DNA of 35,833 nucleotides from Kiritimatiellia bacterium. GTDB taxonomy: Bacteria; Verrucomicrobiota; Kiritimatiellia; RFP12; UBA1067. The notes below the pieces were generated by a model. It was not told the origin of the DNA, did no database searches, and was given only the letters and a program-made list of their open reading frames with translations. Shown piece after piece: positions 1 to 35,833 of this stretch. Position numbers and translations under genes: made by a program. Numbering within the stretch: position 1 is the stretch's first letter; each line of letters opens with the position of its first letter. The stretch lies in NCBI GenBank assembly GCA_017418445.1, contig JAFONM010000035.1, forward strand, positions 1 through 35,833, given 5' to 3'.

Positions 1-2
1 CA

Positions 3-80
3 CTCGGCCTTGGCGGACTTGCGGTCGTGTACGACTCGAACGACATCACGATTGAGGGTCGCACGACAGTTTCTATGTAG
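3..80 (+). CDS. Possible C-terminal end of a protein cut by the window edge
   Basis: Frame 3 is open from the window edge to a TAG at 78-80. It encodes about 25 residues containing VVYDSNDITIEGRTTVSM. The composition (Gly, Thr, Ser, Asp, Asn) would suit the end of a secreted beta-rich protein, but this is too short to identify. It could also be a chance open frame in GC-rich DNA. No function is proposed. Confidence 0.3.
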   Translation, partial: LGLGGLAVVYDSNDITIEGRTTVSM

Positions 81-389
81 GCGAAGATGGCCCACCCCTC
101 GCCGCCGTCGGCGAAGGTGTTGGAACGCGGACACGGATTTTCCGCGCCGTCATGAGAGCGGCATCGTCATCTGTCCGCCGATGTCGGGATGGAACAGCCG
201 TCGGATCGTGCCGTATTCGCGGAACGCATGCGCGATTATGCGCTGACGACGCTCTTCAAGGCTCACCATTCGCCTGTCGCGAAGCAATCGGGTTGCCTGA
301 GCGAGGCGAACCCCGCAATCCTCCGTCCCGCCTCTTGCTTCCGCCTTCCGCCCAGACCCTGCCAAAAGTGGCGGAGGCATATGCGGGAC
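81..389. other. Intergenic stretch with no confident gene
   Basis: About 310 bases lie between the possible partial CDS and the galM promoter. Open frames occur on both strands, including minus 419-150 (89 codons) and an N-terminal extension of the galM frame from 189. None has a convincing ribosome site or a recognisable motif, and the minus frame would begin downstream (in + coordinates) of the galM -10 box. A 6-bp inverted repeat (CGCGGA 126-131, TCCGCG 141-146) could be a weak terminator, but no T-run follows it. The stretch may hold a decayed gene; I cannot show that. Confidence 0.4.
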
Positions 390-403
390 AATTATGATAT
401 AAT
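390..403 (+). promoter_or_regulatory. Extended -10 promoter of galM
   Basis: AATTATGATATAAT contains a perfect TATAAT (398-403) preceded by TG at 395-396, an extended -10 element. No good -35 hexamer is seen at 16-18 bp. A start point near 410 would leave a leader of about 36 nt that carries the ribosome site AAGGAGGG (433-440), 6 nt before the galM ATG. The same 14-mer, with one variable base, occurs at prs and at the TlpA-like gene. Confidence 0.75.
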
Positions 404-446
404 ATCGGTAATCCGACAATCAAACACAGACAAAGGAGGGCTTGAG

Positions 447-1550
447 ATGGGCAAGGCATCATTCAGGGTCGTCGACTTCGGCAGGACGAAGTACGGCGAG
501 AAGGCGAAGAAGTACATCCTCAAGGGCGCGGGCGGCGCGATCCTCGAGGTCAGCGACTACGGCGGCAAGGTCGTCCGTCTCTTCACTCCCGACAGGAAGG
601 GCAGGCTCAAGGACGTCGTCGTCGGCTTCGACTCTCCGGCAGGATGGGACAGCGGCGACGCGTACTGGGGCTGCATCATCGGCCGCTACGGAAACCGCAT
701 CGCGAAGGGCGAGTTCAAGCTCGACGGCAGGAAGATCAAGCTCCCCGCGCTCAACAACGCTCCCGCCGGAATCGGCTGCAACCTGCACGGCGGCGCGCGC
801 GGATGGAACGCATACGTCTGGGACGCGAAGCCGTTCGTGTACGGCGACAAGGTCGGCGTCGTCTTCACGCACACGTCGCCCGACGGCGACGAGGGATTCC
901 CCGGCAGGGTCGACGCCAAGGTGACCTACACTCTCACGGCGAAGAACGTCTGGCGCGTCGACTACGAGGCCGTGACCGACAAGCCGACGCCCATCAACAT
1001 GACGCAGCACGTCTACTTCAACTTCAAGGGCGAGGCCGGCGGAACGATCGAGGACCACGTCATGAAGATCGCGGCCTCCAGGATGACGCCTACCGACGCC
1101 GGGCAGATTCCGACAGGCAGGGTCGTCTCCGTCGCGGGGACGCCGTTCGACTTCCGCAAGGGCATGCGCATCGGCGAGCGCATCAACGAGAAGAACGAGC
1201 AGCTCGACTTCGGGCGCGGCTACGACCACAACTGGGTGCTCGACGATGGCGTGATGGCGAAGAAGAAGGCGAAGGCCAGGCTCAACTTCGCGGCAGAGGT
1301 TTCCTGTCCGCTCAACGGACGCTTCGTCAAGGTCTACACGACCGAACCGTGCCTCCAGGTCTACACGGCGAACTGGTGCGACTGGAACCAGCGCGGCAAG
1401 GGCGGCGAGCACCTCTCGTTCCGCTGCGGCATAGCGCTCGAGACGCAGCACGCGCCGGACTCCCCCAACCATCCCGAGTGGCCGACGACGATCGTCCGCC
1501 CGGGACAGGTCTACAAGACCGCGACCGAGTTCCGCTTCGGCGCGAAATAA
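447..1550 (+). CDS. galM: Aldose 1-epimerase (galactose mutarotase)
   Basis: A 367-aa protein expected to interconvert alpha and beta anomers of galactose or glucose in the cytoplasm. Family landmarks are visible: GRYGNRIAKGEF near residue 80, NLHGG with a catalytic-site histidine, TQHVYFNF with the second histidine, YDHNWVL, and a C-terminal GIALETQ that carries the general-base glutamate. Length matches the family (about 340-380). The ATG at 447 is preferred over an in-frame ATG at 189 because a strong AAGGAGGG lies 6 nt upstream of 447 and the promoter -10 lies between the two. It opens a long co-directional gene run; the rnhC start follows after 17 nt. No other galactose gene is adjacent. 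Confidence 0.93.
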   Translation: MGKASFRVVDFGRTKYGEKAKKYILKGAGGAILEVSDYGGKVVRLFTPDRKGRLKDVVVGFDSPAGWDSGDAYWGCIIGRYGNRIAKGEFKLDGRKIKLPALNNAPAGIGCNLHGGARGWNAYVWDAKPFVYGDKVGVVFTHTSPDGDEGFPGRVDAKVTYTLTAKNVWRVDYEAVTDKPTPINMTQHVYFNFKGEAGGTIEDHVMKIAASRMTPTDAGQIPTGRVVSVAGTPFDFRKGMRIGERINEKNEQLDFGRGYDHNWVLDDGVMAKKKAKARLNFAAEVSCPLNGRFVKVYTTEPCLQVYTANWCDWNQRGKGGEHLSFRCGIALETQHAPDSPNHPEWPTTIVRPGQVYKTATEFRFGAK

Positions 1551-1567
1551 GCGGACCGGACAGGCGA

Positions 1568-2635
1568 ATGGAAGCGGAGGCGCCAGCGAAGAAGAAGACG
1601 AGCTTCACGTACGAGCTCGACAACGACCAGCAGGAACTGCTGCTCGGACTGATGCTCGCCGGCAACTACCGCCGGCGCGAGGTTCCGTACGCCCTCTGGT
1701 CCATAGAGGGCGGCAGGTTCAACGCGACGCTCTACGAAAAGGAGAAGCACGGCAGGCGCAAGCTCTGCGTGCAGGGTTCAGGGGCGGAGGATTTCGTCCT
1801 CTTCGAGCTCGAGCCCAAGGTCCTCGGCGCGGCGCAGCTCGGATACGAGAAGGAACTTTCGCCCGAGCTCTTCTCCGCGCATGCAGGCAGCGACGAGTCG
1901 GGGAAGGGCGACTACTTCGGTCCGCTCGTCGTCTGCTGCGCGTACACGGACGACGAGCTTTCCGGGAAGATGATCGAGATGGGCGTCAAGGACTGCAAGC
2001 AGATGTCCGACAGGTCCGTGCTGACGGTCGGCGCGAAGCTGCGCGCGCTCCTCGGTCCGACCCGCTACGCGACGGTGAAGTTCGGCAACGCCGCGTACAA
2101 CAGGCTCTACGCGAAGATAAGGAACGTCAACAGGCTTCTTGCGTGGGCCCACGCTACGGCGATAGAGGAGCTCCTCGGGCGCCAGGGCGGATGCAGGCGG
2201 GTCGTCGTCGACCAGTTCGCCGCGACCGAGTCCACGATCCTGCGCGCCCTCAAGCCGCTGGGCAGGAAGGCCGAGGTCGTCCAGCGCCACAGGGCCGAGA
2301 GCGACATCGCGGTCGCCGCGGCCTCCGTGATAGCCCGCGAGCTGTTCCTCAGGGACATGCTGAAGATGGGCGCGGAGTGCGGGTTGAAGGACGAGTCCGA
2401 CGAAAGCCGGCCGGCGACGATGCCGCTGGGGGCCAGCGATCCGCGGGTGAGGGAGACCGCGGAAGAGATGGTGAAGAAGAACGGTCCCGTGTGGATCATG
2501 AACCACGCGAAGGCGCATTTCCAGACAACTGACAAGGTGCTCGCGGCGTGCGGAGCCTCGCGCGCCGACCTGCCTCCGGAAGGGCGGGTGACGAGCGCGG
2601 TGAAGAACGGCGAAATGAAAGGCAAGAAGAAATGA
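1568..2635 (+). CDS. rnhC: Ribonuclease HIII
   Basis: A 355-aa type-2 RNase H expected to cleave RNA in RNA/DNA hybrids. The HIII signature GSDESGKGDYFGPL begins at residue 107, giving the catalytic Asp109 and Glu110. Downstream RVVVDQFA and HRAESDIAVAAASVIAR supply the remaining acidic residues. The N-terminal 100 residues fit the TBP-like substrate-binding domain that separates HIII from HII, and the length is slightly above the usual 300 or so. A basic Lys-rich tail (GEMKGKKK) ends the protein. It starts 17 nt after galM, and its TGA overlaps the exbB ATG (ATGA, 2632-2635), suggesting translational coupling. Confidence 0.92.
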   Translation: MEAEAPAKKKTSFTYELDNDQQELLLGLMLAGNYRRREVPYALWSIEGGRFNATLYEKEKHGRRKLCVQGSGAEDFVLFELEPKVLGAAQLGYEKELSPELFSAHAGSDESGKGDYFGPLVVCCAYTDDELSGKMIEMGVKDCKQMSDRSVLTVGAKLRALLGPTRYATVKFGNAAYNRLYAKIRNVNRLLAWAHATAIEELLGRQGGCRRVVVDQFAATESTILRALKPLGRKAEVVQRHRAESDIAVAAASVIARELFLRDMLKMGAECGLKDESDESRPATMPLGASDPRVRETAEEMVKKNGPVWIMNHAKAHFQTTDKVLAACGASRADLPPEGRVTSAVKNGEMKGKKK

Positions 2636-3360
2636 ACCTCCTTTTGGCGAACTCGCTCCTCGACGGATTCCTCAAGTCCAACGGGATCGGACAGGGGATC
2701 GTCATAATACAGATCGTCGCGTCGATCCTCATGGTCGCCGCGATCATAGGCAAGTGGCAGGAGCTTTCGTTCGTCATGCGGACGACGAGGCGCTTCCTCC
2801 ACGACTTCGCCTCGAGCGGAGACGTCCTGGAGTACTACATGAAGAGACGTCCCTCGACCACGTCTGGACTCGAGGGCATCTACAAGGCGACATGCGAAAA
2901 GCTGATGAAGCTCCTGACGCCCGACACCAGGACTCTCCTGATGCGCGGCACCGGGACGGAGGGCGGAACCGCAGCGCTGACGGCGCGCGAGATAGAGCTC
3001 GTGAGGGGAACTTGCGAACACGTCCTCGACGAGGAGGAGCTCAGGATAGAGCACGGCATGGGAGTTGTCGCGACTGTCGTCGCGCTGGCGCCGATGCTGG
3101 GACTCCTCGGCACGGTATGGGGCGTCCTCGATGCGTTCGCCGAGATGGGTTCGGCCGGATCGGCGAACCTCGCGACGATCGCGCCTTCGATATCGGCTGC
3201 GCTCGTGACGACGGTGGTCGGACTCATCATCGCGATCCCGGGAGTCTGCGCATTCAACCACATGAACGCCCAGATACGGGCCGTCTCGAACGACATGGAG
3301 GGCTTCGCCGACGAGCTCAACGGACGCATAGCCTGCGAATTCCAGGGGAGGGCGGGCTGA
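2632..3360 (+). CDS. exbB: ExbB/TolQ/MotA-family proton channel
   Basis: A 242-aa inner-membrane protein with three predicted membrane segments: residues about 20-42, 140-165 and 185-208. The last two hold the family core, with MLGLLGTVWG followed by ATIAPSISAALVTTVVGL, the ExbB/TolQ motif that lines the ion path. With ExbD it would form the proton-driven motor that powers a TonB- or TolA-type protein. The start overlaps the rnhC stop by 4 nt, and exbD begins 1 nt after its stop. The sequence does not decide between an Exb and a Tol role; no tolB or pal gene is nearby. Confidence 0.92.
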   Translation: MNLLLANSLLDGFLKSNGIGQGIVIIQIVASILMVAAIIGKWQELSFVMRTTRRFLHDFASSGDVLEYYMKRRPSTTSGLEGIYKATCEKLMKLLTPDTRTLLMRGTGTEGGTAALTAREIELVRGTCEHVLDEEELRIEHGMGVVATVVALAPMLGLLGTVWGVLDAFAEMGSAGSANLATIAPSISAALVTTVVGLIIAIPGVCAFNHMNAQIRAVSNDMEGFADELNGRIACEFQGRAG

Positions 3361-3361
3361 G

Positions 3362-3784
3362 ATGTCGCTTCGCCTCCGCAACAGACGCGCAAGAAGGTCC
3401 GAGAAGCCTAAGGCGTCAGTCGACATGACGTCGCTGATCGACCTCACGTTCCTCCTGCTCGTGACGTTCATAATGACGCTCCCGGCGCTCGAGCAGGGAG
3501 TGTCGATACTCCTGCCGCAGGCGAAGACGGACCAGCTGCCGACGAAGGACAACAAGGCGAACACCGTCACGATAGACGCCGAGAACAGGGTCTACCTGAA
3601 CAACAGGGAGACGACTCTCGCGGAGCTCGAGCGGCAGCTCGCCGAAATGGCGCGCGCCGACAACGAGGTGCCGGTCCTGATCAGGGCCGACGAGCGGCTC
3701 GGCTACGGCAGCGTGATGGACGTCGTCAAGATAGTCTACAAGTGCCGCATCGCGAAGATGGCGCTTGTCACCGAGGAGAAGTAG
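3362..3784 (+). CDS. exbD: ExbD/TolR-family motor protein
   Basis: A 140-aa protein with a basic cytoplasmic N-terminus, one membrane helix (residues about 24-43) and a periplasmic domain of about 95 residues. The helix contains DMTSLIDLTFLLLVTF. Asp27 matches the essential protonatable aspartate of ExbD/TolR. The periplasmic part has the typical YLNNRETTLAELERQL and PVLIRADERLGYGSVMDVV elements. It lies directly between exbB and the TonB/TolA-like gene, and the three probably act as one complex. Confidence 0.93.
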   Translation: MSLRLRNRRARRSEKPKASVDMTSLIDLTFLLLVTFIMTLPALEQGVSILLPQAKTDQLPTKDNKANTVTIDAENRVYLNNRETTLAELERQLAEMARADNEVPVLIRADERLGYGSVMDVVKIVYKCRIAKMALVTEEK

Positions 3785-3788
3785 CCGG

Positions 3789-4658
3789 ATGTACCTGGAC
3801 CGCGAGGAAATGCCGAAGGTGTTCTCCGCGAAGAACATCGCGATCGCCGTGGTGCTGCACGGACTCCTCTTCGCGTTCCTCTGGTACATGGGCGTGCTCG
3901 GTCCCGACGGACCGAAGGAGACCGTCATTCCGATAGAGCTCTCTTTCGTCCTGCACGAGAATCTTGACGGCGTCGAGGACGAGCCCCCGCCAGAAGCGGA
4001 GCCGACTCCCGAGCCCGAGCCGGAACCCGAACCCGTCGTGGAGCCCGATCCGCCGCCTCCGCCTCCGCCGGTGCCCGAGGAGTCCGTCGTGCAGGTCCCC
4101 GAGGAGGTCGAGAAGCCAGAACCTCCGAAGCCGCCGGAGGAGCCGAAGAAGGTGGAGCCCCCCAGGAGGCCCGATCCTCCCAAGAAGACGCCCGAGCAGA
4201 TCAGGAAGGAGCGGGAGGAGCGTCTCAAGAAGATGCGCGAATCCATGACCAAGGTCAAGGATCCGCCGCCCGGCCCCCGTCACGACGGCAGGACCGAGAA
4301 GCGTCCGCCGAACTGGCGCGAACTCCTGAACGCCGGATACAAGCCTTCGAATCACAACGCCGGACTCGATGCGAGCGAGTCCCAGCGCTGCATAAGCCTC
4401 ATCCACGACGCATTCTACTCGAAGTGGAACAGGCCTGCATGGACGCCGGAACTGAAGCGCATGTCGCTTCAGGTGACCTTCGACAGGGCCGGCAACGTGA
4501 CGGGATACAGGTTCGTTGCGCGCTCCGGGGACAGGAGGTCGGACGACACGGTCCTCGAGGCGGCGTCCAGGGTCGGGCGGGTGGCCGGGCTCTCCCTCTC
4601 GTTCCTCGAGTCGATCAACATGACGGTCACCATAAACTTCGACGTGAAGCCGATGTGA
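3789..4658 (+). CDS. tonB: TonB/TolA-like energy-transducing protein
   Basis: A 289-aa protein: short cytoplasmic tail, one membrane anchor (about 13-33), a Pro/Glu-rich spacer (65-135), a charged helical segment (134-155), and a C-terminal TonB/TolA-type domain (about 195-289) that includes ISLIHDAFYSKWNRP and LQVTFDRAGNVTGY. The spacer, with EPEPEPEPE and PPPPPPP runs, is of the periplasm-crossing type. The domain resembles both TonB and TolA C-termini, so the symbol is tentative. The ATG at 3789 was chosen because it follows the exbD stop by 4 nt; an in-frame ATG at 3765 lies inside exbD. It should pass the motive force of ExbBD to an outer-membrane partner. Confidence 0.85.
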   Translation: MYLDREEMPKVFSAKNIAIAVVLHGLLFAFLWYMGVLGPDGPKETVIPIELSFVLHENLDGVEDEPPPEAEPTPEPEPEPEPVVEPDPPPPPPPVPEESVVQVPEEVEKPEPPKPPEEPKKVEPPRRPDPPKKTPEQIRKEREERLKKMRESMTKVKDPPPGPRHDGRTEKRPPNWRELLNAGYKPSNHNAGLDASESQRCISLIHDAFYSKWNRPAWTPELKRMSLQVTFDRAGNVTGYRFVARSGDRRSDDTVLEAASRVGRVAGLSLSFLESINMTVTINFDVKPM

Positions 4659-4674
4659 CGGGGAGCTGGGGCGG

Positions 4675-6651
4675 ATGGTTGTTGCGTCGATCTTCAATGT
4701 TCTTCTTGCGGCGATAACGCTCGACGGCGTGTCGGGGGCGGGGCTTTCCGTGACGTCCGAACTCGACGCCAACAACGTCCGCATCGGCGATCCCGTCGAG
4801 CTCCGCATCTGCTTCTACGGCAGCGCGGACTTCTCGACGATCCATGCGCCGGCGCTCTCCCGCGTCCTGGACCGCAAGAAGTGGCGCGTGGACGACGCTG
4901 GCGCGAAGACGGACACGTACCGCGACGCGCGTCGCCTCATATACATGGTCCGTCCGCTCGAGGCCGGAGTCCTCGAGTTCCCCGCGCTGGAGTTTTCCTA
5001 CGAGGACGCCGAGGCGAGGAAGATGGTCTCCATCTCGACGCTTCCGATTCCGGTGCGCGTGAGGCGCGGATCGCAGATCGCTCTTGCGCAGCTAGACGAT
5101 GCACGCGTCGATCTGCCGAATCCAGATGGAATAATCGTCGACCTCGCGGCGAGCGGATGGGGCTCCGCGGACGGGCTGGGAGAGGACGGACTCTTCGCGT
5201 GGCGCAAGGCGTGCGCGAATCCGTCGGCGGCGGCGTTCGCGGAGTTCGACTTCCCGGAGGCGAGGCTCAACGAGGCGGCCTGCGACGTCATGGACGGCAA
5301 CTGGGCGCGCGCCATGAAGACGTATTCGCGGCTCGAATGGCGCATCGGACAGGTTCCGGCGATAGAGCGCGGAATGGTCGCGGCGCTCGCACGCAGGACC
5401 GGGAATCCGAACCAGGAGCTCCCGATGTGGCGACAGGTGATGCGCCCCGTCCTCAGGCACGGCGCGCTCGGACGGACCTCGACGGTCCTCGGCGCGCTTC
5501 TGGCCGCCGCGTTGCTGACGTTTCTTGTCCGCAGGGGCGTCAGGGCCCTCGCGTGCCTCGCAGTCCTCGCTGCGTCGACTTCCGCCTTCGCCGCGCCGCG
5601 CGGCGGATTCAGTCCGCTCGACGAACTCGAGCGCATGCGGAAGGAGATGGACGCGCAGATGCAGATGATGCTGAACGGTCCCGCGTTCGGCGGCGGCGGG
5701 GCTCCGATGGTCGTGAACGGCCGGCCCGCGAGGGAGGCGAAGGTGACGGCGAGCGTCAGGCCGGACCGGACGGGACTCACCGCGGGCGCCGAATTCAAGT
5801 TCATCCTTTCGCTCGAGATGCCGAAGACGTGCACCGTCTCGGACCTGAAGTTCCTTCCGTCGCAGACGGTCGGGTACTCGATGGTCGGAAGCGGCGAGAT
5901 GCTCACGGACGGGCATGCGGCGGACACGAACAACGTCGTCAGGCGCATCGCGATACCGGTCCGCTACGATGCGCCTTTTTCCGGAAGGGTGACGTTCACG
6001 GTGTCGGGCATGAAGGAGGGCAGGATCGTCATGAACGGCGGCCGGTTCGTGTCCAGCTTCTCCAGCAGCTTCCGCATCGTCTCCGATCCCATCTGGATGG
6101 AGGTGAAGCCGCTCTCCGACGCGAACCGTCCCGCGGACTACTCGGGCGCGGTCGGAAGCGCCTTCCGCATCACCCGCCGCGCGGAGCCCGAGAGCGTGGC
6201 GACGAACGACGTCGTCGTGATCGACTATGCGATGAGGTATTCGGGATTCCTCCCGCCCGGCGCCGTGCCCGGCGCCGTGTCGTTCGGAGACGGAGAGATA
6301 CGCTTCAGGCGCTATTTCGTCGCGGACGGGTCGCCGAAGACGGACGGCTTCTCGTTTCCGTACTACGACGTGACGGCGAAGGACTACCGGCGCGCGACCG
6401 CGCCCGGAGTCCCGCTCAGCTACGTGCCCGAGGAAAACGACGCGCCGAGGACCGTCGTCGTAAACGCGGCCGAGGGGAAGATGCCGGGCGGACTCGTGAA
6501 GCTCCGCTTCGCTCCGCGCGAAAGCTCGAAGGAGGTCGCGACTGCGGATCCGAAGTCCGGGTCGCTGGCCGTCACCGAGACGCACGGCTCGTGGGTCCGC
6601 GTCGACGACGGGCGCCACGCGGGATGGATCAGAAAGGACGAGCTCAGGTGA
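4675..6651 (+). CDS. BatD-like membrane protein with two Bat-type halves and a C-terminal SH3-like domain
   Basis: 658 aa. An N-terminal signal or anchor (1-22) is followed by a beta-rich domain (24-130) resembling the BatD oxygen-tolerance family (ELDANNVRIGDPVELRI). Next come a short TPR-like helical stretch (170-260), hydrophobic segments at 268-286 and 290-306, a second larger beta-rich BatD-type region (355-612), and an SH3-like end (615-658, ETHGSWVRVDDGRHAGWI). The segment ending in ASTSAFA (about 300-306) looks like a signal peptide inside the protein, so this may be a fusion of two genes; the TPR-plus-SH3 part recalls BatE. The gene follows the ExbBD-TonB trio by 16 nt and overlaps the next gene (GTGA). 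Family assignment is by pattern only. Confidence 0.65.
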   Translation: MVVASIFNVLLAAITLDGVSGAGLSVTSELDANNVRIGDPVELRICFYGSADFSTIHAPALSRVLDRKKWRVDDAGAKTDTYRDARRLIYMVRPLEAGVLEFPALEFSYEDAEARKMVSISTLPIPVRVRRGSQIALAQLDDARVDLPNPDGIIVDLAASGWGSADGLGEDGLFAWRKACANPSAAAFAEFDFPEARLNEAACDVMDGNWARAMKTYSRLEWRIGQVPAIERGMVAALARRTGNPNQELPMWRQVMRPVLRHGALGRTSTVLGALLAAALLTFLVRRGVRALACLAVLAASTSAFAAPRGGFSPLDELERMRKEMDAQMQMMLNGPAFGGGGAPMVVNGRPAREAKVTASVRPDRTGLTAGAEFKFILSLEMPKTCTVSDLKFLPSQTVGYSMVGSGEMLTDGHAADTNNVVRRIAIPVRYDAPFSGRVTFTVSGMKEGRIVMNGGRFVSSFSSSFRIVSDPIWMEVKPLSDANRPADYSGAVGSAFRITRRAEPESVATNDVVVIDYAMRYSGFLPPGAVPGAVSFGDGEIRFRRYFVADGSPKTDGFSFPYYDVTAKDYRRATAPGVPLSYVPEENDAPRTVVVNAAEGKMPGGLVKLRFAPRESSKEVATADPKSGSLAVTETHGSWVRVDDGRHAGWIRKDELR

Positions 6652-7742
6652 AGAAGGCCAGAAGGATATTTCTCTCTCCGCCGTGGACCGGCGAGGAGGA
6701 GCGCAGGGCGGTCGAGTCCGCCTTCGACTCCGGCTTCGTCGCGCCGTGCGGACCGTTCGTGGACGGGTTCGAGAGCGCTCTCGCGAAGCTCGCGGGACGC
6801 AGGTACGCCGTCGCGGTCTCGAGCGGCACGGCGGCGATCGATCTCGTGATGGAGCACCTCGGCGTCGACTCTTCGTGGACCGTCGTCGCGCCGACTCTCA
6901 CGTTCATCGCGACCGTCGGCCCCGCATGCCACCGCGGGGCGAAGCTCGTCTTCGTCGATTCCGACGCGACCGGCAATGTCGACGCCGCGAGGCTCGAAGA
7001 GGCGCTTTCCCGGCGCAGGGGCAGGACGCTCGTCATGTCCGTGGACCTGTACGGCCGCTGCGCCGACTACGGCGCCATTGCGTCCGTGTGCAGGCGCCAC
7101 GGTGCCGTCTTCGTCTCCGACAGCGCCGAGGCCGTCGGCGCGACGCGCGCGGGACGTCCCGCAGGGAGCGCAGGACTCGCGGCGATATACTCGTTCAACG
7201 GAAACAAGATCGTGACGACTTCCGGCGGCGGCGCGGTCGTCACGGACTCGAAGAGGCTCGCGGACCATGTAAGGAAGCTCTCGAGCCAGAGCCGCGAGAA
7301 CAGGCCGTGGTACGAGCACCGCGAGGTCGGCTACGACTACCGCATGAGCAACATACTCGCGGCGCTCGGGCTCGCGCAGCTCGGAAAGCTTCCCGCCATC
7401 CTCGCGCGGCGCAGGGAGATTTCGGAGTTCTACGGCGGATTCTTCGGCGCGGAGTCCGGCGTCGAAATGCTTCCGCCGGTTCCCGGCGAGAACCACTGGC
7501 TGTCGGTCGCGCTGTTCAGGTCGAGGCGCGGACGCGACGCGGCGCTTTCGCGTTTTGCCGCGGCGGACGTGGAGGCGCGCCCGGTGTGGAAGCCCATGCA
7601 TCTGCAGCCCGTGTTCCGCGGGGCGGAGACGCACGGGGGCGAAGTGGCGGAGGACCTGTTCGCGCGGGGGCTGTGCCTGCCGTCGGGAACCGGGATGACC
7701 GCGCGCGACATGGAGCGGATCGGGGAGGTTCTGAGGGGATGA
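6648..7742 (+). CDS. DegT/DnrJ/EryC1 (PglE-like) sugar aminotransferase
   Basis: A 364-aa PLP-dependent enzyme expected to transfer an amino group to a keto sugar nucleotide. The phosphate-binding SSGTAAID is near residue 64, the PLP-ring aspartate lies in SDSAEAVGA, and the Schiff-base lysine is Lys187 in SFNGNKIVTTSGGG. That last motif is closest to the PglE/LegC subgroup, which makes 4-amino sugars such as bacillosamine-type residues. The start is GTG 6648, overlapping the previous stop as GTGA; no nearby upstream ATG suits. The dehydratase and acetyltransferase of such a pathway are not in this window, so the product sugar is unknown. It may supply a glycan decoration. Confidence 0.87.
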   Translation: MKKARRIFLSPPWTGEEERRAVESAFDSGFVAPCGPFVDGFESALAKLAGRRYAVAVSSGTAAIDLVMEHLGVDSSWTVVAPTLTFIATVGPACHRGAKLVFVDSDATGNVDAARLEEALSRRRGRTLVMSVDLYGRCADYGAIASVCRRHGAVFVSDSAEAVGATRAGRPAGSAGLAAIYSFNGNKIVTTSGGGAVVTDSKRLADHVRKLSSQSRENRPWYEHREVGYDYRMSNILAALGLAQLGKLPAILARRREISEFYGGFFGAESGVEMLPPVPGENHWLSVALFRSRRGRDAALSRFAAADVEARPVWKPMHLQPVFRGAETHGGEVAEDLFARGLCLPSGTGMTARDMERIGEVLRG

Positions 7743-8437
7743 GACGGATTTTCGTCTGCTGCGCGCTGGCAACCCTCCTCTGCGGATGCGCGATGATGCG
7801 GAGCGGCGGCGGGAAGAGGCCTGTCAGCGCGACCGACGTCGTCGTGGTGGTGCCTTCGAACGGGGTGTGGGACGCGGAGTTCGGAAGGACGGACGATCGG
7901 GAGAACTGCTCCTACGAGTTCTATCTCGCCCGTCTGGAGGACGGCGTCGCCGTGGAAGTCAGAGTGACCGACGACAGGTGCGTCGTCGACGACTCCGCCA
8001 GGGGCGACGTCGCGGCGCCCGTGTGGAACGACGATTCCGTCATATGCATCTTCGACGGCGACATGGACAGGTCCCTGGATTCGCGCGACGGCGACGGATT
8101 CGTCTACGGCGGCGGCTACGCTCTCGCGGCGAACGGCGCGGCGACGAGCGATTTCTCCGCGAAGCCCCGGGGCTTCGGAAAGGAGTGGTTCGGCAGCGTC
8201 TCCCCTGGCGAAGGGAACGCGACCAGATATTCGTTCTTCTTTCCGTGGAAGAGCATCGGCATTCCGCGTCCGCCGCGACCGGAGGAGAACGTCGCGTTCG
8301 GATTCAACATCTGCTTCGTGGACGACGACGACGGAGGGCGCGCGGACCGCGCGCTCTACTGGACGGGGAATCCGACGCTGCCGTACCGCGACGAGAGCAG
8401 GTTCGGAACGATCAACCTGAAGGGGGTCGGCAGATGA
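7739..8437 (+). CDS. Lipoprotein with a CBM9-like domain
   Basis: 232 aa. The N-terminus has a basic start, a short hydrophobic run and the lipobox LLCGC, so it is likely lipid-anchored after cleavage before Cys16 or Cys17. The mature part resembles the CBM9-type (DOMON-like) carbohydrate-binding fold: an early VWNDDSVICIFDGDMD segment, a central FFFPWKSIGI (the usual IPW strand), and a late GFNICFVDDDDG strand pair. Such domains bind glycan ends or haem and often occur on secreted enzymes, but no catalytic domain is present. It is tightly coupled to its neighbours, with ATGA overlaps at both ends. Its ligand cannot be told. Confidence 0.7.
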   Translation: MRRIFVCCALATLLCGCAMMRSGGGKRPVSATDVVVVVPSNGVWDAEFGRTDDRENCSYEFYLARLEDGVAVEVRVTDDRCVVDDSARGDVAAPVWNDDSVICIFDGDMDRSLDSRDGDGFVYGGGYALAANGAATSDFSAKPRGFGKEWFGSVSPGEGNATRYSFFFPWKSIGIPRPPRPEENVAFGFNICFVDDDDGGRADRALYWTGNPTLPYRDESRFGTINLKGVGR

Positions 8438-9516
8438 AGGCGCTCGTGCTCGGAAAGGGACTGAGCGGAAGGTCCGCGAAGGCGGCGCTCGAGGCGGACG
8501 GCCGGGAGGTCGACGTCGCGGACGGATACGACCTCGTCGTGGCGAGCCCGGGCCTGCACGTGATGAGCGAACTCGAGTACGGAGTCCGAAGGCTTCGCGA
8601 ACGCGGCGTCAGGCTTCTCGCGGTCACGGGTTCCAAGGGCAAGTCGAGCGTCGTCAAGGTCGTCGCGGACGCGTTGAACGGCGCGGGACTCCGCGCGGTC
8701 CCGTGCGGCAACTACGGACTTCCGGTATCCGAGGTCGGAGACTGCGACTGGGCGGTGGTCGAGGTCAGTTCATTCCAGCTCGAGACCACCAACCTCCCGC
8801 CGGACGCGTTCGAGGCGGCGGCGGTGCTGAACCTGCAGGAGGACCATATCGACCGTCACGGATCGGTCGAGGTCTACCACGGACTCAAGCGCAGGCTCCT
8901 TTCGATGGCGAGGGTGCGCCTGGGAGAGGACTGGGCGCCCGACGATTCCGACGCGAAGCTGATCGCCGGCTCGTACTTCGACAACGGGGTGCTGCGGCGC
9001 AACGGGCTCGTGGCCGTCGCGCTGATGCGCGTCGCGGGACTCGACGACGCGCATGTGCGCGCGGCCTTCTCGTCGTTCGTCCCGCTTCCGCACAGGATGA
9101 GCCTGGTGGGCGTGTTCGGCGGCGTGAGGTACATCGACGACTCGAAGGCGACGTCGATTGCGGCGCTCGTCGCCGGAGTCGAGATGGCCGGCGGGAGAAT
9201 ACGCCTCATAGCAGGGGGGCTCCCGAAGGGAGACGACCCGAAATATGCAATTGCCCCCTTGACGAGACGGGTCAAAAAAGTGTATCTTATAGGACAATCT
9301 GGCGAGGCCTTCGCCTCCGCATGGTCCGGAGCGGTGGATTGCGAAATCTGCGGCACCATGGAGCGGGCGGTCGAGAGGGCCGCGAGCGAATCCGAAAGCG
9401 GGGAGACGGTGCTCCTTTCTCCGGGGACGGCAAGCTTCGACCAGTTCAAGAGCTTTGGGGAGCGCGGAGATGTCTTCGCGGACCTCGCAAAAAAAGAAGG
9501 AAAAAACAAAACATGA
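8434..9516 (+). CDS. murD: UDP-N-acetylmuramoyl-alanine--D-glutamate ligase, short form
   Basis: 360 aa, against about 440 for typical MurD. Hallmarks are present: ATP P-loop TGSKGKSS (65-72), EVSSFQLE (110-117), NLQEDHIDRHGS (133-144), LPHRMSLV, DDSKAT (235-240), LIAGGLPKGDD and the C-terminal SPGTASFDQFKSFGERG. These fix it as a Mur ligase of the MurD type, adding D-Glu to UDP-MurNAc-Ala in the cytoplasm. The P-loop lies at residue 65 rather than about 110, so the N-terminal UDP-binding domain is shortened, and the central domain is also trimmed. The usual TNGKS is SKGKS here. It overlaps both neighbours by ATGA. Activity seems likely but is unproven. Confidence 0.85.
   Translation: MKALVLGKGLSGRSAKAALEADGREVDVADGYDLVVASPGLHVMSELEYGVRRLRERGVRLLAVTGSKGKSSVVKVVADALNGAGLRAVPCGNYGLPVSEVGDCDWAVVEVSSFQLETTNLPPDAFEAAAVLNLQEDHIDRHGSVEVYHGLKRRLLSMARVRLGEDWAPDDSDAKLIAGSYFDNGVLRRNGLVAVALMRVAGLDDAHVRAAFSSFVPLPHRMSLVGVFGGVRYIDDSKATSIAALVAGVEMAGGRIRLIAGGLPKGDDPKYAIAPLTRRVKKVYLIGQSGEAFASAWSGAVDCEICGTMERAVERAASESESGETVLLSPGTASFDQFKSFGERGDVFADLAKKEGKNKT
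9259..9288 (+). promoter_or_regulatory. Possible internal promoter within murD
   Basis: An AT-rich patch in GC-rich murD contains TTGACG (9259-9264) and TATCTT (9283-9288) separated by 18 bp. It could drive the LysM lipoprotein and ftsW, whose first start is about 225 nt downstream. The -10 is poor and lacks the TGnTATAAT form of the other promoters in the window, so this is a weak call. Confidence 0.2.
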
Positions 9517-10550
9517 ACAAGTTCGGTTTCATCGTAGGCGTAACCGCCACTGCGGCGCTCGTTGGTTGCATCGACCCGGAATGGGCCGAGAAGCATAGCA
9601 AGAAGGCCACTTCCACGCCGTCGGCGGCGGAGACGCCCAAAGCGGTCGAGCCCGTGGACAATGTCGTTCAGACGACGCCCGTCCAGGTCGAGCCTGCGCC
9701 GACGATCGACGTCGTCGACACCAAGTCGGAGAAACCTCTTCAGCCCGTCTTCGCCGGGCCCGTGTCGTCCGGCTCCGGCGCGACTTCGCCCGTCACGCCC
9801 GGCGAGACTGCCGTCGCGGCGGCTCCCGAAACGACGACCTACATCATCCAGAGCGGCGACTCCATCTCCAAGATTTCCAAGCGCTACAACATCAAGGTCG
9901 ACGCCATCAAGGCGGCGAATCCCAACCTCAAGGACGTCAACAAGATCCGCCTCGGGCAGAAGATCCAGCTTCCCGGCAGGATCGACGTCGGCTCGCAGAG
10001 CGTTCCCGCCGGAGCCTTTGCGCCGCCTCCCGCGGCAAAGCCGTCCGTTCCGTACACCGGCGCGACCAGGGACTATGTGGTCCAGAAGGGCGACTATCTC
10101 GGCAAGATCGCCCTCAAGAACGGGTGCACCGTCCGTCAGATCAAGGAGCTCAACGGAATGACCACCGATACGATAGCTGCCGGCAGGAAGATCAAGGTGC
10201 CGGCCGGCGCAGCGGTCGCCAAGCCCGAAGCCAAGACGGTTCCTCCGCCCGCGGTCGAGCCCTCCGTCGAACCGGCTCCTGCTGACAATGCCGCCGCAGT
10301 CGCGGAGCCCGATTCCGATGCGGCCGCCGTTCCGGAAGCGGCTCCCGCTCCCGAGGCGGCTCCCGTTCCCGAGGCGGCGCCTACGGCGGAGTTTGACTTC
10401 TACGAGGTCAAGGACGGCGAGGACATCACGTCCATTTCGATCAACTTCGACGTCTCTCCCGCGGAGATCCGCCAGATCAACAATCTTGACGACGGAGCCG
10501 TTCTCGTTCCTGGCCAGAAGCTGAAGCTTCCCGCCGGCACGGTGCGGTAA
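9513..10550 (+). CDS. Lipoprotein with three LysM domains
   Basis: 345 aa. The signal sequence ends in the lipobox LVGC (Cys19). A Pro/Ala/Val-rich linker leads to LysM 1 (about residues 109-153, YIIQSGDSISKISKRYNI), LysM 2 (about 188-230, YVVQKGDYLGKIALKNG) and, after an Ala/Pro/Glu-rich linker with AAPAPEAAPVPEAAP-type repeats, LysM 3 (about 295-340, YEVKDGEDITSISINF). It should anchor to the membrane and bind peptidoglycan glycan strands. No hydrolase domain is present, so it may act as a scaffold or activator, like the non-catalytic part of NlpD. It sits between murD (ATGA overlap) and ftsW, which suits a role in septal wall synthesis. Ribosome site AAGGA lies near 9497. Confidence 0.88.
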   Translation: MNKFGFIVGVTATAALVGCIDPEWAEKHSKKATSTPSAAETPKAVEPVDNVVQTTPVQVEPAPTIDVVDTKSEKPLQPVFAGPVSSGSGATSPVTPGETAVAAAPETTTYIIQSGDSISKISKRYNIKVDAIKAANPNLKDVNKIRLGQKIQLPGRIDVGSQSVPAGAFAPPPAAKPSVPYTGATRDYVVQKGDYLGKIALKNGCTVRQIKELNGMTTDTIAAGRKIKVPAGAAVAKPEAKTVPPPAVEPSVEPAPADNAAAVAEPDSDAAAVPEAAPAPEAAPVPEAAPTAEFDFYEVKDGEDITSISINFDVSPAEIRQINNLDDGAVLVPGQKLKLPAGTVR

Positions 10551-10558
10551 GCCTGCTG

Positions 10559-11689
10559 GTGCGCAAGTCCGCACTCTACGTCCTGGGCCTGGTCGTCGCG
10601 GCACTCGTGGCGCTGGGCCTGGTTGTTTTATTCAGCGCCAGCGAAGTCAGGAGCGTCCGCATAAGCGGCCAGCCGTGGCACTTCGTCGCCAGGCAGGCCG
10701 TCTACATCGGAGCGGGTCTTGTCGCCGCGGCGGTCGTCGCCGCCATAGACTACAGGCGCTGGCGAGACCAGTGGGTCCTCACCGTCGCATTCTCCGCGGT
10801 CGTAATAGCGGCCCTGTGGGTCGTGTTCCTCTTTCCCGCGGTCAAGGGATCCCATCGATGGATACCGCTTCCCGGGGGCATAAACTTCCAGCCGGGCGAG
10901 TTCGCGAAACTGGTGACGGTCCTCGCCGTGGCGGTGTGGATGGACCGCGCCGGATGGCGCGTGGAGCTTTTAAGGAAAGGCGCGCTGTGTCCGGCCGGCA
11001 TCATCGGACTCTTCGCGATCCCCGTCCTGCTCGAGCCTGACTTCGGGTCCGTCATGGTCATAGCGTCCGTCGGCTTCATGACGATGTTCGTCGCCGGCGC
11101 AAGGTTCATGCATCTCCTCCTTCCCGTGATTCCGGGCATTGCGCTCTTCGCATGGGAGGTGTGGAAGAATCCGAACCGCATGGCGAGGCTTTTCTCGTTC
11201 GCCGGCGCTTCGGCCGCCGGCGCCGCCGATCCGGCCGCGTACCAGAGCGACATGTCGATCGTCGCGATAAGCCGCGGCGGCTGGTTCGGGAGGGGACTCA
11301 ACGGATCCATGCAGAAGCAATACTACCTTCCCGAGGCGTGGACGGACTTCATACTCGCGGTGGGCGCCGAGGAGATGGGGCTCGTCTTTTCGGTCGTCGT
11401 GATCCTGCTCTTCGTCATGTTCTTCTTCACGTGCGTCTACATCGCGCGGAAGTCCTCCGACAGGTTCGGACGGCTCCTTGCGCTCGGAATGTCCGTCGTC
11501 ATATTCTTCCAGGCGATGTTCAACATCGGCGTCGTGTGCGAGGCGTTTCCCACAAAGGGGATGGCGCTCCCGTTCTTCAGCTACGGCGGAACGAACATGG
11601 TCGCGACCTTCATGGCGCTGGGATTCATCTTCTCGGTCGGGATACACTCCCTCGACGGCGCACGCCGGCGGCTCTCCAGGACAAAATGA
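10559..11689 (+). CDS. ftsW: SEDS peptidoglycan glycosyltransferase FtsW
   Basis: A 376-aa polytopic membrane protein with about ten predicted helices. SEDS motifs are clear: LVVLFSASE in the first helix, KGSHRWIPLP then FQPGEFAK, LEPDFGS, GGWFGRGLNGSMQK, LPEAWTDFILAVGAEEMG and PTKGMALPFFSYGGTN. The PTKG and YGGTN forms and its place after murD favour FtsW over RodA. It polymerises lipid II with a partner class B PBP at the division site. The start used is GTG 10559, 8 nt after the LysM gene stop. The stop overlaps the xseA ATG (ATGA). No ftsI, murG or murC follows, so the dcw order is broken here. Confidence 0.9.
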   Translation: MRKSALYVLGLVVAALVALGLVVLFSASEVRSVRISGQPWHFVARQAVYIGAGLVAAAVVAAIDYRRWRDQWVLTVAFSAVVIAALWVVFLFPAVKGSHRWIPLPGGINFQPGEFAKLVTVLAVAVWMDRAGWRVELLRKGALCPAGIIGLFAIPVLLEPDFGSVMVIASVGFMTMFVAGARFMHLLLPVIPGIALFAWEVWKNPNRMARLFSFAGASAAGAADPAAYQSDMSIVAISRGGWFGRGLNGSMQKQYYLPEAWTDFILAVGAEEMGLVFSVVVILLFVMFFFTCVYIARKSSDRFGRLLALGMSVVIFFQAMFNIGVVCEAFPTKGMALPFFSYGGTNMVATFMALGFIFSVGIHSLDGARRRLSRTK

Positions 11690-12975
11690 GCGAGGGGGCC
11701 GACATCGAAGGAGCGTCCGCGTCGAGGCCGTTCACCGTCTCGTCGCTTGACGCCGCCCTGAAGGCGCGTGTCGAGGGCGGATTCACCAAGATCTACGTAG
11801 AGGCGGAGATAAGCGGCTGGCGCCAGTATCCGAGCGGACACGCCTACTTCACCCTAAAGGACGCCGACGCCCAGATTTCCGCCGTGATGTTCAAGTGGAG
11901 TCTCGACAGGTGCAGGGCGAGGGAAGCCCTGAAGGACGGCGCAAAGGTGCTCGTCTACGCGACGGCGACCGTCTACCCGCAGCGCGGCAGCCTCCAGCTC
12001 AACGTCCTCGCCGCGCGACTCACCGGAGCGGGCGACCTGATGCAGAGGTATCTCGACCTCAAGAAGAAACTCGAGGACGAGGGACTCTTCGACCCTTCGC
12101 GCAGGAGACGGCTGCCGTTCCTTCCGCGGCGGATCGGGCTCGTCACAAGCCCCTCCGGCGCGGTCGTCCACGACATGTGCCGCGTCCTGACCCGCAGGTT
12201 TCCGGCCATAGAGATAAGACTCTTCCCTGCGGCGGTCCAGGGTGCGGACGCGCCGCCTGCGATCGTGAGGGGAATCGAGTACTTCAACGGCTGCGCCGAC
12301 TGGTCGGCGGACGTCCTGATCGTCGCCCGGGGCGGCGGCAGCTTCGAAGACCTCTACTGCTTCAACGACGAGACTCTCGTCCGCGCGGTGGCCGCGTCGA
12401 AGATTCCGGTCGTTTCGGCGGTAGGCCACGAGACGGACTTCACTCTCTGCGACTTCGCGGCCGACGTGCGCGCGGGAACTCCGTCCATTGCGGCCGAAAT
12501 CGTCGTTCCCGTGAAGGAGGAGCTCGTCCGAAAGCTCGATGCCGCGGCATCGTCGATGGCGTCCGCGGCGCGCGGAAGGTACGAGACCTGCGCGCAGAGA
12601 GTCGATGCCGCGGCTGAGACGCTTTCCCATTCCTTCGGCATCCGCCTCGTCCGCGAGGAGTCCGTGCTCGACAGGCTCGCGGAGAAGCTTCCCGTTCTGT
12701 GCGAAAGGGGCCTTGTCGCCGCGGAGTCCGCGCTCGGGGAGCTCGCGACGAGACTGCCCGTGTCCTGCGAAAGAGGAATGGCGGCGGCCGAGTCGTCGCT
12801 CAAGGAGCTTTCCGCGAAGCTCGGCGCGCTTTCCCCGTTCGCGGTCCTGGACCGAGGATACTCGATGACCTTCGACGCGTCGGGCGCCGTTGTCGTCGAC
12901 GCCGCGAAGGTGGCCTCGGGAACACTCCTGAAGACGCGCCTCGCCAGGGGCGAGATCGCCTCCGTCGCGCAGTGA
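11686..12975 (+). CDS. xseA: Exodeoxyribonuclease VII large subunit
   Basis: 429 aa. The N-terminal OB-fold (about 13-110) is recognisable by VEAEISGWRQYPSGHAYFTLKD. The catalytic domain shows RRIGLVTSPSGAVVHD, LIVARGGGSFEDLYCFND, IPVVSAVGHETDFT and DVRAGTPSIAAE. A helical region follows, ending in the typical SPFAVLDRGYSM segment. XseA joins XseB to degrade single-stranded DNA to oligonucleotides. Within the helical region a unit of about 21 residues (LPVLCERGLVAAES, then LPVSCERGMAAAES) is repeated, consistent with a coiled-coil duplication. No xseB gene is adjacent. It ends the first gene run and converges on the minus-strand TlpA-like gene. Confidence 0.92.
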   Translation: MSEGADIEGASASRPFTVSSLDAALKARVEGGFTKIYVEAEISGWRQYPSGHAYFTLKDADAQISAVMFKWSLDRCRAREALKDGAKVLVYATATVYPQRGSLQLNVLAARLTGAGDLMQRYLDLKKKLEDEGLFDPSRRRRLPFLPRRIGLVTSPSGAVVHDMCRVLTRRFPAIEIRLFPAAVQGADAPPAIVRGIEYFNGCADWSADVLIVARGGGSFEDLYCFNDETLVRAVAASKIPVVSAVGHETDFTLCDFAADVRAGTPSIAAEIVVPVKEELVRKLDAAASSMASAARGRYETCAQRVDAAAETLSHSFGIRLVREESVLDRLAEKLPVLCERGLVAAESALGELATRLPVSCERGMAAAESSLKELSAKLGALSPFAVLDRGYSMTFDASGAVVVDAAKVASGTLLKTRLARGEIASVAQ

Positions 12976-12977
12976 AT

Positions 12978-12993
12978 GTCCGCAATCGCGGAC
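12978..12993. terminator. Short hairpin between convergent xseA and the TlpA-like gene
   Basis: GTCCGC (12978-12983), loop AATC, GCGGAC (12988-12993) form a perfect 6-bp stem just after the xseA stop and at the stop of the opposite gene. It could end transcription from both sides. No T-run follows on either strand, so intrinsic termination is uncertain. Confidence 0.4.
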
Positions 12994-13775
12994 TAGAGCT
13001 CGAGCGACGCCGGGAAGGTTTTCTTGTAGAGCTTTTCGAGCGCGGCGGCCGCCTTCGGATCGGTTGACTTCTTCGCCTCGATCTCGGCCATGACTTCCGT
13101 CCTGCCCGCCGCCAGCGCGGAAAGTATCTGCTTCGCCTCCTCCGCGGCGGCCTTCTGCTTTTCGCCGGCGGAATTCTTCTCCGCCTGCTTGATGGCCGCC
13201 TTGAGCTTCCTCACGCAGGGAGCCGCGGGCTTGCCGAGAACCAGCTGGTTCTCCATCTGCCTGAAGGCGCTGGTTTTCTCGAACCTCCAGCCGGGAGTGA
13301 TGGACGGCGGGAGCCCCAGCGCCTTTATGGCCTTCTCGACCGCGGCGACTGCGTCGGGCTCGCTGCGTCCCGAATACACTACGTTTCCGCGTGCGTCTAC
13401 GACGTACATGAAAGGAAGCCCTCCGCCGCCCGAAGGTTCGCCTTCGGCCATCCCGGCGAAGTCGTATATCGGATACGTCAGCTTGTTGGCGTCGACGAGC
13501 GCCTTTACCTCCTCGGCCTGGCGTCCCTGCCTGTGCGAGCCGATGAGCACGAACGGCTTGGACTTGAACTTCTTCCAGAGCGCCTCCATCTTTGGCAGCA
13601 GCGCGCGGCACGGCGGGCAGTGAACGCCCCACTCGTCCACCATGACCACCTTGCCGGCAAGGTCCTTCGACGAGATCTTCGGTCCGGAATACCATTTTGC
13701 GTCGTCCAGACCCCTCCATTCAACCGCCCCGGCCTGAAGGGCGATGGCGCATGCGAGAATAAGTATCTTTTTCAT
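12993..13775 (-). CDS. TlpA-like periplasmic thioredoxin-family protein
   Basis: 260 aa. An N-terminal signal peptide (MKKILILACAIALQAGA) is followed by a thioredoxin fold with the active site CPPC in EWGVHCPPCRALLPKM. A Gly-rich loop leads to the cis-Pro region LPFMYVVD. The C-terminal 110 residues are rich in Lys, Ala and Glu and probably helical. It likely acts as a thiol-disulfide protein outside the cytoplasm. The start was placed at ATG 13775, not the in-frame ATG at 13784, because the latter lies inside the TATAAT box; from 13775 the protein starts with a clean signal peptide. The message would then be leaderless. It is the only confident minus-strand gene, divergent from kdsA. Confidence 0.82.
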   Translation of the reverse strand: MKKILILACAIALQAGAVEWRGLDDAKWYSGPKISSKDLAGKVVMVDEWGVHCPPCRALLPKMEALWKKFKSKPFVLIGSHRQGRQAEEVKALVDANKLTYPIYDFAGMAEGEPSGGGGLPFMYVVDARGNVVYSGRSEPDAVAAVEKAIKALGLPPSITPGWRFEKTSAFRQMENQLVLGKPAAPCVRKLKAAIKQAEKNSAGEKQKAAAEEAKQILSALAAGRTEVMAEIEAKKSTDPKAAAALEKLYKKTFPASLEL

Positions 13776-13782
13776 GCCGCCC

Positions 13783-13796
13783 ATTATACCATAATT
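13783..13796 (-). promoter_or_regulatory. Extended -10 promoter of the TlpA-like gene, leaderless type
   Basis: On the minus strand the sequence reads AATTATGGTATAAT, with TATAAT at 13788-13783 and TG at 13791-13790. Seven bases (GGGCGGC) separate the hexamer from ATG 13775, so a normal start site would fall at or next to the A of the ATG. No convincing ribosome site fits between them. Confidence 0.72.
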
Positions 13797-13854
13797 TTCG
13801 GCCTTTTGTTTCGCACCGGCGAGATCCGCCGGCTCCCACGAATGCGCTTGGATT

Positions 13855-13863
13855 TGATATAAT
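13855..13863 (+). promoter_or_regulatory. Extended -10 promoter of kdsA, leaderless type
   Basis: TGATATAAT holds TATAAT at 13858-13863 with TG one base upstream. Exactly 7 nt (ACTCCCC) separate it from ATG 13871, and no Shine-Dalgarno sequence is present. No -35 match is seen. It is back-to-back with the TlpA-like promoter, about 60 bp apart. Confidence 0.72.
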
Positions 13864-13870
13864 ACTCCCC

Positions 13871-14689
13871 ATGAACAAAGTTGCAGTCGACAAGGGAGTC
13901 ATGTTCGGCGGACGCGGTCTCGTCTTCATCGCAGGGCCGTGCGTCATTGAGTCCCGCAGGATGGCGCTCGACCTCGCGATGCGTCTGAACGCGCTTGCGC
14001 GCAGGCTCAGGGTCCAGTACATCTTCAAGGCGAGCTTCGACAAGGCCAACAGGACGAGCGTCGATTCGTTCCGCGGGCCCGGCATCGACGAGGGTCTCGA
14101 CATCCTCGCCGAGATACGCGCCAAGGTCGGCGTTCCCGTACTCACCGACGTCCACGAGCCGTGGCAGTGCTCGCGCGTCGCCGCTGTATGCGACGTGCTC
14201 CAGATTCCCGCCTTCCTCGCGCGCCAGACCGACCTCGTCGTCGCGGCCGGGGAGACCGGCGCCGTCGTGAACGTGAAGAAGGGGCAGTTCATGGCGCCGG
14301 AGGACATGGCTCAGGTGATTCGCAAGATCGAGACTACGGGCAACAGGCGTATCGTCCTCTGCGAGCGCGGCGCGTCCTTCGGCTACCACAACCTCGTCGC
14401 CGACATGCGCTCGCTCCTCGTCATGCGCGAGCTCGGCTATCCCGTCGTCATGGACGCCACGCATTCCGTCCAGCGTCCGGGCGGACTCGGCACCGGATCG
14501 GGCGGCGACGGCAGGTTCGCGCCTGCGATAGCGCGCGCGGCGGTCGCGACGGGGGTTGACGGAGTCTTCATGGAGACGCATCTGAATCCGAAGGAGGCGA
14601 AGTCCGACGGACCAAACTGCATCAGGTTCTCCGAGGTCGAGGAGCTCTGGAAGACGCTCAAGAAGATAAACGAGATCGTCAAGGGTTGA
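13871..14689 (+). CDS. kdsA: 3-deoxy-8-phosphooctulonate synthase (KDO8P synthase)
   Basis: A 272-aa enzyme joining PEP and arabinose 5-phosphate to make KDO 8-phosphate, the precursor of the KDO in the LPS inner core. Motifs: IAGPCVIES, FKASFDKANRTS, VPVLTDVHEP, LQIPAFLARQTDL, VKKGQFMAPEDM, ERGASFGYHNLVADMR and MDATHSVQRPGG. The Cys in AGPCVIES is the metal ligand of the metal-dependent class (Aquifex type), where the E. coli enzyme has Asn, so a divalent-metal requirement is predicted. Length is normal. It leads the LPS-transport and phosphorelay run, and its stop overlaps the next TTG start (TTGA). Confidence 0.94.
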   Translation: MNKVAVDKGVMFGGRGLVFIAGPCVIESRRMALDLAMRLNALARRLRVQYIFKASFDKANRTSVDSFRGPGIDEGLDILAEIRAKVGVPVLTDVHEPWQCSRVAAVCDVLQIPAFLARQTDLVVAAGETGAVVNVKKGQFMAPEDMAQVIRKIETTGNRRIVLCERGASFGYHNLVADMRSLLVMRELGYPVVMDATHSVQRPGGLGTGSGGDGRFAPAIARAAVATGVDGVFMETHLNPKEAKSDGPNCIRFSEVEELWKTLKKINEIVKG

Positions 14690-15267
14690 AGTGTCCACGC
14701 ATAGCGGCGGCCGTCCTGTCGGCGGCGGTTGTCCCCGGCGCGTTCGCGCACGGGGATCGCTTCGCTTCGGAGAACGACGCGCCGGCGGCCGAGACGGAGC
14801 GCGCGGAGACGTTTGACGAGGCCGTCCCTGCCGCGCGAAGGGATGCGTGGGCGCGCGACGAGGCGCGGCTGAGGGTGGCGTACACGAACTGCGTCGCGCG
14901 TCTCGAGAGCCCCGCCGAGGGGATAGTGGTCCCCGTCGAAACGTATCCCGACGGCACGGCGAAGATATCCGCGACGGCCGGGAAGGCGCAGTTCTTCGAG
15001 GACGAGGGAATCGTCTGGTGCGGCGGTGTCATGGTGCGGGAATACGCTCCCGACGGGTCCGTGAAGATGGAATGCGAGGCGGCTGGAGCGATAGTGGACC
15101 GCAACACCAGGACGGGATGGCTCGAGGGGCGTGCGAAGGCCAGGTACGGTGCGACGACGCTTTCCGGGTGCGGAATCTACTTCTCTTTTTCCGAAGAATT
15201 CGCTAAAATATGCTCGTGTGTCGAGATAGTGTCGTCCGAGATCAAGTTCGAAGGAGTGAAGCTGTGA
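14686..15267 (+). CDS. Exported protein in the lptC position, probably LPS export
   Basis: 193 aa with an N-terminal signal-like segment (AAAVLSAAVVPGAFA). The C-terminal half has repeating beta-strand patterns (TAKISATAGKAQFFEDEG, VKMECEAAGAIVDRNTRTG, GRAKARYGATTLSGCGIYF) that suit the OstA/LptC type of beta-jellyroll. It lies exactly where lptC stands in proteobacterial loci, before lptA and lptB. The proposed start is TTG 14686, overlapping the kdsA stop as TTGA. Sequence similarity to LptC is weak by eye, so the role rests on position and strand pattern. The GTG start of the next gene overlaps its stop. Confidence 0.6.
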   Translation: MKCPRIAAAVLSAAVVPGAFAHGDRFASENDAPAAETERAETFDEAVPAARRDAWARDEARLRVAYTNCVARLESPAEGIVVPVETYPDGTAKISATAGKAQFFEDEGIVWCGGVMVREYAPDGSVKMECEAAGAIVDRNTRTGWLEGRAKARYGATTLSGCGIYFSFSEEFAKICSCVEIVSSEIKFEGVKL

Positions 15268-15821
15268 GTCTTCTTGCAACCATACTGCTGGCCGAGGCGC
15301 TGGCGTCCGCGCCGGTCGCCGAGACGCCTGGGCCCGCCGTCGTCGACGTCGTCAAGGAGGCGCCGGCGGATGGCGCGGCGCCCCGCACGGTTCGCGTCAC
15401 GAGCGACCGCTCGAGCTATCTTCGCAAGGACGGCGTCGTCATGTTCGAGGGACACGTCGCCGTCGACGACGTCGAGTTCAAGATGCACGCGGACGAGGTG
15501 ACTCTGTTCCTGCAGGGCACCAACGAGCTGAAGAGGGTCGTCGCGATCGGCAACGTCGTCGTCACCAACGGACTCAGGAACGGGAGCTGCGACAAGGCGA
15601 CATACAACAAGGCGCTCTCGAAGGTCGTCCTCTACGGCGACGAGAAGAAGGGCGTCGTCGCGAGGCTGGAGGACAACGGCAGGCGCAGGAGCTCGGTCGC
15701 GGGTTCGAAGATAACTTTCTGGATAGACTCCGAGCAGGTCGAGGTCGAGAAGTCGGTCGTCGAGGTCGACGCCGGCGGGGTCGGCTCCAAGGACGGTCTC
15801 AGGCAGGTGCTTGGCAAGTGA
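15264..15821 (+). CDS. lptA: LptA/OstA-like periplasmic LPS transport protein
   Basis: 185 aa. A signal segment (SLLATILLAEALASA) precedes an OstA-type domain: YLRKDGVVMFEGHVAVDD, MHADEVTLFL, KRVVAIGNVVVTNG, CDKATYNKALSKVVLYGD and GSKITFWIDSEQVEVEKS. This regular strand pattern matches LptA, which forms the bridge that carries LPS across the periplasm. The GTG at 15264 was chosen because it has AAGGAG at 15251-15256 and overlaps the previous stop (GTGA); an ATG at 15210 in the same frame would add a charged segment before the signal and lies within the upstream gene. lptB follows at once. Confidence 0.82.
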   Translation: MSLLATILLAEALASAPVAETPGPAVVDVVKEAPADGAAPRTVRVTSDRSSYLRKDGVVMFEGHVAVDDVEFKMHADEVTLFLQGTNELKRVVAIGNVVVTNGLRNGSCDKATYNKALSKVVLYGDEKKGVVARLEDNGRRRSSVAGSKITFWIDSEQVEVEKSVVEVDAGGVGSKDGLRQVLGK

Positions 15822-16630
15822 TGGAAGAGAACGAGGACATAGTCGCGCGGGCGATGGACGCGATGGCGGCCGAGAAGGCCGCCACGGCGGAGCATCGCGA
15901 CTTCGAGGGTCCGGATCTCGTCGCCGCGGGGCTCGTGAAGGAGTACGGCGACAGGCGCGTCGTGAACGGAATGGGCCTCTCGTGCTCGTGCGGCGAGATC
16001 GTGGGGCTGCTCGGTCCGAACGGCGCCGGCAAGACGACGACGTTCTACATGGTGGTCGGACTAGTGAAGCCGGATGGCGGGACGGTGACGTTCCGCGGCG
16101 AGGACGTGACGGACCTCCCCGTCTACCTCCGCGCGCGGCGCGGCATCGGATACCTCGCGCAGGAGGCGAGCGTCTTCAGGAAGCTTTCGGTGTGGAACAA
16201 CGTGATGGCGATACTCGAGACGCTGCCGATGGGCCGCAGGGAGCGCAAGGCGCGCGCGAGGGAGCTTCTCGAGCCGTTCGACCTCATGAAGGTCGCGAAG
16301 CAGCCGGCGTACACGCTTTCGGGCGGCGAGCGCAGGAAGCTCGAGATCGCCCGCGCGCTCGTGAGGAATCCGGCGATACTGATGCTCGACGAGCCGTTCG
16401 CGGGGGTCGACCCGCTCTCGGTCAACGAGATACAGGAGATCGTCCGCCGCCTCGCGAAGAAGGGCCTCGGCATAATAATCACGGACCACAACGTGAGGGA
16501 GACCCTCTCGGTCGTCGACCGCGCGTACATGGTCTACGAGGGACGGCTTCTGAAGGAGGGCACGAGCGCGGCGCTCGTGAACGACGAGGAGGTCAGGCGC
16601 CGGTACCTCGGCGACGATTTCAGGATGTAG
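15821..16630 (+). CDS. lptB: LPS export ABC transporter ATPase LptB
   Basis: A 269-aa ABC ATPase. Walker A is LLGPNGAGKTTTFY, the Q-loop region is GIGYLAQEASVFRKLSVWNNV, the signature is TLSGGERRKLEIARAL, Walker B is ILMLDEPFAGVDP, and the switch histidine lies in IIITDHNVRETL. The DHNVRETL and SVFRKL forms are characteristic of LptB. It would power LPS extraction with LptF/LptG, which are not in the window. An N-terminal extension of about 33 acidic, Ala-rich residues precedes the ABC domain, longer than usual. GTG 15818 directly before ATG 15821 is an equally possible start that overlaps the lptA stop. Confidence 0.93.
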   Translation: MEENEDIVARAMDAMAAEKAATAEHRDFEGPDLVAAGLVKEYGDRRVVNGMGLSCSCGEIVGLLGPNGAGKTTTFYMVVGLVKPDGGTVTFRGEDVTDLPVYLRARRGIGYLAQEASVFRKLSVWNNVMAILETLPMGRRERKARARELLEPFDLMKVAKQPAYTLSGGERRKLEIARALVRNPAILMLDEPFAGVDPLSVNEIQEIVRRLAKKGLGIIITDHNVRETLSVVDRAYMVYEGRLLKEGTSAALVNDEEVRRRYLGDDFRM

Positions 16631-16636
16631 GGACAA

Positions 16637-16650
16637 TGCGCTCCGGCGCA
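16637..16650 (+). other. Small hairpin upstream of hpf
   Basis: TGCGC (16637-16641), loop TCCG, GCGCA (16646-16650) lie between the lptB stop and the hpf ribosome site AAAGGAG (16657-16663). This could be a processing or stability element. At 5 bp the stem may be chance in GC-rich DNA. Confidence 0.25.
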
Positions 16651-16670
16651 AAAACGAAAGGAGTACCAAC

Positions 16671-17006
16671 ATGGCAATAGAAGTTACGATGAGGCACAGC
16701 GACGTCAGGATCGAGGCCCTCAAGGAATATGCGGAAGCCCGCATGGCGAGGCTCCAGGAGAAGTTTCCCAAGGTCACTTCGATAAACATCGTCATCGACG
16801 TGGACGCGAAGAAGCACATGTACATGGCCGAAGTCGTGGCGAACCGCCTCGGCGAGACGGCCGTCGGCGCGAAGGAGTTTTCCGAGAGCGCGAAGAGCGT
16901 CATCGACACCGCCGCCGCGCGCGCGGAGCGCCAGCTCCTCAAGATGCGCGTCAAGGCGCGCAAGGGGACCGTCCGCAAGCAGCGCGCGGCCTCGAAGAAG
17001 AACTGA
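16671..17006 (+). CDS. hpf: Ribosome hibernation promoting factor, short form
   Basis: 111 aa. The fold is the HPF/RaiA type: MRHSDVRIEALKEYAEARM, then FPKVTSINIVIDVDAKKHMYMAEVV, and a second helix with SAKSVIDTAAARAERQL. The C-terminus is a basic tail (KARKGTVRKQRA) without the dimerisation domain of long HPF. It binds the 30S subunit and inactivates ribosomes in stationary phase. A good ribosome site (AAAGGAG, 8 nt before ATG) and the 40-nt gap after lptB mean it may also be expressed apart from lptB. The same lptB-to-hpf neighbourhood occurs around rpoN in proteobacteria, but rpoN is absent here. Confidence 0.92.
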   Translation: MAIEVTMRHSDVRIEALKEYAEARMARLQEKFPKVTSINIVIDVDAKKHMYMAEVVANRLGETAVGAKEFSESAKSVIDTAAARAERQLLKMRVKARKGTVRKQRAASKKN

Positions 17007-17023
17007 CAGCGTGGCGTAGACCC

Positions 17024-18001
17024 ATGACCGGACTGCCCAGGACATCTGCCGAGAAAGGCGTGAAGTTCACCGCGGCCGACTTCTACGAAGCCGGCCGGGA
17101 GAGGCTCGCGCTTTCGGTGGTCGCCGGCGCCGGCAACATGGACCGCGTCATACGCGAGCCGATCGTCAACAGGTGCGGCCTCGCGTTGACCGGCTTCTTC
17201 ATGAGCTTCGCCCACGAGCGGCTGCAGATCGTGGGCAACGCGGAGAGGATGTACCTCAACACGATCGGCGACGACAAGCGTGTGGAGGTGTTCCGCCAGA
17301 TGACGGCGCACAAGGCGTGGATATTCGTGATGACGCAGGGGCACAAGCCCTCGAAGCGCATCGTCGAGTACGCCGAGACGCATGGCGCCGTCATCTTCTC
17401 CACCAAGCTCACGACGCGTCTCTTCACTCGTCTCGCGGGATTCCTCCTCGAGCGCCTCGGCGCCCCGAGGACGTCGATCTACGGAACGATGGTCGAGGTG
17501 TACGGTCTCGGCGTCCTCTTCGAGGGCGATCCCGGGCTCGGCAAGAGCGAGACGGCGCTCGGACTCCTGAAGGGCGGGCACGCGCTCATAGCGGACGACC
17601 TCACCTGCATACGCAAGGACGTCGGCTCGAACGCGCTCTTCGGGAGCGCCAGCGAGGCGACGTCCGGATACATGGAGATCCGCGGGATCGGCATAATGTA
17701 CGTCCCCGGCGTCTTCGGCGTCAACGCGATCCGCTCCGAGAAGCGTCTCGACCTCGTCATCACGCTCAGGAAGATGAGCGAGATGAGGGGCGAGATAGAC
17801 CGCGTGGGACAGACGCGCAAGTCGAGGACGATACTCGGCGTGGACATTCCGAACATCATAATACCCGTGTCGGAGGGACGCGACCTCGTCAACCTGGTCG
17901 AGACGGCCGTCCAGCAGCAGAAGCTGGTCGCCGCCGGATACAACGCGGCGATGGAGCTTTCCGAGCATCTGAGGAGGCGCGCGGGACACAAGGTGATTTG
18001 A
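17024..18001 (+). CDS. hprK: HPr kinase/phosphorylase
   Basis: A 325-aa protein that phosphorylates and dephosphorylates HPr on a serine. The N-terminal half matches the HprK N-domain (GFFMSFAHERLQIVGNAE). The kinase domain has the P-loop GDPGLGKSE (168-176), in which the usual Ser of GDSGxGKSE is Pro, followed by LIADD (about 188-192) and the HprK signature MEIRGIGIMYVPGVFG (217-232). The length is typical. It lies 17 nt after hpf and just before ptsH, its substrate, as in many firmicutes and PVC bacteria. It senses energy state through ATP, phosphate or sugar phosphates in known members. Confidence 0.94.
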   Translation: MTGLPRTSAEKGVKFTAADFYEAGRERLALSVVAGAGNMDRVIREPIVNRCGLALTGFFMSFAHERLQIVGNAERMYLNTIGDDKRVEVFRQMTAHKAWIFVMTQGHKPSKRIVEYAETHGAVIFSTKLTTRLFTRLAGFLLERLGAPRTSIYGTMVEVYGLGVLFEGDPGLGKSETALGLLKGGHALIADDLTCIRKDVGSNALFGSASEATSGYMEIRGIGIMYVPGVFGVNAIRSEKRLDLVITLRKMSEMRGEIDRVGQTRKSRTILGVDIPNIIIPVSEGRDLVNLVETAVQQQKLVAAGYNAAMELSEHLRRRAGHKVI

Positions 18002-18021
18002 AGCAAGAAAGGGCAATACGA

Positions 18022-18306
18022 ATGGCAGACAAGATAACACGCGAGTTCAAGCTCCTGAACAAGTACGGGATGCATGTCCGTCCCGCCGGACTGTTCGCCA
18101 AGACCGCGAGCAGGTACGACGCCGACGTCACCGTCGAGAAGGACGGCAACTCCGTATCCGGCAAGTCGATCATGGCGCTGATGACGCTCGAGGCGACGTG
18201 CGGGACCATCCTCAGGGTGACGGCCTCCGGGCCCGACGCCGAGAAGGTTCTCGGCGAGCTCGAGGCGCTCGTCTCGCGCAAGTTCGACATCCCGGATGAG
18301 CAATAG
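18022..18306 (+). CDS. ptsH: Phosphocarrier protein HPr
   Basis: 94 aa. His18 in KYGMHVRPAGLFAK is the site phosphorylated by enzyme I, and Ser49 in SVSGKSIMALMTLEA is the regulatory site for HprK. Both sites are intact, so the protein can join both the PEP relay and the kinase circuit. The ATG at 18022 is favoured by AAAGGG at 18008-18013; a TTG at 17998 that overlaps the hprK stop would add eight residues before the family start. ptsI overlaps its end by 11 nt. Confidence 0.94.
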   Translation: MADKITREFKLLNKYGMHVRPAGLFAKTASRYDADVTVEKDGNSVSGKSIMALMTLEATCGTILRVTASGPDAEKVLGELEALVSRKFDIPDEQ

Positions 18307-20080
18307 GCGTCCATCGACGGTAGCGGGGCTGGCGACCGCACGCGGCTACGCGTCCGGTCCGGTCTTCATATACCGGAGCGACGGGGAAATCCCCGTCCCC
18401 GAGTACATCATCGCCGACGGCAGGGAGGACGACGAACTCCTTCGGCTCAACCGCGCACGCGAGGACGTGCATCGCGACCTCGAGGGACTTATAGCCGTCC
18501 TGAAGGAGCGCGCCGGAAGGGGGGACGTCCGGATCTTCGAGTGCCACCAGATGCTCCTCGAGGACGAGTCGCTCCGGAGGGAGACGGAACGCCACATACG
18601 CGAGGACCGCCTGAACGCCGCGGCCGCCGTCAAGAAGACGATCGCGGGAGCCCGCGCGCAGTTCGCGCGCATGAACGATCCCTACTTCCGCGAGCGCGTC
18701 CGCGACATCGACGACATAGAGCGCCGGCTTCTCAAGACGCTTACCGGATACGAGCACAATCCGGCCGAGGGACTCACGGTCCCCTCGATAATCGTCGCGG
18801 ACGACCTGACTCCGTCCGAGACCGTGCAGCTGCCGCGCGAACTCGTCCTGGGCTTCGCCACGAACGGCGGCTCCACCACGAGCCACGTCGCACTGCTCGC
18901 GCGCGCCCTTGCGATTCCGGCGGTGTGCGGACTCGGCGACATCACTTCACGCGCCGAGCCCGGCGAAACGGTTCTTCTGGACGGCACAAACGGCGCCGTC
19001 ACGCTGAGTCCGGACGAGGGACTGCGCATCCAGTTCGAGGACCTCGTCCGCCGCCAGCGCGAAATCGCCGAGGAGGCGAGGACCGGCAAGCCCGCCGGTA
19101 CGCTGAAGGACGGCGGAGAGGTTCTCATATACGCCAACGTCCATCCCGGCATCCCGCTCGCCGGAGTCACCGAATACGGCGCCCGCGGAATCGGACTCTA
19201 CCGCAGCGAATACCTATGGCTCGACAAGGAGACGGAGCCGACCGAGGACGAGCAGTTCGAGGCCTACAAGCGCACGGTCATCTATGCCGGGAAGATCCGC
19301 CCCGGCGCCTCCGCGACCATAAGGGTGCTCGACATCGGCGGCGACAAGCTCGTCAGGGGCATCTCCACCAAGGAGGCGAATCCGTTTCTCGGCAACCGTT
19401 CCATACGGTATCTCCTCACGCACCGCGACGTGATGCTGCGCCAGGTGAGGGCCATCCTGCGCGCGTCCGCGTTCGGCAAGGTGAAGCTCATGTATCCGAT
19501 GGTCTCGTGCATCGAGGAGCTCCGCGACGCGGCGACCGTCCTGGAGGCCGCCAAGCGCGAACTCGACAGCGAGAAGATACCGTACGGCAAGGACATCCAG
19601 GTGGGCGTCATGATCGAGATTCCCGCCGCCGCGCTCAACGCGGACGACTTCGCGAGGTACGTCGACTTTTTCTCGATCGGCACCAACGACCTCATCCAGT
19701 ACACGATGGCGGCGGACCGCGGAAACGACGCCGTCGCGCACCTCTACCAGCCTTTCAACCCCGCGGTCGTCAGGCTCATCAGGGAGACGGTCGCGGCCGC
19801 GAAGCGCCACGGCATCCAGGTGAGCGTCTGCGGAGAGTCCGCGGCCGATCCCATCGTCGGGATCTACTGGGCTTCCCTCGGAGTGGACGTCCTCTCGATG
19901 AGCGCGACGTACATCCCCGTCATCTCCAAGATTCTCTCGAACCTCACCCGCGCCGATCTCGACGAGTATGCGAAGGTTCCGGACTCCATGCCCCGCGGCT
20001 CCACCGCGCAGGAGATATTCGACGCCTGCCAGCAGTGGATGGTGAAGAAGCTCCCCGACCTACAGGACGTCTTCCTGTGA
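18296..20080 (+). CDS. ptsI: PTS enzyme I (phosphoenolpyruvate-protein phosphotransferase)
   Basis: 594 aa, normal length. The N-terminal HPr-binding helices are followed by the phosphohistidine domain: FATNGGSTTSHVALLARAL puts the active His at 197. The motif differs from the usual AGGRTSH, with Ser-Thr replacing Gly-Arg. The C-terminal PEP-binding barrel shows GARGIGLYRSEYLWL, RVLDIGGDKL, ANPFLGNRSIRYLL, VGVMIEIPAAAL, FFSIGTNDLIQYTMAADR and VSVCGESAADP. It passes phosphate from PEP to HPr. No EII gene lies in the window, so a regulatory relay is likely. It overlaps ptsH and the following FabH-like gene (GTGA). Confidence 0.95.
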   Translation: MSNRRPSTVAGLATARGYASGPVFIYRSDGEIPVPEYIIADGREDDELLRLNRAREDVHRDLEGLIAVLKERAGRGDVRIFECHQMLLEDESLRRETERHIREDRLNAAAAVKKTIAGARAQFARMNDPYFRERVRDIDDIERRLLKTLTGYEHNPAEGLTVPSIIVADDLTPSETVQLPRELVLGFATNGGSTTSHVALLARALAIPAVCGLGDITSRAEPGETVLLDGTNGAVTLSPDEGLRIQFEDLVRRQREIAEEARTGKPAGTLKDGGEVLIYANVHPGIPLAGVTEYGARGIGLYRSEYLWLDKETEPTEDEQFEAYKRTVIYAGKIRPGASATIRVLDIGGDKLVRGISTKEANPFLGNRSIRYLLTHRDVMLRQVRAILRASAFGKVKLMYPMVSCIEELRDAATVLEAAKRELDSEKIPYGKDIQVGVMIEIPAAALNADDFARYVDFFSIGTNDLIQYTMAADRGNDAVAHLYQPFNPAVVRLIRETVAAAKRHGIQVSVCGESAADPIVGIYWASLGVDVLSMSATYIPVISKILSNLTRADLDEYAKVPDSMPRGSTAQEIFDACQQWMVKKLPDLQDVFL

Positions 20081-20952
20081 TCACGACGCCCGAGGTCGTT
20101 GTCGAGAAGGTCGCCGCGTCCGTCGGACCGACGGTCGTCGACAACATCGCCGCAGGCGTTCCGGAGAGAGTCGTCGAGACCGCCGGATTCCGCTCGCGCC
20201 GCGAGGCCGCGAAGGGCTCGACTCTCTTCGACATGATGCTGGACGCCGCGAAGGGCCTGACGGACGGAATAGGCGGAGTGGTCGTCGCGACGTACACGGC
20301 GCCGGACCGCATGCCTTCCCTCTCGACGGGACTCGCCTCCGCGCTCGGACTCCCGGGGGACATCCCGGCGATCGACCTCTCGGCCGCATGCAGCGCATAT
20401 CCCTATGCGCTCTATGTAGCGGGCCGACTCGCGGCGGACACCGGAAGCCGCATTCTTCTTCTGGACGGAGACCTCCAGTCCCCGTTCGTCGACAAAGCCG
20501 ACGCCGGAACCGCGGCGCTTTTTTCGGACGCCGCGACGGCGACGGTCGTTTCGTGCGACCCGGAGTCCTCCTCCCGCTCGCACTTCGCGTTCCTCTCCCG
20601 CTCCTCCGCGGCGCTTTCATGCTCCGCCGCGGGTCCCGTGAAGATGGACGGCTTCGAGGTCTTTTCCTTCGTCGCTGCGGAAGTGGCGGAGTTCCTCTCG
20701 GATTTCGCCGGGAAGGTCGGCGACGTCGACTGCTTCGTCCCGCACCAGGCGAACATGTTCATGGTGCGCAGGCTTGCGAAATCCATCGGACTTTCGGACA
20801 GACTGCTCACTTCGGGCGAGATCTACGCAAATCCAGGCTCCTGCTCGGTCCCGCTCACTCTCGCGCACCGTCGCCCCAGGGGCCGCGCGCTTCTCGCGGG
20901 CTTCGGCGCGGGACTCTCCGCGGCCGCCGCCGCCGTCCGAATTATGCTATAA
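20077..20952 (+). CDS. FabH-like 3-oxoacyl-ACP synthase (divergent)
   Basis: 291 aa, slightly short for FabH (about 317-330). The thiolase-fold triad is visible: Cys105 in DLSAACSAYPYAL, His223 in FVPHQANMFMVRRLAKSIGL, and Asn252 in YANPGSCSVPLTL. ALFSDAATATVV corresponds to the FGDGAGA segment. It probably condenses an acyl-CoA with malonyl-ACP or a related unit. The N-terminus (VITTPEVVVEKVA) is unlike FabH, and the second-half loops are short, so the substrate may not be acetyl-CoA. The start is GTG 20077, coupled to ptsI. Linkage to the phosphorelay genes is unusual; no other fatty-acid gene is near. Confidence 0.75.
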   Translation: MITTPEVVVEKVAASVGPTVVDNIAAGVPERVVETAGFRSRREAAKGSTLFDMMLDAAKGLTDGIGGVVVATYTAPDRMPSLSTGLASALGLPGDIPAIDLSAACSAYPYALYVAGRLAADTGSRILLLDGDLQSPFVDKADAGTAALFSDAATATVVSCDPESSSRSHFAFLSRSSAALSCSAAGPVKMDGFEVFSFVAAEVAEFLSDFAGKVGDVDCFVPHQANMFMVRRLAKSIGLSDRLLTSGEIYANPGSCSVPLTLAHRRPRGRALLAGFGAGLSAAAAAVRIML

Positions 20953-20953
20953 T
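20940..20953 (+). promoter_or_regulatory. Extended -10 promoter of prs
   Basis: AATTATGCTATAAT, with TATAAT at 20948-20953 and TG at 20945-20946. It overlaps the last codons of the upstream FabH-like gene. A leader of about 22 nt is expected, with ribosome site AAAGGAT (20969-20975) placed 6 nt before ATG 20982. Confidence 0.75.
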
Positions 20954-20981
20954 ATACGCATCTTTCACAAAGGATACGGAC

Positions 20982-21947
20982 ATGGCAGACAGCAAAGACC
21001 TCATGATCTTCTCCGGAACGGCCAACATGCCGCTCGCCGAGAAGGTGGCGGACTACCTCGGACATCCCCTCAACAAGATCGACATCAAGCACTTCCCGGA
21101 CGGCGAGACTTTCTGCCAGGTGCAGGAAGGCGTGCGCGGACGCGACGTATTCATCATCCAGTCCGGGAGTCCGCAGCCGAACGAGGCGTACATGGAGCTC
21201 TTCGTGATGATGGACGCGATCAAGCGCGGGAGCGCCGCGCGCATCACGGCCGTCCTCCCCTACTACGGCTACGCGAGGCAGGACCGCAAGGACATGCCCC
21301 GCGTCCCGATCACGGCGCGCCTCGTCGCGAACCTCCTGACGACGGCTGGAGCGGACCGCGTCCTCACGATGGACCTCCACGCGAACCAGATACAGGGCTT
21401 CTTCAACATTCCGCTCGACCACCTCAAGGCCGAGCCCGTGATACTCAACTACATCCGCAGGCAGGCGTGGTCCAATCCGATCATCGTCGCCCCCGATACC
21501 GGCGGCGCCAAGTCGGCCTACGGCTACAGCCGCAAGCTCGGATGCGGGCTCGCCATCGTCGCCAAGCAGCGCACCGGCGACTCGACCGTCGACGCCTTCA
21601 GCGTCGTCGGCGACGTGAAGGGCTGCGACGTCATCATGATCGACGACATGACGGCCACGGGCGGTACGCTCTCCGCCGCGGCGAAGCTCTGCCGCGAGCA
21701 CGGAGCCAAGGCCGTCCACGCCTTCGTCTCGCACTTCCCGCTCACCGCGAAGGGCGAGGAGAGGCTCATGACCGAGACGCAGCTCGACGAGCTCGTCGTC
21801 ACGGACTCCATTCCGCTTCGCGCGGGATTCGATCCCTCGAAGCTTCCGTTCAAGCTCACGCAGCTTTCCGTCGCGCCGCTCATCGGCGAGGCCATCAAGC
21901 GCATCCACCTGGACGAGAGCGTGAACGACCTGTTCAACCACGAGTAG
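20982..21947 (+). CDS. prs: Ribose-phosphate pyrophosphokinase (PRPP synthase)
   Basis: A 321-aa enzyme making PRPP from ribose 5-phosphate and ATP for nucleotide, His and Trp synthesis. Class I motifs: HFPDGETFCQV, SGSPQPNEAYMEL, VLPYYGYARQDRK (flexible ATP loop), DLHANQIQGFFNIPLDHL, VAPDTGGAK and the PRPP-binding loop VIMIDDMTATGGTL. The catalytic-loop Lys-Arg pair appears as AKQRTG. Length matches the family. It has its own promoter and ribosome site. The usual downstream rplY (ctc) is missing, and pth follows after 22 nt. Confidence 0.95.
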   Translation: MADSKDLMIFSGTANMPLAEKVADYLGHPLNKIDIKHFPDGETFCQVQEGVRGRDVFIIQSGSPQPNEAYMELFVMMDAIKRGSAARITAVLPYYGYARQDRKDMPRVPITARLVANLLTTAGADRVLTMDLHANQIQGFFNIPLDHLKAEPVILNYIRRQAWSNPIIVAPDTGGAKSAYGYSRKLGCGLAIVAKQRTGDSTVDAFSVVGDVKGCDVIMIDDMTATGGTLSAAAKLCREHGAKAVHAFVSHFPLTAKGEERLMTETQLDELVVTDSIPLRAGFDPSKLPFKLTQLSVAPLIGEAIKRIHLDESVNDLFNHE

Positions 21948-21969
21948 CCGGCGGTCGGCGATTGGCGGG

Positions 21970-22545
21970 ATGAAGATCGTAGTTGGTCTTGGAAATCCGG
22001 GTGCGGAGTACGCGAATACTCCGCACTCGATTGGTTTTGAGGTCGTCGACGCGATAGCCGCCTCGATCGGTGCGTCCTGGGAGTTCAAGAAGTCCTTCAA
22101 CGCGCTTCTGGCGAAGGGCGCGTTTGCCGGATTCCCCGTTACGCTCGCGAAGCCCCAGACGTACATGAACCTCTCCGGCAACTCCGTCGCGCCCCTGGTG
22201 AAGTATTCCAACGCGAAGCCTGCGGACCTCCTCGTGATCCAGGACGACATAGACCTCCCGGTCGGACGGCTGAGGGTCCGCTCCGGCGGGACGTGCGGCG
22301 GACACAACGGAATCCGCAGCGTCATGGAGCGGCTGGGGACGCAGACTTTCGCAAGGCTCAAGATAGGCGTCGGCAAGGACCGCGACGACGTTGTCGGACA
22401 CGTCCTCGGCAAGTTCGATTCCGCGACGCGCTCCACGATGGACAAGGTCGTCGCGGCGGCCGCGAAGGCCGCCGCGGACATCCTCGCGCAGGGTCCGGAA
22501 AGGGCGATGAATGAGTGGAATGGATGGCACCCCGATAGCGAATAG
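21970..22545 (+). CDS. pth: Peptidyl-tRNA hydrolase
   Basis: A 191-aa enzyme that releases peptides from prematurely dropped peptidyl-tRNA. The bacterial Pth1 pattern is clear: VVGLGNPGAEYANTPHSIGF with Asn9 and catalytic His19, LAKPQTYMNLSGNSV, LLVIQDDIDLPVGRLRVR carrying the catalytic Asp, GGHNGIRSV, and RLKIGVGKDRDDVVGHVLGKF. The usual Arg of NTRHNxG is Pro here, a change next to the catalytic His. The end overlaps the hydF start by 35 nt. Confidence 0.94.
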   Translation: MKIVVGLGNPGAEYANTPHSIGFEVVDAIAASIGASWEFKKSFNALLAKGAFAGFPVTLAKPQTYMNLSGNSVAPLVKYSNAKPADLLVIQDDIDLPVGRLRVRSGGTCGGHNGIRSVMERLGTQTFARLKIGVGKDRDDVVGHVLGKFDSATRSTMDKVVAAAAKAAADILAQGPERAMNEWNGWHPDSE

Positions 22546-23719
22546 GACCAGGATTTCGCTCTTCGGGCGGCGCAACGCGGGGAAGTCGTCCCTTGTCAAC
22601 GCGCTTGCCGGACAGTCCGTAGCCATCGTTTCGGACGTCCCGGGGACCACCACGGACCCCGTCTCCAAGACGATGGAGATTCTTCCGCTCGGACCGTGCG
22701 TCATCACCGACACGGCCGGTCTCGACGACGAAGGCGACCTCGGCGCCGAGCGCGTCGCCCGTTCGCTCGCCGTCCTTGACTCCACAGACATCGCGATATG
22801 GGTGCAGCCGGCTTCCGAAGAACTGTCGGACGACATCTCTCCCGTCCGTGCGCGCTGCGGCGAGCGGAACGTTCCGCTTCTGGTCGTGCGGACCAAGAGC
22901 GACCTCCTTGCCGAAGTCGCCAAACGGGACGACAGCTCGGGGTTTTACGTCTCCGCAAGGACGGGCGAGGGAATCGAGGAACTGCGCGGACGGATCTCGG
23001 CGGCAGTTCCGCAGGAGAGGCCGGGTCCGCTCGTCTCGGACCTTGTCTCGCGCGGAGACATCGTGATCTGCGTCTGTCCGATCGACGCCGCGGCTCCGAA
23101 GGGAAGGCTCATTCTTCCCCAGCAGCAGGTGGTCCGCGAGCTGATAGAGTCCGGCGCCTCGGCGCTCGTCTGCCAGCCGTCGGAGCTTGCGGATCTCGTT
23201 GAGAAGGTCGGCAGGGAGAAGATCCGCTTCGTGATTACGGATTCCCAGGCGTTCGCCGCCGTGGATGCCGCGACTCCGAGGGAGGTTCCGCTCACGTCGT
23301 TCTCGATTGTCTTCGCGCGACAGAAGGGCGACCTGCAGACGCTCGTCGCGGGAGCGGCGATGCTGAAAAGGCTGAAGGACGGCGATACGGTCCTCGTCTC
23401 CGAAGGCTGCACGCATCGCCGTCAGTGCGGAGACATCGGAACCGTGAAGATTCCGGCATGGATCCGGAAGTTCACCGGCAAGAACCTCGACTTCCGGTTC
23501 TCGTCCGGCGGAGACTTTCCCGTGGATGGCGGCGGATGCACGCCCCGCAGGCCCGCACTCGTCGTCCATTGCGGCGGATGCATGCTCTCGCGCCGCGCGG
23601 TCCTCTCGCGGATCGCCCGCTCGACCGACGCCGGAATCCCGATAGTCAACTACGGCGTCGCGATCGCCCTTATGCACGGAATCGTCGTCAGGCCGGGGAC
23701 GTGCTTCGTCGAGCGCTGA
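22511..23719 (+). CDS. hydF: [FeFe]-hydrogenase H-cluster maturation GTPase HydF
   Basis: A 402-aa scaffold on which HydE and HydG products assemble the 2Fe subcluster before transfer to hydrogenase. The GTPase domain has P-loop GRRNAGKSS (19-27), DVPGTTTDP (switch I region), TDTAGLDDEG and VVRTKSD. The C-terminal cluster-binding pattern C-x-H-x50-H-C-x-x-C is met by EGCTHRRQC and VHCGGCML, within the spacing known for HydF. The start may be ATG 22511 or ATG 22520. Its presence implies an [FeFe]-hydrogenase and an anaerobic lifestyle, but hydE, hydG and hydA are not in the window. Its linkage to pth is unusual. Confidence 0.94.
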   Translation: MSGMDGTPIANRTRISLFGRRNAGKSSLVNALAGQSVAIVSDVPGTTTDPVSKTMEILPLGPCVITDTAGLDDEGDLGAERVARSLAVLDSTDIAIWVQPASEELSDDISPVRARCGERNVPLLVVRTKSDLLAEVAKRDDSSGFYVSARTGEGIEELRGRISAAVPQERPGPLVSDLVSRGDIVICVCPIDAAAPKGRLILPQQQVVRELIESGASALVCQPSELADLVEKVGREKIRFVITDSQAFAAVDAATPREVPLTSFSIVFARQKGDLQTLVAGAAMLKRLKDGDTVLVSEGCTHRRQCGDIGTVKIPAWIRKFTGKNLDFRFSSGGDFPVDGGGCTPRRPALVVHCGGCMLSRRAVLSRIARSTDAGIPIVNYGVAIALMHGIVVRPGTCFVER

Positions 23720-23722
23720 GGA

Positions 23723-23740
23723 CTGGCGGCTCCTCGCCAG
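23723..23740 (+). terminator. Hairpin after hydF
   Basis: CTGGCG (23723-23728), loop GCTCCT, CGCCAG (23735-23740) make a perfect 6-bp stem 3 nt after the hydF stop, in the 84-nt gap before coaD. It is well placed to end the prs-pth-hydF unit. No T-run follows, as at the other gene-run ends here. Confidence 0.4.
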
Positions 23741-23782
23741 AACCCTGCGTCGGGGCGCGTTTGGCGCTTCACTGTCGCGGCT

Positions 23783-23796
23783 AAATTTGGTATAAT
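23783..23796 (+). promoter_or_regulatory. Extended -10 promoter of coaD, leaderless type
   Basis: AAATTTGGTATAAT with TATAAT at 23791-23796 and TG at 23788-23789. Seven bases (CTGCCGC) lie between the hexamer and ATG 23804. No Shine-Dalgarno sequence fits, so the transcript should start at or next to the start codon. Confidence 0.73.
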
Positions 23797-23803
23797 CTGC
23801 CGC

Positions 23804-24310
23804 ATGACGGAAAAATGCGCAGTCTATCCGGGGACGTTCGATCCCATGACGAAGGGGCACTTCGACCTGATCGCAAGGGCGGCGAAGCTCTACGACAGGC
23901 TGATCGTCGCGGTGGCGGCGACCAGCACCAAGAAGGGCGCAATGTTCTCCGCGCGCGACCGCGTCGCGATGATCCGCGAGGACGTCAGGCTCGCGGGCCT
24001 CGGGAACGTCGAGGTGAAGACTCTCGATACGCTGCTCGTCGACTTCTGCCGGCGCGAGGGCGTGAAGGTCGTCATCCGCGGCGTCAGGGTATATTCCGAC
24101 TTCGAATACGAGTTCCAGATGGCGCTCACCAACCGCCGCATGGCCCCCGAGATCGAGACGCTGTTCATGATGCCGAGCGAGAACCTCGCCTACGTCACCG
24201 CGTCAACGGTCCGCGAGATCGCGAGCTACGGCGGCGACACGGCTCCGTTCGTCACCTCCGCCGTCCAGAAGCGCCTCGCCGCATACGGGAAGAAGGGCAA
24301 GCCGAAGTGA
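23804..24310 (+). CDS. coaD: Phosphopantetheine adenylyltransferase
   Basis: A 168-aa enzyme of CoA synthesis that adenylates 4'-phosphopantetheine to dephospho-CoA. Motifs: AVYPGTFDPMTKGHFDLI (nucleotidyl-transferase T/HxGH-type site), VIRGVRVYSDFEYEFQMALTN and the adenylate-binding VTASTVREIASYGG. Length is typical (about 160). The leaderless-type promoter directly precedes its ATG. Its stop overlaps the next GTG start (GTGA). Confidence 0.95.
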   Translation: MTEKCAVYPGTFDPMTKGHFDLIARAAKLYDRLIVAVAATSTKKGAMFSARDRVAMIREDVRLAGLGNVEVKTLDTLLVDFCRREGVKVVIRGVRVYSDFEYEFQMALTNRRMAPEIETLFMMPSENLAYVTASTVREIASYGGDTAPFVTSAVQKRLAAYGKKGKPK

Positions 24311-25515
24311 AGTGCCGCGTGGCACAGCATGTCGCGGAAATCCCCAGGAGCGGAATCCGCAAGTTCTTCGACATCGTCGCGCAGTCGAAGGACATCGTCT
24401 CGCTCGGCGTGGGCGAGCCTGATTTCGACACGCCATGGCACATCTCGCGCGCGGCCGTCACCTGCCTCGAGAACGGCGGGACCCACTACACTTCCAACCT
24501 CGGCACACCGGAGCTCCGCCAGGCGATCTGCCGCTACCTCAAGCGCCGCTTCGACGCCGACTACGAATGGTCCGACGAGGTCCTCGTCACGGTCGGCGTC
24601 TCGGAGGCGATCGACCTCGCGATACGCGCAATATGCTCGCCGGGCGACGAGGTCCTCTACCACGAGCCGTGCTTCGTGAGCTACGCCCCGACGGTCCGCC
24701 TCGCGCACGCGACGCCCGTCGCGGTCGAGACGCACGTCGAGGACGAGTTCCGCCTCACCGTCGAGGCGCTCGAGAAGAAGGTCACGCCGAAGACGAAGGC
24801 GGTGCTGCTCAATTTCCCGTGCAATCCGACCGGCGCGACGCTGAGCCGCGACGACATGAAGGCGATACTCGAGTTCTGCGAGAGGCATGACATCATGCTC
24901 CTGGCGGACGAGGTGTATTCGGAGCTCAATTACGAGGAGGCGGTCTGCGGGTCGCCGTCCGCCGGCCTCCGGCCGCCAGCCGCCGTCCGCCTGCCGTCCT
25001 TCTCGGCGTTCGGGGAATATCGCGACAGGGTGATACTGCTCAACGGCTTCTCGAAGAGCTGGGCCATGACGGGATATCGTCTCGGATACGCCTGCGGACC
25101 GGACGACATCATCGCCGCGATGATGAAGATCCACCAGTACGGAATCATGTCCGCGCCGACGCTCTCGCAGGCCGCGGGCGTGGAGGCGATGGACTTCGGG
25201 GACAAGGACGTCGACCTCATGCGCCGCGAATACAGGAAGCGCCGCGACTACCTGGTGCCGGTCCTCAACGCGATGGGACTCAAGACCCTTGTGCCCAAGG
25301 GCGCGTTCTACCTCTTCGTCGACATCCGCTCCACGGGACTCGACGACGAGACGTTCGCGCTGAGGCTCCTCAAGGAGCACGGAGTCGCGTGCGTCCCGGG
25401 ATCCGCCTTCGGGAAGAGCGGCGCAGGATTCGTCCGCATGTCCTACGCCACGGGCCTCGAGAAGATCAGGCTTGCCGCCGGACGAATCGCCGCCTTCGTC
25501 AAGTCCCTGGACTGA
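24307..25515 (+). CDS. Class I/II PLP aminotransferase (aspartate-type)
   Basis: A 402-aa aminotransferase of fold type I. Visible: GVGEPDFDTPWHI, GGTHYTSNLGTPELR, VTVGVSEAIDLAIRAI, NFPCNPTGATLS, LLADEVYSEL, and Lys250 in NGFSKSWAMTGYRLGY, the Schiff-base lysine. The pattern matches the AspC/PatA-like subgroup; the amino donor is not decided. Between VYSELNYEE and the Lys motif there is an insertion of about 18 residues (CGSPSAGLRPPAAVRLP) encoded by a CCGCC-rich stretch near 24945-25000, absent from the typical family spacing. The start is GTG 24307, coupled to coaD. Confidence 0.88.
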   Translation: MKCRVAQHVAEIPRSGIRKFFDIVAQSKDIVSLGVGEPDFDTPWHISRAAVTCLENGGTHYTSNLGTPELRQAICRYLKRRFDADYEWSDEVLVTVGVSEAIDLAIRAICSPGDEVLYHEPCFVSYAPTVRLAHATPVAVETHVEDEFRLTVEALEKKVTPKTKAVLLNFPCNPTGATLSRDDMKAILEFCERHDIMLLADEVYSELNYEEAVCGSPSAGLRPPAAVRLPSFSAFGEYRDRVILLNGFSKSWAMTGYRLGYACGPDDIIAAMMKIHQYGIMSAPTLSQAAGVEAMDFGDKDVDLMRREYRKRRDYLVPVLNAMGLKTLVPKGAFYLFVDIRSTGLDDETFALRLLKEHGVACVPGSAFGKSGAGFVRMSYATGLEKIRLAAGRIAAFVKSLD

Positions 25516-25526
25516 CGGCGCGGAAC

Positions 25527-25545
25527 CGCCCTTGGGGGGAGGGCG
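25527..25545 (+). terminator. Hairpin after the aminotransferase gene
   Basis: CGCCCT (25527-25532), loop TGGGGGG, AGGGCG (25540-25545), followed by an A-run rather than a T-run. It sits between the aminotransferase stop and the sigma-factor gene. It may end the coaD transcript, but lacks the T-tract of an intrinsic terminator. Confidence 0.35.
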
Positions 25546-25591
25546 AAAAAAAGATTGAACCTTTGCCGGTTTCGCGCATTGCTGTCATTGG

Positions 25592-27349
25592 ATGGAGATA
25601 TACGAAGAGATCCGCTGCGACAGGGAATCGGGCGCCAGGCGCCTGGTTTCGGAGTATTCCTCCAAGCTGATGTCCGCGGCCCTTATGCTCACCGCCAATG
25701 CCGCGGAGGCCGAGGATCTCGTCTTCAGGACCTTCGAGCGCGTCATCCTCAAGATCGACGACTACCGTCCCGTCGGCTCGTTCTACTACTGGATACACCA
25801 GATAATGCTCAACTTCCACCGGATGGACGTCCGCAAGGCGGCGGCCCGTCCGAAGCTCGTGGGCGTGGACAGGCTGCCGGAAACCCCGTCAGACGACGAT
25901 GACGACCTTTCGGGGAAGCTCGACTTCTCCGCGACGGCGACGGCCGTCCGCGAGGCGGTCCGGGAGCTGCCCGAGAAATTCCGCGAGGTGGTGGTCCTCA
26001 GGTACTTCGAGGAGATGGACCTCTTCGACATCTCGATCGTCACCGGACTCAACGTGGGGACGGTCAAGTCGCGCCTCCACTACGCCAGGGAGGCTCTGCA
26101 GGCGAAGCTTCGCGACAATGAGATATCCGAGCGCTTCGTCGCCCGCCTCGTCGACTCGACCCGACGCAGGACCGCGCGCAAGATCGCGGTCGCCGTCGGC
26201 GCGGCGCTTCTGGGGATTTCCGCGCTCGTCGCGGGCGCTGTGGCCGTCTCCGTCGGCACGTGCGGCCATTCGCGCGGCACGGGCTGCGGATACGGAGGAG
26301 GGTCCGCCTCGTCGATGCGGCAGGGCGGCGGACTCAAGGTGTCGCGGGACGGCACCGAGAAGGCGATAAGGAACGGACTCGAGTTCCTGGCGCGGACGCA
26401 GAGGGAGGACGGATCGTTCTCCGGCTCGTACGGGGAGTCCGCGGCGATTCCGGCCCTTGCCGGCATGGCGTTCCTCTCGAAGGGATTCCTCCCGGGGACG
26501 GAGCCCTACGGCGAGGCCATAGACAAGGCCGTCGACTATGTTCTCGCATGCGCCGACCTGAGTCCCGAGGCAAGGTTCCGCGGCTACATGGGCAGGCGCG
26601 GCGATGGCAGGATGTACGCGCACTCGATAGCGACGCTCTTTCTCTTCGAGGCGAGCGGAATCGTATCCCCGGAGCGTCAGAAGCGGCTCGACGAGGTCCT
26701 GCCGCTGGCGGTGAAGGTGATCGTGGACGCGCAGAACCAGCGCAAGGGAGGCGAGCACCTGGGCGGATGGCGCTACCAGCCGGACTCCAGCGACAGCGAC
26801 CTTTCCGCGAGCGGATGGGCGCTGATGGCGCTGAGGAGCGCGAGGCTGAACGGAGCTCAGGTTCCGGACGAGGCTGTCGAGAAGGCGGTCCTCTACGTGA
26901 AGCGCAGCTTCTGCGAGCGCAGCAGCAGCTTCTCCTACCAGGGGTCGGGCGGGAGCAACGGCGAGACGCTGACCGGCGCGGGCATCCTGTGCCTCGAGCT
27001 TTGCGGCAAGCACCTGGACGAGATGTCCCTCAAGGGCGCGCAGTACCTGCGCAAGACATACGCGAATGCGATTCCGCGGAGCAGTCAGAAATACTACGGA
27101 CTCTACTACACATCGCAGGGGCTCTTCCAGACGGGCGGAGACGCCTGGAGGGAGTTCTCGGTCTGGATGCACGACAACTTCATCCCGGCGCAGCAGCCGG
27201 ACGGCTCGTGGCGTCCCGACGGCGGGGCGCAGTCGCCGGCCTACGCGACGTCGATGACGATTCTCGCGCTCACTGTGCCGTGCCGCATGCTTCCGATCTA
27301 TCAACGCGACGAAACGGTCGACCTGGATTCCGAAAAGGAGGAAAAATGA
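25592..27349 (+). CDS. ECF sigma factor fused by a membrane segment to a squalene-cyclase-like toroid domain
   Basis: A 585-aa single open frame. Residues about 18-85 match ECF sigma region 2 (LMLTANAAEAEDLVFRTFER, then YYWIHQIMLN). Residues 117-172 match region 4 (LPEKFREVVVLRYFEEMDL, GLNVGTVKSRLHYARE). After a basic stretch (RRRTARK) comes one membrane helix (197-221), then a Gly/Ser/Cys-rich linker. The periplasmic part (250-570) is a prenyltransferase/squalene-oxidase-type repeat domain with QW-like elements: FLARTQREDGSFSG, GGWRYQPDSSDSD and QQPDGSWRPDGGAQSP. I infer a membrane-tethered sigma factor with an outside sensor. Its TGA overlaps the moxR ATG, so it probably controls or belongs to the MoxR/VWA operon. 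No anti-sigma gene is adjacent. Confidence 0.85.
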   Translation: MEIYEEIRCDRESGARRLVSEYSSKLMSAALMLTANAAEAEDLVFRTFERVILKIDDYRPVGSFYYWIHQIMLNFHRMDVRKAAARPKLVGVDRLPETPSDDDDDLSGKLDFSATATAVREAVRELPEKFREVVVLRYFEEMDLFDISIVTGLNVGTVKSRLHYAREALQAKLRDNEISERFVARLVDSTRRRTARKIAVAVGAALLGISALVAGAVAVSVGTCGHSRGTGCGYGGGSASSMRQGGGLKVSRDGTEKAIRNGLEFLARTQREDGSFSGSYGESAAIPALAGMAFLSKGFLPGTEPYGEAIDKAVDYVLACADLSPEARFRGYMGRRGDGRMYAHSIATLFLFEASGIVSPERQKRLDEVLPLAVKVIVDAQNQRKGGEHLGGWRYQPDSSDSDLSASGWALMALRSARLNGAQVPDEAVEKAVLYVKRSFCERSSSFSYQGSGGSNGETLTGAGILCLELCGKHLDEMSLKGAQYLRKTYANAIPRSSQKYYGLYYTSQGLFQTGGDAWREFSVWMHDNFIPAQQPDGSWRPDGGAQSPAYATSMTILALTVPCRMLPIYQRDETVDLDSEKEEK

Positions 27350-28371
27350 ACAGCAGGGAAATGAACTCCGGAGACGTGGAACTCGTGGAGAGGCTCCAGT
27401 CGAAGTACGCCGCCCTCAAGCGGGAGATGGCGAAGGCGATCGTAGGCCAGGAGGACGTGGTCGAACAGGTCCTCACGGCGGTCTTCTCGCGCGGACATGC
27501 GCTCCTCGTGGGCGTCCCTGGACTCGCGAAGACGCTCATCGTCAGGACGCTTTCGGAGGTGATGGACCTTGGGTTCCGCCGGATCCAGTTCACCCCCGAC
27601 CTCATGCCCGCCGACGTTACCGGGAGCGACGTCCTCGACGAGGACAAGTCCACGGGGACGCACTCCTTCCGCTTCGTCAAGGGTCCGGTCTTCACGAACA
27701 TGCTGCTCGCGGACGAGATCAACCGCACTCCGCCGAAGACCCAGGCCGCGCTCCTCGAGGCGATGCAGGAGCACAGCGTCACCGCCGGCGGCGTGTCGCG
27801 TCCTCTCCCGGAGCCGTTCTTCGTCCTCGCGACGCAGAACCCGATCGAGCAGGAGGGAACCTATCCTCTCCCGGAGGCGCAGCTGGACCGATTCCTCTTC
27901 AACATAACGGTGGACTACCCATCGCGCGAGGACGAGGTCGGGATCTTCACGAGCGAGACCGGCGACAGGGACGTCAGGCTCGAGAAGGTCCTTTCCGCCG
28001 AGGAGGTGATCGCGCTCCAGAAGGTCGTGCGGCGCGTCCCGATAGCGGACCACGTCGTCGACTACGTAGCGGACCTCGTCCGCGCGACGCGTCCCGCGGA
28101 TCCCTCCGCCCCCGCGTTCGTCAAGGAGATGGTGTCCTGGGGCGCGGGTCCGCGCGCGGGACTCTCCCTCATCGTCGCGGCCAAGGCGCGCGCGATCCTG
28201 AAGGGGCGTACGCACGTGATCACCGACGACATAAAGGCCCTGGCGCATCTCGTCATGCGCCACCGCATCGCGACGACCTTCAACGCCGAGGCCGCCGGAG
28301 TCACGACGGACGCCATAGTCGATCGCCTGCTCAGGGAAGTCCGCAGCCGCGAGGAGCTCGACGCGGAGTAG
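27346..28371 (+). CDS. moxR: MoxR-family AAA+ ATPase
   Basis: A 341-aa chaperone-like ATPase. Walker A is LLVGVPGLAKTLIVRTL, Walker B is MLLADEINRTPPKTQAALLEAMQE, sensor 1 lies in FFVLATQNPIEQEGTYPLPEAQLDRF, and the C-terminal lid region has MVSWGAGPRAGLSLIVAAKA. In characterised loci MoxR proteins act with VWA-domain partners to mature or remodel envelope proteins. The ATG has an excellent AAGGAGG (27335-27341) and overlaps the sigma/toroid stop. The DUF58 gene follows after 7 nt. Confidence 0.95.
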   Translation: MNSREMNSGDVELVERLQSKYAALKREMAKAIVGQEDVVEQVLTAVFSRGHALLVGVPGLAKTLIVRTLSEVMDLGFRRIQFTPDLMPADVTGSDVLDEDKSTGTHSFRFVKGPVFTNMLLADEINRTPPKTQAALLEAMQEHSVTAGGVSRPLPEPFFVLATQNPIEQEGTYPLPEAQLDRFLFNITVDYPSREDEVGIFTSETGDRDVRLEKVLSAEEVIALQKVVRRVPIADHVVDYVADLVRATRPADPSAPAFVKEMVSWGAGPRAGLSLIVAAKARAILKGRTHVITDDIKALAHLVMRHRIATTFNAEAAGVTTDAIVDRLLREVRSREELDAE

Positions 28372-28378
28372 TTCCCGG

Positions 28379-29296
28379 ATGGCGACGCCGGAATACATGA
28401 AGTGGCTGCCCGCCCGGACGATCGAACGTCTCGGGAGGCTCGAGTTCCTCGCGAGGGGAACGATGGACGGCTTCGTGTCCGGCAGGCACCGCTCCGCGCG
28501 AAAGGGCGCGAGCGTCGAATTCGCCCAGCACCGCGAATACGCGCCCGGCGACGACCTGCGGAATCTCGACTGGCGGCTCGTCGCACGCCGCCAGCGCTGC
28601 TACGTGCGCGAGTACGTGGACGAGACGAACCTCCGCGCGACGATACTCCTTGACGCCTCGGGGTCGATGTCCTACCGCGGCGACGTCGCCGCCGGCGGAC
28701 TCTCCAAGTTCGACTACGCGCGACGTCTCGCAGCCGCGCTCGCGTATGTGCTTATCCGCCAGCAGGACGCCGTGGGACTTGTCGCGTTCGACTCGAAGGT
28801 GAGGCTTTCAATGCCGCCCAAGGCGAGTCCTTCGCAGCTGAGGCACATCCTCGCGGGAATCGACGGACTCTCCGTCGGCGGCGAAAGCGATATCGCCGCC
28901 GTCCTCCACGAGGCGGCCGAGAGGACGCCGCGGCGCTCGATGGTTTTCATCATAGGCGACATGTTCGGCGACGCCGAGGCGATGCTCAGGGCGCTGCACC
29001 ATTTCCGCTTCCGCCACGACGAGGTGGCCGTGCTGCATGTCCTCGCGGAGGAGGAGGTCGAGTTTCCGTTCCGGGAAGCCTACCGCTTCGAGGACGCGGA
29101 ATCGCCCGCCTTCATGAACATCGATTCCCTCGCGCTCCGCAAGGGATATCTCGAGCAGTTCAACGAATACATGACGCGCCTCCATCGCGGAATGGGCGAG
29201 ATGCGCGTCACGCACGAGGTCGTCGACACGTCGCGTCCCTGCGAGGACGTCCTGTCGGACATCCTGGTCCGGTACAGCCAGACAAGGGGGATGTAG
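28379..29296 (+). CDS. DUF58 domain protein, MoxR partner
   Basis: A 305-aa soluble protein. The DUF58 core is EFAQHREYAPGDDLRNLDWR, followed by YVREYVDETNLRATILLDASGSM, which opens a VWA-like fold with a DxSxS metal site. VFIIGDMFGD and later strands complete it. DUF58 proteins are regular neighbours of MoxR and BatA-type proteins. The ATG at 28379 lies 7 nt after moxR and the next gene begins 4 nt after its stop, so these genes are probably one transcript. Confidence 0.92.
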   Translation: MATPEYMKWLPARTIERLGRLEFLARGTMDGFVSGRHRSARKGASVEFAQHREYAPGDDLRNLDWRLVARRQRCYVREYVDETNLRATILLDASGSMSYRGDVAAGGLSKFDYARRLAAALAYVLIRQQDAVGLVAFDSKVRLSMPPKASPSQLRHILAGIDGLSVGGESDIAAVLHEAAERTPRRSMVFIIGDMFGDAEAMLRALHHFRFRHDEVAVLHVLAEEEVEFPFREAYRFEDAESPAFMNIDSLALRKGYLEQFNEYMTRLHRGMGEMRVTHEVVDTSRPCEDVLSDILVRYSQTRGM

Positions 29297-29300
29297 AAGC

Positions 29301-32300
29301 ATGTCCTTCTTCGCCCCATGGATGCTTCTCGGACTGCTCGCGGCGTCGGTGCCGATCGTCCTGCACATGATTCGCCGCCGCAATTCGAACCGCATAGTCT
29401 GGGGCGCATGGCAGTTCCTGAACGAATCCCTCCGCCTGCAGAGGCGCAAGATGCGCTTCGAGGAGATTCTGCTCCTGATCCTTCGGACGCTCATTCTCGC
29501 TGCAGCGGCATTCGCCTTCGCGCGTCCGTTCCTTCCGGAACTCGCATTCTTCGGTTCCGGCGGCGGGGCGAAGGACGTCGTCATCGCGATCGACGCGTCG
29601 GGGTCGATGGGACTGCGCGACAAGGACGGCGCAGACACTTTCAGCCGCGCCATCGAGGAGGCCAGGGACCTCGTGGACCGCGCTCCGTCCGGAACGGCTT
29701 TCGGGATCGTCGTCGGGGACCGCGAACCGAAGATCCTCACTCCGACTCCGTTCACGTCCCGCCGCGAGATCCTCGATATTCTCGACGGACTCGAGCGTGG
29801 CGATTCGACGATGGATGTGCCGAGGACCCTCGAGGCGGCCGGAGCGGTCCTTGCCGCAGGGAATCTCCCGGCGAAGGAAATCGTGGTGTTCGGCGACGGA
29901 CAGGGATACGGTTGGAAGGCGTCGGACGCGAACGCGTGGCGCCGGGTCGAGAAGATCCTGACCCAGTCCGGAAGGCGCACGCCCGTCGTGTGGCGCACGA
30001 TCACGCGGACGGGCAAGGTCCGCAACGCGGCCGTCGTCTCCATCGTGCCTTCGCGGCGCATATTCGGCACGGACGGCCCGGTGTCGTTCAGCGTGGACGT
30101 CCTGAACTCGGGGTCCGAGCCGTTTTCGCCGGGCGAGCTTTCGTTCGAGGTCGACGGGCGTCGCGTCGCGTCGCAGAGCGTGGGGCAGATACTGCCGGGA
30201 CTCTTCCGCACCGTCACCTTCAGCCACACGTTCGAGAAGTCCGGACACCACGAGATCGCGACGTCGCTTTCGGCGCCCGACGACATAGCTTCAGACAACG
30301 CAGTCACCAACTCCGTGCAGGTGACGGACGAGCTCAAGGTGCTTCTCGTCGACGGCCGCACGGGAAAGAAGACCTTCGACCGGCCGTCCGCCTACCTCGA
30401 GGCCGCGCTCCGTCCGCAGCTCAAGGACGACAAGTCCGCCTATCTCGTCAGTCCGGTCGCCGCGAGACCCTCCGAACTCTACTCGACGAACGTCTTCAGG
30501 GACGTCGCGGTGACCGTCCTCGCCGGCGTCCCGTTCCTCTCCCCGCGCGCGGCGGAAAACCTGGCGAAATGGACGCATTCCGGCGGCGGACTCCTCGTCC
30601 TCCCCGATCCCGCGTGCGACGTCGGGTTCTACTCGAACTGGATGTGGCGCACGGAGCGTGTGATGCCTGCGACGTGGACGGGTTTCGAGCGCTTCCGCGG
30701 GAACGAGAAGCCGCCGACGGTGCGCGGCGCGCCTGTCGGCGGACGCATGGTCTTCGACGGAGCGGGCGTCGCCGGCACCGGCTCCGCAGATGTCGAGTTG
30801 ATGAGCGACGGCGCCGTTGCTTCGGTCTGCGGGCGGTTCGGCGCAGGGAGGGTCGGAATGCTCGCGATGCCGCTCGACCTCGAGTGGACGGCCTTCCCCG
30901 CGCGCCCCGCCTTCCCGTCATACGTACACGAGCTCGTCTACTCGCTCGTCTCCATGAAAAGCGTCGGAGAACTGCGCGACACGCGCTGGAGCGCGCGCGA
31001 GGGCGACGTCGCTCCGCTCACGCAGGACGAGGCGGATTCCATTGCGCCGTTCGCGGACCTGTCCTACGCGCGGGAGAAGGACGATACGCTTGCCGCGATT
31101 GCGGGGAAGGGCTTCGGCGTCGAGATCTGGCGTCCGCTCGCCATAACGGTCCTTGTCCTTCTGGTCCTCGAGCTGCTCGTCTCCTTCCGATCCGACCGTT
31201 CGCGCCTCGACGGCGTCCCGGTGCGGCGTCCGGTCCTGTTCACGATCCTGCGCGTCGTCTCGTTCCTTTCGATACTGTGGATGCTCCTCCACGTCGTGAT
31301 CGTCCACGAGCGTACGCGCAGGATTTCGCGCAAGGTCGCGGTCCTGGTCGACATGTCCGAATCGATGACCTACCGCAACATCCCCGACGGAACGAATCGC
31401 GTCTCGCGCTTCGACACGGCGACGAACGTCTCCGAGCGCCTGGAGTCCGCGCTGCACAGGAAGTACGACGTGGAGAGCTTCACGTTCGGCGGCGAGACCA
31501 CGGACTTCGCGGTCGCTCTCGAGGACGTGCGCGCGCGGATTCCGTCCGAGGAGCTCGCGGGCGCGGTCGTGGTATCCGACGGACGCGCCACGGCGGGCGA
31601 GAACGTGGACGCGATATCGCGCCAGTTCGGACGCCAGGCGGCGAAGATCGCGGGCGTGCTCGTCGCTGGCGCCACCAACCGCTGCGACGTCGCCATCGCC
31701 TTCGTCTCGTCCGCCGAGAACGTCTTCCTCGGGGACGACGTCAGGGCGTTCGTCGATCTGAGGGGCGAAGGGCTCAAGGGCTCGAAGGTCGTCGCGAAGT
31801 TCATGCTCGGCGACCGCGAGATCGGACGCGAGGAGCGGACGATCGACGCCGACGCATGGACCGGCTCGCTGCGCTTCACCGACAGGCCGGAATCCACGGG
31901 GGTGAGGCGCTACCGCATCGTCCTCGAGGTTCCGGAGGGCGACGCAGAGACGGCGAACGACGAGTGGCCGTTCGATGTCGCGGTGTCGGACGACCGCGTG
32001 AACGTGCTTCTTGCGGACCGTCGCCCGCGCTGGGAGTTCAGGTATCTCAAGAACCTCTTCTACGGACGCGACAAGTCGGTGAACCTCCAGTACTTCCTCT
32101 CGAGGCCGGACGTCTTCGGATCCGCCGCCGCGGCGAAAAAACCTCCCGCCGCGGACGCGAGGCGCAGGTTCGGGGATTCCGAGGCGGGCGCGCTGCCGCA
32201 GGACCGCGAGTCGTGGCGCCGTTTCGCCGTGATGATCTTCGGCGACCTTTCGCGCGAAGACCTGACTGACGAGGCGATCGAGGAGATCAGGTCCTCCGTC

Positions 32301-33356
32301 GAGAAGCGCGGCGCGACCGCGGTGTTCATCGCAGGTCCGGACAGCATGCCCGGCTCCTATGCCGGGACTGGACTTGCGGAGCTCCTCCCCGTTTCCTTCA
32401 CGAACGCGCAGGGGGGCGTTTCCGCGAAGTGGTCCGCAGAGCCGTATCGTCCCGTGATCACGGGTGCGGGACTCTCGCATCCGATAATGGAACTCGCGGC
32501 GGGTCCCGTCGCGAACAGGCAGGCGTGGGACGAGGGCGAGGACTGGTACGGAAGGCTCTCGGGAATTTCAGCCAGGACCGGCGCGGAGGTGCTCGCCTTC
32601 GCGAGCGACTCGACCGCGACAGAGGGGCCGCTCGTCGTCGTCCGCCACGTCGGGCGCGGCAGGGTGGTCTTCATCGCCTGCGACGAGACGTGGCGCCTGA
32701 GGTATCGCGTCGGCGACACGTACCACCATCGTTTCTGGGGCAACATCCTCAAGTGGGCCGCCGGCGCGCGTCTCAGGAGCGGGAACGCGTTCGTCCGCCT
32801 CGGAACCGACGGCATGCACTATGCCCCGGGATCCGAAGTAAAAGTGATGGCGCGTCTTGCGGACGAGGAGTCGCTCCCGGTGTCGGGCGCCGAGGTCTTC
32901 GCGGTCGTCGCCGATCCTGCAGGACACGCCACGCGCATTCGGCTCAGGGATTCCGAAAACGCCAACGGCGGCTACGAGGCGACGTTCGCGGCGACTGAGA
33001 CGCTCGGGCAGTACCGGATCGAGCTCGACGCCCCCGCGGTGAAGGCAAGGATCGGCGACTCGTGGCCAGAGAAGACGGAGGTCGGTTTCTCCGTCGGGAA
33101 CTCCTTCGCTCCGCTCGAATACGCCGATCTCTCGTCGACGCCGGAGGTCCTCGAAAGGATGGCGAAGCTCTCCGGCGGCACCGTCGTCGTGCCGGAGGAT
33201 GCGGAGAAGGAGCTTGCGGAATACTTCGGAGCCGGGCGCAGCGAGGTGACCGAGCAGGTGGAGAGCGACATCTGGGACAATCCGATCGCGTTCATCGTGC
33301 TTGCGCTCGCGATGGCCGCAGTCTGGATCTGGCGCAGGAGAAAGGGGCTCGCGTGA
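29301..33356 (+). CDS. Very large BatA-type double-VWA membrane protein, apparent fusion
   Basis: 1351 aa. Part 1 (1-630): BatA-like N-terminus with helices at 5-22 and 56-75, basic RRRNSNRIVWGAWQFL between them, a VWA domain with DASGS (98-102), an Ig-like region, a GATase-like domain (about 343-550), and a helix at 612-628. Part 2 (640-1351): helix 645-667, a second VWA domain with DMSES (684-688), a long beta-rich stretch, a second GATase-like domain (about 898-1155, VNVLLADRRPRWEFRYLKNLF to GRGRVVFIACDETWRLRYR), a beta domain, and a C-terminal helix (1327-1344). In PVC genomes these two halves are, to my knowledge, usually separate genes. It probably works with MoxR and DUF58 in the envelope. 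The frame is unbroken. Confidence 0.85.
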   Translation: MSFFAPWMLLGLLAASVPIVLHMIRRRNSNRIVWGAWQFLNESLRLQRRKMRFEEILLLILRTLILAAAAFAFARPFLPELAFFGSGGGAKDVVIAIDASGSMGLRDKDGADTFSRAIEEARDLVDRAPSGTAFGIVVGDREPKILTPTPFTSRREILDILDGLERGDSTMDVPRTLEAAGAVLAAGNLPAKEIVVFGDGQGYGWKASDANAWRRVEKILTQSGRRTPVVWRTITRTGKVRNAAVVSIVPSRRIFGTDGPVSFSVDVLNSGSEPFSPGELSFEVDGRRVASQSVGQILPGLFRTVTFSHTFEKSGHHEIATSLSAPDDIASDNAVTNSVQVTDELKVLLVDGRTGKKTFDRPSAYLEAALRPQLKDDKSAYLVSPVAARPSELYSTNVFRDVAVTVLAGVPFLSPRAAENLAKWTHSGGGLLVLPDPACDVGFYSNWMWRTERVMPATWTGFERFRGNEKPPTVRGAPVGGRMVFDGAGVAGTGSADVELMSDGAVASVCGRFGAGRVGMLAMPLDLEWTAFPARPAFPSYVHELVYSLVSMKSVGELRDTRWSAREGDVAPLTQDEADSIAPFADLSYAREKDDTLAAIAGKGFGVEIWRPLAITVLVLLVLELLVSFRSDRSRLDGVPVRRPVLFTILRVVSFLSILWMLLHVVIVHERTRRISRKVAVLVDMSESMTYRNIPDGTNRVSRFDTATNVSERLESALHRKYDVESFTFGGETTDFAVALEDVRARIPSEELAGAVVVSDGRATAGENVDAISRQFGRQAAKIAGVLVAGATNRCDVAIAFVSSAENVFLGDDVRAFVDLRGEGLKGSKVVAKFMLGDREIGREERTIDADAWTGSLRFTDRPESTGVRRYRIVLEVPEGDAETANDEWPFDVAVSDDRVNVLLADRRPRWEFRYLKNLFYGRDKSVNLQYFLSRPDVFGSAAAAKKPPAADARRRFGDSEAGALPQDRESWRRFAVMIFGDLSREDLTDEAIEEIRSSVEKRGATAVFIAGPDSMPGSYAGTGLAELLPVSFTNAQGGVSAKWSAEPYRPVITGAGLSHPIMELAAGPVANRQAWDEGEDWYGRLSGISARTGAEVLAFASDSTATEGPLVVVRHVGRGRVVFIACDETWRLRYRVGDTYHHRFWGNILKWAAGARLRSGNAFVRLGTDGMHYAPGSEVKVMARLADEESLPVSGAEVFAVVADPAGHATRIRLRDSENANGGYEATFAATETLGQYRIELDAPAVKARIGDSWPEKTEVGFSVGNSFAPLEYADLSSTPEVLERMAKLSGGTVVVPEDAEKELAEYFGAGRSEVTEQVESDIWDNPIAFIVLALAMAAVWIWRRRKGLA

Positions 33357-35833
33357 TGACGGGAATCGTCGGCAGTGCGATTGCAAGGTCGATAAGGCGC
33401 GATCGCGGCGTGAGGCTTCTCAAGGTCGCGTCGATCGCGTCGATCGCCGTCCTCGTCGCGCTCGCGGCCGTGATGGCCGTCGACGCGAGCCTGACGATTC
33501 TCGATCCGCGCGTCCGCTGGGCGATGAGCCTCGGAATCCTTGCAGTCGCGATCCTGTCCGGATTCCTCGCCACGCTCTACATGCGCCGCCATCGCCAGTC
33601 TCCGCGCTCGATGGCGAAGATGCTCGACTCGCGGCATCCGGAATTCCAGGAGCGTCTTTCGACCATGGTGGAGCTCTCGGGCAGGGAGAACGCCGGATTT
33701 TCGCGCGAACTGTTCGACGTGGTGTGCCGCAGGGCGGCGGACGACGCGGGGGCCGTCGTGCCGGAAAAGGAGTTCCCGTTCGGCGGCGCGATTCGCATCG
33801 GATGCGTGCTCCTCGCCATGCTGCTTGCTCTCCTCGTCTCCGTCGTCGCCGCGCCGGGCTTCGCGGGACGGCTTCTCGTCCGCGCGATCGCACCGTGGGC
33901 TGACGTCGGGAATGTCCATTCCGGGGACATCGAGGTGAAGCCGGGCGACGTCGTGGCGCTTGCAGGCGACGTGATCCGCATAGAGGCGAAGCTGAAGGAT
34001 TCGACTGTCGGCAGGACCAGGATACGCATCTCGAGGAAGACGCTCCTCGGCTGGACCGAGGAAGCCGCGGAGGACATGGCCGACGGCGTCTACGAGACGA
34101 CGGCGGACATCAACGACCGTGAATGGAGATATCGCGTCACCTCCGGTCCGGCCGTCACGCGCTTCTACCATGTCCGCGTCTCCGAGCCGCCGCGCTATCG
34201 CGAGTTCTCGGCGACGGTCGACTATCCGGAGTACACAGGCTGGGCGTCGACCGTCGTGTCGAACGAGGAGGTCCGCTCCATCAGCGCGATAAACGGCTCT
34301 CGCGTGAAGTTCAGTCTCTCGGTGGACGACGACATCGTATCGGAGCTCAATGTCGGCGGGAAGAAGGGGGTCTTCGAGTACGAGATGGTCTCGAACCGGA
34401 CGTCTTTCTGGTCGCTCGATCTCGTCAACCGCGACGGATTCCGGACGAAGACCGGCAAGATGCCGCTTGCGAGCGTCCTCGACCAGCCTCCGTCGGTCGT
34501 CGTCGAGAAGCCGCGCGGGAAGCTCCCGAAGCTTCCGCCCTACGCGAAGATTCCCGTTGAACTCACTGTCAGCGACGACGTGTGCGCGCTCCATCCGGAC
34601 CTCCTGGCCTCGGTCGACGGAGGCGAGACGGCGAATCTGGGCCCGATAGACTCGTTCGTCCGCGGCGGCGAGCGGCTCTGGCGCGGAAAGACCGAGATCG
34701 ACATGTCGTCCATGGACCTCGGCGAGGCCCGCCGCGTCAGGTTCATGTTCGTCGTACGGGACGCATGCCCCGCGGAGTTCTACGGTCCGCACGCCACGAC
34801 GTCGTCAGTCATAGACGTCGAGCTTGGCGCGAGGGAGTGGGGACTCAGGGTCGCGGACGTGAAGGAGCAGGCGAAGACGGTCCGCGAACTTGCGAACGAG
34901 GCGAAGAACCGCCTCAGGGGCGCCAGACAGATCGCCGAGCAGGCGAAGCGCGAACTGGAGCATAACGACAAGATTTCCGAGAACATGGACCGCACGAGCG
35001 AGCGCGCCGCGCACGAACTCAACGAGGCGGTGAAGCGTCTCGAGGAACTGCGCGAAACGCTCCGCAACGACGAGCGCTTCCGTCCGATGCTTCGGAACAT
35101 CGAGTCCAACGCAGTGGAGAGGGCGGAGGCCGCGCTGCGGAAGATGGAGGCGGCGCGCTTCGAGGGGAGGTCCGACCGGGAGAAGTCCATCCAGGAGGCG
35201 ATGCCGGAGATGAAGAAGGCCGCCGAGGAGCTCGATCGGTTCGAAAGGGATCTTGAAAACAGGAAGGGTGCGCTCGAGAAGATGGAGAAGACGCGCGACC
35301 TTGCCGACCGCCAGAAGGCGCTCGCGGAGGAGATGAGGAGGATTCTCGCCGAGCGTCCGCACGACCAGGCGAAACTCCTTGCATGGAAGCAGATGCAGGA
35401 GGAAACGGAGCGGCGTGCCATGGAGCTCTTCCATCAGCTGAATCGCGACAAGGATGTCGACAAGGCGATGCACGGGATGCGCGAGGCCGCGAAGGATGCG
35501 GACCAGGCGGCAAAGGCCGCTCAGAAGGCGGCGGACGAGGCCCGCAAGGCGGCGGAGGCCGCGCGCCAGGCCGAGATGGCTGCAAATCCCGCAGCCGATA
35601 AGCAGCAGAGACAGAGTGAGAAGCAGCCGAATCAGCAGCAGGGCCAGCAGAATCAGCAGCAGGATCAGCAGAATCAGCAGCAGGGCAAGCAGAATCAGCA
35701 TCAGGTTCAGCAGAGTCAGCAGCAGGGGCAGCAGAATCAGCAGCAGGGCCAGCAGAATCAGCAGCAGGGCCAGCAGAATCAGCAGCAGGATCAGCCGAAT
35801 CAGCAGCAGGGCCAGCCGAATCAGCAGCAGGGC
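33356..35833 (+). CDS. DUF4175-like membrane protein, 3' end beyond the window
   Basis: 826 codons are open to the window edge. Three helices (about 23-42, 55-76 and 146-166) frame a cytoplasmic stretch (RRHRQSPRSMAKMLDSRHPE). A periplasmic beta-rich part (175-480, with REFSATVDYPEYTGW) follows. Then comes a long charged coiled coil (about 497-745, rich in Glu, Lys, Arg, Ala) and, from residue 757, perfectly phased heptads of the type QQNQQQG. This layout resembles the low-complexity DUF4175 proteins found after MoxR/VWA genes. ATG 33356 touches the previous stop; GTG 33353 in frame is also possible. Its role is unknown, perhaps a stalk in the periplasm. Confidence 0.75.
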   Translation, partial: MTGIVGSAIARSIRRDRGVRLLKVASIASIAVLVALAAVMAVDASLTILDPRVRWAMSLGILAVAILSGFLATLYMRRHRQSPRSMAKMLDSRHPEFQERLSTMVELSGRENAGFSRELFDVVCRRAADDAGAVVPEKEFPFGGAIRIGCVLLAMLLALLVSVVAAPGFAGRLLVRAIAPWADVGNVHSGDIEVKPGDVVALAGDVIRIEAKLKDSTVGRTRIRISRKTLLGWTEEAAEDMADGVYETTADINDREWRYRVTSGPAVTRFYHVRVSEPPRYREFSATVDYPEYTGWASTVVSNEEVRSISAINGSRVKFSLSVDDDIVSELNVGGKKGVFEYEMVSNRTSFWSLDLVNRDGFRTKTGKMPLASVLDQPPSVVVEKPRGKLPKLPPYAKIPVELTVSDDVCALHPDLLASVDGGETANLGPIDSFVRGGERLWRGKTEIDMSSMDLGEARRVRFMFVVRDACPAEFYGPHATTSSVIDVELGAREWGLRVADVKEQAKTVRELANEAKNRLRGARQIAEQAKRELEHNDKISENMDRTSERAAHELNEAVKRLEELRETLRNDERFRPMLRNIESNAVERAEAALRKMEAARFEGRSDREKSIQEAMPEMKKAAEELDRFERDLENRKGALEKMEKTRDLADRQKALAEEMRRILAERPHDQAKLLAWKQMQEETERRAMELFHQLNRDKDVDKAMHGMREAAKDADQAAKAAQKAADEARKAAEAARQAEMAANPAADKQQRQSEKQPNQQQGQQNQQQDQQNQQQGKQNQHQVQQSQQQGQQNQQQGQQNQQQGQQNQQQDQPNQQQGQPNQQQG
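35624..35833 (+). repeat. 21-bp tandem repeat coding Q/N-rich heptads
   Basis: Ten consecutive 21-base units fill 210 bases and continue past the window end. The core unit is CAGCAGAATCAGCAGCAGG plus two bases, read as QQNQQQG with variants QPNQQQG, QQNQQQD, KQNQHQV and QQSQQQG. Gln is always CAG and Asn always AAT, unlike the GC-rich codon use around it. Such a repeat can expand or shrink by slippage without shifting the frame. Confidence 0.95.

Follow-up and report, generated by a model that had tools for sequence, protein, structure and literature searches.

The window, that is, the whole 35,833-nucleotide stretch of a Kiritimatiellia bacterium contig that was analysed, carries one long reading frame with two VWA and two GATase1-like domains, which raises the questions of how such a gene arose and of what its product may do. 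An earlier note, made from the sequence alone, proposed that two adjacent genes had fused or that one had been duplicated, so that both VWA modules are held in a fixed 1:1 ratio. We report here that the fusion is genuine and inherited and that it joined two membrane proteins which are ancient paralogues, the products of two neighbouring genes having become one protein in a rumen-bacterial lineage. The best explanation of the locus as a whole combines this paralogue fusion with a double-VWA envelope complex that would be worked by MoxR and with the control of a tethered sigma factor, a reading to which we give a probability of about 0.6.

The gene runs on the forward strand from an ATG at 29301 to a TGA ending at 33356, as a single frame of 1351 amino acids with no internal stop, as first described. 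A sequencing or assembly error masking a stop and a start between residues 630 and 640 had been envisaged, and three long frames from our phylum search (G038, G386 and G201) indeed proved to be two frames split by one stop, so that long-frame readings of this kind need checking. Here, this explanation can practically be dismissed. The whole frame, without internal stop, is found in independent assemblies of the order (at least 14 of 161 genomes, at 45-59% identity, our counts of fused genes in the order and the phylum being lower bounds among the matches listed), which argues against a sequencing error and contradicts the idea that relatives always carry two genes. Among these genomes, G012, G129 and G033 are near-copies of one another. 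In addition, the junction residues are conserved among fused rows, and the GC content of third codon positions stays between 0.79 and 0.93 throughout the frame, with no break near residues 630-640.

All the domains described below lie on the forward strand. The first half opens with a BatA-type, two-anchor helix pair (residues 1-76, 29301..29528) that scores over the cut-offs of both Pfam BatA (E 3.8e-15; 56.5 bits, cut-off 25.9) and TIGR02226 (72.8 bits, cut-off 23.05). It is followed by VWA domain 1 (residues 93-201, 29577..29903; Pfam VWA_2 1.6e-13, 51.7 bits, cut-off 27), by a CARDB-like beta-sandwich (residues 261-333, 30081..30299) matched slightly below the Pfam CARDB cut-off (0.00027) and, from a low-confidence model, to 2kl6 by Foldseek, and by a first GATase1-like domain (residues ~345-556, 30333..30968; profile matches to 3soz and 3rht, hhalign to the second copy). 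The junction (31122..31304) consists of the last helix of partner 1 (~608-630), a basic loop and the second helix of partner 2 (~645-668). Beyond it lie VWA domain 2 (~677-790, 31329..31670), a second GATase1-like domain (~897-1132, 31989..32696; hhalign to the first copy) and an MG2-like domain (1174-1244, 32820..33032; Pfam MG2 0.00035, below cut-off; 2p9r). In the second half, Pfam returns no VWA domain, solely sub-threshold MG2 and DUF7408; nine of 15 second-partner rows match MG2.

The two DxSxS motifs are exactly where the earlier note placed them, DASGS at 98-102 and DMSES at 684-688. VWA domain 2 is recognised by its conserved DxSxS-T-D residues: D, S, S and D are kept in 84/84 rows, and the threonine position holds T in 79/84 and S in 5/84. 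In VWA domain 1, D, S, S and D are kept in 15/15 fused rows, and the threonine column is T in three of them and lost in the other 12.

The two GATase-like regions are borne out by profiles of both halves. Indeed, the profile of 15 second partners matches the solved GATase1-like protein 3rht with an E-value of 9.6e-8, that of 15 first partners matches it at 8.9e-4, and both half-profiles also match 2gk3, 3soz and the BatB VWA structures 3ibs and 4jdu. The Pfam model GATase1_like is matched by just one of the 15 second partners. Both GATase1-like domains are probably non-catalytic, judging from cysteine conservation: no Cys column is invariant in the 84 rows of either half (all columns counted), and the Cys-richest columns reach 48/84 in one half, inside a membrane helix, and 42/84 in the other, within the second GATase1-like region, where the window has Ser. 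AlphaFold models of both halves, built on 5-row alignments, are poor (mean pLDDT 48.3 and 53.0) and too weak to define the GATase1-like parts or an interface; Foldseek matches were used for the VWA, CARDB and MG2-like parts only.

Aligned to each other, the two halves are homologous by profile over 422 columns (hhalign probability 99.8, E 1.4e-28, 18% identity), and BLASTP detects no similarity between them (best E 1.4). Their homology would be explained if a single gene had recently duplicated internally, but such an event would hardly leave BLASTP blank, nor the halves 18% identical when their best two-gene relatives are 40% identical to the second half and 35% to the first; we consider it very improbable. 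Each half resembles its own family of separate proteins more closely than it resembles the opposite half, and both paralogues are present as separate genes across the phylum. These comparisons indicate that the halves are ancient paralogues, and thus that two long-separate partners were fused. Of the two origins first proposed, fusion stands, with at least 14 of 161 genomes carrying the frame, 61 two-gene pairs and a single fused clade; of duplication, only the deep homology does.

The single clade is recovered with an SH-aLRT of 100 in both half-trees, which comprise 84 rows each, 15 of them fused in the first-partner tree and 14 in the second-partner tree. Both are quick LG+G4 trees with SH-aLRT support only, in which deep placements are uncertain because of long branches elsewhere than in the fused clade. 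Two further fused genes, L154 and L155, are cut off at contig ends, and L155, in which the junction motif is unmatched, was left out of the trees. The junction itself carries the imprint of both partners: a profile of 14 fused rows finds its best match to 69 first-partner C-termini at E 1.9e-17, and to 68 second-partner starts at E 2.7e-6. Partner 1 has kept its last helix and its basic tail there and, of the helices ahead of the second partner's VWA, one is kept and one is missing.

Elsewhere the two halves are usually neighbours in an operon of the order moxR-DUF58-N-C-coiled-coil. We found 61 pairs of neighbouring genes on the same strand, 23 of which list a candidate start that overlaps the preceding stop (offset -3). 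The two-gene form also occurs in the genome from which the window comes, on contig C73, with homologous genes in the same order as in the fused operon and in the other two-gene operons of the phylum. Many two-gene first partners possess two extra helices and a PA14 domain, both absent from the fused form (Pfam PA14 matches 7/15 first-partner rows and not the window's fused protein). Candidates for convergent fusions were also considered outside the fused clade: frames of 1745, 1539 and 1409 aa (G386, G201 and G038) and long frames in G354 and G388 each resolve into two frames once cut at stop codons. This check covered five frames, other long frames being among the matches listed, e.g. on contig 6 of G221 (1374 aa).

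In the window, the fused gene is preceded by genes for a MoxR AAA+ ATPase (27361..28371, forward; Pfam AAA_3 1.3e-61) and a DUF58 protein with a VWA-like domain (28379..29296, forward; DUF58 1.5e-42, VWA_2 3.4e-13). Its stop is overlapped by one base by the ATG of a coiled-coil, Gln-rich membrane protein (33356..35833, forward), whose frame is open at the contig end and whose homologues occupy the same place in other loci. The fused gene lies beside moxR and DUF58 in the window and in 14/16 fused loci, L150 and L151 being the exceptions. The MoxR frame passes the Pfam bpMoxR cut-off of 27 bits with a score of 37.0, as might be expected if the operon were a MoxR-VWA conflict system serving defence. 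However, AAA_3 scores far higher (206.7 bits), none of the five operon proteins matches a PADLOC known-defence model and the gene order is conserved across many families of the phylum, so that we consider a defence role very improbable.

The Bat operon (Bacteroides aerotolerance; MoxR, BatA, BatB) shares with this locus the clustering of moxR with two-anchor/VWA membrane proteins. The window's operon adds a GATase1-like/MG2-like second partner and coiled-coil and toroid genes, and differs by its fused VWA/GATase1-like pair and by a sigma factor at its head. According to a deletion study in Leptospira biflexa, bat deletion gave no phenotype, an aerotolerance or redox role was unsupported there, and the molecular job of Bat operons was termed elusive (PMC3557215). 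The double-fusion cluster described here may offer a handle on the role of a widespread and poorly understood operon. In a limited literature search, we found no report of Verrucomicrobial MoxR-DUF58 operons, of Planctomycete von Willebrand/glutamine amidotransferase proteins with MoxR, or of an ECF sigma factor with a transmembrane domain and a C-terminal squalene-hopene cyclase.

This last architecture is that of the 585-aa protein encoded upstream of moxR (25592..27349, forward). It comprises an ECF sigma part (residues ~1-175; Pfam Sigma70_r2 and Sigma70_r4_2, TIGR02937 70.7 bits, cut-off 42.9), a predicted membrane helix (~198-216), seen as one hydropathy peak from residue 198 with an Arg-rich stretch ahead of it, and a squalene-hopene-cyclase-like toroid with weak SHC matches. 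A homologue lies upstream of moxR in 14/16 fused loci; in G130 the sigma gene is split over two frames. In the two-gene moxR-DUF58 operons, by contrast, 18 upstream stretches gave no sigma factor match and the toroid is a separate gene, at the operon end in 11/20 stretches. This separate toroid is apparently exported: all nine that were read have a signal-peptide-like start by eye, six of them over the hydropathy threshold. IutY is a membrane-tethered ECF sigma/anti-sigma fusion subject to proteolytic release, and likewise joins a sigma domain, a membrane helix and an outer part in one chain (PMC8999054). In the present case, what would lie outside is not an anti-sigma factor but the cyclase-like toroid, which has separate relatives in MoxR/VWA operons.

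The fusion could also be real but neutral, a tightly coupled pair having lost its boundary with unchanged activity. Many two-gene pairs touch or overlap, and bat fusions are reported in Leptospira biflexa (batB-batC), Borrelia burgdorferi, Spirochaeta thermophila and Francisella tularensis (PMC3557215). Against this, the PA14 domain and the extra helices are also missing from the fused form, its full length is kept throughout the fused clade, and it accompanies the sigma-toroid fusion in most loci. We regard a neutral fusion as doubtful, although it is the most serious of the alternatives. Fusion and sigma coupling are nonetheless separable. In G143, the fused gene and the sigma-moxR-DUF58 genes are on different contigs. 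In G108, there is no moxR, DUF58 or sigma gene on the contig of the fused gene, and the toroid stands alone at a third place. In G135, a sigma-moxR-DUF58 head lies on a 3,526-base contig, with no fused gene among the matches listed.

Returning to the reading that we favour, a fusion of two subunits is independent evidence that both partners work together, and helix bookkeeping at the junction constrains their topology. Each half has membrane helices, the earlier note having described two internal helix pairs, and simple hydropathy gives five helices in 12/14 fused rows and four and three in the remaining two. Ahead of the VWA domain, the helix count is even in 62/65 first partners and in 53/70 second partners (odd in 17/70). 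These counts, taken with the positive-inside rule, predict a periplasmic position for the two VWA domains.

From this architecture we infer a mechanism in which a MoxR machine would have the fused protein as its envelope half. NorD and ViaA are single VWA partners without known membrane anchors. In NorQ-NorD and RavA-ViaA, a MoxR ATPase acts with a VWA partner, as here (PMC13036017; PMC10585395), and the twisting mechanism of NorQD provides a precedent (PMC13036017). The fused protein differs in holding two VWA domains, predicted periplasmic, in one membrane protein. MoxR and DUF58 would act from the cytoplasmic side, and the helices would transmit movement to the VWA domains, which as a pair would grip or release a periplasmic client through their metal sites. 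That the fusion holds the pair at 1:1, as suggested earlier, is a fair inference, and it may also prevent separation of the pair at loci where the operon is broken up. The toroid would sense the state of the periplasmic complex, and this state would control the tethered sigma factor, either through its conformation or through proteolytic release of the kind described for IutY; the sigma-toroid fusion would thus give the operon a possible read-out.

The sigma factor would then transcribe its own operon from a TTGAAC-N13/14-GCGCATT site. More speculatively, and in our opinion unlikely as a whole, the operon could be a self-contained transmembrane signalling machine that couples the state of an envelope client to the transcription of the operon's own genes and of genes for some secreted proteins. 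MoxR would work a single-chain VWA pair that holds or releases the toroid end of the tethered sigma factor, and the ordinary two-gene operons would encode this same machine, its client there being a free toroid. If the toroid does report to the sigma factor, promoter activity at TTGAAC sites would be an assay of the action of the MoxR/VWA complex.

The window has a candidate ECF-type promoter, TTGAAC-N13-GCGCATT (25555..25580, forward), 11 nt ahead of the sigma-gene ATG; this is the only match in the window, and 100 shuffles gave none. A similar site precedes the sigma gene in 9/10 loci read, six being exact and three having an altered -10 part. In 58 genomes of the genus, the pattern occurs at 27 places in 21 genomes, against two for the reversed pattern, and only seven of these places precede the sigma gene. 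Six places were read further: four have no convincing partner gene, and two (G132 contig 4 and G030 contig 100) lie ahead of genes for apparently secreted proteins.

The fused gene (29301-33356) is a single open frame of 1351 aa in a partial source genome (77 contigs, 1,386,563 bases, 64.9% complete), of which the window is contig C6. The DUF58 gene (28379-29296) adjoins it upstream, the ATG of the coiled-coil gene downstream shares one base with its stop, and the start of its product, MSFFAPWML, is common to relatives at four loci (L038-L041). At the contig edge, the coiled-coil protein closes with a long Gln/Asn-rich repeat (35560-35833).

The earlier note had read two VWA and two GATase-like domains in this frame, a reading borne out by Pfam and NCBIfam, by profiles of each half compared with solved structures, by Pfam on 15 relatives per half and by conserved site residues. 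The first half comprises a BatA two-anchor region (residues 1-76; Pfam and NCBIfam), a VWA domain (93-201), a CARDB-like domain (261-333), a GATase1-like domain (about 345-556) and a closing helix (about 608-630). The second half opens with a helix (645-668), followed by a VWA domain (about 677-790), a GATase1-like domain (about 897-1132), an MG2-like domain (1174-1244) and a C-terminal helix. Pfam gave no VWA match in the second half of the window's protein; the second VWA site has D, S, S and D in 84/84 rows, and T or S in 84/84. At the first site, D, S, S and D are kept in 15/15 fused rows, the Thr being gone in 12/15. Because neither half's alignment contains an invariant Cys column, the GATase1-like domains are unlikely to be amidotransferases.

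Among relatives, we found the fusion as well as the two-gene form. In the order, 71/161 genomes gave some match and at least 14 of the 161, the window's included, carry the fusion at full length in one stop-free frame, so that the counter-case named in the earlier note, two genes in all relatives, does not hold; 61 neighbouring two-gene pairs were collected. Of the 13 other full-length relatives, 12 were also followed in a longer locus or a named record, where the frame stays intact; in G130, G003 and G133 the fused gene lies in parts, cut by contig ends. The phylum search matched 146/288 genomes, and among the matches listed only the source genome and G012 are full length. Five other long phylum frames, considered as fusions, were ruled out, each being two frames. 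The partners lie on different contigs in G139, G140, G160, G046 and G053; in G139 (L142, L143) and G140 (L144, L156) each partner gene has a long contig to itself, apart from moxR, DUF58 and the gene for the coiled-coil protein. At least six genomes hold both forms (the source genome G000, G112, G119, G128, G130, G132). Large right-handed beta-helix proteins (L150, 7047-14858; L151, 7098-9446) are encoded near the two fused genes that have moved out of the moxR operon.

Trees of 84 rows for each partner, built on clean junction cuts with 15 (first partner) and 14 (second partner) fused rows, both recover one fused clade with full SH-aLRT support: the fusion has a single origin. The second-partner tree places this clade amid two-gene rows from its own order. 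Of the two routes first envisaged, fusion of separate partners is thus upheld, and duplication survives only as old paralogy. Indeed, the halves are homologous by profile over 422 columns (18% identity, E 1.4e-28) and BLASTP found no alignment between them, which points to old paralogues that were fused later.

A profile of the 14-row fused junction matched the C-termini of 69 separate first partners through the helix and basic tail (best E 1.9e-17) and, more weakly, the starts of 68 second partners, mainly through the second helix (best E 2.7e-6). By hydropathy, 12/14 fused rows have five helices; the number before the VWA domain is even in 62/65 separate first partners, mostly with one more at the end, and in 53/70 second partners. 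From this hydropathy we infer the topology of the fused protein: plain end-to-end joining would flip the second VWA domain across the membrane, and the loss of one helix would prevent the flip.

The fused gene is associated with a gene heading the operon before moxR (25592-27349), which encodes an ECF sigma domain, an Arg-rich stretch, one helix and a toroid domain with weak likeness to squalene-hopene cyclase. A homologue lies upstream of moxR in 14/16 fused loci, counting L039 (partial, at a contig edge) and L154 (split over two frames). In G143 the sigma-toroid gene heads moxR-DUF58 on a contig other than that of the fused gene, and G108 has the toroid by itself. In two-gene loci, no sigma match was found in 18 upstream stretches, and 11/20 downstream stretches have a toroid gene after the coiled-coil gene, the nine others including L179, where no operon gene showed up; this order also occurs in L074 and L157. 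No toroid was found after the coiled-coil gene in four fused loci with at least 1.4 kb beyond (L038, L147, L148, L149). Nine separate toroids have signal-peptide-like starts (6/9 over the hydropathy threshold), which suggests that in the fused lineage the sigma domain and helix occupy the place of a former export signal. By coordinates, a sigma-less toroid gene stands directly before moxR in two genomes (L096 and L103, with G087 contig 84 and G086 contig 211), possibly an intermediate arrangement. The source genome has a second, two-gene moxR-DUF58-N-C-coiled-coil operon on contig C73 (L073, 4676-16408), whose toroid is probably the one opening contig C60 (L222, 2-1723).

MoxR proteins work together with VWA partners. 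One proposal has NorQ twisting and stretching NorD (PMC13036017), and proteolysis can free ECF factors with a membrane-bound extension, as for IutY (PMC8999054). Taken together, these precedents lead us to propose by analogy that the two VWA partners would form a 1:1 complex, that MoxR would act on the fused double-VWA protein, that the toroid may sense and that the sigma factor could then be released. Bat gene fusions as such are already known (PMC3557215).

A candidate promoter (25555-25580) resembling TTGAAC-N13/14-GCGCATT precedes the sigma gene. This motif or a near variant is found shortly before the sigma gene in 9/10 loci (six exact, three variants), the exception being L149, where a TTGAAC-type copy lies 1.77 kb upstream, ahead of a gene whose product is apparently secreted. 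The TTGAAC-type site occurs once in the window and in 0 of 100 shuffles. Its position fits autoregulation of the sigma operon, though it is not proof of it. L240 (from 1123) and L149 (from 139) carry similar sites, again ahead of genes with apparently secreted products.
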